This document shows, piece after piece, positions 1 to 64,000 of a DNA stretch of 64,000 bases. The notes under the pieces are model-generated. The model was not told the DNA's origin, ran no database searches, and worked only from the letters and a program-made list of their open reading frames with translations. Within the stretch, counting starts at the first letter, position 1. The number at the start of each line of letters is the position of its first letter. Source of the DNA: Pseudomonas akapageensis (lineage in GTDB: Bacteria; Pseudomonadota; Gammaproteobacteria; Pseudomonadales; Pseudomonadaceae); contig NZ_VXCP01000009.1 in the NCBI RefSeq assembly GCF_011355085.1, positions 23,848-87,847 of the forward strand, in the 5' to 3' direction. The translations under genes and the position numbers were made by a program.

Positions 1-1
1 G

Positions 2-808
2 GCGGCCGAACTGATCAGTCCTATCCAGATCGTGTTCCTGCGAGTGCTGTTCGGTTTCTTCCCGATCCTGGCGCTCGCGCTTTATCGCGGCGTCCTGTGC
101 AAGCAACACCTGCGCCACTGGCCCCATTTCCTTGTCATGTCGATCTTGGCGACCGCGTTGTATTACTACGCCTTCGCAAAGGGGACCGCGCTGCTGCCAT
201 CCAGTGTCGCCGGCATGCTCAGCGGTGCCATCCCGCTTTTTACATTTGTGCTGACGGCGCTGTTTCTAAAGCAAGAGTCGATCAATGTTAGAAAAATCGT
301 CGGCGTGGTATTGGGATTCCTGGGAGTGCTGCTGATCGCTCGCCCTTGGAATACCGGTGCTGGCGGGCTCGATTTGTGGGGCGTGGGCTACATGATTCTG
401 GGGTCGCTCAGCCTCGGAAGCTCGTTCGTCTATGCCAGGCGTTTCATGTCCAATCTGGAAATCACGCCCCTCGCGTTGTCCACGTATCAGGTCGGATTGG
501 CGCTTTTCATTCTCGCGGTGGTGACGCCCTATTCGGGCTTGAGCAACATCGGTCAAAGTGGTGTCGCCTTGGCCGGACTCGTCCTGGGTCTCGGACTGAC
601 AGGCACTGGGGTCGCTTACGTCCTCTATTACTTCATCGTACAGCGCATGGGAGCGGTGCAAGCCTCGACAGTGACATACCTGCCGCCGGTTGTGGCGCTG
701 CTGATCGGGCTACTTGTCGGAGAGGCGCTGCGGGTGATGGATCTGATCGCCATGAGTGCAATTCTCCTGGGTGTGTATGTGATCCAGACGTCTATTCAGC
801 AACGCTAG
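2..808 (+). CDS. EamA/DMT-family permease, 5' end outside the window
   Basis: An open frame runs in from the window edge, so the first few dozen codons are missing. The visible 268 residues are almost entirely hydrophobic helices separated by short basic loops, arranged as two similar halves (roughly residues 1-115 and 125-265). That is the inverted-repeat architecture of the drug/metabolite transporter superfamily with two EamA domains, normally about 290-300 aa and ten helices. It is an inner-membrane exporter or permease. Its substrate cannot be read from sequence, since family members export amino acids, metabolites or drugs. It converges on the MFS gene with only 10 bases between stop codons. 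Confidence 0.85.
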   Translation, partial: AAELISPIQIVFLRVLFGFFPILALALYRGVLCKQHLRHWPHFLVMSILATALYYYAFAKGTALLPSSVAGMLSGAIPLFTFVLTALFLKQESINVRKIVGVVLGFLGVLLIARPWNTGAGGLDLWGVGYMILGSLSLGSSFVYARRFMSNLEITPLALSTYQVGLALFILAVVTPYSGLSNIGQSGVALAGLVLGLGLTGTGVAYVLYYFIVQRMGAVQASTVTYLPPVVALLIGLLVGEALRVMDLIAMSAILLGVYVIQTSIQQR

Positions 809-818
809 CTACCTGCCC

Positions 819-2438
819 CTATGCCCGCCCTTCGCTCGGGTGGTTGAACGCCAGGAAATGCCGCACTACGGGCCTGCCTTCGCCCCGGTGGAAACGCAGC
901 ACTTCGGTCTGGATGTCGGCGTCCGCCCTGGAAACCCGGTGATGCTGACGCAAATGTTCGGCCCAGGACTCGACCTGGAACCATTCGAGCATCAGATCAG
1001 GTTCGGCCGCATCTTCGCTGATGGCCCAGGCGTAGGCGCCATCGCGCCGCCGCTCGGCCGACAGCCGGGCCAGCGCCTTCAAGAAGTCGGCGCGCTCCTG
1101 CGGCAAGACGCGGTATTCGATCTGGATCAGTACCGGTCCCCGATCATGCTCGACCGGTGCCGCCGTCAGCGGCTCGGGCCAGTGTCTGGAGGGCATCAGG
1201 TCGGCCTCACCCTTGGGCAGCTTGAGCCGATGGGCGACCAGGCCCACCACGACCAAGCCGGCGGCACCCGTCAGCAGCGTGAACGGCACGCCGATCAGTG
1301 TCGCCACCGCACCCCAGCTCAGGGTACCTAAGGTCATGGCACCGTTGAACACCGTGAGATACACCGCCAGCGAGCGGCCGCGCACCCAGTTGGGCAGGAT
1401 GGCCTGCGCCACGCCACTGAGGGTGGTCAGCGCAGTGATCCAGGCTGCGCCCAACGCCAGCAAGGCAGCCACCGCCGCCCACTGCGGCGGCGCGAACGAG
1501 AGGAAGGCCATGACCGCCGCCGTCACCAGCGCCGCCACTAACAGCAGGCCGTCGGCACTCAGGTGTGCACGCAGTTTCGGCATGATGATGGCTCCAGCGA
1601 TAGCGCCCAGGCCGACGGCGCCAAGCAGGATGCCGTAAAAGCCGGCGCCACCGCCGAGCAGGCTGCGCGCCACCAGCGGAAGCAGAGCCCAGACCGAACT
1701 GGCCAGGGCGAAGAATACGAAAGCGCGCACCAGGACGACATGCAACTCGCGGCTGGCGCGGGCATAACGTAGCCCCGCTCGGAATGCGCCAGGGAAACGC
1801 TCGGCCAGCACATCCTGCGCGGCCACTGGTCGCCGCCACCACAACAGTGCGCAGATGACGAAAACATAGGTGATGACATCTACCCCATAGGTGAACGCCG
1901 CCCCCAGGCTGGCGAGGATCAGCCCGCCCAGCGCCGGGCCGATGGCGCGGGCGATGTTGATCCCCAGCGAGTTGAGCGCCACCGCGTTCTTGAGGTCTTT
2001 CTTCTCCACCAGTTCGGGCACGATGGCCTGCCAGGTCGGCCCCATCAGCGCCGCGCCGATGCCGCCGAGGAGCGTCAGGGCCACCAGCGAGGTAACCGAC
2101 TGCAGACCGCCGAGTGACAGTAGCATCAGGCAAATGCTGACACTGGCCAGCAGGAACTGGATGACGATCAGGAGCTTGCGCCGGTCGAGGATATCGGACA
2201 GCACGCCGGCGGGAATCGCCAGCAGGAAAATCGGCAGTGTCGCGGCGGCCTGCACCAGTGCGACGGCCACTGGCGACGACGACAGGTCGGTCATGATCCA
2301 GGCGCTGGCGACATCGCGGATGAAGCTGCCGGTGTTGCCGATGATCGTCGCGACCCACAGGACTGCAAAAAACGTCTGCCGCAAAGGCGCGAAACTACCG
2401 GTAGACGCGGAAACGGATTGCGATGATTCCTTGCTCAT
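819..2438 (-). CDS. MFS transporter with C-terminal monooxygenase-like (ABM fold) domain
   Basis: The 539-aa protein begins with a polar leader and has about twelve hydrophobic helices up to about residue 415, with the DRR motif after an early helix (LSDILDRRK) as in MFS_3 exporters of the EntS type. After about residue 435 comes a soluble tail (IQIEYRVLP, LEWFQVESWAEHLRQH) that looks like the small ferredoxin-like ABM/YgiN fold. This fusion recurs in a subgroup of MFS proteins. I chose the ATG at 2438 because it overlaps the DoxX stop as ATGA and gives a normal MFS N-terminus; upstream in-frame codons only read through doxX in another frame. It is the last gene of the 5904-819 operon. It is likely an inner-membrane efflux protein, substrate unknown. 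Confidence 0.85.
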   Translation of the reverse strand: MSKESSQSVSASTGSFAPLRQTFFAVLWVATIIGNTGSFIRDVASAWIMTDLSSSPVAVALVQAAATLPIFLLAIPAGVLSDILDRRKLLIVIQFLLASVSICLMLLSLGGLQSVTSLVALTLLGGIGAALMGPTWQAIVPELVEKKDLKNAVALNSLGINIARAIGPALGGLILASLGAAFTYGVDVITYVFVICALLWWRRPVAAQDVLAERFPGAFRAGLRYARASRELHVVLVRAFVFFALASSVWALLPLVARSLLGGGAGFYGILLGAVGLGAIAGAIIMPKLRAHLSADGLLLVAALVTAAVMAFLSFAPPQWAAVAALLALGAAWITALTTLSGVAQAILPNWVRGRSLAVYLTVFNGAMTLGTLSWGAVATLIGVPFTLLTGAAGLVVVGLVAHRLKLPKGEADLMPSRHWPEPLTAAPVEHDRGPVLIQIEYRVLPQERADFLKALARLSAERRRDGAYAWAISEDAAEPDLMLEWFQVESWAEHLRQHHRVSRADADIQTEVLRFHRGEGRPVVRHFLAFNHPSEGRA

Positions 2439-2878
2439 GATGCTTCTCGCTCTTTCAGGTCCAGCCAGACGACCAGCAGGAATCCGCCCACCAGTCCGAG
2501 ATGCTCGAAGAACGAATTGGCGGCCATGAAGCGCTCTTGCCCGGCCGGCAGTTCCCAGAAACGCAAGGCGATGCCGGTGGCCAGCAAGGTGAACCCCGCC
2601 AGCCCCAGCGCGCCCAGCCAACGCAGCCAGCCGCTGAGGATCATCGCAGAGGCTCCCAGTTCGAGCAGGATCACCAGCACCGCGAACAGCGGTGCTGGCG
2701 ACAAGCCGAAATGGGTCATCTCGCCGATCGCGCCCGGAAAGTCCGTGAGTTTGGCCAGCCCACCTTGCAGATAAGCTGCACACAGGCCGAGGTAGGCGAC
2801 GAAGCGCACGGCGGGCGAGCCGAGCACCGGCCGTACGGCAGCAGTCAGTTTTCGCTCGAATGAATTGGACGTTGGCAT
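2435..2878 (-). CDS. DoxX family membrane protein
   Basis: The 147-aa protein has four hydrophobic helices and the DoxX-type segments GLAKLTDFPGAIGEM, LVILLELGASAMILSGW and a C-terminal FEHLGLVGGFLLVVWLD. DoxX/DoxD relatives are small quinone- or redox-linked membrane proteins, most without a known reaction. It overlaps the MFS start by four bases and follows the amidohydrolase by 13 bases, so the three are co-translated or co-transcribed. Its role in this operon is unknown. Confidence 0.85.
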   Translation of the reverse strand: MPTSNSFERKLTAAVRPVLGSPAVRFVAYLGLCAAYLQGGLAKLTDFPGAIGEMTHFGLSPAPLFAVLVILLELGASAMILSGWLRWLGALGLAGFTLLATGIALRFWELPAGQERFMAANSFFEHLGLVGGFLLVVWLDLKEREAS

Positions 2879-2891
2879 GGGTCAGTCTCCT

Positions 2892-4787
2892 CTACACGGC
2901 CCAGCAGGAGCAGCCCAGGGCACCGAAGAAACTCCTGGCGTCCGACACCGGAGCACTGGAGGCCCAGGCGCGCGCATGGTCATGACCGTGCAGACCGCAG
3001 GAGCTGGCGCAGCCGCATGAAGCCGCGGCCTGGGCGCGCAACGGCGCCAGCGAGTTCCTGCCGGCCCCATCGGGCTCTCCCCAGGCGCCGTAGCCCTTGA
3101 AGGTGCGGGTCGGTGACCAGTCGGGCATGGCTGGCGGGAGCGGGTTATCGTCGAGCGACGCGAATTCGCCCGCGCCGTAGACCACACGCCCTCCGACCAC
3201 GGTCAGGTCGCAGGTGAGGAAGGAAATTTCGTCCTCGGGCACCGTGAAATAGTCCTTGCACGGCACGATCAGGTCGGCGAACTGACCTGCCTGGATACGC
3301 CCCCGTTTGCCTTCTTCATTGGAGAACCAGGCGACGTTCTCGGTCCACATGCGCAATGCCGTCTCCCGGTCGAGCAGATTGCGCTGCGGATACAGGTTCA
3401 GGCCGCCCACCGTCTTGCCAGTGACCATCCAGGACAGCGATACCCAAGGGTTGTAGGAGGCCACGCGGGTGGCGTCGGTACCGGCGGAGACCTTCACGCC
3501 TTTCTCCATCATGCGCTTGACCGGCGGGGTTGCCTCGGCGGCGCGGGCGCCATAGCGCTCGACGAAGTATTCGCCCTGGTAGGCCATGCGGTGCTGCACG
3601 GCGATGCCGCCGCCGAGCGCCGCGATACGGTCGATGGACTTCTCCGAGATAGTTTCGGCGTGGTCGAAGAACCAGTTGATTCCCTGCAGCGGGATGTCCT
3701 GGTTGACCTTCTCGAATACGTCCAGTGCGCGCGTGATGGTTTCGTCGTAGGTCGCGTGCAACCGCCAGGGCCACCTGTTCTGTGCGAGGATGCGTACCAC
3801 TTCTTCAAGTTCGCCCTCCATCTGCGGCGGCATGTCGGGCCGTGGTTGGCGGAAGTCCTCGAAGTCCGCCGCCGAGAACACCAGCATCTCGCCGGCGCCG
3901 TTGTGGCGGAAGTAGTCGTTGCCCTGCTTGTACTTCACGCTTGAGGTCCATTTCAGGAAGTCCTCCTTTTCCTCCTTGGGCTTCTGCGTGAACAGGTTAT
4001 AGGCCAGCCGTACGGTCATCTGGCCCTCGTCGGCCAGCTTCTGGATGACGGCGTAGTCGTCGGGGTAGTTCTGAAAGCCGCCGCCAGCATCTATCACCCC
4101 GGTCACGCCGAGGCGGTTGAGTTCGCGCATGAAGTGGCGGGTGGAATTGACCTGGTAATCGAACGGCAGCTTGGGCCCCTTGGCCAGGGTAGCGTAGAGG
4201 ATCATCGCATTGGGCTTGGCCAGCAGCAGGCCGGTGGGGTTGCCGTTGGCGTCGCGGGTGATCTGGCCGCCCGGTGGCTCGGGCGTGTCCCGAGTGTAGC
4301 CAACGGCGCGCAGCGCGGCACCGTTGAGCAGCGCACGGTCGTACAGGTGCAGCAGGAACACCGGTGTGTCGGGCGCGACCGCGTTGATCTCGGCGATAGT
4401 TGGCAGGCGCTTCTCGGCGAACTGGTGCTCGGTGAAGCCGCCGACCACGCGTACCCATTGCGGTGCGGGGGTGATGGCCACCTGGCGTCTGAGCATGTCC
4501 ATGGCGTCGGCCAGCGAACGCACGCCGTCCCAGCGCAGCTCCAGGTTGTAGTTGAGGCCGCCGCGAATCACGTGGGTATGGTTGTCGAACAGGCCGGGCA
4601 GCACGCTGCGGCGCTTGAGATCGATGATCCGAGTGCCGGAACCTGCCAGGGGCATGATCTCCTGGTCCGATCCCACGGCCAGGAACTTGCCATCCTTGAT
4701 GGCAACGGCGCTGGCAACGGGATTGCTGCGATCGAGCGTGGTGATCTGACCATTACGGAAAATAATCTCGGGAACGGAATCGGTCAC
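2892..4787 (-). CDS. YtcJ-like metal-dependent amidohydrolase with Cys/His-rich tail
   Basis: The 631-aa protein belongs to the Amidohydro_3 (YtcJ) group. Visible features are an N-terminal beta-sandwich (IIFRNGQITTLDR), the metal motif HTH at residues 70-72 (LPGLFDNHTHV), a His-containing segment in mid-protein (WFFDHAET) and the late Asp motif (VSAGTDATR). I chose the GTG at 4787 because a good AGGAG lies 8 bases upstream; the longer frame from 4859 overlaps the XapX stop. The last 45 residues are unusual, with CGCASSCGLHGHDH and GCSCW clusters that could bind metal. It probably hydrolyses C-N or C-O bonds in a small molecule. Genes on both sides (isochorismatase fold, XapX, DoxX, MFS) suggest a small catabolic or detoxification operon. 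Confidence 0.85.
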   Translation of the reverse strand: MTDSVPEIIFRNGQITTLDRSNPVASAVAIKDGKFLAVGSDQEIMPLAGSGTRIIDLKRRSVLPGLFDNHTHVIRGGLNYNLELRWDGVRSLADAMDMLRRQVAITPAPQWVRVVGGFTEHQFAEKRLPTIAEINAVAPDTPVFLLHLYDRALLNGAALRAVGYTRDTPEPPGGQITRDANGNPTGLLLAKPNAMILYATLAKGPKLPFDYQVNSTRHFMRELNRLGVTGVIDAGGGFQNYPDDYAVIQKLADEGQMTVRLAYNLFTQKPKEEKEDFLKWTSSVKYKQGNDYFRHNGAGEMLVFSAADFEDFRQPRPDMPPQMEGELEEVVRILAQNRWPWRLHATYDETITRALDVFEKVNQDIPLQGINWFFDHAETISEKSIDRIAALGGGIAVQHRMAYQGEYFVERYGARAAEATPPVKRMMEKGVKVSAGTDATRVASYNPWVSLSWMVTGKTVGGLNLYPQRNLLDRETALRMWTENVAWFSNEEGKRGRIQAGQFADLIVPCKDYFTVPEDEISFLTCDLTVVGGRVVYGAGEFASLDDNPLPPAMPDWSPTRTFKGYGAWGEPDGAGRNSLAPLRAQAAASCGCASSCGLHGHDHARAWASSAPVSDARSFFGALGCSCWAV

Positions 4788-4855
4788 GGTGGATTCTCCT
4801 TTATTGAGTATTTCAGCGACGGCGTTGCGTCCCAGCGAGTGCCGGGCCAGGTTGT

Positions 4856-5128
4856 TCACGTCTTATCTGTATCCTCCGCCTGCTGCCTGGCATGCCGACC
4901 GGGCAACTGACCGAACAGATGGCTGACGGTGTGCGTCTTGTCGCAGGCGGCGTTGAATGCCGTGCCACAGAGCAATTGTTTGCCGATCGGAATGATCTGC
5001 TCGCCGGCCAGGATGCCGAGCAGCCCGACCAGGGCCACTAGTGGCGGCGCTGGTGAGCGCACGTTGAGCAGACTGTAGACGACGCCGACCAACAGGCCGG
5101 CGCCCAGGGACAGGGCATAGAGTTTCAT
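4856..5128 (-). CDS. XapX (DUF1427) small membrane protein
   Basis: The 90-aa protein has two hydrophobic helices and the conserved XapX sequence SLGAGLLVGVVYSLLNVRSP followed by PPLVALVGLLGILAGEQ. The family takes its name from the xap region but has no established activity. The C-terminal third is a polar tail (AACDKTHTVSHLFGQLPG). A GAGGTG ribosome site lies just before the ATG at 5128. It sits between the isochorismatase-like gene and the amidohydrolase in one operon. Confidence 0.85.
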   Translation of the reverse strand: MKLYALSLGAGLLVGVVYSLLNVRSPAPPLVALVGLLGILAGEQIIPIGKQLLCGTAFNAACDKTHTVSHLFGQLPGRHARQQAEDTDKT

Positions 5129-5211
5129 GCTTCACCTCGTTGCCGATTCCCCCGTGGCGCGGAGCCATCGGCCGGCATGCGCCCGACGACTCCTGCCACG
5201 GGATGGGTGGT

Positions 5212-5904
5212 TTACTTGGCCGGGTTGGGGCCGATGCGCTCGCCGTGTTGCACGCGCTCCGGAGCCTTGTGCACCATGGTGTAGGCATAATCCACGCCCA
5301 TGCCGTAAGCGCCGGAGTGTTCCTTCACGATCGCCATCACGTCGTCGTAGGTTTCCTTGCGTGCCCAGTCGCGCTGCCATTCGAGCAGCACCTGCTGCCA
5401 GGTCACCGGTACGATGCCGGCCTGGACCATGCGGTCCATGGCGTACTTGTGCGCCTCGACCGAGGTGCCGCCGGAGGCGTCGGCGACCATGTAGATTTCA
5501 TAGTCGGTGTCGTTCAGGCACGACAGCGCGAAGGTGGTGTTGCACACCTCGGTCCACAGGCCGGAGACGACGATCTTCTTGCGGCCTGCGGCGGCGTGCC
5601 TGGCCAGCGCATCGCGCACGTTCTGGTCGTCCCAGGAGTTCATCGAGGTACGTTCGAGGATCTTGTTCTCGGGGAACACGGCCAGCAGCTCGGGATAGGT
5701 GTTGCCGGAGAAACCTTCGGTCTCGACGGTGGTGATGGTGGTGGGGATGTCGAACGCCTTGGCAGCCTTGGCCAGACCCACGACGTTGTTCTTCAGGACC
5801 TGGCGGTCGATCGACTGCACGCCGAAGGCCATCTGCGGCTGCTGGTCGATGAAGATGACCTGGCTGTTCTGCGGAGTCAGGACATCGAGATATTTGTTGG
5901 ACAT
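5212..5904 (-). CDS. Isochorismatase-family hydrolase, YcaC-like
   Basis: The 230-aa cysteine hydrolase has the isochorismatase Rossmann-like fold: a first strand ending in FIDQQPQMAF (Asp20) and the nucleophile loop SGLWTEVCNTT (Cys121). Arg85 stands where classical isochorismatases have Lys, as I recall for YcaC-type members. YcaC-like proteins form octamers with unknown physiological substrates. GGAG precedes the ATG at 5904. It is first in a five-gene minus-strand operon and diverges from the LysR gene at 6106, its likely regulator. A real isochorismate role is unlikely without siderophore genes nearby. Confidence 0.87.
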   Translation of the reverse strand: MSNKYLDVLTPQNSQVIFIDQQPQMAFGVQSIDRQVLKNNVVGLAKAAKAFDIPTTITTVETEGFSGNTYPELLAVFPENKILERTSMNSWDDQNVRDALARHAAAGRKKIVVSGLWTEVCNTTFALSCLNDTDYEIYMVADASGGTSVEAHKYAMDRMVQAGIVPVTWQQVLLEWQRDWARKETYDDVMAIVKEHSGAYGMGVDYAYTMVHKAPERVQHGERIGPNPAK

Positions 5905-5959
5905 GGTAGATCTCCTTCAACGATTGAACGGGTTCGAAAGCGGCAATTCGTTTTGACGG

Positions 5960-6021
5960 AGTAACTATAGGTAGTCGAATCTATGTTGTGAATGGAATTG
6001 ATGGAAAACCATTATTTCCAT
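5960..6021. promoter_or_regulatory. Divergent promoter region with LysR-type inverted repeat
   Basis: ATGGAAA (6001-6007) and TTTCCAT (6015-6021) form a perfect inverted repeat with a 7-base centre between the hydrolase operon and the LysR gene, a typical LTTR site. On the minus strand a possible promoter reads TTCACA, 17 bases, TATAGT (the -10 near 5963-5968), firing into the hydrolase gene. The site lies just upstream of that -35, where an activator would bind. The repeat is seen directly; binding is inferred. Confidence 0.55.
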
Positions 6022-6105
6022 ATTTGATTTGATTGGTGGCGATTTTCATGCCGATCGTTGAGAATCCTATCGAGTCAATGTGATCGGATCATTTCCAGGA
6101 CTGCC

Positions 6106-7035
6106 ATGAAGAAACTGCCGGATCTCGAAGCCTGGGCGATCTTCGCCAAGGTGACGGAAACGGGCTCCTTCGCCCGGGCCGCGAGCGAACTCGGCCTGTC
6201 GCAAGCCACTGTCTCCAAGGCCATCACTCGCCTGGAAGGGCGCATGAAGACCATGCTGTTCCATCGTACTTCGCGGCGGATGTCGCTGACCGAGAGTGGC
6301 CACGCCGCGCTGGATCGTGCCGCGCGCATCCTGGCTGAAGGCGAGGCGGTCGAGGCCGAGGTGGCCGAGCAGTCGACCAGCCTGCGCGGGCTCATCCGGG
6401 TTACGGCGCCGATGTCGTTTGGCGTCTCGCACCTGGCGCCGATATTGCCGGATTTCATGGCGCGCCACCCCGACGTGGTGCTCGACGTTCATTTCAGCGA
6501 CGAGATGATCGACCTGGTTGCCCAGGGGTTCGACATGGCCCTGCGGATTTCGACTCTGGCCGACTCCAGCCTGCTGGCCCGGCGTCTGTGCACCGTGCGC
6601 ATCCTGCTGGTCGGCGCGCCGGCCTACTTCGAACGCCATGGTCGTCCCGGCCACCCGCGCGACCTGGCCGGGCACCGCGCGTTGAATTACAGCTATTCGC
6701 GCGGCGGCAGTAGCTGGCGTTTCTGCCACAAACGGCATGGGGAGTTCGCCCAGGCAATGCCTGTGTCATTGCTGGCCAACAATGCCGAAGCTCTGGCCCC
6801 GGCCTTGCGGGCGGGGCTGGGCCTGGCGCTGCAGCCCGAATTCCTGGCCTGGGAGGACCTGCAGTCGGGGGCGCTGGAGACGATGATGGAGGACTGGCAG
6901 GTGGAGCCGATCGCGCTGCACATCGTGACTCCGCCTGGGCGCAGCCGTCCGGCTCGCGTGCAAATGCTGATCGACTACCTGGTCGAGTGCTTCGCTAGTG
7001 CGCCGTGGGCGCAGGTTGGCGGGAAGTTGGAGTGA
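6106..7035 (+). CDS. LysR-family transcriptional regulator
   Basis: The 309-aa protein has an N-terminal winged helix (LEAWAIFAKVTETGSFARAA, then ELGLSQATVSKAITRLE) and a C-terminal periplasmic-binding-like effector domain beginning near residue 92 (RVTAPMSFGVSHLAPILPDF). The ATG at 6106 is preferred over an in-frame start at 6058 because an AGGA lies a few bases upstream and the helix-turn-helix then begins at the usual position. It is divergent from the isochorismatase-like operon, with an inverted repeat between them, so it most likely controls that operon and itself. The effector is unknown. Confidence 0.88.
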   Translation: MKKLPDLEAWAIFAKVTETGSFARAASELGLSQATVSKAITRLEGRMKTMLFHRTSRRMSLTESGHAALDRAARILAEGEAVEAEVAEQSTSLRGLIRVTAPMSFGVSHLAPILPDFMARHPDVVLDVHFSDEMIDLVAQGFDMALRISTLADSSLLARRLCTVRILLVGAPAYFERHGRPGHPRDLAGHRALNYSYSRGGSSWRFCHKRHGEFAQAMPVSLLANNAEALAPALRAGLGLALQPEFLAWEDLQSGALETMMEDWQVEPIALHIVTPPGRSRPARVQMLIDYLVECFASAPWAQVGGKLE

Positions 7036-7072
7036 GTTGCCATTGCTGCCTTTGGCGAAGGGCAGCTTGCGA

Positions 7073-7206
7073 CCCTGTGGGAGCGGGCTTGCCCGCGATT
7101 CAGACGCCGCGGTCGGTCTACATCACCGCGGTGATGCCATCGCTGGCAAGCCAGCTCCCACAGGGTTTACCCCTACATCGATGTCGGCTCCTGGCCGGAA
7201 GCTGCC
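7073..7206. repeat. REP-type inverted repeat pair with conserved 3' tail
   Basis: CCCTGTGGGAGC at 7073-7084 pairs with GCTCCCACAGGG at 7154-7165. The inside contains GGGCTTGCCCGCG and two ACCGCGGT-like cores, which is the common pseudomonad REP/BIME design. It is followed at 7180-7206 by a tail (GATGTCGGCTCCTGGCCG...) that recurs at 42867-42893 and 56061-56087. It fills the gap between the converging LysR and FadL-type genes and could act as a transcript-end hairpin. Confidence 0.85.
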
Positions 7207-7249
7207 CTTGGGGCGAGGTCACCTTGGAGCTGCTTGAAGCCGGCAGGCA

Positions 7250-8569
7250 TTAGTAGCGATACGTCGCCTGCACTGAAACTCCATTCGCACTATTTTCATA
7301 TTTGGCATTGTATTCCGGTTGCAGACCAGAGTTGTTCGCCTGATTGACCGAGACTTTGGAATCCCAGAGATAACCGTAAGCAAAGTCTATCGTCAGATCG
7401 GGATTCGGCGAAAAAGCGCCGCCCAAGGTCACGGCTTGGCGGTTACCAACCGGAACGCGCACACTGCGGTCGGCATTCCTGATTGGCGACGGATCATAGG
7501 CGTAGCCTGCACGCAGCAGCCATTGTTGGTTCAATTGATAGGATGCGCCAACGGCCGTGGCCCAGGTGTCGCGCCAGTTCATTTCTTCGATCACACTTCC
7601 CAGGCCAGCCGCCTGGCCTACGGGGGAAAGACCGCTGTTGACTACCTCGATCTTCTGGATTCGGCTCCAACGTTTCCAGGTGGTCCCCAGGTATCCCGTC
7701 CAGCGACTATTGAAATGATGGGTAATGGACGTGTCCACGGATTCGGGCATTGTGAGGTCTAGTTTGTTGTCATACTTTCCGTCCAGTGGAATAACGCTTG
7801 GGGAGCCAGAAACTTCAGTATGCCCTTCAAGTTCATAGTCTACCTTCGAGTGATAGTTGATCCCCCAACGGGTTGCCTCAGTAAAGTCAACCAGGATGCC
7901 GACGTTGTAGCCAAGTGCGGTGTCATCGCCTTTGATCGTGACCAGTGTGTCCTGGCCGTTGTTCAGGGCGCCGGTGGCCAGGTAATTCTGCAGCTTTGCA
8001 TCGAAATGGTTCAGGGTCGGTCCGCCACCAATGGACAAGTAATCATTGATCCGATAGGCGATGGTGGGCTGCAGGGTGATCTCCTTGGTCGAACTATAGG
8101 AACCATGGTAACGGCCCTGAAAAGTGCTCTCGTAGTCATTGATCAGACCACTCGGAACATAGAGGCCCAGGCCAATCGAAAAACGATCATCAAGCGGCGT
8201 CGACATATAGGCAAAGGGCACGACCCCCAACGGTACCGAGTCCCCCTTGTTCGTTCCTGGGGCACTGCTCTGCGCATCACTGATGTCGTCGCTCGCCGAG
8301 ACGACCGCGGCCCCGCCGGAAATCTCGCTGCGCTTCAATTTGGTCAAGCCTGCAGGGTTGCCAAAGATGGTGCTGGCATCCAGCGCGGAAGAAGATCTTC
8401 CGGCATAAGCAGTTCCCGCGCTGCTCGCACTTTGTTCGTTCAAGGCAATGCCATTGGCCCCCGCGCTTGTGGAAGCGCTGATTATTGCCGCGGCACCTGC
8501 GAATTTGATCCAGGAAGACACTTCTCGCACAGCTGAGTGGCACGGGGTTGCACGGTTGCTCGGTTTCAT
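7250..8569 (-). CDS. FadL/TodX-type outer-membrane transporter
   Basis: The 439-aa protein has a signal peptide (hydrophobic stretch around residues 22-36, cleavage probably near SAGANG). It is followed by the OMPP1/FadL/TodX N-terminal plug sequence GIALNEQSASSAGTAYAGRS, the NPAGLTKL motif and many alternating beta strands ending in an aromatic residue (VSVQATYRY). Such proteins let hydrophobic or aromatic compounds cross the outer membrane. A GAGGTG site precedes the ATG. It lies downstream of the acyl-CoA synthetase gene in the same direction, separated by a hairpin at 8668-8693, so it may be transcribed separately. The context suggests uptake of the island's aromatic or fatty substrate. 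Confidence 0.88.
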   Translation of the reverse strand: MKPSNRATPCHSAVREVSSWIKFAGAAAIISASTSAGANGIALNEQSASSAGTAYAGRSSSALDASTIFGNPAGLTKLKRSEISGGAAVVSASDDISDAQSSAPGTNKGDSVPLGVVPFAYMSTPLDDRFSIGLGLYVPSGLINDYESTFQGRYHGSYSSTKEITLQPTIAYRINDYLSIGGGPTLNHFDAKLQNYLATGALNNGQDTLVTIKGDDTALGYNVGILVDFTEATRWGINYHSKVDYELEGHTEVSGSPSVIPLDGKYDNKLDLTMPESVDTSITHHFNSRWTGYLGTTWKRWSRIQKIEVVNSGLSPVGQAAGLGSVIEEMNWRDTWATAVGASYQLNQQWLLRAGYAYDPSPIRNADRSVRVPVGNRQAVTLGGAFSPNPDLTIDFAYGYLWDSKVSVNQANNSGLQPEYNAKYENSANGVSVQATYRY

Positions 8570-8667
8570 TTCCCACCTCGTATTGTTTTTATTGATTGGT
8601 GCGCAGGCAAAGCTTCACCTTCCGGTGCACTTGGAAGTTCCGGTTGGAGTTGGTCGAAGTTGTGAAA

Positions 8668-8693
8668 GGCCCTGGCTGACTAGTACCAGGGCC
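8668..8693 (-). terminator. Hairpin after the acyl-CoA synthetase gene
   Basis: GGCCCTGG and CCAGGGCC form an 8-bp perfect stem around a 10-base loop, 27 bases past the synthetase stop codon. Only a short TTT follows on the minus strand, so termination may be partial and allow read-through into the porin gene. Confidence 0.55.
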
Positions 8694-8719
8694 GGGGTGC
8701 CGAACTTACGAAGTCAGGT

Positions 8720-10621
8720 TCATTTGAGCCACTCGACCTGAAAGCTGTAGCGCCCCAGCAGGGGAGCCAGGATTTCCTGGCTGGTTCCGGGCCTGATGCA
8801 GGCGACATGCCCACGGCGATTATCCTGCACGACCTCCACTGCAATATCCGCAAGCCCCAGACGGTCCACTTCCTGCTGAACAACTCTGGCAATTTCCCGC
8901 TGCTGCAAGGCGGGCTTGAATATCTTGCCCACGGCAGTCAGAGGCAGCGTTTCGAGGATTTCAATGCGCTTGGGAACCGCTGCCCGCTCGTTGATGTTGA
9001 GATGAGCGAAGGCTTCAAGTTCTTCGGCATTGCAGGTTTGTCCGGGGCGCAGTTGAACGTAGGCGACCGGCACCTCGCCCGAGTAGACGTCGGGGCTGCC
9101 GATTGCAGCGGCCAGGGCGACGGCGGGGTGCAACTGCAGAGCCTCTTCGATTTGCTTGGGATCGATGTTGTGGCCGCCGCGGATGATCAACTCCTTTTTG
9201 CGTCCGGTCAGCCAGAAATAACCCTGGGCATCCTGGCGACCCAAATCGCCCGTATTCAGCCAGCGCTGACCGTCGATCTCGATCCAGAGGTCCCGGTTAT
9301 GACTTTCCTCCAGATAGCCGGCGAAGAGGTTCGGACCACTGATCGTGATCAGGCCGGTCTCATCAACATTGGCGTCGCGCAGGTACGCTCCGCAATCATC
9401 GAGCAAGACCGCGCGCATATGCTGGTAGGCGATCCGTATCCCGATGGAGCCGATACGACGTTCGCCATGGGGCGGATTGACCGAGGAAACGCAGGCGCCC
9501 TCGGTAAGTCCGTAACCTTCAAGAATCTTCAGCCCGGTCTTCTGCTCGAACTCTCGGAAAAGCTCAGCCGGCATGGGGGCGGCGCCACACATGGCATAGC
9601 GAAGACTGGACAGGTCGCGACCCTGCCGGTCAGTTTGCAAAAGTGCCGCATACACAGTTGGTACGCCGGAAAAGAAGTTGATACCGAAGTGCTCGACCAT
9701 TTCCCAGAATCGTGTGATCACCCCCTCGCCACGATAACCATGAGGCGTCCCGAGGATCACATGGTCGCCTTGAGTCCAGGGCATCAGCCCGGTGACCAGT
9801 TGTCCATTGACATGAAATAGCGGCAGGCCACAAAAGATGACCTGGCCACTACGGCGTGGCTGCAGGTGAGCGGCCATGGCCCATGCATTGAAGACTTCCG
9901 AACCATGGGTACGCGCGGCGATCTTGGGGAGCCCGGTGGTGCCGCCGGTACAGATGTAGGAGGAACGCTCATCCTGGCGAATTTGCCGCCCGCTCTTCAG
10001 GTGCGTGTGTGGCTGAGCATTCATCAGCGATAGCAAATCGTGGATCGCGATACCGCTGTGCAAGTCTCGCTCCTTCTGTGCCACGGCTTTCATGGCCACA
10101 CGCACAGGTTCGGCGACATAGGGTTCCATGCTGACCCAGACGACATGCCTGACCGTGGGCAACTGATCCAGTTGCGAAGCCAGTTTGGGCCACAGATCGC
10201 TGCCCCCGCTCGGTGCGAGTGTCACCACCACGGATGCCTTTGCGGCATTCAGCAAGCCAGCGATCTGCTTGGCCTCGAGCAGAGGATTGATCGCCATGAC
10301 GATGCCCGCCGCTTCCCCACCCCAGATGGTGAAGTGGGTTTCCGGGAGGTTGGGCAGGATGAACGCAAGCACCTCGCCGGGTTTAATGCCCAGGTCATGG
10401 AAGGCATTTGCCGCGCGGGTGATATCAGCGAAGAGCTGGTAGTAGTTCCACTCGAAGGTGCGCGTGAAATCGGCGGCATCGGCAAAGAAGCTCAGTGCCG
10501 GTGCCTGGGGAGTGCGCTCGACGGCTTGTCGCAAAGCTGCGTAGGTACTGGGCGCCAGGCCACGCGCCGACAACGGGACTCGTTCGAGTTTTTCGATATC
10601 GTTCAGGGTTTGCACCGTCAT
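8720..10621 (-). CDS. Acyl-CoA synthetase (AMP-forming)
   Basis: The 633-aa protein has the adenylate-forming motifs in order: SSYICTGGTTGLPK (P-loop-like AMP motif), GYGLTEG (A5), NTGDLGR (A7), TGRKKELIIRGGHNIDP (A8 hinge) and a C-terminal TAVGKIFKPAL with the catalytic Lys. It forms an acyl- or aryl-CoA from a carboxylic acid, ATP and CoA in the cytoplasm. Start and stop overlap (TGATG) with the upstream FAH-family gene, so they are translationally coupled. Context suggests that it activates an acid from ring cleavage or a side chain. It could be named a long-chain or aromatic acid ligase, and sequence alone does not decide. Confidence 0.88.
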   Translation of the reverse strand: MTVQTLNDIEKLERVPLSARGLAPSTYAALRQAVERTPQAPALSFFADAADFTRTFEWNYYQLFADITRAANAFHDLGIKPGEVLAFILPNLPETHFTIWGGEAAGIVMAINPLLEAKQIAGLLNAAKASVVVTLAPSGGSDLWPKLASQLDQLPTVRHVVWVSMEPYVAEPVRVAMKAVAQKERDLHSGIAIHDLLSLMNAQPHTHLKSGRQIRQDERSSYICTGGTTGLPKIAARTHGSEVFNAWAMAAHLQPRRSGQVIFCGLPLFHVNGQLVTGLMPWTQGDHVILGTPHGYRGEGVITRFWEMVEHFGINFFSGVPTVYAALLQTDRQGRDLSSLRYAMCGAAPMPAELFREFEQKTGLKILEGYGLTEGACVSSVNPPHGERRIGSIGIRIAYQHMRAVLLDDCGAYLRDANVDETGLITISGPNLFAGYLEESHNRDLWIEIDGQRWLNTGDLGRQDAQGYFWLTGRKKELIIRGGHNIDPKQIEEALQLHPAVALAAAIGSPDVYSGEVPVAYVQLRPGQTCNAEELEAFAHLNINERAAVPKRIEILETLPLTAVGKIFKPALQQREIARVVQQEVDRLGLADIAVEVVQDNRRGHVACIRPGTSQEILAPLLGRYSFQVEWLK

Positions 10622-11742
10622 CAGGCTTCCCCCACGACTCGGTTGCGTTGCACGCCGAGGTCGATCACGCCATCGGCGCTGCGAATGCGCGCCTCGACCA
10701 CGTCACCTGGCTTGAGATACTGCGTCCGGCTTTCCTGCGCCTTGAGGAAAAGCTTCCACTTGGTGGCTTCCGGCATCAGGGCTGCAATGCGCTGTTTGGC
10801 GGGCGAGGGTATCGTCAGGGCACAACCTGCAGGAGTACCCGTGGCGATCAGATCGCCGGGTGCGAGATCCTGCAACGAGGAGAGTTCGGTCAGGGTTTCA
10901 GCTGGGCCGTAAACCAGGTTGGCCGTGCTGTCGTCCTGTCGCACCTGGTCGTTGACCGTCAGGCGCAGCTGCAGTGCTTTCAGGTAAGGCATGCTCTTGG
11001 CGTCCAGCAGGCAAAGGTAGGGGCCGACCGGGCCAAAGGTGCGGAAGCTCTTGCCCTTGTAGAACTGCATCTGGGGAATCTGAATGTCACGCGCCGAGTA
11101 GTCATTGACAATGACGACGCCTGCAATGAACTCATGCAAATTGGCGTCGGTGACGGCAACCGCGCCGGTGATCGCGCGTTTCATCACCAACCCCAGTTCA
11201 ATCTCGTAATCCAGGAAGCGCACGCTGCGCGGCTTGATCAGGTCGCTGTCGGCTGCCACCAGGCAACTCGTTGCCTTGGTAAAGATCATGTTGAAGTTCT
11301 TCGCGTCCGGGTCCATGCCTGACTCGATCATGTGCTGACGGTAATTGGCGCCCTGACAGACGAACTGCTGGTTACGGGTCACCGGCGACAGCAGTTTCAC
11401 TTCGCTCTCATTCAACTCCGTACCTGTCAATCGAGCGAGGTCGTCGATACTGTTCTGGCGAATGAAGTCACCGGTGGTTTCAAAAGCACCGGGGACAACC
11501 GTGATACGGCCTTGGCGCAGCACGCCCCAGTGGATACCGTTCTCGAATTCAAAGCGGACTACGTGTACAGCAGACATTGAAGGTACTCCTGGAGCGGCGT
11601 TTGTCCCGCGTTCGGTGGCGCGAGAACTTTGGTGTTGTTCTGAGAGGGGGCTGGCAACGCTGCAGATCAGCGAGCCGCCGATGATCAATGCGCCGGCTTT
11701 AAGCACATCCCGCCGGCCATGCCTGGTTGAATTGCTCGACAT
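10621..11742 (-). CDS. Fumarylacetoacetate hydrolase-family protein with Tat-like N-terminus
   Basis: The FAH catalytic domain occupies residues about 150-370, with metal-site motifs DYEIELGLV and NDYSARDIQIPQ and the region PGDLIATGTPAG. The family hydrolyses or decarboxylates 2-oxo acids from aromatic ring cleavage. Two starts are possible. The ATG at 11742 (373 aa), 10 bases after the dioxygenase stop, adds 55 residues that look like a twin-arginine signal (HGRRDVLKAGALIIGGSL). An internal ATG at 11577 (318 aa) has a better ribosome site (GGAG, 8 bases) and gives the usual family length. I keep the longer frame because the extension is too signal-like to ignore, but the shorter protein may be the real cytoplasmic enzyme. 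Confidence 0.8.
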   Translation of the reverse strand: MSSNSTRHGRRDVLKAGALIIGGSLICSVASPLSEQHQSSRATERGTNAAPGVPSMSAVHVVRFEFENGIHWGVLRQGRITVVPGAFETTGDFIRQNSIDDLARLTGTELNESEVKLLSPVTRNQQFVCQGANYRQHMIESGMDPDAKNFNMIFTKATSCLVAADSDLIKPRSVRFLDYEIELGLVMKRAITGAVAVTDANLHEFIAGVVIVNDYSARDIQIPQMQFYKGKSFRTFGPVGPYLCLLDAKSMPYLKALQLRLTVNDQVRQDDSTANLVYGPAETLTELSSLQDLAPGDLIATGTPAGCALTIPSPAKQRIAALMPEATKWKLFLKAQESRTQYLKPGDVVEARIRSADGVIDLGVQRNRVVGEA

Positions 11743-11752
11743 GCCAGCAGCG

Positions 11753-12844
11753 CTACCCGAACATCCGCATGAGTGTCATCAACTTGCGAATGGTAAGGTC
11801 CGGGCTGCGGCGCAGGTTGCGGATCAGTGCGCGCAGACTGGTCAGGCTCATCCTGGGTTTGGTAAAACTCCTGGGCATGCGCTGCCCCCACTGCGCCATG
11901 GCTTCGGGGCTCACGGGATGAATGCCGGTGGGCTGTACGGCCGTGAAGATATCGCCGTCGCAGTAGTGCTCGTGCTTGTCACCCCAAGGGTCTTGCCAGT
12001 AATCGAAGATCTGGCTGCCCAGAATGTGCCGGCCGATTCCCCATGAGTGCTGCCAACCCCGCTCCCGCAGGACGCGCTGCCCCATGCCCACCGCGTCTGC
12101 ATCGACAACCTCGTAGGCGCTATGGCTATAGGTCGCCATGAACCCTTGCGCTATCGCGAGCGTATGGTGATCCGCGGGAATTTCACCGAGGTCAAGGCGC
12201 ATGAAGGCGACGATGGGGGTGCCGTCCGGGAGTACCTGCACATCGCTTGGAATAAACCCGAAATGCTGGGTATACCAGGCGCAGGTCGCCTGATAGTCGG
12301 CCACTTCAATGACGACATGGCCAAGCCTGAGTACTTCAGGTGGAGCAATCGGCGGGCGCTGCGTGGCGTTGATGCGCGGTTGCTCCTGCGCCACATTCCA
12401 GAGAAGGGGGGCTCTGTGTGCCAGATTTTTACCTGGAGTCTGGTCGCAAACGGCTTCCACAATGAAACCGGAAGGGTCAGTCAGTCTGACGTAGTACCCG
12501 CTACCCGGATGTTCTGATTTCTCGACCGGTGACGCACCTGGAATTCGCGTCAGTTTTTCCAGATCCGAGAGAGACTGGACGGCCAGTCCGAATCCAATAA
12601 AACGCGCATGGTCCGCACGATGGACACGGTAACAGTAGGAAGTGGGCTCGGTGGCGCGTAGATAGAGCGTATCGGCGTCCTGTCGACTGACTGTCAGGCC
12701 GAAGTCGGTCAGGAAACGCGCCGCCTCGTTCAAGTCCGGCCTTTGAAAAATCAGGTGCGTCAGATCCTGGGCCTTCACCGTTGGCTGCGGATGCCGTGCA
12801 GGTTGTTGCGTTGCCAACTGGGGCATTTCATTTTTGCTGTTCAT
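11753..12844 (-). CDS. Extradiol-type (VOC) ring-cleavage dioxygenase
   Basis: The 363-aa protein has two vicinal-oxygen-chelate modules: residues about 25-135 (degenerate) and about 170-300 (catalytic). In the second, His176 (LGHVVIEV), His241 (YSHSAYEV) and Glu292 (HEHYCDGD) fit the 2-His-1-carboxylate iron site of type I extradiol dioxygenases. They cut the ring of a catechol or trihydroxybenzene next to the hydroxyls using O2. The ATG at 12844 is chosen over the in-frame codon at 12886. It is followed 10 bases later by the FAH-family gene, the classic meta-cleavage partner. The ring substrate is not known. Confidence 0.85.
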   Translation of the reverse strand: MNSKNEMPQLATQQPARHPQPTVKAQDLTHLIFQRPDLNEAARFLTDFGLTVSRQDADTLYLRATEPTSYCYRVHRADHARFIGFGLAVQSLSDLEKLTRIPGASPVEKSEHPGSGYYVRLTDPSGFIVEAVCDQTPGKNLAHRAPLLWNVAQEQPRINATQRPPIAPPEVLRLGHVVIEVADYQATCAWYTQHFGFIPSDVQVLPDGTPIVAFMRLDLGEIPADHHTLAIAQGFMATYSHSAYEVVDADAVGMGQRVLRERGWQHSWGIGRHILGSQIFDYWQDPWGDKHEHYCDGDIFTAVQPTGIHPVSPEAMAQWGQRMPRSFTKPRMSLTSLRALIRNLRRSPDLTIRKLMTLMRMFG

Positions 12845-12883
12845 TGTTCTTGTTTTCCGGGTTTTCAGGGTAAAGCGTCCCCG

Positions 12884-12906
12884 CACCCCTGAAAATGCCA
12901 GGGGTG
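12884..12906 (-). terminator. Hairpin between tetR and the dioxygenase gene
   Basis: CACCCCTG and CAGGGGTG form an 8-bp stem with a 7-base loop in the 88-base gap after the tetR stop. There is no T-run, so it may slow or protect transcripts rather than end them. Confidence 0.4.
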
Positions 12907-12932
12907 TTGTCTGGTTTAGTCAGCTAACGCGC

Positions 12933-13547
12933 TCAGTCGATAGAGGGAAGTGCCGGCAACTCTGTGGTCGCCAAGGCACGAGCCTCCTCTTGAGGTACAC
13001 CCAATGCCCGGAGCACCAGCTCGGCTGTGTCAGAGCCTGATTCGCGCCATGTTTTATGTCCTTCCAGCACCAGGAAAATCGAGCCCAGGACGCTGCTCGA
13101 TATCAGCGTCAGGACCGAGAGCAATTGCTCCTGCGCAAAGGTGTACCGCCCACTGGAAAGTCCGCTCAGCAGATCCGTAGTCGCCTGGCTGGAAAACATT
13201 TCGCGCAACGAAGAATTGCTCATGGCGAATTTATGTATGAACGCCCCCCACTTGGAATCCTCGTGAGCCCGACGAATGAAGAATCGAATTCCATTGGCAA
13301 GGCGCTGAGCCGGATCGGAGAGGGAATCGAAGCTCTTGTTGACGCGCTCGTGCATCTCTCTGGCGAGATGGCTGGCGACCGTTTCGAACAGGCTTTCCAT
13401 GTTGTCGATGTTGCTATAGATCGTTCCGCGTGCCACGCCTGCCTCTTGCGCGAGGTCGAGGACGTTCACCTGCGAGGTGCCTTTTTCAGCGAACAGGCGA
13501 AAGGCGGCTTGATGTATGCGGCGCTGCGTCGGATTCAGGGATTCCAC
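12933..13547 (-). CDS. TetR-family transcriptional regulator
   Basis: The 204-aa protein has the N-terminal TetR helix-turn-helix (RRIHQAAFRLFAEKGTSQVNV then ARGTIYSNIDNMESLF) and a helical ligand-binding domain. The frame extends to an ATG at 13598, but that start lies inside a 16-bp operator-like palindrome. A GTG at 13547 with GGAG 9 bases before it is more credible and leaves the palindrome in the leader. It diverges from the old-yellow-enzyme gene, which carries an identical palindrome, so it probably represses both directions until an aromatic ligand or CoA ester binds. Confidence 0.85.
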   Translation of the reverse strand: MESLNPTQRRIHQAAFRLFAEKGTSQVNVLDLAQEAGVARGTIYSNIDNMESLFETVASHLAREMHERVNKSFDSLSDPAQRLANGIRFFIRRAHEDSKWGAFIHKFAMSNSSLREMFSSQATTDLLSGLSSGRYTFAQEQLLSVLTLISSSVLGSIFLVLEGHKTWRESGSDTAELVLRALGVPQEEARALATTELPALPSID

Positions 13548-13581
13548 GGTCTCTCTCTCCAGGATTACCTCATGGGTCAAT

Positions 13582-13597
13582 TGAACACGCGTGTTCA
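13582..13597. promoter_or_regulatory. TetR operator copy 1 (in front of tetR)
   Basis: The perfect 16-bp palindrome TGAACACGCGTGTTCA lies 35 bases before the chosen tetR start. On the minus strand it is preceded by TTGAC and AAA at nearly the same spacing as copy 2, so it probably overlaps the tetR promoter. Confidence 0.75.
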
Positions 13598-13735
13598 TTT
13601 GGCGTCAATAAGGTTTTTTGCATTAAAAACGCGCTTCACGGTAAAAGCCGGTCTATGACTCCCATGAAATCTAGCTGCTCGAGTGATGTGGCAAGGTCGA
13701 CGAGGGCTGTTCAGATTTCAACATATTGACTTAAA

Positions 13736-13751
13736 TGAACACGCGTGTTCA
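13736..13751. promoter_or_regulatory. TetR operator copy 2 (in front of the OYE/transhydroxylase genes)
   Basis: The same palindrome TGAACACGCGTGTTCA occurs 61 bases before the OYE start. It is preceded by TTGACTTAAA, where TTGACT (13726-13731) could be a -35 element. The operator would then sit between -35 and -10 and block RNA polymerase. It is identical to copy 1 and in mirror orientation. Confidence 0.75.
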
Positions 13752-13812
13752 GCTCTTTGGTGTTTCTGGCTCGCCCCCTCGGGCCGACTTTTCATTAACC
13801 GAAGGACAGAAC

Positions 13813-15048
13813 ATGACCGGCTCAAAGCTCTTCGAACCGCTTCGATTGCCTAACGGCACGGTGATTCCAAATCGAATCGCCAAGGCTGCCATGGAGGAGA
13901 ACCTTGCCAATGATGATCACGCTCCAGGGGAAGCGCTGGCCAGGCTTTATCGGCGTTGGGCGGACGGTGGGGCCGGTCTGATCATCACAGGCAACGTCAT
14001 GGTTGATCGCCATGCCTTGACCGGACCGGCTGGCGTGGTGCTTGAGGACGCTCGAAACCTGGGCAAATTCAGGCTATGGGCCGATGCTTGCCGCAGTCGT
14101 GGAGCCCAGGCCTGGATGCAAATCAATCATCCCGGGCGGCAGTTGTTGACCTCAATGGGGCAGCCGGCACGGGGGCCTTCAGCGGTCGCTGTCGACATTC
14201 CCGGACTATCAAAGGCTTTTGTCCCGCCCAGAGCCTTGAATGAGCAGGAAATCGAAGAGCTGATCGAGCGCTATACCCGTGCTGCAGTGCTGGCCGAGCG
14301 TGCAGGATTCACCGGGGTGGAGATTCACGCAGCGCATGGCTATCTGTTCAGCCAATTCCTGTCGCCCTTGACCAACCGGCGTAACGACCGGTGGGGTGGC
14401 AGCCTGGAAAATCGTGCGCAAATTCTCCTGCGAACCATCGACGCAATACGTCAGCGAGTGGCACCGGCCTTTTGTGTCGCCGTGAAACTCAATTCCGCGG
14501 ACTTTCAGCGAGGCGGTTTCGATGCCGAGGATGCGGCTCGCGTGGTGGAAATGCTCAACGCCAAGGCGGTCGACCTGGTCGAGTTGTCAGGTGGCAGCTA
14601 CGAAAGCCCGGCGATGCAGGGGCAGACCCGCGATGGCAGTAGTTTGGCTCGAGAAGCCTATTTTCTCGAGATCGCGCAGAGAATTGGAGAAATAGCGCGC
14701 ATGCCGCTGATGGTCACCGGCGGCGTGCGTAGAAAGGCGGTCGCGGAGCGAGTGGTGAGCGGCTCGGTGTCGATGGTGGGGCTTGCCACTGCGCTGGCAA
14801 TCGAGCCGGCCCTGCCACGCCTGTGGATGGCAGGCCAGGACACCGAAGTGGAGCCCATTGTCGTCCGCTGGAAGAACAAGGCGCTGGCATCGCTTGCCGT
14901 GTCATCGGTGGTCAAGAAGCAACTCGGCTTGCTGAGCCGGGGGAAACGGACAAGGCCCCGGACGTCGCCGCTCATGGCATTGATCGGCAATCAGCTGAAG
15001 GCTCGTCGCCAGGCGAAGAGCTATCGGCAATGGATTGGCCAGGCCTAG
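13813..15048 (+). CDS. Old-yellow-enzyme family NADH:flavin oxidoreductase
   Basis: The 411-aa FMN-binding TIM barrel has the family segments LFEPLRLPNGTVIPNRI, MQINHPGRQ, the substrate-binding AGFTGVEIHAAHGYL with SQFLSPLTNRRNDRWGGSLENR, and VTGGVR near the phosphate site. It reduces activated C=C bonds or removes groups from enones and dienones with NAD(P)H. GAAGGAC precedes the ATG at 13813, and the frame extends upstream through the operator only by chance. It is the first gene after operator copy 2. The transhydroxylase genes follow 112 bases later in the same direction, so they may share a transcript. Confidence 0.88.
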   Translation: MTGSKLFEPLRLPNGTVIPNRIAKAAMEENLANDDHAPGEALARLYRRWADGGAGLIITGNVMVDRHALTGPAGVVLEDARNLGKFRLWADACRSRGAQAWMQINHPGRQLLTSMGQPARGPSAVAVDIPGLSKAFVPPRALNEQEIEELIERYTRAAVLAERAGFTGVEIHAAHGYLFSQFLSPLTNRRNDRWGGSLENRAQILLRTIDAIRQRVAPAFCVAVKLNSADFQRGGFDAEDAARVVEMLNAKAVDLVELSGGSYESPAMQGQTRDGSSLAREAYFLEIAQRIGEIARMPLMVTGGVRRKAVAERVVSGSVSMVGLATALAIEPALPRLWMAGQDTEVEPIVVRWKNKALASLAVSSVVKKQLGLLSRGKRTRPRTSPLMALIGNQLKARRQAKSYRQWIGQA

Positions 15049-15160
15049 CCCCTGGTGGAGGGAGTCGGTCCGCACATCGAACTGCTTCCCCCACCGCCCA
15101 CTGATTCCGAGACGTCGTTCCGCTGGAGCACCTCAAAACCCAATACCGGTGGCAACCTGA

Positions 15161-18160
15161 ATGAAAAAAATACTTCTAAAAACAATACTGTTCGCCTTGC
15201 CGAAGGTACTCGGCTTCACTGCCCGCAAACATCCGCAATTCCGCGCCCGGCTCAAGCAAAAGAATTGCACCGCTTATATCGGCCTACAGGACGGCAGCAT
15301 CGGCCGCTTCTTGCAGATCAGGGGCGGCAAGGTGTCGTCGCGCGTCGGCACAGCAGCGCAGGCCGATGTCAGCATTCTGTTCAAGGACCTGCCGACGGCG
15401 CTGAAATTCCTCATGCCCAATCCGGACATGAGCGAGATCGTCCACGCAGCCAAGAATTTCAAGGTCGTCGCCAGTGGCCCGGACCATCTGGTTGTGTGGT
15501 TCACGCAGACGCTCAGCCTCAGCCAGACGGTCGGCCTGGAGATGGGCCTGCCGATGCGCGACGGCACACGCCGCTACACCACCTGCACCAATGGCGGCCC
15601 GCTGTTCGTCTATGTCAAGAACGGGCGGATCCAGCGCGTCACGCCGCTCGAACTGGACGACAAGGATGCACCGAGCTGGGAACTGCAGGCGCGGGGCAAG
15701 ATCTTCCGGCCCAAACGCCGCGCGCTGGTGGCGCCGCACGCCCTGTCGCTGAAGTCTCTGGTCTACTCGGAAAAACGCATTCTCCAGCCGATGAAGCGGG
15801 TCGATTTCGACCCCGACGGTGAGCGTAATCCGCAGAACCGGGGCAAGTCGCCCTACGTGCCCATCAGCTGGGAAGAGGCGCTGACTATCGTCGCCAAGGA
15901 AATCAACCGGCAGAAGCGCGTTCACGGACCCGGCTCGATCACCTTTCCGATGTCGTCCCACCACCAGTGGGGCAATGTCGGCTATTACCTCAGTTCGCTG
16001 ACGCGTTTCGCCAACCTGATCGGCTTCACCCGTGTCGCTGCCAACCCGGACAGCTGGGAGGGCTGGTACTGGGGCGCCATGCACCATTTCGGCAATTCCA
16101 TGCGGATCGGCGTGCCGGCCGGCTATGGCGGTATCGAGGACTGCCTCAAGGAAGCTGAGATGATGGTCTTCTGGTCCTGTGATCCGGAGAGCACCAACGG
16201 CGCCTATGCCGGTTTCGAAGGAACAACCCGCCGCCTGTGGGCCAAGGAACTCGGCATCGAGTTCATCCATATCGATCCGCACAACAACCCGACGGCGCAG
16301 CTCCTCGGCGGGCGCTGGATTCCGATCCGGCCGCAGACCGACGCCGCTTTGGCGACCGCCATCATGTACGTATGGGCTGTTGAGGGCCTGTACGACAAGG
16401 ATTACGTCGCAAACCGCACGACCGGCTTCGAGGAGTGGAAAAGCTACCTGCTGGGCGAAACCGACGGCATCCCCAAGACCCCCGAGTGGCAGGAAGGCGA
16501 AACCGGCGTGCCGGCCAAGGACGTGCGCGCCCTGGCCCGCAAGTGGGGCAACCGGAAAGTCTATCTGGCGACCGGCATGACTGGGGCTGGCTTCGGCGGT
16601 GCCTGTCGCGGCGCGACCGGGCAGCAGTGGGCGCGCTGCATGATCATGATGATGGGTATGCAGGGTTGGGGAAAACCTGGCGTCAATTTCGGCTGCCTGC
16701 AGGTTGGTGCGCCGGTGGACCATCATTTCTACTTCCCCGGCTATGCCGACGGCGGGATATCCGGCGACCTGATGTGGACCGGCAACGCCGTGAACAACTA
16801 TCAGCGCATGCCCCACATCCTGACCATGAACCCGGTCAAGCAGATGGTGCCGCGCCAGCAGCTGCCCGACGCCATCATCGATGGCCACGCCACTGGCTAT
16901 CTGTGGGACGGCATGTCGCAGGAGGCGCAATTCGCGCCCTTCACCTATCCGATGCCGGGTTATTCGCCCATCCATATGATCTACCGTTACGGCGGCTCGT
17001 CCTTCAGCACGGTCACCCGCTCCGGGCGCTGGGTCGATGCCTACCGCCACGACAGCATCGAGTTCGTCGTGAACCAGTCGATCTGGATGGAGGGAGAGGC
17101 TCAGTTCGCCGACATCATCTTGCCGGCCTGTACTCAGCTAGAGCGCTGGGACATCGGCGAATGGTGCAATTCCGGCGGTTATGCCCACCATGGTTACACC
17201 CTGGTCAATCATCGCGTCATGACGCTGCAGCACAAGTGCATTGAACCGCTTGGCGAGTCTCGGTCGGACTACGACATCTTCGCGGCCATCCTCGAACGCC
17301 TGAGCTTGGGCGGCGTATTCACCGAGGGTTGCACCGAGCTCGACTGGGCCAAACGGGTCTTCGACTCATCCGACCTGCCGGACCATATTTCGTGGACCGA
17401 CTTCTGCCGCAAGGGCTATTACGTCGTCCCGCCGGAAAAGCCCGAACTGCGCCCACCGGTCGACATGCGCTGGTTCGCCGAAGGGCGACAGAAGGACGTG
17501 CCGGAGCCGCATCCGCTGCCCTCCCAGTGGTCGGAGGAATTCGGCAAGGGTTTGCAAACGCCTAGCGGTAAGCTGGAGTTCATTCCCGAAATCCTCAAGC
17601 GCCACACCAAGGACAATCCCGACCGACCGGCGCTCAACCGTTACATCCCCTCCTGGGAAGGATTGGGGACAATCCATCTGGTCGCCAAGTATCCGCTGCA
17701 GATGATTGCGACCCATTCCCGCTACAGCTTCCACACTTCGAGCGACGGCAAGAATAGCGTTACCAGTCGGGTGCAGGACCATCGTGCTCGCATTGCCGGT
17801 CACGATTTCTGGCTACTGCGCATCAGCCCTGCCGATGCGGCTACCCGCGGCATTTCGCAGCGCGACCTGGTCAAGGTTTACAACGACCGCGGAGTGGTGA
17901 TCTGCGCCGCCGACGTGTCGGCCCTGGTGGTGCCGGGGGTGGTGAAGTCCTACGAGGCGAGCGCGGAGTTCCAGATGGTGGAAGTGGCCGGCGAAACGGT
18001 GGAAATCGGCGGCTGCATGAATATCCTCACCCCGGATCGGTCGCAGACCCAGGGGACCAGCAGCATGAGTCCCAATTCATGCCTGGTCCAAATCGAAAAA
18101 TGGCAAGGCGCCGAGGCGTTCAAGTGCCTGCGCGCCGAGGCGGGAGCAGTACATGAGTAA
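15161..18160 (+). CDS. Molybdopterin transhydroxylase-like large subunit with N-terminal SCP2-like domain
   Basis: The 999-aa protein belongs to the DMSO-reductase family and closely resembles the alpha subunit of Pelobacter acidigallici pyrogallol-phloroglucinol transhydroxylase and Azoarcus resorcinol hydroxylase. Recognisable segments are SSHHQWGNVGYY, NPDSWEGWYWG, YFPGYADGGISGD, ILPACTQLERWDI and NILTPDR. Asp297, Ser298 (probable Mo ligand), Trp299, His267 and Tyr528 match the active-site residues I recall (174, 175, 176, 144, 404) at a constant offset of 123-124. That offset is an extra N-terminal domain: residues about 20-125 look like an SCP2 sterol/lipid-carrier fold (YIGLQDGSIGRFLQIRGGKV, ADVSILFKD). 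There is no N-terminal Fe-S cysteine motif, as in the known enzyme. No Tat signal is seen, so it is probably cytoplasmic. It overlaps the small-subunit gene by 8 bases. Confidence 0.88.
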   Translation: MKKILLKTILFALPKVLGFTARKHPQFRARLKQKNCTAYIGLQDGSIGRFLQIRGGKVSSRVGTAAQADVSILFKDLPTALKFLMPNPDMSEIVHAAKNFKVVASGPDHLVVWFTQTLSLSQTVGLEMGLPMRDGTRRYTTCTNGGPLFVYVKNGRIQRVTPLELDDKDAPSWELQARGKIFRPKRRALVAPHALSLKSLVYSEKRILQPMKRVDFDPDGERNPQNRGKSPYVPISWEEALTIVAKEINRQKRVHGPGSITFPMSSHHQWGNVGYYLSSLTRFANLIGFTRVAANPDSWEGWYWGAMHHFGNSMRIGVPAGYGGIEDCLKEAEMMVFWSCDPESTNGAYAGFEGTTRRLWAKELGIEFIHIDPHNNPTAQLLGGRWIPIRPQTDAALATAIMYVWAVEGLYDKDYVANRTTGFEEWKSYLLGETDGIPKTPEWQEGETGVPAKDVRALARKWGNRKVYLATGMTGAGFGGACRGATGQQWARCMIMMMGMQGWGKPGVNFGCLQVGAPVDHHFYFPGYADGGISGDLMWTGNAVNNYQRMPHILTMNPVKQMVPRQQLPDAIIDGHATGYLWDGMSQEAQFAPFTYPMPGYSPIHMIYRYGGSSFSTVTRSGRWVDAYRHDSIEFVVNQSIWMEGEAQFADIILPACTQLERWDIGEWCNSGGYAHHGYTLVNHRVMTLQHKCIEPLGESRSDYDIFAAILERLSLGGVFTEGCTELDWAKRVFDSSDLPDHISWTDFCRKGYYVVPPEKPELRPPVDMRWFAEGRQKDVPEPHPLPSQWSEEFGKGLQTPSGKLEFIPEILKRHTKDNPDRPALNRYIPSWEGLGTIHLVAKYPLQMIATHSRYSFHTSSDGKNSVTSRVQDHRARIAGHDFWLLRISPADAATRGISQRDLVKVYNDRGVVICAADVSALVVPGVVKSYEASAEFQMVEVAGETVEIGGCMNILTPDRSQTQGTSSMSPNSCLVQIEKWQGAEAFKCLRAEAGAVHE

Positions 18161-19013
18161 GTGGAATCTGATCATCAACGTGGGGCGTTGCGAGAATTGC
18201 TATAACTGCGTGCTCGCCGAGCAGGACGAGCATGTTGGCAACGACTATCCGGGCTACGCGGCGCCGGCTTCCCTCAACAGTGAGGCGCCAATCCGCATCC
18301 TGCGGCGGGTGCAAGGGGAGGCTCCGATGGTTGAGACCACCTATCTGCCGGTGATGTGCAACCACTGCGACGATGCGCCGTGCATGAAGGTCGGCGGCGA
18401 CGCGATCAAGAAGCGTGCCGATGGCATCGTCGTAATTGATCCGGTGAAGGCTAAAGGCCGCAAGGACATCGTTCGCTCCTGCCCATACAAGGCCATCGTC
18501 TGGAACGAGGAGCAGCAGCTTCCTCAGACCTGGATCTTCGACGCCCACCTGCTCGACGGCGGCTGGAAAGGCCCGCGCTGTCAGCAGGTCTGTCCGACGG
18601 ACGTGTTTGAAGCGGTGAAACTCGACGACAAGGCGATGCAGGCGAAGGCGTGCAAGGAAGGGTTGCGGGTGCTGCTACCCAAGTTGAACGCGAAGCCGAG
18701 GGTCTATTACCGGGGGCTGGAGCGTTGGGACACGTGCTTTATTGGCGGCAGCGTCAGCGCGAGCGTTGACGGCGTGGTCGATTGCATCGCCGGTGCCGAA
18801 ATCTCGCTCCTTCAGGGTGCCAAAGTCATCGCGGTAACGTACAGCGATGCCTTTGGTGACTTCCGCTTTGACGGCCTGGCCAAGAAAAGCGGCTGCTATC
18901 GCATCGAAGTCCGCCACGGCCTGGGCGTGGCGCAGCGCGACTGCGAGCTCGACGAAAGCATCTATCTCGCAGAGATCCAGCTCGTGACCAGCCAGCAGAA
19001 TTGCATTAGCTGA
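18153..19013 (+). CDS. Transhydroxylase-like small (iron-sulfur) subunit
   Basis: The 286-aa ferredoxin-type subunit pairs with the large subunit. Cysteines are C13, C16, C19, then C69, C72, C77, then C110, then C143 and C147. The C-terminal part after PRVYYRGLERW (from about residue 180) looks like the small beta-barrel domain found in the Pelobacter transhydroxylase beta subunit (VTYSDAFGDFRFDGL). The usual fourth Cys of the first motif is Glu23, and the CxxC before AHLL is Trp127/Asp130. Nine ferredoxin-region cysteines remain instead of twelve, enough for two [4Fe-4S] clusters. It presumably passes electrons to or from the Mo subunit. Whether it is electron-transferring or structural here is unknown. 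Confidence 0.87.
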   Translation: MSKWNLIINVGRCENCYNCVLAEQDEHVGNDYPGYAAPASLNSEAPIRILRRVQGEAPMVETTYLPVMCNHCDDAPCMKVGGDAIKKRADGIVVIDPVKAKGRKDIVRSCPYKAIVWNEEQQLPQTWIFDAHLLDGGWKGPRCQQVCPTDVFEAVKLDDKAMQAKACKEGLRVLLPKLNAKPRVYYRGLERWDTCFIGGSVSASVDGVVDCIAGAEISLLQGAKVIAVTYSDAFGDFRFDGLAKKSGCYRIEVRHGLGVAQRDCELDESIYLAEIQLVTSQQNCIS

Positions 19014-19034
19014 AGAGTTCGTTTTGTTTGAGGT

Positions 19035-19060
19035 CGAGTCCACGCATCGGCTTGGACTCG
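19035..19060 (+). terminator. Hairpin downstream of the transhydroxylase genes
   Basis: CGAGTCCA (19035-19042) and TGGACTCG (19053-19060) form an 8-bp stem with a 10-base loop, 22 bases after the small-subunit stop. No T-run follows, so termination is only a possibility. Confidence 0.4.
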
Positions 19061-19190
19061 GATTGGCTTGAATAAGATGGTTATCTGCCAGAGCCAAGCG
19101 GGCGCTGGCTTTTTCAAGGGCCTGCTGGTCGCTCCGCGACGTTGAACGCCCATGAGGTGCTTGACGAAGGTCTTTTTTCATGTCAAAACT

Positions 19191-19220
19191 CCTAACATTA
19201 GAACGTTAGGTTTATGTCAT
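19191..19220. promoter_or_regulatory. Probable GntR operator in front of the cupin operon
   Basis: CCTAAC at 19191-19196 and GTTAGG at 19205-19210 form an inverted repeat. The sequence AACGTTAGGTTTATGTCAT (19202-19220) matches 17 of 19 bases of the sequence in front of the GntR gene (26449-26467). It ends 12 bases before the cupin start. A shared site at both ends of the operon points to regulation by the GntR protein. Confidence 0.65.
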
Positions 19221-19232
19221 GTCGGAGGTTCG

Positions 19233-19991
19233 ATGCTTACGCGAAATGTTCAGGATCCAGCCGCAATGAAAGCCATCCCCACTGTGATCAGGGCGGCGGA
19301 CCTTGCCGCCTACTCGCCGGCGAACCACACCGGCACCACCAACGTGCGCGTGATTGGCCCCGAGACTGTGGGCGCGACGGCACTCGAAGTACTGATCGGC
19401 ACGATCGTGAAATCCCATGGCGCGAAGCCGCACGCGCATCCGCATCTGGAGCAATGCGCCTACATGATTGAAGGCACTGGCGAGTCGCAAGCGCAGGGTC
19501 GCGTCGACGTGATGAGCCCCGGAACCTGGACCTACGCGCCGGCGGGCGTGTTCCATACATTTCGCGTGACCAGCGACCAGCCCGGACGGCTGCTGGTCGT
19601 CTATGCGCCGCCTTATGGCGAGAACCCGGCGCACACGATCACGGAACCCGACCCTGCGGTCGTTGAGCGCGGCGAAGTCCGCGTGCTTGCCGCCGCCGAG
19701 GCCGCCACCCCGATCGTCCCGCTCATCGATCGCGACACCGTCGGCGCGCAGTGGGTCGATATCTCGGCGCTGCGGATGCGTGCCGGCGACGCATGGGCCT
19801 GCACGACCGAGCCTGAGGCCGAGCAGGTTCTCTACGTCGAAGACGGACGGATCGAGGCCCACGTCGACGGGCAGGACTTCCAGCTCGCGGCGGGCGACTT
19901 CCTATTTCTACCTTGCGGGGTCGTCACAGCCCTGCGCTGCACGCCGGAGCAGTCCGCATCCGGCTTTCTCATCAAAGGACGGCTTCCGTAA
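19233..19991 (+). CDS. Two-cupin-domain protein
   Basis: The 252-aa protein has two beta-barrel cupin modules. The first (about residues 35-125) shows the metal motif pattern KPHAHPHLEQCAYMIEG with PAGVFHTFRV; the second (about 170-245) keeps the fold (GDAWACTTEPEAEQVLYVEDG) but lacks the His cluster. It could be a metal-dependent dioxygenase or isomerase, or a ligand-binding protein. GGAGG lies 4 bases before the ATG at 19233; an ATG at 19266 is an alternative. It is the first gene of a six-gene operon behind the GntR-type site, and the next gene is another cupin. Confidence 0.78.
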   Translation: MLTRNVQDPAAMKAIPTVIRAADLAAYSPANHTGTTNVRVIGPETVGATALEVLIGTIVKSHGAKPHAHPHLEQCAYMIEGTGESQAQGRVDVMSPGTWTYAPAGVFHTFRVTSDQPGRLLVVYAPPYGENPAHTITEPDPAVVERGEVRVLAAAEAATPIVPLIDRDTVGAQWVDISALRMRAGDAWACTTEPEAEQVLYVEDGRIEAHVDGQDFQLAAGDFLFLPCGVVTALRCTPEQSASGFLIKGRLP

Positions 19992-20042
19992 AGGACAGCT
20001 TCCGTCAACCGCGTTACTCACAACAACAAAAGGAATCAACTC

Positions 20043-20591
20043 ATGAACGCTAAATTTCCCACCCAGCAAAAAACGTCCACCGGCGCGTTGCTGCCGTTGG
20101 TCGGCCTCCCGCAGGACACTCTGCTGACCGTCAACATCGAGCAGGTCCCACTGATCAAGAATGTCTTCCCGGGCATCCACATTCAGCCACTACGTATCGA
20201 CCCTGAGCGCGGCGAGTGGGTCTTCAAGGCCATCGTGGAGCCCGGTTGCTCCCTGCCGATTCACTACCACACCGGTACGGCGCAGGTGTGGACAATCCAG
20301 GGCTGCTGGAAGTATCTCGAGTACCCCGACCAGCCGCAGACGGCGGGCTCCTACCTGTTCGAGCCGGGCGGCTCTGTACACACCTTCTACACCCCCAAGG
20401 AAAACACCGAGGACACCATCACCATCGCCTGGATCGAAGGCGCGCAGGTCAGCTTCAACGAGGACGGCACCTTCCACTCGATGAATGACGCAACTTCGAT
20501 CCAGTACGCGCTCGAGTCCCTCGCGGCGGCGCGCGGTATCGGACCGGTGCCCTACATCCGCGGCAACAGCGCCGACATAGCCGGTTCCTGA
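20043..20591 (+). CDS. 2,4'-dihydroxyacetophenone dioxygenase-like cupin
   Basis: The 182-aa single cupin has the motif LPIHYHTGTAQVWTIQG and the strongly conserved stretch WKYLEYPDQPQTAGSY followed by FEPGGSVHTF, which I associate with the 2,4'-dihydroxyacetophenone dioxygenase family. That enzyme cleaves an aliphatic C-C bond next to a carbonyl on a phenolic ketone using O2. His residues in HYH and VHT could hold iron. AAAGGA precedes the ATG. Its place beside CoA-ester genes supports a role in shortening or cleaving an acyl-phenol side chain, but the true substrate is not known. Confidence 0.78.
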   Translation: MNAKFPTQQKTSTGALLPLVGLPQDTLLTVNIEQVPLIKNVFPGIHIQPLRIDPERGEWVFKAIVEPGCSLPIHYHTGTAQVWTIQGCWKYLEYPDQPQTAGSYLFEPGGSVHTFYTPKENTEDTITIAWIEGAQVSFNEDGTFHSMNDATSIQYALESLAAARGIGPVPYIRGNSADIAGS

Positions 20592-20614
20592 CCGAAAAGA
20601 GGAGCACGGACCGA

Positions 20615-21862
20615 ATGAACAACAATTCAAGCCAGGGCGGGCCGCTCGCCGGCCTGCGCATTATCGACATCACCGAAGTCGTCATGGGACCTTCGGCCAC
20701 GCAGATGCTGGCTGACCTTGGCGCCGACGTGATCAAGGTGGAGCCGCCCGGTGGCGACATGCTGCGCGCCACCGGGCCCGGCGGCCGCGCTGGCGCCGGT
20801 CCGCTGTTCCTCAACCTCAACCGCAACAAGCGCAGTATCGTGCTGGACCTTAAGAATCCTGTCGGCAAGGAGGCGCTGCTGAAGCTGGCGCAGACGGCCG
20901 ACGCGCTGATCTACAACGTGCGGCCGCAGGCCATGCAGCGGCTCGGGCTGGATTACGAAGCGGTACGGCAGGTGAACCCGGGCATTATCTATGTCGGCAC
21001 CTTCGGTTTCAGCCAGCGCGGCCGCTATGCGGCCTCGCGCGCCTTCGACGACCTGATCCAGGCCGCCGTCGCGATCCCCGAGGCCAGCGTGCGGGCGGGG
21101 TCCGAGGTACCGCGCTATGCACCGCTCAACCTCTCGGACCGGGCGACGGGCCTGTACGCATTCGGTGTGATCTGCGCGGCGCTGCTGGCGCGCGAACGCA
21201 CGGGACGCGGCCAGTCGGTCGATGTGCCGATGTTCGAGACGACCGCGCAGATGATGCTGGGCGATCACCTCTACGGCCACACGTTCATCCCGCCGCGCGG
21301 TGGCTTCGGCTATCCGCGGCTGCTCAACCCGCAGCGGCGACCGTACGCCACACAGGACGGTCTTGTATGCCTGGTCGTCTACACCGACGAGCAGTGGAAG
21401 GCCTTCATGCGCGTGGTCGGCGAGGCCGAGCGGTTCGAGAGCGACCCGCGGTTTGCCGATGGCGAATCACGCACGCAGCATGTCGAGGTGCTGTACGAAA
21501 TCCTCTCCGACAACCTGAAAACCAAGACCACGAAAGAATGGGAAGAGCTGCTGGGGCCGCTCGGCATCCCGGTGCTCCCGGCGCATACCTTCGAGACCCT
21601 GCTGGAGGATCCGCACCTGAAGGACATCGGCTTCTTCCAACAATTCGAGCACCCCACCGAGGGCGTGCTGCGGACCATGGCGGTGCCGAGCGAATGGCCG
21701 CAATCGCCGCTGCCGCCGTTGCGCCCGCCGCCGCTGTTGGGTGAACACAGCGAGGAAGTGCTCGCGGAGGCTGGCTACTCGCGCGAGCAGATCCGCGAGA
21801 TGGTACTGACCAGCGTGACCCAGGTGACGACGGTACCCAAGGAAACGGAGATCAGGGCATGA
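20615..21862 (+). CDS. Class III CoA transferase (CaiB/BaiF family)
   Basis: The 415-aa protein has the N-terminal GLRIIDITEVVMGPSATQML and DLGADVIKVEPPGGD, the family's CoA-binding fold, LNRNKRSIVLDLKNP, and the catalytic Asp region SRAFDDLIQAAVAI. These enzymes move CoA from one carboxylate to another. A GAGGAG site lies upstream. The stop overlaps the start of the enoyl-CoA hydratase gene by 4 bases (ATGA). It probably activates an acid for the beta-oxidation steps encoded by the next genes. Confidence 0.9.
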   Translation: MNNNSSQGGPLAGLRIIDITEVVMGPSATQMLADLGADVIKVEPPGGDMLRATGPGGRAGAGPLFLNLNRNKRSIVLDLKNPVGKEALLKLAQTADALIYNVRPQAMQRLGLDYEAVRQVNPGIIYVGTFGFSQRGRYAASRAFDDLIQAAVAIPEASVRAGSEVPRYAPLNLSDRATGLYAFGVICAALLARERTGRGQSVDVPMFETTAQMMLGDHLYGHTFIPPRGGFGYPRLLNPQRRPYATQDGLVCLVVYTDEQWKAFMRVVGEAERFESDPRFADGESRTQHVEVLYEILSDNLKTKTTKEWEELLGPLGIPVLPAHTFETLLEDPHLKDIGFFQQFEHPTEGVLRTMAVPSEWPQSPLPPLRPPPLLGEHSEEVLAEAGYSREQIREMVLTSVTQVTTVPKETEIRA

Positions 21863-22623
21863 CAACGGTCCTTCAAGAAAGCCGGCAGGGTGGTCGGCTA
21901 ATTCTCACCATCGACCGCCCGGAGCGCCGGAATGCGCTCAACGCAGGTGTTATCGCGGCGCTGCAGCAAGCCCTGCAGCGCGCCAGGGCGGACGACTCGA
22001 TCCGCGCTGTCGTGCTCACCGGCGCGGGCGACGAGGCGTTCTGCGCCGGTGCCGACCTGGGCGCGGATGCCTTCGTGTTCGACTACGCCACGCCGACCAT
22101 CGCCTATGCCGACCTGCTGCGCACCGCCCGCACGCTCGATGTGCCGCTCATCGCGCGGGTCAACGGTGCCTGCATGGCCGGCGGCATGGGCCTGCTCGCG
22201 ATGTGTGACCTCGCCATCGCTGCCCCGCACGCGATCTTCGGCCTGCCAGAGGCGAAGGTCGGCGTGTTCCCGATGCAAGTGCTCGCCGTGCTGCAGGCCC
22301 AGGTGCCGCAGCGCTGCCTGGTGCAACTTTGCCTGACGGGTGACCCGATCGATGCCGCGAGAGCGCGCGAAATCGGCCTGATCAATGAGGTGGCCGGCGA
22401 CCTCGACGGTACGCTCGAGCGCCTGCTGTCGCGTCTGCTCGGCAACTCGCCCACCGCGCTACGCCGCGGCCTGTATGCGATCAAGGCGATGCGCTCGATG
22501 TCGTTCGAAGAGGCGATCGCCTTCGGCGAAGGCCAGATCGGCCTGCTGGCCATGACGCAGGATGCGCGCGAGGGCATCGCCGCATTCAAGGAAAAAAGGA
22601 AACCGCAATGGACCAACAAGTGA
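21859..22623 (+). CDS. Enoyl-CoA hydratase/isomerase family protein
   Basis: The 254-aa crotonase-fold protein has RPERRNALNAGVIAAL, AFCAGADLGA (first oxyanion-hole segment) and ARVNGACMAGGMGLLAMCD (second oxyanion segment), with PEAKVGVFPMQVLAVL afterwards. It acts on CoA thioesters, adding water or shifting double bonds, in the cytoplasm. The catalytic Glu of the second position is not obvious (KVGVFPM), so isomerase or lyase activity cannot be excluded. It overlaps both neighbouring genes (4 and 16 bases), showing tight coupling. Confidence 0.88.
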   Translation: MTTVLQESRQGGRLILTIDRPERRNALNAGVIAALQQALQRARADDSIRAVVLTGAGDEAFCAGADLGADAFVFDYATPTIAYADLLRTARTLDVPLIARVNGACMAGGMGLLAMCDLAIAAPHAIFGLPEAKVGVFPMQVLAVLQAQVPQRCLVQLCLTGDPIDAARAREIGLINEVAGDLDGTLERLLSRLLGNSPTALRRGLYAIKAMRSMSFEEAIAFGEGQIGLLAMTQDAREGIAAFKEKRKPQWTNK

Positions 22624-24416
22624 ATCCGCAAACCACGAACAAGCTCGTGCGCATCGGCGGCGCCTCGGGCTTCTGGGGCGACAGCAGCCTCGGGCCGATG
22701 CAGCTGGTGCGCCAGGGCGACATCGACTACCTGGTGTTCGACTATCTCGCCGAGCTGACGATGTCGATCCTCGCCGGCGCACGCATGAAGCGTCCTGAGG
22801 AAGGCTACGCCATCGACTTCGTCACGGTGGCGCTGCGCTCAGTGCTCAAGCAGGCTGTAGAGAAGGGCATTCGCATCGTCAGCAACGCCGGCGGCGTGAA
22901 CCCGAAAGGCTGCGCCGCGGCGGTGCAGGCTCTGGCCGACGAACTGGGCGTGGCGGTGCGCATCGCGATCGTCGAAGGCGACGACGTGCTGCCACTCGCG
23001 GCCGCCATGCGGGCGGCCGGCACGGTCGGAATGTCCAACGGTGAACCGATGCCGGAGCGGTTGGTAACGGCCAATGCCTACCTTGGCGCGCTGCCGGTCG
23101 CGCAGGCGCTCGATGCCGGTGCCGACATCGTCATCACCGGCCGCTGCGTCGACAGTGCTGTCACCCTTGGCGTGCTGATGCATGAATTCGGCTGGACATC
23201 TGACGACTTCGACCGGCTTTGCGCGGGCAGCCTCGCTGGCCACATCATCGAATGCGGCTGCCAGGCCACCGGTGGCTTGCACACCGACTGGGCCGCGGTG
23301 CCCGACTGGGCCAACATCGGTTATCCGATCGTGGAGTGCCGCGACGACGGCAGCTTTGTCGTCACCAAACCCGCGGACACCGGTGGGCTCGTCTCGCCCG
23401 GGACGGTCGGCGAGCAACTTCTGTACGAAATCGGAGATCCGGCCCGCTATCTGCTACCGGATGTGGTCTGCGACTTCCGCCAGGTGCGCCTGGAGCAAGT
23501 CGGGCTGCATCGCGTGCTGGTGACCGGTGCGCGCGGCCTGCCACCGACAGCTACCTACAAGGTCAGCGCCACTGCGCCGGCGGGCTTCAAGGTGTCCGGG
23601 CAGCTCACTATCGTCGGGATCGATGCCGCCGCAAAAGCCAGGCGCACCGGCGAAGCGCTGCTCGAGCGGGGCCGTCGGTTGCTGCGCGAGAACGGGTTCG
23701 CGGACTTCCTGGCGACGCACATCGAGCTGCTTGGCACCGAGTCGGCCTACGGCCCGCTCGCCCGGCTGTTGCCGACGCGCGAAGTCGTGCTGCGCCTGAC
23801 CGTGACGCACGCAGACCGGCGGGCGCTGGAGATGTACAGCCGCGAGTTCGCCGCACCCGGCACGTCATGGTCGCCGGGTACGACCGGTTCAGGTGGCCGT
23901 CCCTCCGTGTCGCCGGTCTTGCGGCAGTTCGCCTGGCTCATTTCGAAGGAACAGGTGACGCCGACGGTCACGCTCGGCGAGACGACGTTCAGCGTGAGGT
24001 TGCCGCCGTCATCATCGGAGGGGGTGCCGGAACGGCTGGGGCCCATCGAGGGTGCGCTGCCCGCTGGTCCACGCCATACCGTGCCGCTCGTGAGAATTGC
24101 GCTCGGGCGAAGCGGCGACAAGGGCGATACGTCCAATATCGGCCTGATCGCCCGCCATCCGGCGCTGTTGCCGGTGCTGATCGAGCAGGTGACGCCCGAA
24201 CGCGTGAAGGATTACCTCGGCCACCTGGTGCAGGGGCCGGTGCATCGATACGAACTGCCCGGTATTCACGCCATCAACCTCCTATGCGAGCGCGCGCTGG
24301 GCGGCGGCGGCATGGCGTCGCTGCGCAATGACCCGCTCGGCAAGGGCATGGCGCAGATGCTGCTCGACATGCCGGTCGAGGTGCCCGAAAGCCTGCTGCA
24401 GGAACTGCCCGCATGA
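22608..24416 (+). CDS. AtuA-family (DUF1446) protein
   Basis: The 602-aa protein has the N-terminal DUF1446/AtuA domain: RIGGASGFWGDSSLGPMQL, DYLVFDYLAELTMSIL, SNAGGVNPKGCAAA, ITGRCVDSAVTLGVL and HIIECGCQATGG. A C-terminal AtuA-like domain (from about residue 490, VPLVRIALGRSGDKGDTSNIG) is fused as in other members. AtuA belongs to the acyclic terpene (citronellol/geraniol) catabolic operon, but its exact reaction is unclear and relatives occur in many CoA-ester pathways. Here it lies between enoyl-CoA hydratase and acyl-CoA dehydrogenase genes with overlapping ends. A role in branched acid breakdown is an inference. Confidence 0.87.
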   Translation: MDQQVNPQTTNKLVRIGGASGFWGDSSLGPMQLVRQGDIDYLVFDYLAELTMSILAGARMKRPEEGYAIDFVTVALRSVLKQAVEKGIRIVSNAGGVNPKGCAAAVQALADELGVAVRIAIVEGDDVLPLAAAMRAAGTVGMSNGEPMPERLVTANAYLGALPVAQALDAGADIVITGRCVDSAVTLGVLMHEFGWTSDDFDRLCAGSLAGHIIECGCQATGGLHTDWAAVPDWANIGYPIVECRDDGSFVVTKPADTGGLVSPGTVGEQLLYEIGDPARYLLPDVVCDFRQVRLEQVGLHRVLVTGARGLPPTATYKVSATAPAGFKVSGQLTIVGIDAAAKARRTGEALLERGRRLLRENGFADFLATHIELLGTESAYGPLARLLPTREVVLRLTVTHADRRALEMYSREFAAPGTSWSPGTTGSGGRPSVSPVLRQFAWLISKEQVTPTVTLGETTFSVRLPPSSSEGVPERLGPIEGALPAGPRHTVPLVRIALGRSGDKGDTSNIGLIARHPALLPVLIEQVTPERVKDYLGHLVQGPVHRYELPGIHAINLLCERALGGGGMASLRNDPLGKGMAQMLLDMPVEVPESLLQELPA

Positions 24417-25573
24417 ATTTCGATTTATCGGACGACCAGCTCGCGATCCGCGAAGCCGTCGGGGCGATCTGCGCCGACTTCGGTGCCGATTACTGGCGAG
24501 AGCGCGAGCGCGACGGGCGCTGGCCGGGTGAATTTTGCGACACCGTCGCCCGTGGCGGCTGGTTCGGCGTGACCATGCCCAAGGAGTACGGCGGCGCCGG
24601 CCTGGGTATCTCGGAAGCCGCAATGGTGATGCGCACTATCGGCAAACTCGGCTCGGCGGCGGTGTCGTCGGTGCATTTGAACCTCTTCGGCCCGCAACCC
24701 GTGGTCGTATTCGGCAGCGAGGCGCAGAAGCGGCGTTTTCTGCCGCCGTTGATCGAAGGCACGGATCGCGCTTGCTTCGGCGTGACCGAGCCCAACATCG
24801 GCTCTGATACCACACGTATCAGAACCTTCGCGCGCCGCTCGGGCGACCGCTACATCGTCAACGGCCAGAAGGTCTGGACCTCGACCGCACAGCACGCCAA
24901 CAAGATCCTGCTGGTGGCCCGGACGACGCCGATCGAGGAATGCGCGAGGCCGATAGACGGTGTCACGCTGTTTTATACGGACCTCGACCGCGCGCATGTG
25001 CGCATCTGCGAGATCGAGAAGATGGCGCGCAAGGCCGTGGACTCGAACGAACTGTTCATCGACGGGCTGGAGATCCCGGTCGAGGATCGCATCGGCGAGG
25101 AAGGCCAGGGGTTCAAGTACCTGCTGCACGGCCTGAACCCGGAGCGCATCCTCGTCGCGGCCTCTGCGCTTGGTGCCGCGCAGACGGCACTGACGAGTGC
25201 GACGGACTATGCCAGGGAACGCGTCGTGTTCGGGCGGCCGATCGGCATGAACCAGGCGATCCAGCATCCGCTGGCCGAATGCTGGATGCGCCTGCAAGCG
25301 GCCGAGCTTGTGATGTGGAAGGCGGCTGCGCTCTATGATGCCGGCAAGCCCTGCGGCGTCGAGGCCACGGCGGCGAAGTACCTGGCGGCCGAGGCCAGCT
25401 TCGAGACTTCATTGCGTGCGGTGCGCACCCATGGCGGATTCGGATATGCCACGGAGTACCACGTCGAGCGCGGCTTGCGCGAAAGCGTGCTGTCACTGCT
25501 CGCGCCGCTGACGCAGGAGCTCGCGCTGTGCTACGTCGCAGAGCAGGCGCTCGGCCTGCCGAAGTCGTATTGA
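24413..25573 (+). CDS. Acyl-CoA dehydrogenase
   Basis: The 386-aa FAD enzyme has the N-terminal helical domain (MNFDLSDDQLAIREAVG), the middle-domain signature CFGVTEPNIGSDT with GDRYIVNGQKVWTST, and the C-terminal QHPLAECWMRLQAAE and THGGFGYATEYHVERGLRES. It oxidises an acyl-CoA to the enoyl-CoA, passing electrons to ETF. Start and upstream stop overlap by four bases. It closes the operon and meets the GntR gene tail to tail after 18 bases. Confidence 0.92.
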   Translation: MNFDLSDDQLAIREAVGAICADFGADYWRERERDGRWPGEFCDTVARGGWFGVTMPKEYGGAGLGISEAAMVMRTIGKLGSAAVSSVHLNLFGPQPVVVFGSEAQKRRFLPPLIEGTDRACFGVTEPNIGSDTTRIRTFARRSGDRYIVNGQKVWTSTAQHANKILLVARTTPIEECARPIDGVTLFYTDLDRAHVRICEIEKMARKAVDSNELFIDGLEIPVEDRIGEEGQGFKYLLHGLNPERILVAASALGAAQTALTSATDYARERVVFGRPIGMNQAIQHPLAECWMRLQAAELVMWKAAALYDAGKPCGVEATAAKYLAAEASFETSLRAVRTHGGFGYATEYHVERGLRESVLSLLAPLTQELALCYVAEQALGLPKSY

Positions 25574-25591
25574 CCTGCTGCACGAGCGCTT

Positions 25592-26437
25592 TTAGTCTTG
25601 CTTGCGCTCACCCACCACGCCCGGTTGGGGTTCGGTCATGCCGGGCATGGTCTTCAATGTGGACGCGGGGAAGTCGATCTCGGCGACGTAGCGGTCGCCC
25701 CGATACCAGGTGACACCGGCGTACAGCACGTTGCCTTTGCCATCGACCAGACACCGTGACATTTTCGCCACGGGAGAGGCAAACGGGATCTTCAGCAGGT
25801 CGCACAGAGGAAAATCCGCAGGCATCACGGAAATGCGTTGCTTCACGCGTTTGCCGCGCGTGCCCAGTTCGTCGAGCACCGCGGCGAGCAGTTTCCTTTT
25901 CTTGGCGATATTATTGGGCAGCGACTCGAAGACCACCGTTGACACGTAAATCTCGGCATAGCAGAACGGCTCGCCGGAATAGGTGTGCAACTTGCGCACG
26001 CACACGTTGTCGTCCGCCGACCGATCGTCCGACCCAAGCAGTTCTTGGGGTATCTGGGTATGGTGCCGGACTTCGAGTATCTCGAAGGAAAGCGCTTGCG
26101 GCGTGGCGAACGGATCGTTGATCGTCAGTTCGAGGTCGCCGGTGGCGGCGGGCAGCGCCGCCACGTGGGTACCGATACCCCGTTGGCTGCGGATCAGCCC
26201 TTCCTTGGAAAGCAGTTCGTACGCTTGCCGGATACTCACGACGGCGACGCCCAGGTCGTGCGCCAGTTTCGTGATCGGCGGCAGCTGCGTGCCGAGCGGG
26301 TACTCGCCTTTCGCGATCCGGTGCCTCAGCAGGGAAGCTAACCTCTGATACTGCGTAACGCCGCGTTCGGCTCCCAGCACCGGTCGCTCGGCCCTGATGT
26401 CTGCATCACTGTTCCGCTTGTTCACGCCGCCTTTCAC
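25592..26437 (-). CDS. GntR-family regulator, HutC/UTRA type
   Basis: The 281-aa protein has a winged helix at residues about 28-95 (RLASLLRHRIAKGEYPLGTQ, LPPITKLAHDLGVAVVSIRQ, SQRGIGTHV). A C-terminal UTRA effector domain follows (SFEILEVRHHTQIPQELLG, ...ATYSGEPFCYAEIYV-like strands). Two GTG starts, 26437 and 26425, are possible, with AAAGG favouring the second. The sequence just upstream (26446-26467) repeats the one in front of the cupin operon, so this protein likely represses itself and that operon. Confidence 0.88.
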   Translation of the reverse strand: MKGGVNKRNSDADIRAERPVLGAERGVTQYQRLASLLRHRIAKGEYPLGTQLPPITKLAHDLGVAVVSIRQAYELLSKEGLIRSQRGIGTHVAALPAATGDLELTINDPFATPQALSFEILEVRHHTQIPQELLGSDDRSADDNVCVRKLHTYSGEPFCYAEIYVSTVVFESLPNNIAKKRKLLAAVLDELGTRGKRVKQRISVMPADFPLCDLLKIPFASPVAKMSRCLVDGKGNVLYAGVTWYRGDRYVAEIDFPASTLKTMPGMTEPQPGVVGERKQD

Positions 26438-26445
26438 CCCAAATG

Positions 26446-26467
26446 CCTAACATTAGGTTTATGTTAT
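26446..26467. promoter_or_regulatory. Probable GntR operator in front of its own gene
   Basis: The site CCTAACATTAGGTTTATGTTAT contains the inverted repeat AACAT-(7 bases)-ATGTT and starts 8 bases before the first GTG. It matches the site at 19202-19220 in 17 of 19 positions. Confidence 0.65.
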
Positions 26468-26532
26468 CAGGGCCGGCGTTGGCCGTCATTTATGTGCAGT
26501 GAGGCTGCAAGGTGGCCGCCGTGCCGTTTTCA

Positions 26533-27186
26533 TCAGGACCGGACGGGTAGCGGCAGGCTGGCGATTTTCTTGGCTCTGGCAGGTGTTACGCCCAGAGCCT
26601 TGAGAATCATCTCGGCCACACGCACGTCATGCTCTGCCACCGCACGTCCCTCGACAACCGAGCGCATTGCCCCGGTTGTGCACGAGATCACCATGTCCAG
26701 GGCGATCCCTTCATCCTCGAACGCGAAAGCGCCCTCGCGCAGGCCTTCACGCAGGTCGCCAAGTACATGGGCGGCCAAGCGAGAACGCATGGCCTGATCG
26801 AAATGGATGATGCGCAGCAGTGCGTTGGCCCATTGGTGGTCGTCGGCGGCCCGGCAGACGAACATGCGTACGCCAATCGCAAGCCGCTGCGCGCCGCAGT
26901 GAATGTCCGAGCTCAGGGCGGAAATGGCATCGGAGAACTCGGTCGCCATGGCGATGCCAACCGCCTCGAGCACTTCGTCGCGAGTTCGAAAATAGTTGTA
27001 GATGGTGCCGTTGGATACCGCGGCCTCCGCGGCGACCTCGAGCAGGGCAATTTCCCCCACCTCCTTGCGTGCGACAAGTCGTAACGCCGCGTCCACCAGC
27101 CCGAGACGGGTGCGCTCACGCTTCTTGTGGCCTCGCGTGAGAGGCTGTGGCGCGGTTGTTTCTGCAGAAGGAGTGGGGGAGGGCAT
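26533..27186 (-). CDS. TetR-family regulator
   Basis: The 217-aa protein has the TetR DNA-binding domain (KRERTRLGLVDAALRLVA, then VAAEAAVSNGTIYNYFRTRDE) and a helical C-terminal ligand domain. It starts 2 bases after the flavin monooxygenase stop, so both are on one transcript. A perfect palindrome at 28927-28941 lies upstream of that pair and is the likely operator for autoregulation. The ligand is probably the hydroxylase substrate or a product of it. Confidence 0.88.
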   Translation of the reverse strand: MPSPTPSAETTAPQPLTRGHKKRERTRLGLVDAALRLVARKEVGEIALLEVAAEAAVSNGTIYNYFRTRDEVLEAVGIAMATEFSDAISALSSDIHCGAQRLAIGVRMFVCRAADDHQWANALLRIIHFDQAMRSRLAAHVLGDLREGLREGAFAFEDEGIALDMVISCTTGAMRSVVEGRAVAEHDVRVAEMILKALGVTPARAKKIASLPLPVRS

Positions 27187-27188
27187 TT

Positions 27189-28847
27189 TCAGGCTCGTAA
27201 TCGAGGGGGCTCGTTGATGGTAATGGAAAGGCTATTGGCAGTGGAACCGGCGCTGCCCAAAAGCTCCCTGCAGTCTCGAAGGAGACTGCCTGCTTCTGCA
27301 CCCGGGGCGTGGTGCATGATGATGCGGTCGGGGCGGACCGCGACCAGCGTTCCTTTGGCAGCCAGCGGCAGGATCTCATGGTTCAGGTCTTCGATGAAGT
27401 CGCAACTGCCGCCGGCGCGCTTGCCGCGTGTTCTGATCTCCAGGAAGTGGCCGCCCATTTTTTCCCAGTAAACGACCTGATCAGCGGTCAGCAGTGACAA
27501 CGGGTCAACACCGAATCCAACCAGGGTCAGGTTGTCTCCCAGGGCGTCGTCGCTCAATCGGATCTGTTTTTGCATGTTGCGAACCCAGGCCTGGGGAAAC
27601 AGACTGCCACGAACCAGCTTGTCGCCACGACGATGCTGCATGAACAGACCGCGTTTGAAGATGTTCTTCGGTTTGATGTCCAGTTGTTCGAAGTACCTTC
27701 TGGTAGCGGGAGTCAACGCCAGCATGCGCATCAGGCCGTGGACGAAGAAAGCGGTGATCTTGTTTCTGGGCATCACCAGACGGCCCATGAGTTTCGCCAG
27801 ATCGATCATCGCCTGGGCATGGGGACGACGCTCTACGTCATAGGTATCGAGCACTGATGGTGCGGCATGGCCGCGCAGGACCCAGGCCAGTTTCCAGGCC
27901 AGATTGGCGCCATCTCGAAGGCCCGCAACGAGACCTTGCCCGACAAAGGGGGGGGTAATGTGGGCTGCATCCCCAGCGAGAAAGATGCGTCCCTTGCTGA
28001 ATTTTTTGCAGCAGCGCGCGTGGAATCGATACACCGCCTTGCGCTCGATTTCCAGCTCCTGCGGATCGACCCACGGCGAGATCAGCCGGGCTATGCTTTG
28101 CGGGCTTTCCAGCTCTTCCCGGGATTCACCCGGGTGCAGCATGAACTCCCAACGCTCCCTTCCACCGGGAGCGGGCATGTGTGGCGTTGGTCGCCGTGGA
28201 TCACAGATGAACTCAATGTGATCAATTGCTGACGCGTGCCGGTTCCTGGCATCGACAATCAGCCAGTCCTCCGCATAGGTCTGTCCTTCGAATTCCTGGC
28301 CAATCAGTCCCCTGACTCTGGAGCTTGCGCCATCTGCGCCTACCAGGTATTGGGCGCGAACGAAATGCGTTTGGCCATTCTGGTCCCGTACGCAGGCGAC
28401 GACACAATCCGATTCCTCGACCAGGCTCTCTAGCTCGAAGCCGCCGAGGCTGGTCACTGTCTTCAGACGGGAAACCTGGCTGCGCACCGCGTGTTCAAGG
28501 TCGGGTTGATAGAACGTCACAAGTTTGGGATGGCCATCGATGCATCCGGTGGTATTGGCCCGGCCGAATTGCCCGAGAACCGGGGAGTGCATCCTCACTT
28601 CCGGGATAGCGATCTTCTCGAAAGCGTCTTCCGACAATCCGGCAAGTTGCAGGATGCGCAGCGCCTCGTTGTCCAGGGCAATGGCGCGGGGCATCAGTAC
28701 GACCTCATGGGTCTTGTCCAATACCAGCGTCGTCACGCCATAGCGGCCGAGCAGCGCCGCGATTGTCGCACCTACCGGACCGTTACCGACCACCAGGACA
28801 TCGACGGCGGAGGGAGGCGATTCGGAAACTTTCTTGTTGTTATTCAT
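27189..28847 (-). CDS. FAD-dependent aromatic hydroxylase, MhpA-like
   Basis: The 552-aa class A flavin monooxygenase has the FAD motif VVGNGPVGATIAALL (GNGPVG at residues 21-26), LVGADGASSRVRGLIGQ (DG motif) and GRIFLAGDAAHITPPFVGQG (GD motif), then a C-terminal thioredoxin-like part. It resembles 3-(3-hydroxyphenyl)propionate hydroxylase MhpA and other phenol hydroxylases, adding a hydroxyl to a phenolic ring with NAD(P)H and O2. It could make the catechol or trihydroxybenzene cleaved by the extradiol dioxygenase at 11753-12844. AAGGG precedes the ATG. It is cotranscribed with the TetR gene. Confidence 0.87.
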   Translation of the reverse strand: MNNNKKVSESPPSAVDVLVVGNGPVGATIAALLGRYGVTTLVLDKTHEVVLMPRAIALDNEALRILQLAGLSEDAFEKIAIPEVRMHSPVLGQFGRANTTGCIDGHPKLVTFYQPDLEHAVRSQVSRLKTVTSLGGFELESLVEESDCVVACVRDQNGQTHFVRAQYLVGADGASSRVRGLIGQEFEGQTYAEDWLIVDARNRHASAIDHIEFICDPRRPTPHMPAPGGRERWEFMLHPGESREELESPQSIARLISPWVDPQELEIERKAVYRFHARCCKKFSKGRIFLAGDAAHITPPFVGQGLVAGLRDGANLAWKLAWVLRGHAAPSVLDTYDVERRPHAQAMIDLAKLMGRLVMPRNKITAFFVHGLMRMLALTPATRRYFEQLDIKPKNIFKRGLFMQHRRGDKLVRGSLFPQAWVRNMQKQIRLSDDALGDNLTLVGFGVDPLSLLTADQVVYWEKMGGHFLEIRTRGKRAGGSCDFIEDLNHEILPLAAKGTLVAVRPDRIIMHHAPGAEAGSLLRDCRELLGSAGSTANSLSITINEPPRLRA

Positions 28848-29157
28848 CTCGAGCCCTTGTGGTGATTGAAATCGAGAGACGCGCAGGTCTCGTCGTCAGG
28901 CAGTGTCAAGGTATGCAAAAATGAGACAATATTCAATATTGAAATTTATGTCATTTATTTTTGAGGGGCATTAGCGCACCGGGATGAGGTGCTTGTTCCT
29001 TGAGTGGGGCTACTTATTGAGTTGACCCGCGATGGCCTGCGGGCAGTTGTTTGCGTCAGTTTCCGACCGGAGAGGCTTGGCTTCCGAGCCGATCAGCGTT
29101 GTCATTGGAATACTGGCCCAGTACTAGAAACGATGTTTTAGTCTTCAGGAATCAAAC
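28848..29157. promoter_or_regulatory. Intergenic region with palindromic operator for the hydroxylase/TetR pair
   Basis: This 310-base gap between divergent genes holds the perfect 15-bp palindrome CAATATTCAATATTG at 28927-28941 in an AT-rich patch, 80 bases upstream of the hydroxylase start. It is a good candidate for the TetR protein encoded in the same operon. Nothing else is recognised in the rest of the gap. Confidence 0.55.
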
Positions 29158-32055
29158 GTGGCGCGTCCGCAGCTCCATCCGAACCCGGTCCAGATCTGCT
29201 TCGTCGAATTCGAGCTCGACGAGGCCAACGCTTGCTTGTTACGTAATGGGGAAACCGTGGCGCTGGCGCCAACCCCCTTCACACTGCTTTGCGCACTAGC
29301 ACGCCAGCCGGGATCGCTGGTGACCAAGGATGCCTTGCTCGATGCCGTGTGGGGGCATCGGTTCGTCAGCGATTCGGTGCTGAAGACGGCCATCAGCGAC
29401 CTGCGCAAGGTGCTGGGCGACGATCCCAGACGGCCCCGTTTCATCGAGACCGTATCCCGGCGCGGCTATCGCTTCATCGCCGCGCCGTCCCCCGGATCTT
29501 CGATGCCGCTTGCATCCGCGACGGTGCCGGCGGCCGGCGCGCATCCGTCGCCGCCATTCATCGGTCGCCACAATGAGGTCTCGATACTGCAACGGGCGTG
29601 GGAACGCGCTGACGGCGGCCAACGCGCCGTGGTCTGGTTAGCCGGTGAACCGGGAATTGGCAAGACCACGTTGATCGAGCATTTCATCTCCAGCCTGGGC
29701 GGCATCGCCTGCGCCCGCGGCCATTGCGTGGAGCACTACGGCACTGGCGAGCCGTACCTGCCGGTGCTGGAGGCGTTGGCCGATCTGTGCCGCAGCGACC
29801 CCACCTTGCCAGCCCTGCTGCGCGCCGTGGCGCCGACCTGGCTGCTGCAACTGCCGTGGCTAAGCACCGCGCAAGAGCGAGATGCGTTGCGGCGCGAGCT
29901 TGCCGGCATCGGTCCGGATCGCATGCTCCGGGAAATGGGCGAACTGCTTGACCGCTACACGGAGCAGCGACCGCTGTTGCTGGTGACCGAAGACTTGCAT
30001 TGGAGCGATCGGGCGACGGTCCAACTCATTGACTATATGGCGCGGCGACGTGGTCGCACGCGGCTTATGTGGCTGTCGAGTTTCCGTCTCGCCGAGGTGG
30101 TAGCGCTCGATCATCCCCTCAGTTCGCTGCGTCACGAACTGCGCCTGCAACGTCTGTGCGAGGAAGTGGTGCTCGATCCGTTCTCGGAAACCGAGGTCGC
30201 TGACTATGTTGCACTGCGTTCTGCCTCGCTCGCGCGCGCTGAAGCCTTCGTGCGCGCCCTGCACGAGCGCACTGACGGTGTGCCGTTGTTCGTATCGTCG
30301 GTCATCAGTGAAGTAATGGACCCAGCGGACGACGATGCCACCATCGAGGCTCGGCTTGCAGGTGTGGCGGTCCCTGAAAACCTCGCGGCCATCATTGATC
30401 ACTACATCGCCAGGCTTGGGCAGGAGCAGCGTGCGCTGCTCTCGGCAGCCGCGGTGTGCGGGGACGAATTCCGGGTTGAGACGGTTGCGCTGGCCCTGGA
30501 GCGCGATTTCGCTTCGGTGGCCCATGCCTGTGAGGAGTTGATTCTCGAGCAGGTCTGGCTCACACGGTCACGGGCCACCGACGTTGAAGAGACCGTAGAG
30601 TTACCCTACTTGTTCCGGCATGCTCTCTTCCGTCAGGTGCTGTACGACCGCACGCCGCGTTCATTGCGCATCCACCTCCATCGCCAGGTTGGCGCTGCCC
30701 TCGAACGCGAGCGCTCGGCCGGCGTGCCGGTTGCTGCCTCGGAGCTGGCAATGCACTTCGACCGGGCTCGGCAGCCGATGGTCGCACTGCGCTACTACGC
30801 CGAGGCCGCAGAAGCCGCGCTGCTGCATTTCAGCCCAGCCTTGTGCATCGGTCTCACTGAGCGTGCGTTGGTCCTGCTGAAGCAGGCCCCGGAAGGGACG
30901 GAGCGCGATGCGCTCGAAATTACCCTGGCCACGCTGCAGGGGGTGTCGGCTTTCCACACGTTCGGTGTCGGCAGCGAAGCCAGGAATGCGTTCGAACGCG
31001 CGTACACGCTGCTGGCGGATGTACCCGAACATCCAATGCGCGGTCGCCTGCTGCACGGATTCGGCTATCTGCTCGGTCTGCGCGGCGACTATGCGCTGGC
31101 GCTGGAGGTGGCGGAACGCGCCGAAGACCTCTCGTGCGCGGCGAACGATCCAGTGCTCATGCTGGCGGCGTGCATCGTGCAGGGCGAGGTGCATCACCTC
31201 CAGGGGCGCACGCAGATGACCCGCAGTTGGCTGGAGCGCGCCCTCGCGATCGCCGAGCCGTTGGACATCGGTGCGAGCGAGATCTTTGCGGCCGATCCTC
31301 AGGTCATGCTGCACGGTATGCTGGCCATAGAACTCGTGCGTTGTGGCCTGGTTGAGCAAGGCCGAACCCACATGCAACGGGCGCGAACCCGCGCGCAGGC
31401 GCTTCGCCAGCCTATGACCTGGCTGGTCGCCGCCTGGCAGGAGGTGCTGATCGAGGTGCGGATGGGCAACCATGCCCGTGTGGCAGTGCTGGCTGACGAC
31501 ATGCAGAAGCTGGTCGATGAGTATTCGCTCGCACTGGGGCGTACGGCTTGCCGCTGGTGGCGCGGCTGGGCCGACGCGCGCAACGGCGCGCCGCTCGACG
31601 GCTATCGTCGCATACGCGAGGCCTATGAAGAACACACCGGGCTCGGCATGCGCTCCGGCGCCAGTGAGGTGCTCGGCTACGCCGCCGAGGCGTTGTTGCT
31701 GGCGGGTGATTGCAGCGCAGCGCAAGTCGAGCTTCAGGAAGCACTGCGGGTGGGTGAGGAACTGGGCGAGCGCGTGTACCTGCCGCAGCTTTTGCTGCTG
31801 GAGGCAGCGATCGCGCGAGCGCAAGGGCGGCCTGACGCCAGCTGCGCCGCGGTGCGGTGCGCGGTTGAGGAGGCTCGTACCCAGGACGCACCGTGGTTGG
31901 AGCTGCTCGCACTGGTCGAGCTGTGTGAACACCACCACGCCGCGGCCGTGGACCACCAGGCATTGGCGACGCTGGTTGACCAGTTGCCCGAAACTGACGG
32001 AACCGAGCTGGTGAAACGTGCGCGCTCGTTGCTTCAGGCTGCTCCGTCGGCTTGA
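29158..32055 (+). CDS. Winged-helix/AAA ATPase transcriptional regulator
   Basis: The 965-aa protein starts with an OmpR-type winged helix at residues about 12-108 (GETVALAPTPFTLLCALA, KDALLDAVWGHRFVSDSVL, FIETVSRRGYRFIA). Next is an AAA_16 ATPase with Walker A GEPGIGKTT at 163-171 and a Walker B-like LLLVTEDLHW. A long helical, TPR-like C-terminal half follows. Such proteins act as signal-integrating activators. A GTG start at 29158 follows AGGAATCA. It reads toward the RND efflux genes and may control them, but there is no direct evidence. Confidence 0.83.
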   Translation: MARPQLHPNPVQICFVEFELDEANACLLRNGETVALAPTPFTLLCALARQPGSLVTKDALLDAVWGHRFVSDSVLKTAISDLRKVLGDDPRRPRFIETVSRRGYRFIAAPSPGSSMPLASATVPAAGAHPSPPFIGRHNEVSILQRAWERADGGQRAVVWLAGEPGIGKTTLIEHFISSLGGIACARGHCVEHYGTGEPYLPVLEALADLCRSDPTLPALLRAVAPTWLLQLPWLSTAQERDALRRELAGIGPDRMLREMGELLDRYTEQRPLLLVTEDLHWSDRATVQLIDYMARRRGRTRLMWLSSFRLAEVVALDHPLSSLRHELRLQRLCEEVVLDPFSETEVADYVALRSASLARAEAFVRALHERTDGVPLFVSSVISEVMDPADDDATIEARLAGVAVPENLAAIIDHYIARLGQEQRALLSAAAVCGDEFRVETVALALERDFASVAHACEELILEQVWLTRSRATDVEETVELPYLFRHALFRQVLYDRTPRSLRIHLHRQVGAALERERSAGVPVAASELAMHFDRARQPMVALRYYAEAAEAALLHFSPALCIGLTERALVLLKQAPEGTERDALEITLATLQGVSAFHTFGVGSEARNAFERAYTLLADVPEHPMRGRLLHGFGYLLGLRGDYALALEVAERAEDLSCAANDPVLMLAACIVQGEVHHLQGRTQMTRSWLERALAIAEPLDIGASEIFAADPQVMLHGMLAIELVRCGLVEQGRTHMQRARTRAQALRQPMTWLVAAWQEVLIEVRMGNHARVAVLADDMQKLVDEYSLALGRTACRWWRGWADARNGAPLDGYRRIREAYEEHTGLGMRSGASEVLGYAAEALLLAGDCSAAQVELQEALRVGEELGERVYLPQLLLLEAAIARAQGRPDASCAAVRCAVEEARTQDAPWLELLALVELCEHHHAAAVDHQALATLVDQLPETDGTELVKRARSLLQAAPSA

Positions 32056-32058
32056 CAC

Positions 32059-32082
32059 TGTAGGAGCAAGCTCGCTCCTACA
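32059..32082 (+). repeat. Short REP-like hairpin after the AAA regulator gene
   Basis: TGTAGGAGC and GCTCCTACA make a 9-bp stem with a 6-base loop, 3 bases past the stop codon. This is a common pseudomonad intergenic repeat and may act as a transcript end. Confidence 0.7.
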
Positions 32083-32172
32083 AGGCATTGACCGAAGTCC
32101 GACCTTTCGCTTACGACTCGACCCGGGGAGCGGCCTACGCTGTCGTCGAACTTTCTTATCCCCTGGTCTGCA

Positions 32173-32388
32173 ATGAGCCTGAATCCTGAATCCAAGTACC
32201 CGAGCCGCCGCTCGTACGTAGTGAAGCTGCGTAGCGATTCCGCGCCGGGGGCCCTGGCCGGCCGCCTCGAAAACCTGGTCACCGGACGTCAGCGCGAGTT
32301 CTCGTCCGCCGAAGAGCTGTTGGAGTCGATTGCCTCGGACCTTGTGTCGGCGGCGGGAGAGCACGCGACAGATGCCGACGGCGAGTGA
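32173..32388 (+). CDS. Small conserved-looking hypothetical protein
   Basis: The 71-aa protein has a beta-strand start (RRSYVVKLRSDSAPG), the segment LAGRLENLVTGRQREFSSAEEL and an acidic tail. There is no signal peptide or membrane helix. The balanced strand-helix pattern and the position just upstream of the efflux operon suggest a real gene. I know of no function for this type of protein. Confidence 0.6.
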   Translation: MSLNPESKYPSRRSYVVKLRSDSAPGALAGRLENLVTGRQREFSSAEELLESIASDLVSAAGEHATDADGE

Positions 32389-32505
32389 CGTCTCCAACCT
32401 GAATGAGCGCTCGATATGGCGACCGAACGGCGACGCTTCGCTGACGACTTCGCGCACACCGGGTCCTACGCTGATGCAACCTCGAATTTACACGAGTCCA
32501 ATCCG

Positions 32506-34020
32506 ATGCCGCGACTTCCAACCCTCCATCCGTTGACCCGCCTTGCCGGGAAGACGCCCCTGCAACATGCTGAACGCCTGGTCGGCGTCGTCGTTGGTGC
32601 GGCACTCGTCGTGTCTATCGCCTTGACCTTTTCCGGTTGTTCCACGGAAATCGTCAAACCGTCGGTGCCCGTGGCAGCCAGGTTCGCCGCCAGCACGGCC
32701 TCGGAGATGGAGCCCGAAGTCGCGTGGTGGGAGACGTTCAATGACCCGGTTTTGGCGGATCTGGTGCGCCGCGCGATGCGCGAGAACCGTGATATCAAGA
32801 TCGCCGCCGAGCGCGTGCGCACTGCTCGCGCCGGTGAGACGATCAGTCGTTCCTGGCTCTTTCCGAGTGTCGGCATGTCCGCCTTCGGCTCCGACCATAG
32901 CACCGGCTACAGCACTGCCAAGAAACAGGGTTATCCAGATGCCGAGGCCGTGGGCGCGGGCCTGGACGTCTCGTGGGAACTTGACCTGAGCGGACGCCTG
33001 CGCGCTGGCGCGGCAGCGGCCGATGCCGAGGCATTGGCCGCGGAGGACGGCGTACGTGGCGTGCGCCTGCTGGTGATGAGCGACGTCGCCAGCAACTACT
33101 TCACGCTGGTCGGCGCGCTGCGCCAGGTCGAAACATTACGCGCGATCTCGACGGCGCAGGACGAGACACTGCGCCTGGTCAATGCCCGCCACCGTGCAGG
33201 GCTGGCAACCTCCTTCGACGTCGAGCGTGCACAGACCGATGCCGCATCGGCGCACGCGCAGATCCCTCCGTTGGAAACCCTGGCTGCTGTGGCGCGGCAC
33301 CGCATCGCAGTATTGATCGGTGACCAGGCCTTTAACGCCGCGAGTATCCAGCCCTCCCATGTCAACGTGGTGGCGCCCGAGGCCCGGCAGGGGCAGCCCG
33401 CCACCTTGCTGCAGCGCCGGCCTGATGTACTGGCGCTGTTGGCGCAGGTCGATGCCGCCAATGCGCGCCGTCAACAAGCCGCGGCCGAGTGGTTCCCGCG
33501 GCTGTTCCTCGGGGCATCCTACGGCCGCCAGGGCCTTGAGCTGAACGGTCTGAATCTGGGCACCGCCAGCTTCACCAACGTGGCTAGTCTGCTCACCATG
33601 CCGATCTTCAACGCCGGGCGCACGCGCGCGATCAACGAGGTCGCCGAGAGCGGCCAGCGTGAGGCGCTACTGCGCGCCGAGGACGGCATTGTGCGCGCTC
33701 TCGAGGATGTCGAGAACGCCCTCGTCACGCAGGCGCAAGAGCGTCACCGCGCCCAGTCGTTGCAGTCGGCCACCGAGTCCGCAGAGGCTGCGCTGAGCCA
33801 CGCGCAGTCGCTCTACGACAGGGGGCAGATCGACCTGTTGCCGCTGCTGGACGCGCAACGGGCGCGCCTGGCGGTACGCCTGAGTGCCAACGACAGCAAC
33901 ACCCGGCTGCTGCTCGATAGCGTGCAGCTCTACAAGGCACTGGGCGGAGGCTGGCAGGTGTTCGAACAACCCGCCAACCCCACTGCAGCCACTGCAGCCG
34001 ACCGGCCACCACTTTCCTGA
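32506..34020 (+). CDS. NodT-type outer-membrane efflux lipoprotein
   Basis: The 504-aa protein has a hydrophobic signal followed by a lipobox (TFSGCST), so it is probably lipid-anchored to the outer membrane. The rest has TolC-like helical repeats (LVRRAMRENRDIKIAAERV, GAALRQVETLRAI, LLPLLDAQRARLAVRL) in two copies, as in OprM/NodT channels. The start is uncertain: the ATG at 32506 gives a compact signal, and an upstream in-frame codon at 32416 adds a polar stretch. It forms the exit duct of the RND pump encoded next, 30 bases downstream. Confidence 0.85.
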   Translation: MPRLPTLHPLTRLAGKTPLQHAERLVGVVVGAALVVSIALTFSGCSTEIVKPSVPVAARFAASTASEMEPEVAWWETFNDPVLADLVRRAMRENRDIKIAAERVRTARAGETISRSWLFPSVGMSAFGSDHSTGYSTAKKQGYPDAEAVGAGLDVSWELDLSGRLRAGAAAADAEALAAEDGVRGVRLLVMSDVASNYFTLVGALRQVETLRAISTAQDETLRLVNARHRAGLATSFDVERAQTDAASAHAQIPPLETLAAVARHRIAVLIGDQAFNAASIQPSHVNVVAPEARQGQPATLLQRRPDVLALLAQVDAANARRQQAAAEWFPRLFLGASYGRQGLELNGLNLGTASFTNVASLLTMPIFNAGRTRAINEVAESGQREALLRAEDGIVRALEDVENALVTQAQERHRAQSLQSATESAEAALSHAQSLYDRGQIDLLPLLDAQRARLAVRLSANDSNTRLLLDSVQLYKALGGGWQVFEQPANPTAATAADRPPLS

Positions 34021-34050
34021 GAATCTGCCGTTTTTCAAAGAGGAACAGCC

Positions 34051-35163
34051 TTGAAAACCACCCTTACTGCGGCCGGCGCCCTGGCCGTAGCCGTCATGCT
34101 GTCCGCGTGCAGCCCCGAACAGCCCACCGTGCAGGCACCACGACCGGTACGCACCGTTGAAGTCAGCTACGACAATGTCCGCGATATCAGTCGCTACGTG
34201 GGCACCGTACAGTCGCGGCATGAAGTCGACCAGGCCTTCCGCGTGGGCGGCAAGGTAGCCCAGCGCAAGGTCGATGTAGGCCAGTTCGTGAGCGAAGGCG
34301 ACATACTGGCTGTGCTGGATGACAGCGACTACCGCCTTGCTGAGGAAGCGTCGCGACAGCAGTGGGCGGTTGCCGTCGAGCAGACGCGCCAGGCCGACTC
34401 GGACCGCCAGCGCCTGACCGCGCTGAAGACTGACGGCTCGGTCAGTGCGGCCGATGACGAGCGTGCGCATACCAATGCCCAGACCGCTCATGCGACCGCC
34501 GAGGCCGAAGCGCGAAAGCTTGAGCTTGCGCGTAACCGGCTCAAGTACACCGTGCTGCGCGCTTCTCGTAGCGGAGTCGTCACGGCTGTGCGCTTTGAGG
34601 CGGGGCAGGTAGTGGCGGAGGGCCAACCGGTTGTCTCGGTTGCGAATCCGGATGAATCCGAGATCGTCATCGATGTGCCCGAAGATCAGCTGTCTGTCTT
34701 CAAGGAGGCGAATTTCAAGGCTTCGCTGGCCAGTGCACCGAGTGAGTCCTTCGATGTCACGCTGCGCGAGCTGTCGCCGCAGGCAGCAGCGCAGACGCGC
34801 ACCTATCGCGCGCGGCTCAAGCCGGTGCAGGCGCTGCCGCTGGGCGCCACCGCTACGGTAACGGCCGAACGCGTGATGACAAGTCTCTCGGTGGCGGCGG
34901 TACCAGCCACCGCACTGACGCAAAGCGGCGGCCAGCCGGCGCTATGGGTGGTCACGCCCGCGGGCAAGGATCCGGTGGGCACTGTCGAACTGGTGCCTGT
35001 GGCGGTGTGGGGCTACCGCAACGACGAGGTGCTCGTCTCCGGGCCGCAGACCGGCGCATTGGTCGTCACCGCCGGGGTGCAGAAGATGGCGTCCGGACTG
35101 AAGGTCGCGCTTCCCGGCACGGCGATTGTTGACACGAACACCACGCAGCAGGCAGCTCGATGA
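34051..35163 (+). CDS. RND efflux periplasmic adaptor (MFP) lipoprotein
   Basis: The 370-aa protein has a lipobox (VMLSACSPEQ), a paired lipoyl-like domain (QAFRVGGKVAQRKVDVGQFVSEGDILAVLDD), an alpha-hairpin with long helices (EQTRQADSDRQRLTALKTDG) and beta-barrel/membrane-proximal domains (SGVVTAVRFEAGQVVAEGQPV). It links the RND pump to the outer-membrane channel. Its stop overlaps the RND start by 4 bases (ATGA). Confidence 0.9.
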   Translation: MKTTLTAAGALAVAVMLSACSPEQPTVQAPRPVRTVEVSYDNVRDISRYVGTVQSRHEVDQAFRVGGKVAQRKVDVGQFVSEGDILAVLDDSDYRLAEEASRQQWAVAVEQTRQADSDRQRLTALKTDGSVSAADDERAHTNAQTAHATAEAEARKLELARNRLKYTVLRASRSGVVTAVRFEAGQVVAEGQPVVSVANPDESEIVIDVPEDQLSVFKEANFKASLASAPSESFDVTLRELSPQAAAQTRTYRARLKPVQALPLGATATVTAERVMTSLSVAAVPATALTQSGGQPALWVVTPAGKDPVGTVELVPVAVWGYRNDEVLVSGPQTGALVVTAGVQKMASGLKVALPGTAIVDTNTTQQAAR

Positions 35164-38100
35164 ACAATTTCAACCTCACCGACTGGGCGCTGCGTCATCG
35201 CGCGATTGTCCTGTTCATGCTCCTCATTGTCGCGTTGGCCGGCGCCTTCAGCTTCACCCGCCTTGGTCAGCTCGAAGATCCGAACTTTTCCGTGCCCTCC
35301 ATGACCGCCATGGTCATCTGGCCGGGCGCTACTGCCCAGCAATTGCAGGACCAGGTCCTCAATCGCATGGAGAAAAAATTCGAACAGATCGACAACTTCG
35401 AGAAAGTGGTCACCTACGCGCGGCAAGGCTACGCCGGCATGACGCTCACCGTGCGCGGCGGCACCTCAAAGGCTGACCAGCGCGAGGCCTGGTACCAGGC
35501 GCGCAAGAAACTCAACGACCTGAGCCTGGAGATGCCTGACGGCGTGATCGGCCCGATCCTCAACGACGAGTACGGCGACGTGTATGGCCTGATGTACGCG
35601 GTCAAGGGCGACGGCGTCGGCCACGCCGACCTGTCGGACGCGGCCGAGGACATCAAGCGCCAGATGCTGAAGGTGCCGATGGTCAAGAAGATCGATCTCA
35701 TCGGCAAGCAGGCCAAGCGTGTCTACGTCGAGTTCTCGCACGAGCGCCTGGCAGCGCTGGGCATTACACCGCTGGCCATCGCCGAAAGCCTAAAGAGCCA
35801 GAACGCCATGTTGCCCGCAGGCCAGATCGACACCCACGGCGACCGCGTCATGGTGCGGGTGAGCGGCCAGTTCGCCAGCGAGGATGCTATCCGCAACGTG
35901 CCCATCGCGGCAGGCGGCCGGCTGATCAAGCTTGGCGACATCGCGACCGTCGCCCGTGGTTTTGAGGATCCGCCAACCTACACGGTCCGCCACAATGGCC
36001 AGCCGGTGCTGATGCTTGGCATCACGATGACCAACGACGGCAATATAGTGGACCTCGGCAAGGCCATGGAGACGGCGGTCGACAAGATCCAGTCCGAGCT
36101 GCCACATGGTGTGGAACTGGAGCGCGTAGCCGACCAGCCCTCTACGGTGAAGGACGCGATCTGGGATTTCGAGCGGTCGCTGATGGAGGCGCTGATCATT
36201 GTGATCGCGGTGAGCCTGGCCAGTCTCGGGTGGCGCACAGGCATTGTGGTCGCGACCTCGGTGCCGCTGGTGCTGGGTGGCGTGGCGCTGGTAATGCTGG
36301 CGATGGGCTGGAACCTCGAGCGTATCTCGCTCGGCTCACTGATCATTGCGCTCGGCCTGCTGGTCGATGACGCAATCATCGCTATCGAAATGATGGTGGT
36401 GAAGATGGAGGCGGGCATGGACCGCGTGAAGGCGGCCGCCTTCTCCTATCAGTCCACCGCCATGCCGCGCCTGACCGGTGCACTCATCACCGTCGTTGGC
36501 TTCCTGCCCATCGGTCTCTCGAAGTCCACCACCGGCGAGTACGCAGGTGGCATTTTCTGGATCGTCGGCGCCGCGGTGCTGTTCTCGTGGATCTGCTCGG
36601 GTATCTTCACACCCTACCTGGCGGTCAAGATGCTACCCAACGACTTCGGCAAGCACCAGCATGCCGGTGATCCCTATGACACTAAGCTCTACCGCAGGCT
36701 GCGCGGCATGATAGATACCGCCATTGAGCGCCGCTGGGTTGTCATCGGAGTAACATTTGGCGCCCTGGCACTTGCTCTGGCCGGCATGAAGTTTGTGCCG
36801 CAGCAATTCTTCCCCAACAGTTCGCGCCCTGAGTTGGTCATTGACCTGCGCTTGAAAGAGGGTTCGTCCATCGCGGCGACCACCGAGCAAGTGAAGCGGA
36901 TGGAGGCAGTGCTGTCGAAGGACGAGGAGGTCAAGTACTTCACCGCCTACACCGGCGCCGGCGCACCGCGCTTCTATCTCTCGCTCAACCCCGAACTGCC
37001 GAATCCGGGCTTTGCCCAGTTCGTCGTGATGACCAAGGATCTGGACGCGCGCGAGCGGGTGCGTGTGCGGCTGATGAACGCAGCTGACCAGCAGTTTCCA
37101 CAGGCGTGGGTGCGCGTAACCCGGCTTGAACTGGGGCCGCCCGTCGGTTACCCAGTGCAGTTCCGCGTCGTGGGACCTGATACCCAGGTTGTGCGCCAGA
37201 TCGCCCGCGATGTGGAGAAAGTGGTCGCGTCCAACTCGAAGGTAAGGGATCTCCAGCTCGACTGGAACGACCCGGTTCGTGCACTGAAGGTGGAGCTTGA
37301 TCAGGACAAGGCGAGCGCGCTGGGCCTCACGCCGGCCGACGTGTCGCTGGCGACCCAGACCGTGATGAACGGCGCAACCTTGTCGCAGCTGCGTGAGCAC
37401 GAAGACCTGATCGACATCGTGGCCCGTGCCGTACCAGAGGAGCGCTTGAACCTCGACACACTGAAAGACATCAACCTGTACACGCGCCAGGGTACGGTGG
37501 TGCCACTGTCGCAAGTCGCACAGGTGCGCTCCGAGCTGGAAGAACCGGTATTGTGGCGCCGCAACCGTGACATGGCGATCACCGTGCGTGCCGACGTGAA
37601 GGATGGTGAGCAGGGTGTATCGGTGACCCAGGAAATCCAGCCGTTGCTCAAGGACATCGAAGCAAAGCTGCCGACGGGTTACCGCATCGATGTGGGCGGA
37701 GCGGTCGAGGAAAGTGACAAGGCCAACAAGGCGCTGCTCGTGGTGGCCCCGCTGATGCTGGTCACCATTCTGCTGCTGCTCATGCTGCAACTGCAGAACT
37801 TTTCTCGCATGTGGATGGTTATGCTGACTGCACCGCTGGGCCTGATCGGTGTGGTGCCGGCGCTGCTGGTGTTCCAGTCGCCGCTGGGCTTCGTCGCGAT
37901 CCTGGGCATTATCGCACTGGGTGGCATGATCATGCGCAACTCGTTGATCCTGATCGACCAGGTACAAACCGAGATCGCCGAAGGGCGCGACCCGTGGAAT
38001 GCTGTGCTGGATGCCGCCATTCACCGGACGCGTCCGGTGATGCTGACGGCGCTGGCCACCGTGCTCGCAATGATCCCGCTAACGCGCAGTGTGTTCTGGG

Positions 38101-38258
38101 GGCCGATGGCAATTGCGATCATGGGCGGCCTTACCGTGGCAACGCTACTGACGATCTTCTTCGTCCCGGCGTTGTACGCCGCATGGTTCAAGGTGGCTCG
38201 CCAGACGGCTGTTGGCACCCAACAGGTGAGGAGTGACGCCGCGCTTGCTTCTGAGTGA
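35160..38258 (+). CDS. RND-family efflux permease
   Basis: The 1032-aa protein has a first helix near residues 15-32 (IVLFMLLIVALAGAFSF), two large periplasmic loops, and membrane regions with the family segments LGLLVDDAIIAIEMMV (the Asp pair in TM4) and LGGMIMRNSLILIDQV in the second half. It uses the proton gradient to pump substrates out. As a single RND next to one adaptor and an outer-membrane lipoprotein it forms a full tripartite pump. The substrate is unknown; the HAE1-type length fits drugs or organic compounds rather than metals. Confidence 0.9.
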   Translation: MNNFNLTDWALRHRAIVLFMLLIVALAGAFSFTRLGQLEDPNFSVPSMTAMVIWPGATAQQLQDQVLNRMEKKFEQIDNFEKVVTYARQGYAGMTLTVRGGTSKADQREAWYQARKKLNDLSLEMPDGVIGPILNDEYGDVYGLMYAVKGDGVGHADLSDAAEDIKRQMLKVPMVKKIDLIGKQAKRVYVEFSHERLAALGITPLAIAESLKSQNAMLPAGQIDTHGDRVMVRVSGQFASEDAIRNVPIAAGGRLIKLGDIATVARGFEDPPTYTVRHNGQPVLMLGITMTNDGNIVDLGKAMETAVDKIQSELPHGVELERVADQPSTVKDAIWDFERSLMEALIIVIAVSLASLGWRTGIVVATSVPLVLGGVALVMLAMGWNLERISLGSLIIALGLLVDDAIIAIEMMVVKMEAGMDRVKAAAFSYQSTAMPRLTGALITVVGFLPIGLSKSTTGEYAGGIFWIVGAAVLFSWICSGIFTPYLAVKMLPNDFGKHQHAGDPYDTKLYRRLRGMIDTAIERRWVVIGVTFGALALALAGMKFVPQQFFPNSSRPELVIDLRLKEGSSIAATTEQVKRMEAVLSKDEEVKYFTAYTGAGAPRFYLSLNPELPNPGFAQFVVMTKDLDARERVRVRLMNAADQQFPQAWVRVTRLELGPPVGYPVQFRVVGPDTQVVRQIARDVEKVVASNSKVRDLQLDWNDPVRALKVELDQDKASALGLTPADVSLATQTVMNGATLSQLREHEDLIDIVARAVPEERLNLDTLKDINLYTRQGTVVPLSQVAQVRSELEEPVLWRRNRDMAITVRADVKDGEQGVSVTQEIQPLLKDIEAKLPTGYRIDVGGAVEESDKANKALLVVAPLMLVTILLLLMLQLQNFSRMWMVMLTAPLGLIGVVPALLVFQSPLGFVAILGIIALGGMIMRNSLILIDQVQTEIAEGRDPWNAVLDAAIHRTRPVMLTALATVLAMIPLTRSVFWGPMAIAIMGGLTVATLLTIFFVPALYAAWFKVARQTAVGTQQVRSDAALASE

Positions 38259-38375
38259 TGAGTGCCATGGCACTGTAATCTCAACCTGACCACTTTTGGA
38301 ATGGATTGCCCAGCGCAGTTTCTCCACGGCTGCACCGAGCAGCCAGATCAAGTTTTCGTGGTGTTCTTCTGAAAT

Positions 38376-38397
38376 GGCCGCCGCTCCGCGGGCGGCC
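38376..38397. terminator. GC-rich hairpin between the RND and channel genes
   Basis: GGCCGCC and GGCGGCC form a 7-bp stem with an 8-base loop between two convergent genes. It lacks a T-run, so it is a possible bidirectional transcript end only. Confidence 0.35.
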
Positions 38398-38410
38398 GCA
38401 AGCCCGGTAA

Positions 38411-38854
38411 TCAGGACGTGTGGTTGTCGTCGTTTTTCGTGTGGAAAAACAGATAAATATGATTGACCACAGCGAAGAAGACCCCCGTGGATAAACCGCA
38501 CATGAGGATGCCGGTCAAACCCTCCATCAACCCGAACAGACGCCAGGGTTTCCCCAGAACCACATCACCGAAGCCAATCGTCGAATAGGTCACTCCAGAG
38601 AAGTAAAACGCCGTTTCGAGATCAGGCAGACACTCCTGCCACACATAGAATGTCGCCCAGATCGAGATCGCCATCAAATGCAGCAGAATCATATAGCAGG
38701 CGACCCACACCAATCGCGTGCTAATGGCCCCTAGTTGCGTCATAAGGACATTTCCCCGGTGGTCCAGAAACCTCAGCATCAAGGCCAGACCGACTGCATG
38801 CAAGACCACGGTAATGGCCGCCAGCCCCCATGCGAAAAAGATGCTTGAATACAT
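38411..38854 (-). CDS. Two-helix potassium-channel-type protein
   Basis: The 147-aa protein has a first helix (ITVVLHAVGLALML), a second (LVWVACYMILLHLMAISIWA), then a pore loop with the selectivity filter TIGFGD at residues 92-97 (YSTIGFGDVV) and a final helix (FGLMEGLTGILMCGLSTGVFF). This is the ion-channel Ion_trans_2 fold. GGAGG lies 8 bases before the ATG at 38854, which I prefer to the TTG just upstream. There is no regulatory domain, and its role in potassium leak or signalling is unknown. Confidence 0.85.
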   Translation of the reverse strand: MYSSIFFAWGLAAITVVLHAVGLALMLRFLDHRGNVLMTQLGAISTRLVWVACYMILLHLMAISIWATFYVWQECLPDLETAFYFSGVTYSTIGFGDVVLGKPWRLFGLMEGLTGILMCGLSTGVFFAVVNHIYLFFHTKNDDNHTS

Positions 38855-39000
38855 CAAGTGCTCCTCCAGGATGTCACCCCGACAGGCCGAGATCCTGTCT
38901 TACGGTTGAATGTGCAGCACGCGGCCTTTCAGGAAAACTGGTTTCACCTGGTTCAACCCGCTATTACTGTAGCTTCACGGCATTTCTCATGCTTTACGTC

Positions 39001-39690
39001 TTAAGCAGTGAGGGCTGCTTTTGGCTGTGGATTCAACCGGTGGCGAAGGGTGCTTGCGACCCGAAGCGGACGCTGACAAGGTGATTGGACACTCACTTCA
39101 TTCATCGCTAAAGAGACTGCGAACATTGGAGGTGCTGCACCAGCAGTCGGTGTCATCCAGAATCTCCCCAGCCAGAACGCAAGTGATCCCCACAGAAACA
39201 ATGCAAGCTACGGTCCCCAACGCTTTGCTGACATCACCGGAGGCACTGGCAACGGCCCAGCAGGTGTTTCGCGTAACGCCTGCTGGGCCAGGATCGAAGG
39301 CGATTGCGCCTCATCCTTTCCCGTATCAACCATGGTTGGCGCGGGTGCAGCAGGGATCGGTCCTTCGTTGCTAGCGACGGGAGCAGAGACGGCCGGTGCT
39401 CCTTTCGCTGCGACTGATAGCTCCTGGACTCGTACGCCGTCCGAGAGTTTGTAACCAATTCGGGGCAACGTCTGGATGTACTCCCGATCAGGCTGCAGCT
39501 TCTCCAGCCCCAAACGTAATTGACGGACGACCTAGGCTAGGCTCTTGTTGGTTACTTCCAGGTCATACTGCCCCCAAGTCCAGGCCATCAGTTCGCGCTT
39601 GCGCAACACGGTTCTGCCCGACCTCAAAAACATCGCCAGGCATCGGCTCGCGGTTGCGCCTAGGCGCAAAGGCTCCTCATCGGTGGGCCG
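39001..39690 (-). pseudogene. Decayed CadC/ToxR-like membrane-bound regulator
   Basis: On the minus strand one reading frame shows a winged-helix DNA-binding domain (PLRLGATASRCLAMFL, RTVLRKRELMAWTWG, REYIQTLPRIGYKLSDG), a Pro/Ala-rich linker, a membrane helix (LALFLWGSLAFWLGRFW) and a short C-terminal tail. The frame is broken by TAG at 39532-39534 (between SLA and VVRQLRLG, where Gln would fit) and TAG at 39208-39210 (just before the membrane helix). A further TAA at 39691-39693 stands at its upstream edge. No frameshift is needed, and each TAG can be reached from CAG by one C-to-T change. It is probably dead, with the N-terminus lost. Confidence 0.7.
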
Positions 39691-40156
39691 TTACCGGGTC
39701 TTCGATATGCAGGCCAATATGGATCAGGCCCTTACCAATGGGCAGGGCGCGCGCATGGTTCAACTGACAGCCTCGGCGCTAAGAGACGCGGATGTTATCG
39801 TCAGCCCGGTATCGGCCCATGTGCATTTCGATAGCGAAGAGCATTGCCTGCGAGCCGCTCGATGCGGGGTTGAACCATGGCCAGGGATATCGAAAATGCT
39901 TGTATCTCCGATTGCCAGTTCAGCGCTGACCTGTGCGCGAGTTGCGCCCGCAGCAAGGAGGACATCAGAAAATGGAGGCGCATGAAGCGCCCCGAAAAGA
40001 TTGCCGCCGTGCAACGAGCAATCCTGCGCCTGTGTGAGCGGGCTTGCTCGCGATCCAGGCGACTCGGATTGCCTGAATCACCGCGGTGATTCCATCGCCG
40101 CACCGCCGCATCCTACGGATGCTCATTCAGCGTCCTCGCCACTGAATTGAGTGTGG
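39691..40156. other. Gene-free stretch with a degenerate REP element
   Basis: No convincing gene is seen. Both strands have open frames of 84-146 codons here, but none shows a recognisable family or a clear ribosome site. A degenerate REP (TGTGTGAGCGGGCTTGCTCG at 40031-40050, with the ACCGCGGTGATTCCATCGC partner following) lies at the right end. It may be remnants of the neighbouring dead regulator. Confidence 0.5.
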
Positions 40157-41026
40157 TTATCTGGATGTGCGTGCAATGAAGTCGGCAATGTACCCGGCCG
40201 ACAGCTCCGGGTACTGGTGTTGCGGGCCATGCCCCGATTCCGGATAGAAGACGAACTGTGCATTGCGAAGCTGGCCGATGAGCGGGAACCAGTTCTGGCC
40301 GGCGGTGCTGGTGTCGTTATCGCCACTGATGACCAGTATCGGCGTGCGCGTCCGGGTCAGCTGGGTGCGCCGTCCCGACTTATCCTCGCCAAAGGCTTGG
40401 CCCGCCTTCAGGTACACCTGAAACTGCGCCATCTGCGAGGGAATTTTCGACACGATATCGGGGCGGGCGTAGATCCGTTCATGAGAGGCCTTGGCTGCCG
40501 CGCGGCTGAACGCGGACTTCGGCTCGAAGAACAGCACTTCTTCATCGTCCAGGTCATTTATCGGTTTCATGGCGCGCTCGATGAAGACCTGCTGGATCGG
40601 AAATTGTCTCGGCCCCGGCGGATTGGTGCCTACCAGGATCGCATGGGTCACGCGTTCCGGCTGGTCGAGCAGCAGGGCCTGTGTGGTGAGGCCGCCCCAT
40701 GACCAGCCCAGCATGGCGAATCGGTCCAGATTGATGGTCGTGGCAAATTCGTTGACAAAACTGGCGACCTGGCCGATGTCGTCGGGCAGCGTGCCGGTCG
40801 AATAACCAACGCCTGGATAGTCGAAGGTGATGACAGTATGCCGTTCGGCCAGCTTGTCCAGGAACAGCGGATCCCAGGTATCGAGCGTGCCGCGCATGCG
40901 GTTGGCCAGGACGATAGGACTACCCGATCCGATGGAACGGTAGGCGATCCGGTTTCCGTTGACCTGCACATACTGGTTCTCGGCAGTGGCAGCCTGGTTG
41001 AGCGGGGTGACAAATTGGGTATTCAT
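40157..41026 (-). CDS. Alpha/beta hydrolase
   Basis: The 289-aa protein has the alpha/beta-hydrolase nucleophile elbow GWSWGG (FAMLGWSWGGLTTQ), an oxyanion-side segment (IVLANRMRGTLDTWDP), an Asp-containing late strand (LVISGDNDTSTAG) and a catalytic His (PESGHGPQHQYP). It hydrolyses an ester, epoxide or C-X bond, and some relatives are chloroperoxidase-like. The ATG at 41026 is 9 bases after AGGA, and a longer frame to 41188 is unlikely. It is divergent from a LysR gene, with an inverted repeat between them. Confidence 0.87.
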   Translation of the reverse strand: MNTQFVTPLNQAATAENQYVQVNGNRIAYRSIGSGSPIVLANRMRGTLDTWDPLFLDKLAERHTVITFDYPGVGYSTGTLPDDIGQVASFVNEFATTINLDRFAMLGWSWGGLTTQALLLDQPERVTHAILVGTNPPGPRQFPIQQVFIERAMKPINDLDDEEVLFFEPKSAFSRAAAKASHERIYARPDIVSKIPSQMAQFQVYLKAGQAFGEDKSGRRTQLTRTRTPILVISGDNDTSTAGQNWFPLIGQLRNAQFVFYPESGHGPQHQYPELSAGYIADFIARTSR

Positions 41027-41158
41027 GGTCATTGATCCTTTGAAGGAGGAAGAAGTCGATGCCGTGAGCAGTGCCGTCCTGACAGGGCTTGCGCCGATCC
41101 GATGAGTACTTTTTACGCCTCGCGCAGCGTTGCCGAAATAGCTACGATGGCAATCGTA

Positions 41159-41176
41159 CGTTGCAAAAAAGCAACG
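41159..41176. promoter_or_regulatory. LysR-type operator between the hydrolase and LysR genes
   Basis: CGTTGC-AAAAAA-GCAACG is a perfect 6+6 inverted repeat with T-N11-A spacing (T at 41162, A at 41174), 36 bases before the LysR start. It is the likely binding site for control of the divergent hydrolase gene. Confidence 0.6.
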
Positions 41177-41211
41177 AATTTGGCGCAACCATTGCTTAGG
41201 GGGCTTGCCCC

Positions 41212-42090
41212 ATGAACTTCGACTGGAACGACATTCCCCTGCTGTTGAAACTCGCCGAGTCCGGCAACATGGCCCAGACAGCGCGCGACCTCGGCCTGGT
41301 GACTTCCACTGTGAGCCGACGGGTCGCGGCAGCCGAGCAAGCGCTGGGGATCAAACTGTTCATCCGCGGCCACACCGGCTATCAGCCGACCGAAGGCGGC
41401 AAGGTCTTCCTGTCCCATGCGGACACCATCGCCGACCGCGTCAAGACAATGCTGCTTGAGAGCCGGGAGGAGACACAGGACATCTCTGGTGCGGTCAATA
41501 TCACCGCAATCGACGTCCTGCTCAGTTATTGGCTTGTGGGTCATGTACCGGGACTGTTGGCAAAACATCCGCACCTTGAACTGAACTTCATCGGGGATTT
41601 TCGCGAACTGTCTTTCACCCGGCGTGAGGCCGATCTCGCCATTCGCCTGAATCGGCCAACCGCAGACGCGGCCCTGCGGATGCGCAAGATCGGGACGCTG
41701 GGTTTCGCTGTGTACGGTGCCGGGAAATTCTCCGGAGCATCACGCAAGGAATGGCCAACACTTCCCTGGCTGGCATTCCCGGACGAGATGTCCAGGTTGG
41801 CCGAGATGCAATGGCTGGCCAGGATGGCGCCGACTCAGACGATACGGCTGACCAGCATCTCGATGATTGCACGCGCTTGCGAGGCAGGGGTCGGCGTCGC
41901 ACTGCTTCCGTGCGTAGTCGGTGATCGCTTGAACCTTGTCCGGCTCCAGCAGGACCCAGTATCACAGAGAGAGCTGTGGTTACTCAGTCACAAGGATGCT
42001 GGCCAGGTCGCCAGGTTCCGCGCCGTATCGCAATGGTTGAGCGAGCGGGCGGAGCAGGATTCGGATCTGCTTGCCGGAATTTCCCACTAG
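41212..42090 (+). CDS. LysR-family regulator
   Basis: The 292-aa protein has an N-terminal helix-turn-helix (DIPLLLKLAESGNMAQTARD, LGLVTSTVSRRVAAAEQALG) and a C-terminal effector-binding domain (AVNITAIDVLLSYWLVGHVPG, then MIARACEAGVGVALLPCVVG). It is divergent from the alpha/beta hydrolase and presumably regulates it. Several ribosome-like G-rich bases (AGGGGGC) precede the ATG. Confidence 0.88.
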   Translation: MNFDWNDIPLLLKLAESGNMAQTARDLGLVTSTVSRRVAAAEQALGIKLFIRGHTGYQPTEGGKVFLSHADTIADRVKTMLLESREETQDISGAVNITAIDVLLSYWLVGHVPGLLAKHPHLELNFIGDFRELSFTRREADLAIRLNRPTADAALRMRKIGTLGFAVYGAGKFSGASRKEWPTLPWLAFPDEMSRLAEMQWLARMAPTQTIRLTSISMIARACEAGVGVALLPCVVGDRLNLVRLQQDPVSQRELWLLSHKDAGQVARFRAVSQWLSERAEQDSDLLAGISH

Positions 42091-42179
42091 GGCAGGAGGG
42101 AATGCTTGCCCTGACAGCACCGTCCTGCGAGGCCGGTGCTGCTTTTGAGGGGGCATGCGGTAGTCGCTACGCCACCTGC

Positions 42180-42545
42180 TTACAACCCGCCGTTAGCCTT
42201 ACGCTCGGGGTTCATACCTTCAGCGCCATCGAGTAATGCATTGATGATTGCCTGGGCCGTTTCGATCGAATGCATCGTTGACCAGATCAGGCCTTTCTCG
42301 TGAGCACCGGGGCATTCGGTGGCGGCGTAGGCCGTATCGACTGCGCATTTGAGAAAGAGTGAGGCATGGACCAGGGCGTCTTCGGCGTTGATTCCGGCGC
42401 GGACGGCGAACAAGGGTTCGTGGCCGGCGTCGCAGGAGCCGAAGGGGGGGGTGACGGTTTTGAGGATAGTGCCGGCGGGTGGCAGCTGTGCGCGGGTCTG
42501 CAAGACCGGGAAACCAGGCACCCGGCAGACCCGAAGGTCTCCCAC
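42180..42545 (-). CDS. DUF3077-family small protein
   Basis: The core (LFAVRAGINAEDALVHASLFLK, then GLIWSTMHSIETAQAIINALL) matches what I recall as the DUF3077 family of small pseudomonad proteins of unknown function. The true start is unclear. The open frame begins at 42545 but the first 30 codons overlap a strongly structured stretch (42506-42540), so translation may start later, near the TVTPPF segment. No partner gene is evident. Confidence 0.68.
   Translation of the reverse strand: MGDLRVCRVPGFPVLQTRAQLPPAGTILKTVTPPFGSCDAGHEPLFAVRAGINAEDALVHASLFLKCAVDTAYAATECPGAHEKGLIWSTMHSIETAQAIINALLDGAEGMNPERKANGGL
42506..42540 (-). promoter_or_regulatory. Two stable hairpins in the DUF3077 leader
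   Basis: On the minus strand AGACC-TTCG-GGTCT (42527-42540) is a 5-bp stem closed by the very stable UUCG tetraloop. It is followed by CCGGG-(10)-CCCGG (42506-42525). Together they could form an RNA leader or part of a small RNA at the 5' end of the DUF3077 gene. Confidence 0.4.
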
Positions 42546-43295
42546 GCACAGCCACCATAAAACTGCGGCACAAAAAAAGCGCCGAGCTGTTTACGGAGGG
42601 CACTATGCGCCTGGTGTTTTCGGCGGGGTTGCAGACCCGATCGCTGAATTTGCAGCGACGGGCGAAGGTTAGCGCGGTAAGGGGGAGGGTGCAACAGGGG
42701 ATGAGCTGCAAGTAACCATGGCATTGCTGTTTCCGACCCGAAGCTGCCAATGGCGGGGCACTGTGGGAGCGGGCTTGCCCGCGATTCAGACGCCGCGGTC
42801 TGTCTGAACCACCGCGGTGCTGCTTTCGCGGGCAAGCCCGCTCCCACAGAGTTGTACCCCTATATTGATGTCTGCTTCTGGCCGTTTTCTGCCTGTCGTG
42901 ACCGGCTGAAACCGACCCAAGCTGCCTGTAGCAACCGGCAAAAATCGGCCAGGTGGGACCGTTAAGTGAAGGAGTAATAAATCCGCTCCCATTTCCTTAA
43001 CACCCTCACCGCCCCAACCGAGATGCCCGCCGCTGCTGGCCTGTGACTTCCTCTACACTAGGCCGTGGACCTCTGAAAATCCATCGACGGCCTGGCCACG
43101 TAAGTTGAGTTGGATATCAAGGTCCCGGTGTTCGACCCGGTGCTTTTGTATTTCCAGACATCGTGGATGGATCTGACTCATAGTGAGTTTGGGAAACCGT
43201 GACTAACCTTTTTACAGCCTTCTTCGCGAAAGATGACGAATCGATTGACTGGCGACTTACTGCACTTTGTATGACACGATCAACGGCACGTTCAA
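42546..43295. repeat. Intergenic stretch with REP pair and tail
   Basis: CTGTGGGAGCGGGCTTGCCC at 42761-42780 pairs with its reverse complement ending at 42849 (CGGGCAAGCCCGCTCCCACA). Between them are two ACCGCGGT-like cores. The tail GATGTCTGCTTCTGGCCG starts at 42867 and matches the tail of the 7073 element. The rest holds no gene I can support. Confidence 0.7.
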
Positions 43296-43500
43296 CTACC
43301 CGGCCACTGGAAAGGTGATGTGTTGTTCGGCAGCAAGAACAGCCAAATCGCCATGTTTGTCGAGCGCCATACCCGCTACGTGATGCTTGGGAAGGTTGCC
43401 AGCAAGGACACCGAATCGGTCATCAACGCACTAATCGAAAATGCTCGCCTGCTGCCCCAGGAGCTTTACAGGTCACCGACTTGGGATAGGAGAGATGGCT
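43296..43500 (+). pseudogene. IS30-family transposase fragment
   Basis: The reading LPGHWKGDVLFGSKNSQ, then FVERHTRYVMLGKVASKDTE, then INALIENARLLPQELYRS matches the central part of an IS30-type transposase (the GHWEGD motif region). Both ends are missing, and a small deletion near 43483 shifts the frame so that DRG...MAAHK becomes DRRDGCP. No terminal repeats are visible, so this is a scrap. It lies next to the copper island. Confidence 0.72.
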
Positions 43501-43578
43501 GCCCATAAATGAACCAAGCAGAAGCGGGGCTGCGGATGGTGCTATTACGCTCCCTGCTGTATGCGAATTTTTTCCCCC

Positions 43579-44517
43579 CTATACAGTGCCCATATCCATC
43601 TCTGGGCTCAAGGTTCCAAGCCAAGCGACTAGGCACACTATGATTATTGCCACAGAGAACTCCAGGGCCATACTGCGTCGCAAAGCATTAACGGCACCCG
43701 TGTATTCTCGGCTCTGGATCGAACGCTCCAAGAGCGGACTCAAGTGAAAACGATTCACCGTAGCTAATACGAGCATCGCTGCAAATAGTAAAATTTTCAA
43801 ACAAAGCAGCGCGCCATAAGTACTAAACACTACACCGTCTAGTGTTGGACCAACAATGAATAGATAATTAACTATGCCGGTAATTCCTAAGCTCACTACG
43901 ATCAATGCACCCGCCGATTCAAATCCCGTAAGCACTCGAGAAAGAATTCGTACCTCTTGTTCGCCATTGAGTATCTTCGTACGCAACAACAAAGCGAAAG
44001 CCGCTAGAGCGCCCAGCCAACCTCCCGCTGCGAGCAGATGGAAGATGTCGCTGGCGAAATGCATGTAACGCTTACCGCCTTCATCCATAGCGCCATGCCC
44101 AGTCCAGGCAAGGGTGGCTAGCGCGACGGCACCGCACAAGGTAACCACCCACAAGCTGAGGGTCGGATAGCGTTTGTTTAGCGTCAAGCCGATGCCCGCA
44201 AGTACCAGGGCAGCTATGCGAACCATCCACATGAGCCCGACATCGGTCCCCGTAAGCACCATTTCGAAGATATGGCGATGTAGTTCCATAAATTCGGAAA
44301 CGCCACTCATTGCCTTGGCAAGTAACAACATGGCTGCGAGAGAGAGAAGTACGCCAACAATGACTGTGCCAAAAATTAGCGACTCAAAGTTCAAGACGGC
44401 GCCGAACACTCGCTCTTTTCCTCTGAGGCTGTACAAACCAAAAATGGCCAATCCAAACAGCAGCATGAGGTCCATGTAAAGAGCGAAGCGAACGGCGATA
44501 TTGATTGAGTCGCTCAT
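43579..44517 (-). CDS. copD: Copper resistance protein CopD
   Basis: The 312-aa inner-membrane protein has about eight hydrophobic helices ([58 protein letters not shown]), including the conserved His-containing helices of the CopD/PcoD family. It is believed to move copper across the inner membrane with CopC. Its start lies 3 bases after the copC stop, so they form one operon. The local base composition looks lower in GC than the flanking catabolic genes. Confidence 0.9.
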
Positions 44518-44520
44518 GGA

Positions 44521-44904
44521 TCACTTCACTTTAAAAACAAGGTTGCCAGTTACAGGGTGAGTGTCGGAAGAGACTGCCCGCCATTCGACCTTGTAGGTAC
44601 CCGTGGTGAGCGGAGCGGTGGGCGTGATGAGCATCGTTTTCGGATCGTCGCTGCCGGAGACACCTGCCTTAACAGCCATTGGGGAGTTCGGCATGCCCGG
44701 CATGTCGGTCATGATCAGCTTCGCACCGGAGAACTGAGTCGTGAGGTTTTCCGAGAAATGCAGTTCAATTTTGGACGGTGCTACGGAGGTCGAACCTTCC
44801 GCTGGTGTAGAGGACACTAGCTTTGGATGTGCTTGGGCCATAGCACTCAACAGCAATCCAGCGGTAAGTGCAGCAGCTACGGTAGTAGTTTTAAAGAATG
44901 ACAT
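44521..44904 (-). CDS. copC: Periplasmic copper-binding protein CopC
   Basis: The 127-aa protein has a signal peptide ending in AMAQA, so that the mature protein begins with the copper-binding His (AHPKLVSSTPAEG). It shows the CopC segments IELHFSENLTTQFSG, a Met-containing stretch (MTDMPGMPNSPM) and a C-terminal GTYKVEWRAVSSDTHPVTGN with conserved His. GAGGAG precedes the ATG. The protein binds Cu(I)/Cu(II) in the periplasm and hands it to CopD. Confidence 0.92.
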   Translation of the reverse strand: MSFFKTTTVAAALTAGLLLSAMAQAHPKLVSSTPAEGSTSVAPSKIELHFSENLTTQFSGAKLIMTDMPGMPNSPMAVKAGVSGSDDPKTMLITPTAPLTTGTYKVEWRAVSSDTHPVTGNLVFKVK

Positions 44905-45324
44905 GCAGGGCTCCTCACAGCAGAAGCTGTTGGTTCGAGGTTTGGTGGGGAAGTTCTAGTTATTACTTCTCGATGCTGGTTAAACCACTGGCAATTACCA
45001 AGTGAATGCCGCGTCCTGGTACGCACTTAACTCAGGTAATGGATCAAGATTTCCACGTCACTGAGCCAGGACACGATGCCACATGACCGCCGACGGTTCG
45101 ATTACAATTCAGTAAGCTTGGTGAGTGGTCTCTGGTCTAGCGTTGAGGGCATGCTTCGTGGTTTTCACGTTCAGGACTTGCGTCACCTTGTCGTCATCCG
45201 GGCCTCTCAGAGGCTCTAGGCAGGTCACTCCGTCTAGGAGCCAGGGGACGCGAATATTGCTCCAATGTGGCGTTTGATTGCCGGTGACGAGCGCGTCTGT
45301 TCTTTCGCCAAAGCGGCTCCGGAT
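44905..45324. promoter_or_regulatory. copCD leader with a variant CopR box
   Basis: On the minus strand CTTACTGAATTGTAAT (45101-45116) resembles the CopR boxes found elsewhere in the island, 197 bases upstream of copC. The rest of this 420-base region between copS and copC has no gene that I can support. Confidence 0.5.
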
Positions 45325-46713
45325 TTAGGCACGTTCCAGTCCGGCGCTAGGGAGCTCCATATGAAAGGCAGTTATTCCATTGGATGAAGTGCACCAGATC
45401 CTGCCTTCATGAGCTTCGATAATGGACCGCGTAATCGCTAATCCCAGCCCTGCGTTACTTGGACTGCCTTCACGCCGTGCCGGGTCAGCGCGATAGAATC
45501 GATCGAAGAGCTTTTCAAGGTGTTCGGGCGCAATGGTTTCCCCCGGGTTTTCCACCGTCACCATTGCTGTCTTCAGATCCTGGCGGATATCCACACTGAT
45601 GGTTTGGCCCTCCGGGGTATAGCGCAGCGCATTCGAAAGCAGATTCGAGATGGCTCTGTGCAGCATCAGCACATCGCCGCGAACACTCCCTGCTCCTGAA
45701 ATACTGAGCTCAATGCTGCGTTCATCTGCCAACAGACGGTAGTACTCGAGCAGTTTACCAACCACCTCCCCTAGCTCTATCTTCTTGTTTTCCGGCTTGA
45801 TCAAGCCGTTGTCGGACTTGGCCAGGAAAAGCATGTCGTCAATCATTCGAGACATGCGCTTCAAATCATCCAGGTTCGAGTACAGATTGTCTTCGTAGTC
45901 CTCGATGTCCCGTTTTCTGGACAGCACCACTTCGGTATGAGTCATCAAATTGCTGACCGGCGTACGCAATTCGTGAGCAATGTCCGCGGAAAAATTTGAT
46001 AGCCGTACAAACGCATCATCCAGGCGGGACAACATTGCGTTGAACGACGAGACCATTTGTTGAAGCTCTTTGGGAACGGGCGCTAACGGGATGCGCTGGT
46101 TGAGTGATTTAGCCGACATCGAGGCCGCGACCCGGGTCACCTGCCGAATAGGACGCATACCACTGCTGGCAACCATCCACCCCAGCCCGGCACTGACGAG
46201 TGCACTGATCACCAGACCAATCCAGAACCAACGCTGAAGTGTCGTGAAGAACGACATGTGCTGAGTGACGTCAAAGATCAGGATAACGGTCAGTGGCTTG
46301 TCCAGGCCGGACACCATCGCTTGGGCCGTCATGCCACGGAACATCTGCTGCTGATCCTGCCATTCCCACACTTCGTAGTTGGAGGTTGTGCGGAACTGCT
46401 GCGGAACGTTGACTGGCCCTGGGTCAGCGAAAAGCAGCTTCCCTTCGCTGTCCAGGATGATGGCAGTCAAATCACGATGGGCTCCGAGCAAAGCCTGTAA
46501 CTCGGGCTTTATATCGCTGAATTCGTCGACGCTGGTTAGCTCTCCCAGGATTCGCTGGGTGGAATAGAGCTTTTCGTTCAGTGCCTGCTGATCCAGCATT
46601 TTGAAATGATGGCGACTGAGATGGTTGAAGCTGAGCCCGGCGACAGTGAGGACGGCGGTCACCGCCAGCATGAACATCAGGCTCATGCGCGTCGTTAGGG
46701 ATAGGCGGTTCAT
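45325..46713 (-). CDS. copS: Copper-sensing histidine kinase CopS
   Basis: The 462-aa protein has an N-terminal membrane helix, a periplasmic sensor part (residues about 35-160), a second helix ([20 protein letters not shown]), a HAMP linker and the H-box [12 protein letters not shown] (His247). The N-box [13 protein letters not shown] and G-box [18 protein letters not shown] follow. It is of the heavy-metal sensor kinase type. It overlaps copR by four bases. It phosphorylates CopR when periplasmic copper rises. Confidence 0.9.
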
Positions 46714-47399
46714 TCTGAGTCAGCATCCGGTGCATCGATCATGTAGCCCATGCCACGTGTGGTGTGGATCAGCTTGACTTCAAAGTCGTCATCGATCTTT
46801 GCCCTGAGCCTTCTAATCGCGACCTCGATCACGTTGGTATCGCTGTCGAAGTTCATGTCCCAAACCTGCGAGGCGATGAGCGATTTTGGTAGCACTTCGC
46901 CCCGACGTCGGAGCAGCAGTTCCAGTAGAGCGAACTCCTTGGCCGTCAGGTCGATGCGTTTTCCTCCTCGAATGGCCCTGCGCTTGAGCAGGTCGACTTC
47001 AAGATCAGCCAATTTCATGCGGGTTTGGGCGGGCGCGCTATTACTACGACGCAACAGCGTTCTGACCCGAGCCAGCAATTCGGAAAACGCGAAGGGTTTG
47101 TTCAGGTAATCGTCAGCGCCGAGCTCAAGCCCCTTGACCCGATCTTCAACCCGGTCGCGAGCCGTCAGGAACAGCACAGGGACATCTTTACCCGAGGCGC
47201 GCACCTTCCGGAGTACTTCCCACCCATCCAGGCCCGGCATCATGACGTCCAGAATCAGCAGGTCATACGCTTCGCTCAACGCATGTTGAAGGGCCTCGGT
47301 GCCATTGGTAAAGCGATCCACGTTGAAGCCCGCCTCAGTAAGGCCTTGCTGCAAATAGATACCTATTTTTGGCTCGTCTTCAGCAACCAAAAGTCTCAT
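46710..47399 (-). CDS. copR: Copper response regulator CopR
   Basis: The 229-aa OmpR-type regulator has a receiver domain with Asp51 ([11 protein letters not shown]) and Lys in the VLFLTARD region, then a winged helix ([48 protein letters not shown]). It is the likely binder of the CTGACAGAAATGTAAT-type boxes that occur five times in this island, one of them 66 bases upstream of its own start. Confidence 0.92.
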
Positions 47400-47464
47400 G
47401 GGGGGTGGCTCTCAAAGTGATGGCAAGATTGAGTGTGCAACGAATTCGCCCAGCCAACCAGCAA

Positions 47465-47480
47465 CTGACAGAAATGTAAT
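47465..47480. promoter_or_regulatory. CopR box between copR and a PtrA-like gene
   Basis: CTGACAGAAATGTAAT lies between divergent copR (minus) and the PtrA-like gene (plus). The near-palindromic TTACAnnnnTGTAA core lets one site serve both directions. Confidence 0.65.
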
Positions 47481-47609
47481 ATTGGCTTCAGGTAGTTGTC
47501 AGCGAGCGTTGTCTAGGGTTCGAGCATGAGCACTTTGCAGTGTTCATCCGACTCTCCAGTGAGCAACACTCTGTCGAGCCGGACAACATTCCTACGAAGG
47601 AGCGGCCCA

Positions 47610-47957
47610 ATGAACTACCTCAAAACCTTGTTTCTGGCTGGCTCAGTCCTGCTCTCTGCCTCGGTATGGGCTGAAGGAGGTGGGGACCGAGTGATCGACC
47701 GCATTAGTGCTATGCGAGACAAAGCCGAAACCATCCTGGTCCAAGCCGAAAAAGCCCCTCCAGGGCAGCGTGATGCGCACATGGCTGAGCACATAAAAAT
47801 GCTCGAAGAAATTATGAGCCAACTGCATCAAGACCACCCTGATACAGCAATGACCCCCCAACAACACCTCGCCTGGATGGAAAAGCACGACAAAATCGTG
47901 GATGACGTTTTGAGCCAAATGCAACGTGAACACAAACTAATGCTTTCAGAAAAGTAG
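47610..47957 (+). CDS. Secreted small copper-induced protein, PtrA-like N-terminus
   Basis: The 115-aa protein has a signal peptide (YLKTLFLAGSVLLSASVWA) and the mature start EGGGDRVIDRISAMRDKAE, which shares the GGGDR motif of PtrA-type proteins. The remainder is helical and His/Met-containing (MAEHIKMLEEIMSQLHQDH). PtrA was described as a copper-inducible repressor of type III secretion in P. aeruginosa; other relatives are simply copper-induced periplasmic proteins. AGGAG precedes the ATG at 47610. A CopR box lies 130 bases upstream. Confidence 0.75.
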   Translation: MNYLKTLFLAGSVLLSASVWAEGGGDRVIDRISAMRDKAETILVQAEKAPPGQRDAHMAEHIKMLEEIMSQLHQDHPDTAMTPQQHLAWMEKHDKIVDDVLSQMQREHKLMLSEK

Positions 47958-48040
47958 TAGTGGCCGCTCTACCTTAAGGCTTTACGCACTAAATAAGGAT
48001 GAAACGGCGTCGTTCAGGCACCGTGCTTTTTTTCAGAAAA

Positions 48041-48056
48041 CTGACAGAAATGTAGT
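48041..48056 (+). promoter_or_regulatory. CopR box before the cupredoxin gene
   Basis: CTGACAGAAATGTAGT is identical to the 47465 site except for the second-to-last base, and lies 76 bases before the cupredoxin start. Confidence 0.65.
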
Positions 48057-48131
48057 GGTCAGGTCAGTCAGCTGGCAGCTTCGCTTCTTTCGCATAGCCA
48101 GCACCTACTCACTCTCGTTCTTGAGGTCGTT

Positions 48132-48668
48132 ATGAAAGCCAATATTGCCAAACCACTTATCGCTGCAATGGTTCTGCTCCTGGGGGGTACAACCATGGCT
48201 CGCGTGGGTCTTGGGAAAGATGACAGTGGCCAGCCGGGTGCGGCTGTCGACGTGACTCGTACCATTGAAGTGAAGATGGGCGACGTCTTTTTCGTTCCCA
48301 AAAGCATCAGTGTCGAATCTGGAGAGACGATTCGATTTGTCCTGCGCAATGAGGGCTCGCTGCTGCATGAGTTCAACATTGGCAAAGCTGCTGCCCATGC
48401 CGCTCACCAAAAAGAAATGGCGGCCATGTTCCAGAACGGCACGCTTACCCCTAGTGGGCACGGGCAAGCGATGGCCGACATGGAGCACGGCAGCGGGGGC
48501 ATGAAAATGGTCGGGATGGAGCACAACGACCCGAACAGCATTCTGATCGAGCCAGGTGCAACCAAGGAGCTTATCTGGACCTTCACCAAAAGCACCGGTC
48601 TGGAATTTGCCTGCAACGTACCGGGGCATTACCAGTCGGGAATGATGGGTCAGTTTGAGGTGAAGTAG
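48132..48668 (+). CDS. Cupredoxin-domain copper protein (CopI-like)
   Basis: The 178-aa protein has a signal peptide ([15 protein letters not shown]) and a plastocyanin/azurin-type fold ([36 protein letters not shown]). The type I copper ligands His79, Cys161 (FACNVPGH), His166 and Met171 are all present. A His/Met-rich loop (residues about 90-130) separates strands. It probably binds or oxidises copper in the periplasm. It is followed closely by the P-type ATPase gene, and together they may have formed a transport and buffer pair. Confidence 0.83.
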
Positions 48669-48675
48669 CAGGGGC

Positions 48676-50283
48676 TTGATCGGTGTCACAACCTCGTCGG
48701 ATGCCAAACATGTCAGCCATCCGAAGCAGGTGAATGAGTCGCTGGTGGGCACAGAATTCACCTGCCCGATGCATCCGGAGATACGTCAGCCCGGGCCCGG
48801 TACCTGCCCAAAGTGTGGCATGGCATTAGAGCCAGTGATGCCAGGGCTTGAGGAGGACGAGAACCCCGAACTCAAGGACTTCACTCGCCGCTTTTGGTGG
48901 TCGTTGCCTCTCACCATCATCGTGACCTTACTCGCCATGGCAGGACACTCGCTGCAACTGTTCCATGGTGCTACACAGAACTGGATTGAGCTGATCCTTG
49001 CCACCCCAGTGACCCTGTGGGCGGGCCGGCCCTTTTTTGTAAGGGGCGTCGCCTCAATTCGTCATCGCAGCCCAAATATGTGGACCTTGATTGGATTGGG
49101 CACAGCGGCGGCCTTTCTGTACAGCGTCGCAGCCACAGTACTCCCCCAGAGTTTCCCCCCGACTTTCATGCAAGGGGGACGCATTGGGGTCTACTTCGAA
49201 GCTGCAGCGGTGATCATTTCACTGACGTTGCTCGGTCAGATGCTTGAACTCAAAGCGCGATCACAAACGTCTGCCGCTATTAAGTCCCTTTTAGGCCTGT
49301 CACCCAAGACAGCACGCAGGCTAAACGCAAATGGTCAAGAGGAAGACATTCCCCTTACACATGTGCACAAAGGGGATCACCTACGGGTAAGGCCGGGAGA
49401 AAAGGTTCCCGTCGATGGCTCCGTCCTGGAGGGGGAAAGCGCGGTCGACGAATCGATGCTAACGGGTGAGCCTGTGCCGGTGATGAAGAGGATCGGCGAT
49501 AGCCTGATCGGGGCAACGCTGAATACCCATGGCAGTCTGGTGATGGAAGCACAGAAGGTGGGTGCTGAGACCGTGTTGTCGCAGATCGTACAGATGGTTG
49601 CCCGTGCCCAGCGCTCCAAAGCACCCATGCAACGCATGGCTGATGCCATCGCCGGCTATTTCGTGATGGGCGTCATCACGGTGGCCATCCTGACTCTTTT
49701 GGGGTGGGGGCTCTTCGGTCCTGAGCCCAGTTGGGTCTTCGGTCTGATCAATGCGGTCGCCGTGCTGATCATTGCCTGCCCCTGCGCGTTGGGGTTGGCA
49801 ACGCCGATGTCGATCATGGTTTCCACAGGCAAAGCAGCCAGCATGGGTGTGCTGTTCAGAGATGCCAGCGCGATCGAGAACCTGTGCAAAATTGACACGC
49901 TGATCGTCGACAAGACCGGCACCCTGACAGAGGGACGCCCGGTATTTCACAGCGTGGAGGCCACACAGAGGTTCACCGCCAATGAAGTACTTCAACTGGC
50001 CGCTAGCCTCGATCAAGGCAGTGAACATCCCTTGGCTCACGCAATCGTTGATCAGGGGATTCTTCGCGCGCGGGCCCTTTCTGTCGCGACAGTAAAAAAC
50101 ATGCGGCAGAATCTGGGCTTCGCCTTTCTCTACAACTCGATGGGCATCCCACTCGCAGCAGGCCTGCTGTACCCAATGACCGGACATCTCTTATCACCGA
50201 AGGTCGCGGCCATCGCCATGAGTGTTAGCTCCGCATCCGTTGTTTTCAATGCTTTGAGGCTGAGGAACACATCTATAGATTGA
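48676..50283 (+). CDS. Heavy-metal P-type ATPase with large in-frame internal deletion
   Basis: The 535-aa copy of a copper-type P1B ATPase is normally about 750-800 aa. Present are an N-terminal metal-binding [20 protein letters not shown] region, the membrane CPC motif (C368, C370) and the phosphorylation DKTGT at Asp412. After residue 460 ([12 protein letters not shown]) the sequence jumps directly to [20 protein letters not shown] and the final helices. That removes most of the nucleotide-binding domain and the hinge GDGxNDxP, so ATP-driven transport should be lost. A weak TTG start at 48676 is assumed, and an in-frame GTG further on is possible. The frame is intact, so a shortened protein could still be made. 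Confidence 0.78.
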
Positions 50284-50863
50284 GGTGAACGTACAATGCT
50301 CCGAGCGCTCGACGCACATGGAGGTGCCATTTTGATGACACCAAGCTGATGCACTTTGGAGGACTAAACTTTCTACCTGCTCGACGTTTTGAAATGGGCC
50401 GCATATCAGGTCAGCAAGCTGCTCACTGGACTCTGCAATAAAGAACAAGCGGATCGACATTGGCAAAGGAGTATTGGCATTGACCCAGAATGGGCTTGCC
50501 CTAAGCCGCTCGCGATTTCCTTTGTCGTCTGTGACGGTCAGGATGCAGTCAGGCGAACAATCAGCCAACAGCGTCATATTCCCTCCAGATTCGTGCCCCA
50601 TGGCGGATCATCAACCAATAGTCCACCTCAACGAATCACGCCACCTCGGCGAGGACCAGATCACTGCTGAACTTAACCCTTCCCAATAAGCCTGCTTTCA
50701 ATAGCTTCCACGGAATAGTGAGCACTACTCTCAGTAGGGAAAATTTGGTCGACCAATTCTTGGTTGACCATGAGCTGAAGTATCAAAGTGCCATCGACTT
50801 TTTAGCCATTGGGAACGGTCTGCCATAACTTCTGATTTCAAAATATCGTCAGAAAATCAAAAT
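50284..50863. other. Gene-free stretch after the truncated ATPase
   Basis: Open frames on both strands (about 70-135 codons) lack ribosome sites and family features, and one of them mostly overlaps the ATPase antisense. It may be debris from the rearrangement that shortened the ATPase. Nothing is recognised. Confidence 0.5.
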
Positions 50864-50879
50864 CTTACAGAACTGTAAT
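50864..50879 (+). promoter_or_regulatory. CopR box before the PtrA-like gene at 51005
   Basis: CTTACAGAACTGTAAT is a variant of the island's CopR box, 126 bases before the start. A -10-like TATATC lies downstream near 50918. Confidence 0.55.
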
Positions 50880-51004
50880 ATTCACCTAAGGTTCCTGACA
50901 GGGGCTGAGTCTTAAAGTTATATCGAGCTTTGAGCTCACCCCCCGAGAATCATCTCTTGATGTGGATTCAACGGGTTAACCCAATCCCATTCGAGGATAC
51001 CCCA

Positions 51005-51211
51005 ATGAAATCCATGAAAGCACTGTTGGTCATTGCCGCTTTAACCGTCTCTTCTCTGGCTATGGCTTCAGGCGGTGGTGACCGGACATTTGCCCGCATG
51101 GAAGCGGCACAGAAGAACGCAATGGAAGCGTACCAAGCTACTCAAAAGCGAGCCGATCAAACTCCTGTAGCCAAGAGCAAAGCCAAGGCTGTCAATCAAG
51201 CCAAATACTGA
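51005..51211 (+). CDS. PtrA-like small periplasmic copper-induced protein
   Basis: The 68-aa protein has a signal peptide (KALLVIAALTVSSLAMA) and the start SGGGDRTFARMEAAQKNAMEA, typical of the PtrA N-terminal domain, followed by a short Lys-rich tail. GAGGA lies before the ATG at 51005, and an upstream in-frame codon is ignored. Two PtrA-type genes in the same island suggest a copper-triggered secreted protein pair. Confidence 0.8.
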   Translation: MKSMKALLVIAALTVSSLAMASGGGDRTFARMEAAQKNAMEAYQATQKRADQTPVAKSKAKAVNQAKY

Positions 51212-51232
51212 GCGTCTTGATGCGCTCCCAAG

Positions 51233-51248
51233 CTGACAGAAATGTAAT
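51233..51248 (+). promoter_or_regulatory. CopR box before copA
   Basis: CTGACAGAAATGTAAT, identical to the 47465 box, lies 185 bases before the copA start. Confidence 0.65.
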
Positions 51249-51432
51249 CACTTCGGTGGTTAAAGTGTGGCAATTTCAACGCTCGCCTGCCGTATGAATT
51301 TTATCATTTGCGGCGGCGGGCAAGGCTCATCCGGATTCGCGCCGAATTCCAGAGAGCACGCCCCCAACCGGTAAGCACAACGCTCAGTGTGTTTCGCACG
51401 GTTTTCCTTTTGACTGATTGGATATAAACGGC

Positions 51433-53412
51433 ATGCATTCCAAAACCTCTAGGCGGACCTTCGTCAAAGGCCTGGCCGCTGGTGGCATTCTTGGCGGTCT
51501 TGGTCTGTGGCGCACGCCTGTATGGGCTGTAACCAGCCCGGGTCTGCCGAGCGTACTGACCGGCAACGAATTCGACCTGTTCATTGGTGAAACCCCCGTG
51601 AACATCACCGGTTCGCCGCGCACAGCCATGACCATCAATGGCACTTTGCCAGGGCCTCTTCTGCGGTGGCGTGAAGGCGATACCGTCACACTGCGGGTGA
51701 AGAACCGCCTGGATCAGGACACCTCCATCCATTGGCACGGGATCATCCTGCCGGCCAATATGGACGGTGTACCGGGCTTGAGCTTTCATGGCATCGCGCC
51801 CGATGGCATGTACGAGTACAAATTCAAGGTGCATCAGAATGGTACTTACTGGTACCACAGTCACTCGGGCATGCAGGAGCAGGTAGGCGTCTACGGGCCG
51901 ATTGTGATCGATGCCAAAGAGCCTGAACCCTTCCAATACAACCGCGATTATGTGGTGATGTTGAGTGACTGGACCGATGAAGACCCTGGCCGCGTCATGG
52001 CCAAGCTCAAGAAGCAGTCGGACTACTACAACCATCACAAGCGTACCGTAGGCGACTTCATCGACGATGTCAGCCAGAAGGGTTGGTCCGCGGCAGTGGC
52101 AGATCGGAAGATGTGGGCCGAAATGAAAATGAACCCCACCGATCTCGCCGACGTCAGCGGGGATACATACACCTATCTCATGAACGGCCAGGCCCCTAAC
52201 GGCAATTGGACCGGTATATTCAAACCTGGCGAAAAACTTCGCCTGCGCTTTATCAACGGCTCAGCCATGAGCTACTTCGACGTCCGTATTCCAGGCTTGA
52301 AGATGACTGTCGTGGCCGCCGACGGGCAGCACGTCAAACCCGTCACTGTCGATGAGTTTCGCATCGCCGTGGCAGAAACCTATGACGTGATCGTCGAGCC
52401 TGCCAGTGCAGAGGCGTACACCATCTTTGCCCAGTCCATGGATCGCACCGGCTATGCCCGCGGAACCCTGGCAGTGCGCGAAGGGCTGAGCGCACCGGTA
52501 CCGGCAACTGATCCACGTCCGCTTTTGACCATGGATGACATGGGGATGGGGGGTATGGACCATGGCAGCATGGCGGGCATGGACCATAGCGCCATGAAGC
52601 AAGGTGACATGTCCGGAATGGCCAGTATGGATCACAGCAAGATGACCAGTATGGACCAGGGCGACATGTCCGGCATGGCCAGCATGGATCACAGCAAGAT
52701 GACCGGCATGGATCAGGGCGATATGTCCGGCATGGCCAGCATGGATCACAGCAAAATGACTGGCATGGGCCAGGGCGATATGTCCGGTATGGCCGGGATG
52801 GATCACAGCAAGATGGCCGGCATGGACCATGGTGATATGTCAGGGATGGCTGGCATGGCTGGCATGGGTGGAATGGAAGGCATGGAGATGCAGTCGCACC
52901 CGGCCTCCGAAACCAATAACCCCCTGGTCGATATGCAAGCCATGAGCACTACGCCAAAACTCAACGACCCGGGTATTGGTTTACGGAACAACGGCCGTCG
53001 CGTGCTGACCTACGCCGACCTGAAGAGCACTTTTCAGGACCCTGATGGCCGCGAACCGAATCGCACGATTGAGCTGCACCTGACTGGCCATATGGAGAAG
53101 TTTTCCTGGTCCTTCAACGGCATCAAATTCTCCGACGCTGAGCCGTTGCGCCTCAAGTATGGCGAGCGCCTGCGCATCACCCTGGTGAACGACACCATGA
53201 TGACCCACCCCATCCATCTCCACGGCATGTGGAGCGACCTTGAGGATGAGCACGGCAAATTCATGGTGCGAAAACATACGATCGACATGCCGCCCGGTAC
53301 CAAACGCAGCTATCGCGTCACCGCCGATGCCCTGGGGCGCTGGGCCTATCACTGCCACCTGCTGTTTCACATGGAAATGGGCATGTTCCGTGAAGTACGG
53401 GTTGAGGAGTAA
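51433..53412 (+). CDS. copA: Multicopper oxidase CopA
   Basis: The 659-aa periplasmic multicopper oxidase has a Tat signal (SRRTFVKGLAAGG) and all four copper motifs: SIHWHG, WYHSHSG, HPIHLHGMW and AYHCHLLFHMEMGM. In its middle is a large Met/His-rich insert (coded by 52543-52890) built from repeats of MDHSKM and QGDMSGM, a copper-binding feature of CopA/PcoA. It likely oxidises Cu(I) and binds many copper ions. ATG 51433 is preferred over a TTG at 51418. A CopR box precedes it. Confidence 0.93.
   Translation: MHSKTSRRTFVKGLAAGGILGGLGLWRTPVWAVTSPGLPSVLTGNEFDLFIGETPVNITGSPRTAMTINGTLPGPLLRWREGDTVTLRVKNRLDQDTSIHWHGIILPANMDGVPGLSFHGIAPDGMYEYKFKVHQNGTYWYHSHSGMQEQVGVYGPIVIDAKEPEPFQYNRDYVVMLSDWTDEDPGRVMAKLKKQSDYYNHHKRTVGDFIDDVSQKGWSAAVADRKMWAEMKMNPTDLADVSGDTYTYLMNGQAPNGNWTGIFKPGEKLRLRFINGSAMSYFDVRIPGLKMTVVAADGQHVKPVTVDEFRIAVAETYDVIVEPASAEAYTIFAQSMDRTGYARGTLAVREGLSAPVPATDPRPLLTMDDMGMGGMDHGSMAGMDHSAMKQGDMSGMASMDHSKMTSMDQGDMSGMASMDHSKMTGMDQGDMSGMASMDHSKMTGMGQGDMSGMAGMDHSKMAGMDHGDMSGMAGMAGMGGMEGMEMQSHPASETNNPLVDMQAMSTTPKLNDPGIGLRNNGRRVLTYADLKSTFQDPDGREPNRTIELHLTGHMEKFSWSFNGIKFSDAEPLRLKYGERLRITLVNDTMMTHPIHLHGMWSDLEDEHGKFMVRKHTIDMPPGTKRSYRVTADALGRWAYHCHLLFHMEMGMFREVRVEE
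52600..52827 (+). repeat. 57-bp tandem repeats inside copA
   Basis: Four near-identical 57-bp units code for a 19-residue unit containing QGDMSGMA and MDHSKMT. The number of units can change by slippage, giving CopA proteins with different copper capacities. Confidence 0.7.
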
Positions 53413-53424
53413 GGGAGACGGATT

Positions 53425-53691
53425 ATGAGCAGATATCTGAACCGTCACTCACTGATCGGTTGCACCTTTGCCATTGGCCTATTGAGTGGAATGCCTTTGG
53501 TACAAGCTGGGGAAGTCAGTGCTGAACACGCTCACGCTGCTGCTGCCATGGACAAACCAGCAACAAAGCATAAGACCAAGACAAGTGAGTCCAAGTCTGA
53601 TCACGGTTCCATGAACCATGGAACGATGGACCACAGCAAAATGAATCACGAGTCGATGGATCATGACTCAAACACTAAAAAAGCGGATTGA
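53425..53691 (+). CDS. Small secreted His/Met-rich copper protein
   Basis: The 88-aa protein has a hydrophobic signal ([19 protein letters not shown]) and a short mature part with EHAHAAAAM and [19 protein letters not shown]. It lies between copA and copB (gaps of 12 and 4 bases) and shares the MDHSKM motif with both. It likely binds periplasmic copper as a buffer. No characterised homolog comes to mind with certainty. Confidence 0.78.
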
Positions 53692-53695
53692 GACC

Positions 53696-54643
53696 ATGAC
53701 CCATAAGCTTTTACGTCCGACCCTGATGGCGTTGACGGTTTCAGTCAGCTCTGTGTTTGTTGGTATCGCTACCGCGGCCGAAGAGATGGATCACTCCAAG
53801 ATGGATCACGGTTCGATGGGAACCATGGACCATAGCAAGATGGGGGCAATGGATCACGGCAACATGGATCAAGGCCAAATGGAGGGCATGGATCACAGCT
53901 CCATGAATATGGATGCTGGGACGACCACCACGAGTCGGACGCCCATTCCTGTATTGACCGATGCTGATCGCAAGGCCGCCTTTCCGCCTGTCGCAGGTCA
54001 TGGCGTTCATGACAAGAAACTCAACTCTTTCGTCCTCCTGGATAAGTTTGAATACCAGGACGCGGATAACGGCAGCGCCCTGAATTGGGATGCCAAAGGC
54101 TGGATTGGCGGCGACATTGATCGTTTGTGGTTGCGCTCGGAAGGCGAGCGCACCAACGGTGTGACGGAAGATGCCGAACTCCAGGCGCTTTGGGGCCACT
54201 CAATCGGTCCATGGTGGGATGTTGTCACCGGCGTACGCCAGGATTTCAAACCCGGTTCACCGCAGACGTGGGGGGCCATCGGTATCCAAGGCATGGCCCT
54301 CTACAACTTCGAAACTGAAGCAACCGCGTTCATCGGCGAGAACGGCCAGACCGCCGCCCGACTGGAAGGTGATTACGACATTCTGCTCACCAATCGCCTG
54401 ATCTTGCAGCCGACCGCCGAAGTGAACTTCTACGGGAAAAACGATCCACAGCGCGGCATTGGCTCTGGATTAGCCAATACCGAAGTAGGCTTGCGGTTGC
54501 GCTACGAAATTGTTCGTGAATTTGCCCCCTATATCGGGGTTACCTGGAATCGCGCCTACGGCAAGACCGCCGACCTGGCCAGCGATGAAGGGGAAGATAC
54601 CAACGAGGCTCGATTTGTTGCCGGTATTCGCATGTGGTTCTAA
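53696..54643 (+). CDS. copB: Outer-membrane copper resistance protein CopB
   Basis: The 315-aa protein has a signal peptide ([19 protein letters not shown]), a Met/His repeat head ([20 protein letters not shown]) and a C-terminal beta-barrel domain typical of CopB/PcoB ([21 protein letters not shown], then [15 protein letters not shown] and the end [10 protein letters not shown]). The ATG at 53696 follows the previous stop by 4 bases. It probably lies in the outer membrane and binds or releases copper with CopA. Confidence 0.92.
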
Positions 54644-54652
54644 GGGAGTGAC

Positions 54653-55471
54653 ATGAAAAGAACAATCAAAACGTTGTCTGCTGCCAGTGGCGTCGCCGCA
54701 ATTGTAGGCGCTGGTGTCGTGTATTTCGGAGTGTTTAACGTGGGCGCCGATGACCCACATTCGCACCCGGTATATTCCCTGCTCTCGACCGCTCGGGATC
54801 GTTCGATCGAAGTGCGCTCCCGCGACATTAAGGTCCCTGACCTCACAGACGAAGCGCTCATTCGTGCAGGTGCTGGCAACTACAATGCGATGTGCATTGG
54901 TTGCCACCTGGCTCCGGGGCTCGCGCAAACCGAGTTGAGCAAAAGCCTTTACCCGGCTCCCCCGAATTTGTCGAAACTCGGTGTCGATGGAAACCCAGCC
55001 GCAGCGTTCTGGATCATTAAACACGGCATCAAGTCCACCGGCATGCCTGCTTGGGGCAAGAGCATGGCCGATCCGTATATCTGGGGAATGGTCGCATTTC
55101 TTCAACAGCTTCCGGCCATGGGGGTCGAGCAATATAAAGCGCTAGCCGCGAGCAGCGGTGGACACCAGCATGGTGGTGGTGAGTCCAAGATGCATAACCA
55201 TGAAGGTCAGCATGATGGTCAAATAGAAGCGACTTCTTCACATCACCATGATGCAGACGGAGCTGTAGAGCTTGCCGAAGCTGATGTGCACCACGGCGAA
55301 ACCAGCGGCGCCAATGCTCATGAGGAGGTCGTAGCACCGTCGTGGGATGAAAGTGTCGAGCACGCCCATCCTGAAGGTATGGGGCCTTCACATGGAGTTC
55401 CGGCAACTTCCGCCGCTCAGCCAAAGACTCACACCCATGCCGATGGCAAGGAGCACACTCATGCGCAATAA
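54653..55471 (+). CDS. Cytochrome c-type protein with His-rich tail
   Basis: The 272-aa protein has an N-terminal hydrophobic anchor or signal (residues about 11-30) and a single haem site CIGCH (C81, C84, H85) with the probable axial Met131 (STGMPAWG). After about residue 162 there is a long His-rich tail (GGHQHGGGE, SSHHHDAD, THTHADGKEHTHAQ) that could bind copper. It lies in the copABCD-like operon between copB and the DUF411 gene, overlapping the latter by 11 bases. It may act as an electron acceptor for copper oxidation or as a periplasmic copper sink. Confidence 0.82.
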   Translation: MKRTIKTLSAASGVAAIVGAGVVYFGVFNVGADDPHSHPVYSLLSTARDRSIEVRSRDIKVPDLTDEALIRAGAGNYNAMCIGCHLAPGLAQTELSKSLYPAPPNLSKLGVDGNPAAAFWIIKHGIKSTGMPAWGKSMADPYIWGMVAFLQQLPAMGVEQYKALAASSGGHQHGGGESKMHNHEGQHDGQIEATSSHHHDADGAVELAEADVHHGETSGANAHEEVVAPSWDESVEHAHPEGMGPSHGVPATSAAQPKTHTHADGKEHTHAQ

Positions 55472-55928
55472 CTTCCTTCGTTCCGGCCGGGCACTTCGCC
55501 TCGCGACATTAGCGTTTCTGTTTATCAGCTCGGCTGCCCATGCCACAGAATCGCTGACGATCGATGTCCATCGGGATCTTTACTGCGGATGCTGCAAGAA
55601 GTGGATTAAGCACCTTGAAGCGAACGGCTTCACTGTCGTTGATCATGTAGAAACCAACATGAGCGCGGTCAAGCAGGAGCTGGGTGTGGTTCCGCGACTC
55701 TCGTCCTGCCACACAGCGGTGATCAACGGAAAGTTTGTTGAAGGCCACGTACCGGCTGAGCAAATCGTCGCGTTGAGTAAGCGTACCGACCTTCTCGGGA
55801 TTGCTGTGCCAGGTATGCCGACAGGCTCGCCGGGGATGGAGGTCGAGGGAGAGCAGGAGGCGTACCAGGTCATCGGCTTGACTAATGCGGGTACGGATCA
55901 AGTGATCGCTGAGTACCCGGCACACTAG
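55461..55928 (+). CDS. DUF411 metal-binding protein
   Basis: The 155-aa protein has a signal peptide (LRLATLAFLFISSAAHA) and the DUF411 motif DLYCGCCKKW (C42, C44, C45), then SSCHTAVINGKFVEGHVPA. The family binds copper and is found with copper resistance genes. AAGGAG lies before the ATG at 55461, inside the end of the cytochrome gene. It closes the copper operon and is followed by a strong hairpin. Confidence 0.87.
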   Translation: MRNNFLRSGRALRLATLAFLFISSAAHATESLTIDVHRDLYCGCCKKWIKHLEANGFTVVDHVETNMSAVKQELGVVPRLSSCHTAVINGKFVEGHVPAEQIVALSKRTDLLGIAVPGMPTGSPGMEVEGEQEAYQVIGLTNAGTDQVIAEYPAH

Positions 55929-55948
55929 TCTTCACACCGTCTGTCATC

Positions 55949-55979
55949 CTTGCATGGTCACTGCTCGTGACCATGCAAG
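55949..55979 (+). terminator. Long hairpin after the copper operon
   Basis: CTTGCATGGTCAC (55949-55961) and GTGACCATGCAAG (55967-55979) form a perfect 13-bp stem with a 5-base loop. It has no T-run but is very stable, and probably ends the operon from either side, with the AraC gene converging. Confidence 0.6.
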
Positions 55980-56060
55980 TGAAGCGAACCCTTACCCAAG
56001 AACGCAGAACGCAGAACGCTGTGTGATGGAAAGCATGAGCAAGCGTAAGGGCGCATACCG

Positions 56061-56087
56061 AATGTCCGATTCTGGCCGATTACTGCC
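56061..56087. repeat. Third copy of the REP-associated tail sequence
   Basis: AATGTCCGATTCTGGCCG, then ATTACTGCC, matches the tails at 7180-7206 and 42867-42893. Here it stands alone, without the REP hairpin. Confidence 0.6.
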
Positions 56088-56148
56088 TATGACGAAGGGC
56101 AGCAGCCGGCTCTGGAAATTTCCTGCCAGCCTGTGCTTGTCTGAGTCT

Positions 56149-57105
56149 TCATTCTGACTGTCTGCGCCAAGTGCCGGGTGATGTGCCGAACTGGCGTTTG
56201 AATGCGCGACTGAACGCAGCTTCGGATTCGTAGCCAATCGCATAGCCGATTTGCGCCACATTTCCACGACCTTCGCGCAGGTGTTGCGCCGCCACGTGCA
56301 TGCGCCAGAGCGTCAGGTATTGCATCGGTGGCTGTCCGACCAATGCCGTGAATCGCTCAGCAAATGCCGAGCGCGACATGCCCACCTCGAGCGCCAGGGC
56401 TTCTGCAGTCCAGCCCTCGGTGGGGCGTGCATGGAGCAGCGCCAGGGCGCGCCCGATTTGTGGATCGCGCAAACCCGCCAGCCACCCGCGCCGCTCGGCG
56501 GGGAGGCTGGCGACATATTGGCTGACGGCTTCGACGAACAGCAATTCCGATAGTTTGGCGATGACCGTGGTCGAGCCGACGCGGCCCGCCGCGATCTCAC
56601 TGACAGCGAACCGGAATGAGCTTTCAATCCAGGCCCCCGACGCCGTGGCGCGGACGTCCAGTTTCAAGACCGATGGCAACGATGAAAGCAACGGACTGAA
56701 GGGTGTTTCAGAACCAAGGAATCCGCACAGCAACTGCGTGGTCGCACCGCCCCCGCCATACTTGACTCGTGCAATGCTGCCGACTTCTGGCGGCTGAATA
56801 ACGTCGCTCGCCGACATGGGCGCAATGCTCAGGTCGCTGCCAAAGGTATGAGCGTCATTGCGAGGAAACAGAACGAGTTCGCCTGCCCGTACATCGATGG
56901 CGGGACTATCGTCGATTCGTACTTGCATGTTTCCGGCGACGACAAAGTGCGACGCAATGATATGTCGAGGTGCCATCAGGAAGGGTTTGCAAGCGTCCGC
57001 AGAGATTCTGCCATTGACGCACCAGGGCGCAGTGAATTCCGCCTCGAGGAAGACCCCTCCAGACAGCCGAATCACCCGCAAGACATCGGAAAACGCATCC
57101 AACAC
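56149..57105 (-). CDS. AraC-family regulator with cupin-type sensor domain
   Basis: The 318-aa protein has an N-terminal cupin-like domain (APRHIIASHFVVAGNMQVRID, VLFPRNDAHTFGS) and the C-terminal AraC double helix-turn-helix (WTAEALALEVGMSRSAFAERF, then NVAQIGYAIGYESEAAFSRAF). GTG start with AGGAGG 9 bases upstream. It is divergent from the ferritin-fold gene at 57268 and probably controls it together with the MAPEG gene. Confidence 0.87.
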   Translation of the reverse strand: MLDAFSDVLRVIRLSGGVFLEAEFTAPWCVNGRISADACKPFLMAPRHIIASHFVVAGNMQVRIDDSPAIDVRAGELVLFPRNDAHTFGSDLSIAPMSASDVIQPPEVGSIARVKYGGGGATTQLLCGFLGSETPFSPLLSSLPSVLKLDVRATASGAWIESSFRFAVSEIAAGRVGSTTVIAKLSELLFVEAVSQYVASLPAERRGWLAGLRDPQIGRALALLHARPTEGWTAEALALEVGMSRSAFAERFTALVGQPPMQYLTLWRMHVAAQHLREGRGNVAQIGYAIGYESEAAFSRAFKRQFGTSPGTWRRQSE

Positions 57106-57267
57106 CTGCCAGCCCTCCTTTCCGGAGTCCGGAGCATGTAATCAGGCGCACTGGTCATTCATCGCCTGAACTGCGAGGCCTAGATTAGCACCAACGCGGA
57201 CCCGCTGAGGCTCCGACGTCAACCGCAATGCTCCATTCCAAGTCGACCAGGGAAGCAGGAGATCCAT

Positions 57268-58221
57268 ATGAACACCCTCGCTACCATACCCAGCCCGGAT
57301 TCGGCCAACGCCGCCCGTTATGCTCAGCTTGTCAGATCCTCGAAGAAGGCGGAATGGCAGATCGATCGCGATCTGCTGCAGGACCGGCGTTTCGACTTCT
57401 CGCGTAAATTCTTGCCCGACGGCCTGTCGCAGATCGACCGCCTGACCTTTCTCGCCGCGGACGAGGCGCGTCTGCTCAGTCAGATTCAGGGCCGAACCTA
57501 TGCGTATATCTTTGGCCTCGTCGAGCGCTTTATCAGTGCCAAAATGCTCGATCAGGGTCGGGCCCATGTCTTTGACGATCAGCTCGCACTCGAAGCGCTG
57601 GTTCGCTTTTCCAACGAGGAGATCAAGCACCAGGAGCTGTTCGCGCGCATCGAGACGATGATTGGTGCGCAATTGCCAGCGGGATATCGTCAGGTTGCCG
57701 ACCCAAACGATGTGGCGCGTGCGGTACTTGCGGCCAGCACCTGGTCGGTGCTGGCGCTGACCTGTCATATCGAGTTGTTCGTTCAGGCGCACTACGCGCA
57801 AAGCATCGCCCCGCGCGAGGAGTTGTGCCCACTGTTCAAGGATGTCTTCAAATTTCACTGGAAGGATGAAAGCCGCCACGTCGTCCTCGATGAACTGGAG
57901 TGGAAGGCGGAACACGCGAAACTCTTGCCTGCCGAGCGCGACCAGGCCGTGAGCGATCTGATTGCGCTGGTGGCGGCCGTCGACGGGATCCTGCAGGCGC
58001 AAGCGGCAGCCGATGCCGACTACTTCATGCGAAATGTACCTCGATCATTCAGTGTCGATGAGACTGCGCAGATCAAAGCCTCCGTGCTGGGTGCCTACCG
58101 CTGGCAATACATTGTCTCGGGTGTGCAGCATCCACACTTTGGCCGGCTGCTTGCGCGCATGACGACACCCGAACAGATGGCCATGATTCAGACCGCATTG
58201 GCGCCAATCATGAGCCATTGA
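57268..58221 (+). CDS. Ferritin-fold diiron oxygenase-like protein
   Basis: The 317-aa helical protein has Glu/His patterns typical of carboxylate-bridged diiron sites: SNEEIKHQELFARIE, CHIELFVQAHY and KDESRHVVLDELEW. This looks like the ferritin-like superfamily with N-oxygenase or desaturase relatives (AurF-like). AGGAG precedes the ATG. It is followed by a MAPEG gene, and the divergent AraC gene suggests induced expression. The substrate is unknown. Confidence 0.72.
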   Translation: MNTLATIPSPDSANAARYAQLVRSSKKAEWQIDRDLLQDRRFDFSRKFLPDGLSQIDRLTFLAADEARLLSQIQGRTYAYIFGLVERFISAKMLDQGRAHVFDDQLALEALVRFSNEEIKHQELFARIETMIGAQLPAGYRQVADPNDVARAVLAASTWSVLALTCHIELFVQAHYAQSIAPREELCPLFKDVFKFHWKDESRHVVLDELEWKAEHAKLLPAERDQAVSDLIALVAAVDGILQAQAAADADYFMRNVPRSFSVDETAQIKASVLGAYRWQYIVSGVQHPHFGRLLARMTTPEQMAMIQTALAPIMSH

Positions 58222-58289
58222 TCGACAGCAGACGGCCGACCACGCGTCGGCCGCCTGCTGATGAAAATGATTTATCGAGGATGGCCGCC

Positions 58290-58712
58290 ATGACGATACC
58301 GATGTGGATGTTGCTTGGCTTTGCGACCTGGACGTTGTTGCTGTTGATGGCAACCGTCGGGGTGTATCGCTGGGTCAGAATCCTGTTCTCGAATGTCCCG
58401 ATTGCGTCTTTTCGCAGCGATCAGCTCGAAGGCGAGGATTGGTATCGGCGCGGGACAAGAGCCCACGCGAACTGTGTGGAAAATCTGCCTGTCTTTGGCG
58501 TTATCGTGTGGGTGATTTCAGCCCTTGGTATCGACGGCCCCGCAGTGAACTTCTTGTCCATAAGCGTCCTGATCGCTCGCGTGTGCCAGTCGCTGGTTCA
58601 CGTATCCCATGTGCAAACCGATACGTTCGTGGCGGTTCGGTTTACCTTCTTTTGCATTCAGTTGGTCTGTTTTCTCGCGCTCATTGTCATCGCTGCCTGG
58701 CATGGCGCTTGA
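58290..58712 (+). CDS. MAPEG-family membrane protein
   Basis: The 140-aa protein has four hydrophobic helices, with RAHANCVENLPVFGVIVW and RFTFFCIQLVCFLALIVIAAW matching MAPEG (membrane-associated eicosanoid/glutathione) proteins. GAGG sits 9 bases before the ATG at 58290; an in-frame start at 58218 overlaps the previous stop. It could use glutathione or lipids. The link to the diiron protein is by position only. Confidence 0.82.
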   Translation: MTIPMWMLLGFATWTLLLLMATVGVYRWVRILFSNVPIASFRSDQLEGEDWYRRGTRAHANCVENLPVFGVIVWVISALGIDGPAVNFLSISVLIARVCQSLVHVSHVQTDTFVAVRFTFFCIQLVCFLALIVIAAWHGA

Positions 58713-58730
58713 ATATCGCGACCGCTCCAC

Positions 58731-59771
58731 TTATGCATCAGGCGTTTCGGACCTTCTGGAGAGCACGGGCTGTGGACGTTTCGCCGGCAGGATCTTGCCG
58801 GCCGTTTCCGCGAAGGGGGTGACGATCAGGCTGTAGATCGTCAGGTAGCGGTCGCGTTCCTGCTCCCCGATACCGAATCCGATGGTTTCAGGCTTCGAGG
58901 TGGTGACATAGAGCGTGCCGAACATCCAGTCCCAGAGTGACAGGTTGACCCCGAAGTTCTTGTTGAAGTGTCGGGGTGCGTCGCTGTGGTGGATCTGGTG
59001 CTGAGCCGGGCTGCTCAGTACATGCTCGGCCTTGGGGCCGAACGAAAGCCAGACATGACTGTGCCGCAAGTTTGCTCCCAATCCATTGAAGATGAGCACC
59101 AGATAACTGACGCCGAACAGGGTGTAACGGCTGATCTCCCCGCCACAGGCGTACCAGAAAATACCGGCATAGAAACCGACGCCGACAGCGGTCGTCAGTT
59201 TTTCGACGACCTCTTCCATGAAGTGAATCCGGCTCGCCGTCGCCGGTACCAGCACGGTGGCCGAATGGTGGACCTTGTGGAATGCCCAGAGCCAGCGGGA
59301 ATGAAAGGCGCGGTGGGCCCAGTAATGCACAAAGTCTTTCACGAGAAAAACCCCCAGCCCGTAGAGCAGGGAGAGTGAAAGGTTTTCACCCAGGTGCGGG
59401 CGTGCACCCCACAGCTTGCTGAAAAAGGCGATGTAATCGCCGGAGCGCAGGATGTGCGGGTCAACCAGGCCGACAATGGGCAGCACCAGCGCGACCTTCA
59501 GGATGGCGCGCGCCAGGTAGTAGCGGTAATCCAGCAGCGCCGAGCGATGGAAATGGACCCGGTTGCCACCGATGAACTGCCACAGCGAGCGCGCGTCGGT
59601 CAGGCCGCGATGCTTCCTGAAACGGAACAGGCTGTAGGCAATGAGGTAGGACGTGAACAGAAACAGCAGACCGAGGCGGCCGTTCAGGTCGAAGATGCCG
59701 AAAAACTGGTCGAAGATGGGCTCGATTACCCACTGGGTCAGGTGCTCATAGATGAGCGAGAGAGCATCCAT
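58731..59771 (-). CDS. Fatty acid hydroxylase/sterol desaturase-family protein
   Basis: The 346-aa protein has several membrane helices and the three His clusters of the family: HYWAHRAFH, HKVHHS and HQIHHSDAPRHFN. These bind two irons and use O2 to hydroxylate or desaturate lipids. The start at 59771 (MDALSLIYEHL) is preferred over a longer frame running through a repeat. It converges on the MAPEG gene with an 18-base gap. It may work with the diiron and MAPEG proteins on a lipid, but that is inference. Confidence 0.87.
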   Translation of the reverse strand: MDALSLIYEHLTQWVIEPIFDQFFGIFDLNGRLGLLFLFTSYLIAYSLFRFRKHRGLTDARSLWQFIGGNRVHFHRSALLDYRYYLARAILKVALVLPIVGLVDPHILRSGDYIAFFSKLWGARPHLGENLSLSLLYGLGVFLVKDFVHYWAHRAFHSRWLWAFHKVHHSATVLVPATASRIHFMEEVVEKLTTAVGVGFYAGIFWYACGGEISRYTLFGVSYLVLIFNGLGANLRHSHVWLSFGPKAEHVLSSPAQHQIHHSDAPRHFNKNFGVNLSLWDWMFGTLYVTTSKPETIGFGIGEQERDRYLTIYSLIVTPFAETAGKILPAKRPQPVLSRRSETPDA

Positions 59772-59863
59772 GACAGGCTGGCCTCGGTCAAAAAGGAGGC
59801 CATTGTAAATCAGATTGCGATTGGTAATGGTTTTTATGTGGGAATTCAGCTGAAGGACGTTAT

Positions 59864-59974
59864 CTCGTTCCCACGCTCTGCGTGGGAATGCCGTGCCAGA
59901 CGCTCTGCGTCGACCTTCAAGAGCGCTTTGCGGCGCGTCTCTGGATGCATTCCCACGCCGAGCGTGGGAACGAG
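59864..59974. repeat. Long inverted repeat of the 'cgttcccacgc' family
   Basis: CTCGTTCCCACGC followed by TCTGCGTGGGAATGC starts at 59864, and its inverted partner GCATTCCCACGC, then CGAGCGTGGGAACGAG, ends at 59974, about 110 bases apart. The inside has further small palindromes. It lies between the desaturase and aldehyde dehydrogenase genes. Another member is at 63460-63488. Confidence 0.75.
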
Positions 59975-59988
59975 GAGAACGCTCCGGC

Positions 59989-61434
59989 TTACGACCCGAT
60001 GTAACTGGTTTTAACGACCGTGTAGAACTCCTGGGCATAGCGCCCCTGTTCACGCGAGCCGTAGGACGAGCCTTTGCGCCCGCCGAACGGTACGTGGTAA
60101 TCGACGCCGGCCGTCGGCAGGTTGACCATTACCATCCCGGCCTGGGAGTGCCGCTTGAAGTGGTTGGCATACTTGAGGGAGGTGGTCGCAATGCCGGCCG
60201 ACAAACCGAACTCGGTGTCATTGGCCATGGCCAGTGCCGCTTCGTAGTCTGCGACCTTGACGATATTGGCCACCGGGCCGAAGACTTCTTCACGGCTGAT
60301 GCGCATGTCGGCGGTGCTGTCGGCAAACAGGGTGGGGGCCAGGAAATAGCCTTCGGTGTCGCAGGTCACCAGGTTACCGCCGGTGATCAGGCGCGCGCCT
60401 TCGTTCTGGGCAATGTCGATGTAGCCCAGGTCCTGGTCGAGTTGGGCCTGCGACACCACCGGGCCGATATCGATACCTGTCTGTAAGGCATGGCCGACCT
60501 TGATCGAACGCATGCGCTCGGCCATGGCCTCGACGAATTTGTCGTGGATACCCGCGGTGACGATCAGCCGGCTCGACGCGGTGCAACGCTGACCGGTGGA
60601 GTAGAACGCGCTCTGTACCGCCAGTTCGACCGCTTGCTTGAGGTCGGCATCGTCAAGAATGATCTGCGGGTTCTTGCCACCCATTTCCAACTGCACCTTG
60701 GCCTGGCGCGACACGCAACTGATCGCGATCTGGCGGCCAACACCGACGGAGCCGGTGAAGCTGACACCATCGACTTTGGGGCTGTTGACGATCGCTTCGC
60801 CGACGACGCGGCCGCTGCCCATCACCAGGTTGAACACACCGGCCGGAAAGCCGGCGCGCGAGATGATTTCGGCGAGCGCCCAGGCACAGCCCGGTACCAG
60901 ATCGGCCGGTTTGAGCACCACGCAGTTGCCATAGGCCAGGGCCGGGGCGATTTTCCAGGCCGGAATGGCGATTGGGAAGTTCCAGGGCGTGATCAGGCCG
61001 ACCACCCCCAAGGCTTCGCGGGTGACTTCAACGTGCACGCCCGGGCGCACCGACGGCAAGTAGTCACCCGACAGGCGCAGGCATTCGCCGGCGAAGAACT
61101 TGAAGATGTTGCCGGCACGGGTCACTTCGCCAATCGCTTCAGGCAGGGTCTTGCCTTCCTCGCGGGCCAGCAGGGTACCCAGCTCTTCACGACGCGCGAG
61201 GATTTCGCTGCCGACCTTGTCCAGTGCATCGCTGCGGGCCTGGATGCCGGAGGTCGACCATGCCGGGAAGGCCGCACGCGCCGCGTCGATGGCGGCATTG
61301 ACCTGGGCGACATCGGCCTGGGCATATTCACCGATCACATCCGACAGGTCGGACGGATTGATGTTGGTGCTGTAGCGCGCGCCAGCGACCCACTCGCCGC
61401 CGATGTAATTGTCGAAACGCTTTGAATCAGTCAT
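59989..61434 (-). CDS. Alpha-ketoglutarate semialdehyde dehydrogenase
   Basis: The 481-aa aldehyde dehydrogenase has the active-site Glu250 (VQLEMGGKNP) and Cys284 (GQRCTASS), the cofactor motif FTGSVGVGRQ, and the family's C-terminal PFGGRKGSSYG. Its position downstream of kdgD gives it the likely job of oxidising 2,5-dioxopentanoate to 2-oxoglutarate. GGAG is 9 bases before the ATG at 61434. A strong intrinsic terminator lies just upstream (61454-61479), so expression may be tuned separately from kdgD. Confidence 0.87.
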   Translation of the reverse strand: MTDSKRFDNYIGGEWVAGARYSTNINPSDLSDVIGEYAQADVAQVNAAIDAARAAFPAWSTSGIQARSDALDKVGSEILARREELGTLLAREEGKTLPEAIGEVTRAGNIFKFFAGECLRLSGDYLPSVRPGVHVEVTREALGVVGLITPWNFPIAIPAWKIAPALAYGNCVVLKPADLVPGCAWALAEIISRAGFPAGVFNLVMGSGRVVGEAIVNSPKVDGVSFTGSVGVGRQIAISCVSRQAKVQLEMGGKNPQIILDDADLKQAVELAVQSAFYSTGQRCTASSRLIVTAGIHDKFVEAMAERMRSIKVGHALQTGIDIGPVVSQAQLDQDLGYIDIAQNEGARLITGGNLVTCDTEGYFLAPTLFADSTADMRISREEVFGPVANIVKVADYEAALAMANDTEFGLSAGIATTSLKYANHFKRHSQAGMVMVNLPTAGVDYHVPFGGRKGSSYGSREQGRYAQEFYTVVKTSYIGS

Positions 61435-61453
61435 GGACGTTTTCTCCGTCAGC

Positions 61454-61479
61454 AAAAAAACCGCCGGTTGCCCGGCGGT
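61454..61479 (-). terminator. Intrinsic terminator between kdgD and the dehydrogenase gene
   Basis: On the minus strand ACCGCCGG-GCAA-CCGGCGGT is followed by six further T residues (seven T in all), a textbook Rho-independent terminator. It ends 20 bases before the dehydrogenase ATG. It would stop most transcripts after kdgD unless read through. Confidence 0.85.
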
Positions 61480-61496
61480 CTTGAGTCATGGGTCGG

Positions 61497-62408
61497 TTAT
61501 TGCGCGCCTTGCTTGTCCATCAGGGCAGCGAGCATTTCGTACTCTTCGCGGGTCAGGTCGGTGAGCGGGGTGCGCACCGGGCCGGCGTCGTAGCCGGCGA
61601 TCTTTGCCCCGGCCTTGACGATGCTCACGGCATAGCCGGACTTGCGGTTGCGGATGTCCAGGTACGGCAGGAAGAAGTCATCGATGAGCTTGCCGACGGT
61701 GGCGTGATCGTCGCGGGCGATGGCGTGGTAGAAGTCCATGGCTGTTTTCGGGAGGAAGTTGAACACCGCCGAGGAGTAGACCGGCACGCCGAGGGCCTTG
61801 TAGGCCGCGGCATAGACTTCGGCGGTGGGCAGGCCGCCCAGGTAGGTGAAGCGATCGCCCAGGCGGCGGCGAATCGACACCATCAGCTCGATGTCGCCCA
61901 GGCCATCCTTGTAGCCGATCAGGTTCGGGCAACGCTCGGCCAGTTGCTCCAGCAGCGAGGCGCTCAGGCGGCAGACATTGCGGTTGTAGACCACCACACC
62001 GATGTTCACCGACTTGCACACGGCTTCGACGTGGGCGGCGACGCCGTCCTGGCTGGCTTCAGTCAGGTAGTGGGGCAGCAGCAACAGGCCCTTGGCACCC
62101 AGGCGCTCGGCTTCCTGGGCATATTCGATGGCCTGGCGGGTCGAACCACCGACACCGGCGAGGATCGGCACGCTGCTGGCGCAGGTATCGACCGCGGTCT
62201 TGATGATCTCACTGTATTCGCTGGCCGCCAGGGAGAAGAACTCACCGGTGCCGCCGGCAGCGAACAATGCGCTGGCGCCGTAAGGGGCCAGCCATTCCAG
62301 GCGCTTGATGTAGCCGGCGCGGTGGAAATCGCCCTGGGCGTTGAAATCGGTGACCGGGAAAGACAGCAGGCCGGCGGAGAGGATGGACTTCAGTTCTTGT
62401 GGATTCAT
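61497..62408 (-). CDS. kdgD: 5-dehydro-4-deoxyglucarate dehydratase
   Basis: The 303-aa DapA-family TIM barrel has the Schiff-base Lys167 ([11 protein letters not shown]), Tyr141 (VVVYNRN) and the GGTGEF motif near residue 52. The enzyme removes water and CO2 from 5-keto-4-deoxyglucarate to give 2,5-dioxopentanoate. It lies between the FCD regulator (upstream) and the semialdehyde dehydrogenase (downstream), with garD nearby, which fixes the pathway. The ATG at 62408 is chosen, and a codon 4 residues upstream is possible. Confidence 0.92.
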
Positions 62409-62462
62409 TGTTTGCAACACCCTGAGTAGCGCACTGTGGAAAAAGTGTCAGCCTTGGCTGAT

Positions 62463-62482
62463 GTCGTACGTCATCGTACAAC
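62463..62482. promoter_or_regulatory. Probable FCD-regulator operator upstream of kdgD
   Basis: GTCGTACGTCATCGTACAAC is an imperfect inverted repeat around GTAC half-sites in the 215-base gap before kdgD. A similar TTGTACGAT occurs upstream of the regulator gene (63428). It is the likely site for the GntR/FCD protein. Confidence 0.55.
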
Positions 62483-62623
62483 TGAAAATACGAACGCTCA
62501 AGGGGGTGTGGACGATTAAATTTTCGGGGGAGGGTTCGAGGGGGATTTATGCAGGTCGAACCTTCTCCACGGGAGGGAGAAGGTCGTGATCAAGGCAGGG
62601 AAGAAACGAGTCGGGGAGGCGGG

Positions 62624-63382
62624 TCAAGCGTTCTGCTTCTCGGCCTCTTCATGAGCCTGGCGCAGACGCTCGCGGCTGTTGGTCAGATGCAGGCGCATCG
62701 CCGCGCGCGCAGCCTCCGCATCCTGGCGGGCGATAGCCTCATAGATGGCTTCGTGCTCATGGCTCAGGCGGTTCAGGTAGTGCTGCTGGTCGTCATGGGC
62801 CAGGCGCGCCGAGTTGAGCCGGGTGCGCGGGATAATGCTGGTGCCCAGATGCGTCATGATGTCGGTGAAATAGCGGTTGCCGGTCGACATGGCGATCTGC
62901 AGATGGAACTGAAAGTCCGAGACGACGGCGTCATTGGCATTGGCAGCGCTTTGCGCAATGGCATCGAGGGCTGCACGCATGGCCGCCAATTGTTCGGGGC
63001 TGCGACGCTGGGCGGCCAGGCCCGCGGATTCGACTTCCAGGCTGATGCGCAATTCGAGAATGGCAATCACATCACGTAGCGTGACGATCGTCGCCGGGTC
63101 GATGCGAAAGCCGCTGGGGCTGGGGCTATCCAGAACGAACGTGCCGATGCCGTGGCGCGTTTCCACCTGGCCCGCTGCCTGCAGACGCGAAATGGCTTCG
63201 CGCACCACGGTGCGGCTGACGCCTTGTTCTTCCATGATGGCCGATTCGGTCGGCAGCTTGTCGCCTCGCTTGAGATGACCGTCGCGAATGCGCTCGGTCA
63301 GCACGGTAACCAATTCCTGGGCAAGGCTGCGAGGTTTTCTGCGTGCGCGAGGCTGGGCGCTCTGGTTTTCCATGTCGAACAT
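62624..63382 (-). CDS. GntR-family regulator, FCD (FadR) type
   Basis: The 252-aa protein has a winged helix (LVTVLTERIRDGHLKRGDKLP, VSRTVVREAISRLQAAGQVE, GIGTFVLD) and a helical FCD ligand domain (SEQLAAMRAALDAI-like and MTHLGTSIIPRTRLN regions). The start is uncertain among ATGs at 63415, 63382 and 63373. It lies between garD and kdgD in the same direction and probably controls the galactarate genes in response to a sugar acid. Confidence 0.87.
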   Translation of the reverse strand: MFDMENQSAQPRARRKPRSLAQELVTVLTERIRDGHLKRGDKLPTESAIMEEQGVSRTVVREAISRLQAAGQVETRHGIGTFVLDSPSPSGFRIDPATIVTLRDVIAILELRISLEVESAGLAAQRRSPEQLAAMRAALDAIAQSAANANDAVVSDFQFHLQIAMSTGNRYFTDIMTHLGTSIIPRTRLNSARLAHDDQQHYLNRLSHEHEAIYEAIARQDAEAARAAMRLHLTNSRERLRQAHEEAEKQNA

Positions 63383-63427
63383 CGATCTCGGGAGGGGCGG
63401 TGGAGTGGGTATCATAGCTTAATGCGG

Positions 63428-63438
63428 TTGTACGATCA
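63428..63438. promoter_or_regulatory. TTGTACGAT half-operator before the FCD regulator
   Basis: TTGTACGATCA shares nine bases with one arm of the site at 62463-62482 and lies 46 bases before the regulator start. It may mediate autoregulation. Confidence 0.4.
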
Positions 63439-63459
63439 CCTGTCTCGGATCCACCCCTG

Positions 63460-63488
63460 CTCGTTCCCACGCGGAGCGTGGGAACGAG
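63460..63488 (-). repeat. Hairpin of the 'cgttcccacgc' repeat family after garD
   Basis: CTCGTTCCCACGC and GCGTGGGAACGAG form a perfect 13-bp stem with a 3-base loop, 22 bases after the garD stop. It may end the garD transcript or protect the mRNA. Confidence 0.7.
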
Positions 63489-63509
63489 GAAATTGCGATG
63501 TCTTCTCAG

Positions 63510-64000
63510 TCAGGTAATCGGCGCCGGGTTGAACAAGGTAATGTCATTGTGCAGCCTGTACCGCTCGGCCCACGTCTGCTTGCGGCCACTGGCAACATCC
63601 AGATAGTAGTGGAACAGCTCCCAGCCCAATTCTTCGATCGTGGCACGACCTGTCGCAATACGACCGGCATCGACATCGATCAGGTCCGGCCACCGTTCGG
63701 CCAGTTCGGTGCGGGTCGAGACCTTGATCACCGGGGTCATGGCCAGGCCGTAGGGCGTGCCGCGTCCGGTGGTGAAGACATGCAGGTTCATGCCGGCGGC
63801 CAGTTGCAGGGTGCCGCAGACAAAGTCGCTGGCCGGTGTCGCGCAGAAAATCAGGCCCTTGCCTTGCACCCGTTCGCCCGGGCCGAGCACGCCGCTGATT
63901 GCGCTGCTACCGGATTTGACGATCGAACCCAGGGATTTTTCGACGATGTTCGACAGCCCGCCCTTTTTGTTGCCAGGCGTGGTGTTGGCACTGCGATCGG
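63510..64000 (-). CDS. garD: Galactarate dehydratase, C-terminal part
   Basis: The visible 163 residues start outside the window and include [21 protein letters not shown], then [24 protein letters not shown] and [16 protein letters not shown], and end with LFNPAPIT. This matches the C-terminal half of the UxaA/GarD family. With kdgD and the semialdehyde dehydrogenase nearby, galactarate dehydratase is more likely than altronate dehydratase. It removes water from galactarate to give 5-keto-4-deoxyglucarate. Confidence 0.85.

Follow-up and report, generated by a model that had tools for sequence, protein, structure and literature searches.

A two-gene unit at positions 15161–19013 of the window, the 64,000-nucleotide stretch of Pseudomonas akapageensis DNA analysed here, encodes a molybdenum enzyme homologous in both subunits to pyrogallol transhydroxylase (PGTH), with an extra N-terminal domain of predicted SCP2 fold on its large subunit. 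On balance, the pair probably specifies a Mo/Fe-S ring hydroxylase or transhydroxylase of the PGTH line, with an SCP2 carrier attached, that would operate within an aerobic meta-cleavage pathway. In the best reading of the analysis as a whole, its putative activity would be independent of O2 and its putative substrates would be hydrophobic phenols. The pair and the positions in it that matter here are as follows.

15161..15535, + strand: SCP2-fold domain, large-subunit residues 1–125 (AlphaFold model; Foldseek and VIA-align; own-genome homologue; dN/dS)
15572..18112, + strand: PGTH-like molybdenum catalytic region, residues 138–984 (4v4c_A match; PF21423, PF00384, PF01568)
15986..15988, + strand: Tyr276 codon, where PGTH has Arg153 (alignment)
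16052..16054, + strand: Ser298 codon, presumed Mo ligand, equivalent to PGTH Ser175 (alignment)
18153..19013, + strand: small Fe-S subunit, homologue of the PGTH small subunit (4v4c_B, E 1e-57; Fer4_11)
18531..18542, + strand: W127-x-x-D130, where PGTH has C126-x-x-C129 (cysteine alignment)

The large subunit is a single open reading frame of 999 amino acids with an ATG start (15161–18160, + strand). Its top PDB sequence match was 4v4c_A, the Pelobacter PGTH (E 1.6e-275), with query residues 138–984 aligned on chain residues 6–870 and 50% identity over the catalytic part. Pfam profiles placed AhtL-like_1st (PF21423) at residues 146–200 (E 2.8e-23), Molybdopterin at 206–713 and Molydop_binding at 881–966. 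The full-length model matched the same chain in Foldseek (E 7.8e-91, TM by target 0.90); its active-site loops have pLDDT under 50. The preliminary description, made from the DNA letters, had recognized a catalytic part of the PGTH alpha type, which these matches bear out, and PGTH H144, D174, S175, W176 and Y404 do align with H267, D297, S298, W299 and Y528, as it proposed, at an offset of 123–124. It put the extra N-terminus at about 123 residues; the alignment, in which residue 138 meets chain residue 6, gives about 132, and the offset drops to 123–124 further along because of gaps. Serine occupies the Mo-ligand position in 86/86 fused rows, a set that, like the unfused rows and the 122 small-subunit rows used below, contains near-identical or repeated places. 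An Asp-to-Ile subgroup occurs as a natural variant. No signal peptide was seen, and the enzyme is predicted to be cytoplasmic. PF21423 was run on 398 sampled genomes of the phylum and on 14 control genomes: the genome of the window alone scored above the cut-off, the sample contained one further match, sub-threshold, and the 14 controls had none. Annotation in the three plasmid records examined names the large subunit merely as a molybdopterin-dependent oxidoreductase.

An SCP2 domain had been proposed for the N-terminus, and the fold is indeed predicted in residues 1–125. AlphaFold modelled residues 1–134 with a pLDDT of 83.4 and a pTM of 0.74. In Foldseek, the top matches of this model were UbiJ-SCP2 (6h6o; E 2.9e-5), and in VIA-align it matched 8af3, a sterol carrier protein, at Z 11.4 (rmsd 2.9 over 112 residues) and 1ikt, the human MFE-2 SCP-2-like domain, at Z 11.2. 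The SCP2 profile PF02036 gave a divided answer: residues 1–130 had no Pfam match at E ≤ 1 and did not reach its cut-off, whereas SCP2 was the most frequent Pfam match of the fused N-termini (11 of 56 aligned at E ≤ 1, best E 0.0016), and an unfused 124-amino-acid ORF of the same genome, which matches residues 7–115 (E 4.1e-7), clears the cut-off with 22.0 against 21.3 bits. Searched against PDB sequences, a profile of the 56 N-termini had a sole match, 2lnm (TIC 40), at E 0.41. SCP2 structures are reached by comparison of predicted folds and lie out of reach of sequence alone. Across residues 1–125, dN/dS was 0.13–0.17 in all six pairwise comparisons, which indicates that the domain is translated and constrained. 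A chance ORF or a wrong start was considered and rejected, since the N-terminal domain is in frame and under purifying selection; the start is also backed by the 80/80 best-ranked genome loci, whose matches begin at query residues 1 to 9 (those of L043 and L056 are incomplete and reach residues 852 and 775).

As a lipid binder, the domain is putative. SCP2 proteins of the ubiquinone pathway probably bind precursors of the quinone and, with UbiJ-SCP2 heading the Foldseek matches, the domain could bind a lipid quinone that serves as an electron-acceptor shuttle for a net hydroxylation. We regard this as improbable: a common fold leaves the ligand unproven, the UbiJ rows stood below other sterol carriers in VIA-align (Z 9.0 versus 11.4), and the small subunit, through which electrons leave in this superfamily, is missing one of its ligand sets in this lineage.

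The small-subunit gene overlaps the large-subunit stop with its start. Its cysteines were assigned to three [4Fe-4S] clusters by the PGTH scheme. In the window protein, the three PGTH-type ligand sets are not all present: C23, C126 and C129 are replaced by E, W and D, so that three of the four presumed ligands of one cluster are gone. Among 122 small subunits, this set (23/126/129/145) is intact in 31 and W and D occur in 91, while the other two are intact in 119/122 and 122/122 rows, including the window enzyme, counts that cover loci with a small subunit at E 1e-60 and so omit tree rows L060, L070 and L107. L070 has gaps at Fe-S ligand positions. On the tree, the broken ligand set is a single change. 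Its loss suggests that electrons need not exit via the complete PGTH-type relay; hydroxyl transfer would fit this better than net oxidation.

The remaining clusters leave room for another reading, an RhL-type resorcinol hydroxylase that hydroxylates a small dihydroxybenzene in a net two-electron reaction, with the SCP2 domain as a structural or membrane-docking appendage and electrons leaving through the Fe-S clusters that are left. Electron transfer could still take place because two of the three ligand sets are kept, in nearly all rows for one and in all for the other, and PMC10100899 places RhL itself in the same group of the superfamily, as a cytoplasmic hydroxylase with a Ser ligand. We find this reading rather doubtful, as it does not predict the broken cluster set, the aromatic residue at position 153 or the FadL and acyl-CoA ligase neighbours.

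Position 153 (PGTH numbering) separates fused from unfused enzymes. It is Y in 74, W in 11 and H in 1 of the 86 fused rows, and R or K in 9/9 distinct unfused rows compared. We take Arg153, Trp354 and Phe468 to be the pocket residues of PGTH, with residue 153 lining the pocket. The window enzyme has Tyr276, Phe478 and Trp582 at these positions and thus departs from the PGTH set, which the unfused L128 enzyme retains, in a comparison that omits the unfused G585:C310, C22 and C66, G583:C40 and G580:C293.

Among the best 80 of at least 580 relatives, the fusion was found in 80/80 genome loci, in bearers that include Pseudomonas, Paraburkholderia, Rhizobium and Ensifer; this ranking was made with the fused query and therefore favours fused enzymes, and unfused ones exist. 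In a 60-row tree (quick search, LG+G4, SH-aLRT only; 48 fused loci hand-picked for diversity plus the window enzyme), all 49 fused rows form a single clade adjoining PGTH (SH-aLRT 100), and a single clade of the unfused enzymes was not rejected (p-AU 0.097). On this tree, the fused clade alone is well supported, and relations among the unfused rows are weaker. Three early-branching fused loci of deltaproteobacterial MAGs lie in phloroglucinol-type clusters. The view that the architecture is unusual and confined to aerobic settings was not upheld, given the 80-locus survey and these three loci. Small polyphenols are the expected substrates for the three because they sit in such clusters, which counts against our best explanation. 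A 300-genome sample of the order of G579 gave three matches including the centre, all fused; beside the other two (L124 and L125), whose gene maps are greedy ORF picks with shadow ORFs included, no sign of a resorcinol cluster was seen by eye. No description of an SCP2-fused molybdenum enzyme was found in the literature searched, a body of sources with subscription papers mostly outside its scope.

Upstream of the pair, on the opposite strand, lie five genes relevant to its context.

7250..8569, − strand: FadL-type outer-membrane transporter (NF007988, E 7.3e-45, under the model cut-off)
8720..10621, − strand: acyl-CoA ligase (NF005714, 901 versus a cut-off of 632 bits; family in 32/80 related loci)
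10621..11742, − strand: FAH-family hydrolase/isomerase (PF01557, E 1.1e-47; family in 46/80 related loci)
11753..12886, − strand: two-domain VOC protein, presumed extradiol dioxygenase (Glyoxalase/dioxygenase Pfam)
12933..13598, − strand: TetR-type regulator between two divergent gene groups (PF00440, PF21306)

The VOC protein matches the HpaD and catechol 2,3-dioxygenase NCBIfam models below their cut-offs. H190, H255 and E306, presumably the type I extradiol iron ligands as assigned by motif, are present in 34/34 aligned proteins and make up a 2-His-1-Glu site. A GTG start was used for this gene, and the true start may be downstream. Both the two-domain VOC protein and the FAH protein occur in 36/80 genome loci, 25 of which also have the acyl-CoA ligase, and the gene order is VOC-FAH-MoL-MoS in L046 and L055 and MoL-MoS-VOC-FAH in L061. 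The recurring module is the ligase, FAH and VOC genes with the two Mo subunits. Of the 56 loci that span 22 kb or more, 17 have neither a two-domain VOC nor an FAH protein, and some of those 17 encode a single-domain VOC protein; seven Rhizobium/Ensifer/Mesorhizobium genome loci have the ligase and FAH genes and lack the two-domain VOC gene. A TetR-type match was found in 24/59 loci, three of these at ≥40% identity. Homologues of the window FadL occur in merely 3/59 loci, and in 3/3 plasmid relatives a gene close to the Mo genes carries an outer-membrane transport or OmpW-type annotation. The preliminary description had placed the enzyme in an aerobic, oxygenase-rich island; this stands for the extradiol-type dioxygenase, conserved in close relatives, but not for the island's OYE, cupin, CaiB, ECH, AtuA and ACAD genes, which were rejected as a conserved Mo-enzyme pathway (0 to 4 of 59 loci).

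The dioxygenase linkage also bears on the direction of the reaction. Some Mo enzymes of this superfamily are able to remove a hydroxyl from catechols (PMC7028382), and the pair might run reductively as a phenol dehydroxylase. This is highly improbable in our view: catechol dehydroxylases form a separate branch there, related to acetylene hydratase (PMC7028382), and linkage to a dioxygenase of the O2-dependent type fits making a diol, not removing one.

For a PGTH-line ring (trans)hydroxylase, we infer that the SCP2 domain delivers hydrophobic phenols, alkylresorcinols for instance, a reading indirectly backed by the Arg/Lys-to-aromatic change and by the acyl-CoA ligase and FadL genes. FadL would first import a phenol that bears a greasy side chain, such as a 5-alkylresorcinol. 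The SCP2 domain would then grip the side chain and bring the ring up to the Mo centre; there, an aromatic residue has taken the place of a cationic one and may assist this step. By homology to PGTH, the Ser-ligated Mo centre would hydroxylate the ring without O2 and yield adjacent ring hydroxyls. In the putative order that follows, the extradiol-type dioxygenase would open the hydroxylated ring with O2, the FAH-family hydrolase would cleave the ring product and free a side-chain acid, and the acyl-CoA ligase would prime that acid for beta-oxidation. The fuller scenario is possible but tentative: phenolic lipids would pass through a hybrid anaerobic/aerobic pathway, with SCP2 hand-over, hydroxyl transfer without O2, one Fe-S cluster dropped as no electrons exit, O2-dependent ring opening and horizontal spread among soil and root bacteria. 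If true, a phenol hydroxylase of the DMSO reductase superfamily would supply an O2-dependent ring-cleavage pathway, and a lipid carrier would be built into a molybdenum enzyme, which suggests a route by which soil and root bacteria might break down phenolic lipids. The natural variants (the change at 153, the broken cluster set and the Asp-to-Ile subgroup) would be useful for asking what role the Fe-S clusters play in a transhydroxylase.

Among known systems, Pelobacter acidigallici PGTH (PDB 4v4c) is homologous in both subunits and shares the Ser ligand and the Asp, Trp, His and Tyr residues, but it is without the SCP2 domain, has Arg153 and retains 12 presumed cluster cysteines. An SCP2-type domain on a catalytic protein is also found in the alkylsulfatases SdsA1 and Pisa1 and in MFE-2, although their catalytic folds differ from that of the Mo enzyme; no molybdenum enzyme appeared among the 50 structure matches listed for the SCP2 domain by Foldseek or VIA-align. 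RhLS of Azoarcus anaerobius, as described in PMC10100899, is likewise a cytoplasmic member of the DMSO reductase superfamily, a hydroxylase with Ser-coordinated Mo. A pathway of similar logic, for a trihydroxyphenyl-propionate, is described in Pseudomonas mandelii 7HK4, with a flavin hydroxylase as its first enzyme (PMC6222606). Its HcdABC proteins combine ring hydroxylation, extradiol cleavage of a trihydroxyphenyl compound and then hydrolysis, but the hydroxylase is an O2-dependent flavoprotein and not a Mo enzyme (PMC6222606).

The molybdenum enzyme and the other genes discussed here are located in the window as follows:
10621-11742, minus strand: hydrolase/isomerase gene of the FAH family (FAH)
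11753-12886, minus strand: two-domain extradiol-type dioxygenase gene (VOC)
15161-18160, plus strand: large subunit (MoL), an open frame encoding 999 residues
18153-19013, plus strand: small Fe-S subunit (MoS), the gene after MoL
18531-18542, within MoS: Trp-x-x-Asp replacing a cluster CxxC, from the alignment
57268-58221, plus strand: gene for a protein resembling the p-aminobenzoate N-oxygenase AurF (30.8 bits; cut-off 29.6)

The large subunit of the Pelobacter acidigallici pyrogallol-phloroglucinol transhydroxylase (PGTH) matched MoL residues 138-984 (E 1.6e-275, 50% identity), and Pfam detected PF21423, the domain named for the PGTH-type enzyme (E 2.8e-23), together with a molybdopterin and a dinucleotide-binding domain. 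For full-length MoL, the AlphaFold model (pLDDT 79.4, with several active-site loops below 50) had PGTH as its top structural match (4v4c_A; Foldseek E 7.8e-91, TM 0.90 by target). The PGTH-like catalytic part proposed in the preliminary description is thus confirmed, and the active-site residues it named align with PGTH as claimed.

The same description placed an SCP2-like domain at the N-terminus. Residues 1-130 gave no Pfam match to SCP2 (PF02036) at E≤1, but a 124-residue ORF at another place in this genome (G000:C13) resembles MoL residues 7-115 (E 4.1e-7) and exceeds the PF02036 cut-off (22.0 versus 21.3 bits). This free-standing SCP2 gene (locus L003, 1492-1866, plus strand) adjoins a putative reductase-like ORF. 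Among 56 aligned N-termini of fused enzymes (those with the N-terminal domain), 11 matched SCP2 in Pfam at E≤1 (best 0.0016), two matched the alkylsulfatase C-terminal family and at most one matched any other family. The AlphaFold model of the domain, built from 55 rows (pLDDT 83.4, pTM 0.74), had as top matches the UbiJ-SCP2 protein of ubiquinone synthesis in Foldseek (E 2.9e-5) and the sterol carrier protein 8af3 in VIA-align (Z 11.4, rmsd 2.9, 112 residues); the highest-placed row outside sterol carriers, UbiJ and alkylsulfatase-type proteins had Z 7.4. Despite the Pfam miss, the own-genome homologue, the fused relatives and the predicted fold identify the MoL N-terminus as a predicted SCP2 domain, as first proposed. 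Its dN/dS was 0.13-0.17 versus 0.07-0.09 for the catalytic part in six comparisons, and it is therefore under constraint, though faster-evolving.

The preliminary description also called for a survey of the fusion. Scanning one genome per GTDB species yielded at least 580 relatives, and the best 80 loci were all fused, matching from query residue 1 to 9 (80/80), with scan patterns placed in the catalytic part and a ranking by the fused query that favours fused enzymes. The fused architecture is real and well supported. Matched genera included Pseudomonas, Crenobacter, Paraburkholderia, Burkholderia, Caballeronia, Rhizobium, Ensifer, Mesorhizobium, Hydrogenophaga, Novosphingobium, Sedimenticola and Desulfobacula, in addition to deltaproteobacterial MAGs. 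Its occurrence is patchy: among sampled genomes, and counting the window's own, a full-length fused copy was present in 5 of 198 from the window's family (three more had only weak matches, 29-33% identity), and the enzyme was found in 2 of 369 from its class. Counting the central genome, it was found in 3 of 300 from the order that includes G579 (a Ramlibacter genome, with locus L051), all fused, and in 9 of 297 from the phylum that includes G580 (a Desulfobacula genome, with locus L096); of these nine, five had a fused copy, six an unfused one (46-52% identity) and two had both. Two contigs of that phylum sample, from different genomes, each carry one fused and one unfused enzyme separated by about 10-12 kb (L126/L127 on G580:C259 and L128/L129 on G879:C85), an arrangement that perhaps serves two successive hydroxyl transfers. 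At least 98% of the MoL query was covered in 8 of the 20 plasmid records listed. Given that copies from Pseudomonas, Crenobacter, Burkholderiaceae and Rhizobium/Ensifer, some of them plasmid-borne, share 79-95% identity with MoL, we infer that the data suggest horizontal transfer of the fused enzyme.

For the catalytic region, a maximum-likelihood tree with 60 rows and 853 alignment columns included 49 fused rows (the window and 48 loci picked for diversity), nine unfused rows including PGTH, and two outgroup rows. All 49 fused rows formed a single clade (SH-aLRT 100), with PGTH and the unfused L128 as its sister and the remaining unfused rows outside; a single clade of unfused rows was not rejected (p-AU 0.097). 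The position of PGTH Arg153, a residue which we take to line the pocket, was Arg or Lys in all nine distinct unfused rows compared and Tyr (74), Trp (11) or His (1) in the 86 fused rows. G879 has both forms on one contig: its unfused enzyme shows the PGTH residue at 11 of 11 compared positions, and its fused enzyme shows Trp at 153. The position of the active-site residue Asp174 of PGTH was Gln in one fused row and Ile in 12 of 86 (L015, L070, L071, L073, L075, L076, L080, L082, L086, L089, L091 and L094). Several of these Ile loci contain short-chain dehydrogenase genes and none has a two-domain VOC at E under 1e-60, which, with the Ile itself, suggests another reaction or substrate for this subgroup.

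MoS matches the PGTH small subunit (E 1e-57), whose 12 cysteines we take to bind three [4Fe-4S] clusters, grouped by ferredoxin-type motif. In MoS, C23 is replaced by Glu, C126 by Trp and C129 by Asp. Across 122 aligned small subunits, a number that takes in repeated places and two additional copies from the outgroup, the cysteine set 13/16/19/149 was intact in 119, 68/71/76/109 in 122 and 23/126/129/145 in 31. Both Cys126 and Cys129 were retained in those 31, and the remaining 91 had Trp and Asp; of these, four retained Cys23 and 75 retained Cys145. Mapped on the tree (38 rows Trp/Asp, 19 Cys/Cys, three without data), this required one change. Since eight fused rows retain the cysteines (Desulfobacula, deltaproteobacterial MAGs and genomes of the Desulfobacula phylum), the fusion preceded the cluster change. 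We read the Trp/Asp subunit as a fixed, defined two-cluster variant of the PGTH type, and its broken ligand set is weak evidence that complete electron export is not required.

In the 80 genome loci, compared with profiles made from these loci (E under 1e-60), the small subunit was present in 76, FAH in 46, the two-domain VOC in 38 and an acyl-CoA ligase in 32; VOC and FAH co-occurred in 36, and 25 also had the ligase. Neither VOC nor FAH was present in 17 of the 56 loci that span at least 22 kb. L046 and L055 carry VOC, FAH, MoL and MoS in this order on one strand, and L061 (Pseudomaricurvus alkylphenolicus) carries them as MoL, MoS, VOC, FAH. As H190, H255 and E306 are retained in 34 of 34 VOC proteins, VOC is expected to be active and to cleave rings with O2. 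By Pfam, a single-domain VOC occurs instead in the more distant fused loci L065, L069, L087 and L090 and in Rhizobium L021. Rhizobium, Ensifer and Mesorhizobium relatives (L017, L021, L022, L023, L028, L032, L041 and L047) have ligase and FAH without the two-domain VOC, and single-domain VOC proteins are found among them, two side by side in L017. The FAH proteins of the window and of L018 (5404-6525, minus strand) have a twin-arginine-like signal at their start (GRRDVLKAGA...), which is unexpected in a ring-fission enzyme working inside the cell; export of FAH is a possibility, as is a true start further downstream. The island's OYE, cupin, CaiB, ECH, AtuA and ACAD genes recur in 0 to 4 of 59 loci, which rules them out as conserved context. 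Homologues of the FadL-type protein of the window occur in 3 of 59, and an outer-membrane transport or OmpW-type gene lies nearby in 3/3 annotated plasmid relatives.

Three deltaproteobacterial loci, L077 (its 23,387-base contig is apparently that of L128/L129), L078 and L084, differ in their gene content from the relatives of the window: here the fused enzyme occurs with a short-chain dehydrogenase, a BKACE protein, a 3-hydroxyacyl-CoA-type dehydrogenase and a cyclase-like gene. This last label was taken from L127 (PF04199); the L128 ORF had no Pfam match at 1e-5. The BKACE protein scored 400.7 bits against the NCBIfam 3,5-dioxohexanoate cleavage model, just below the 430-bit cut-off. These neighbours fit the anaerobic phloroglucinol pathway, which consists of reductase, cyclohydrolase, dehydrogenase and triacetate lyase (PMC10470551). 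The presence of fused enzymes in such phloroglucinol-type clusters suggests that at least some of them act on small polyphenols.

Beside the observed architecture, family, predicted fold, residue and cluster changes, fused clade and gene linkage, the most economical reading, to which we give slightly better than even chances, is an aerobic-pathway enzyme that (trans)hydroxylates hydrophobic phenols. The SCP2 domain would carry the hydrophobic part of the phenolic substrate, the Mo centre would add a hydroxyl beside one already present, and the extradiol enzyme, hydrolase and ligase would turn the product into a fatty acid. Because a long side chain fits the window's FadL- and acyl-CoA-ligase-type neighbours, we suggest an alkylresorcinol as a candidate substrate. 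Weighing against this reading are the fused enzymes of the phloroglucinol-type clusters, the 17 loci with neither VOC nor FAH, and the low recurrence of the FadL-type gene.

By the features tested, the window enzyme is not a PGTH orthologue, and the fused enzyme appears to be a new variant in the PGTH-like branch of the DMSO reductase superfamily. A characterised anaerobic relative, RhL of Azoarcus anaerobius, is described in a review as a Ser-ligated cytoplasmic resorcinol hydroxylase (PMC10100899); should it have this N-terminus too, an enzyme already under study would possess the architecture, even if nobody has described it. A comparable route for 3-(2,4-dihydroxyphenyl)propionate in Pseudomonas mandelii begins with a flavin hydroxylase (PMC6222606), whereas the route proposed here would use a Mo enzyme.
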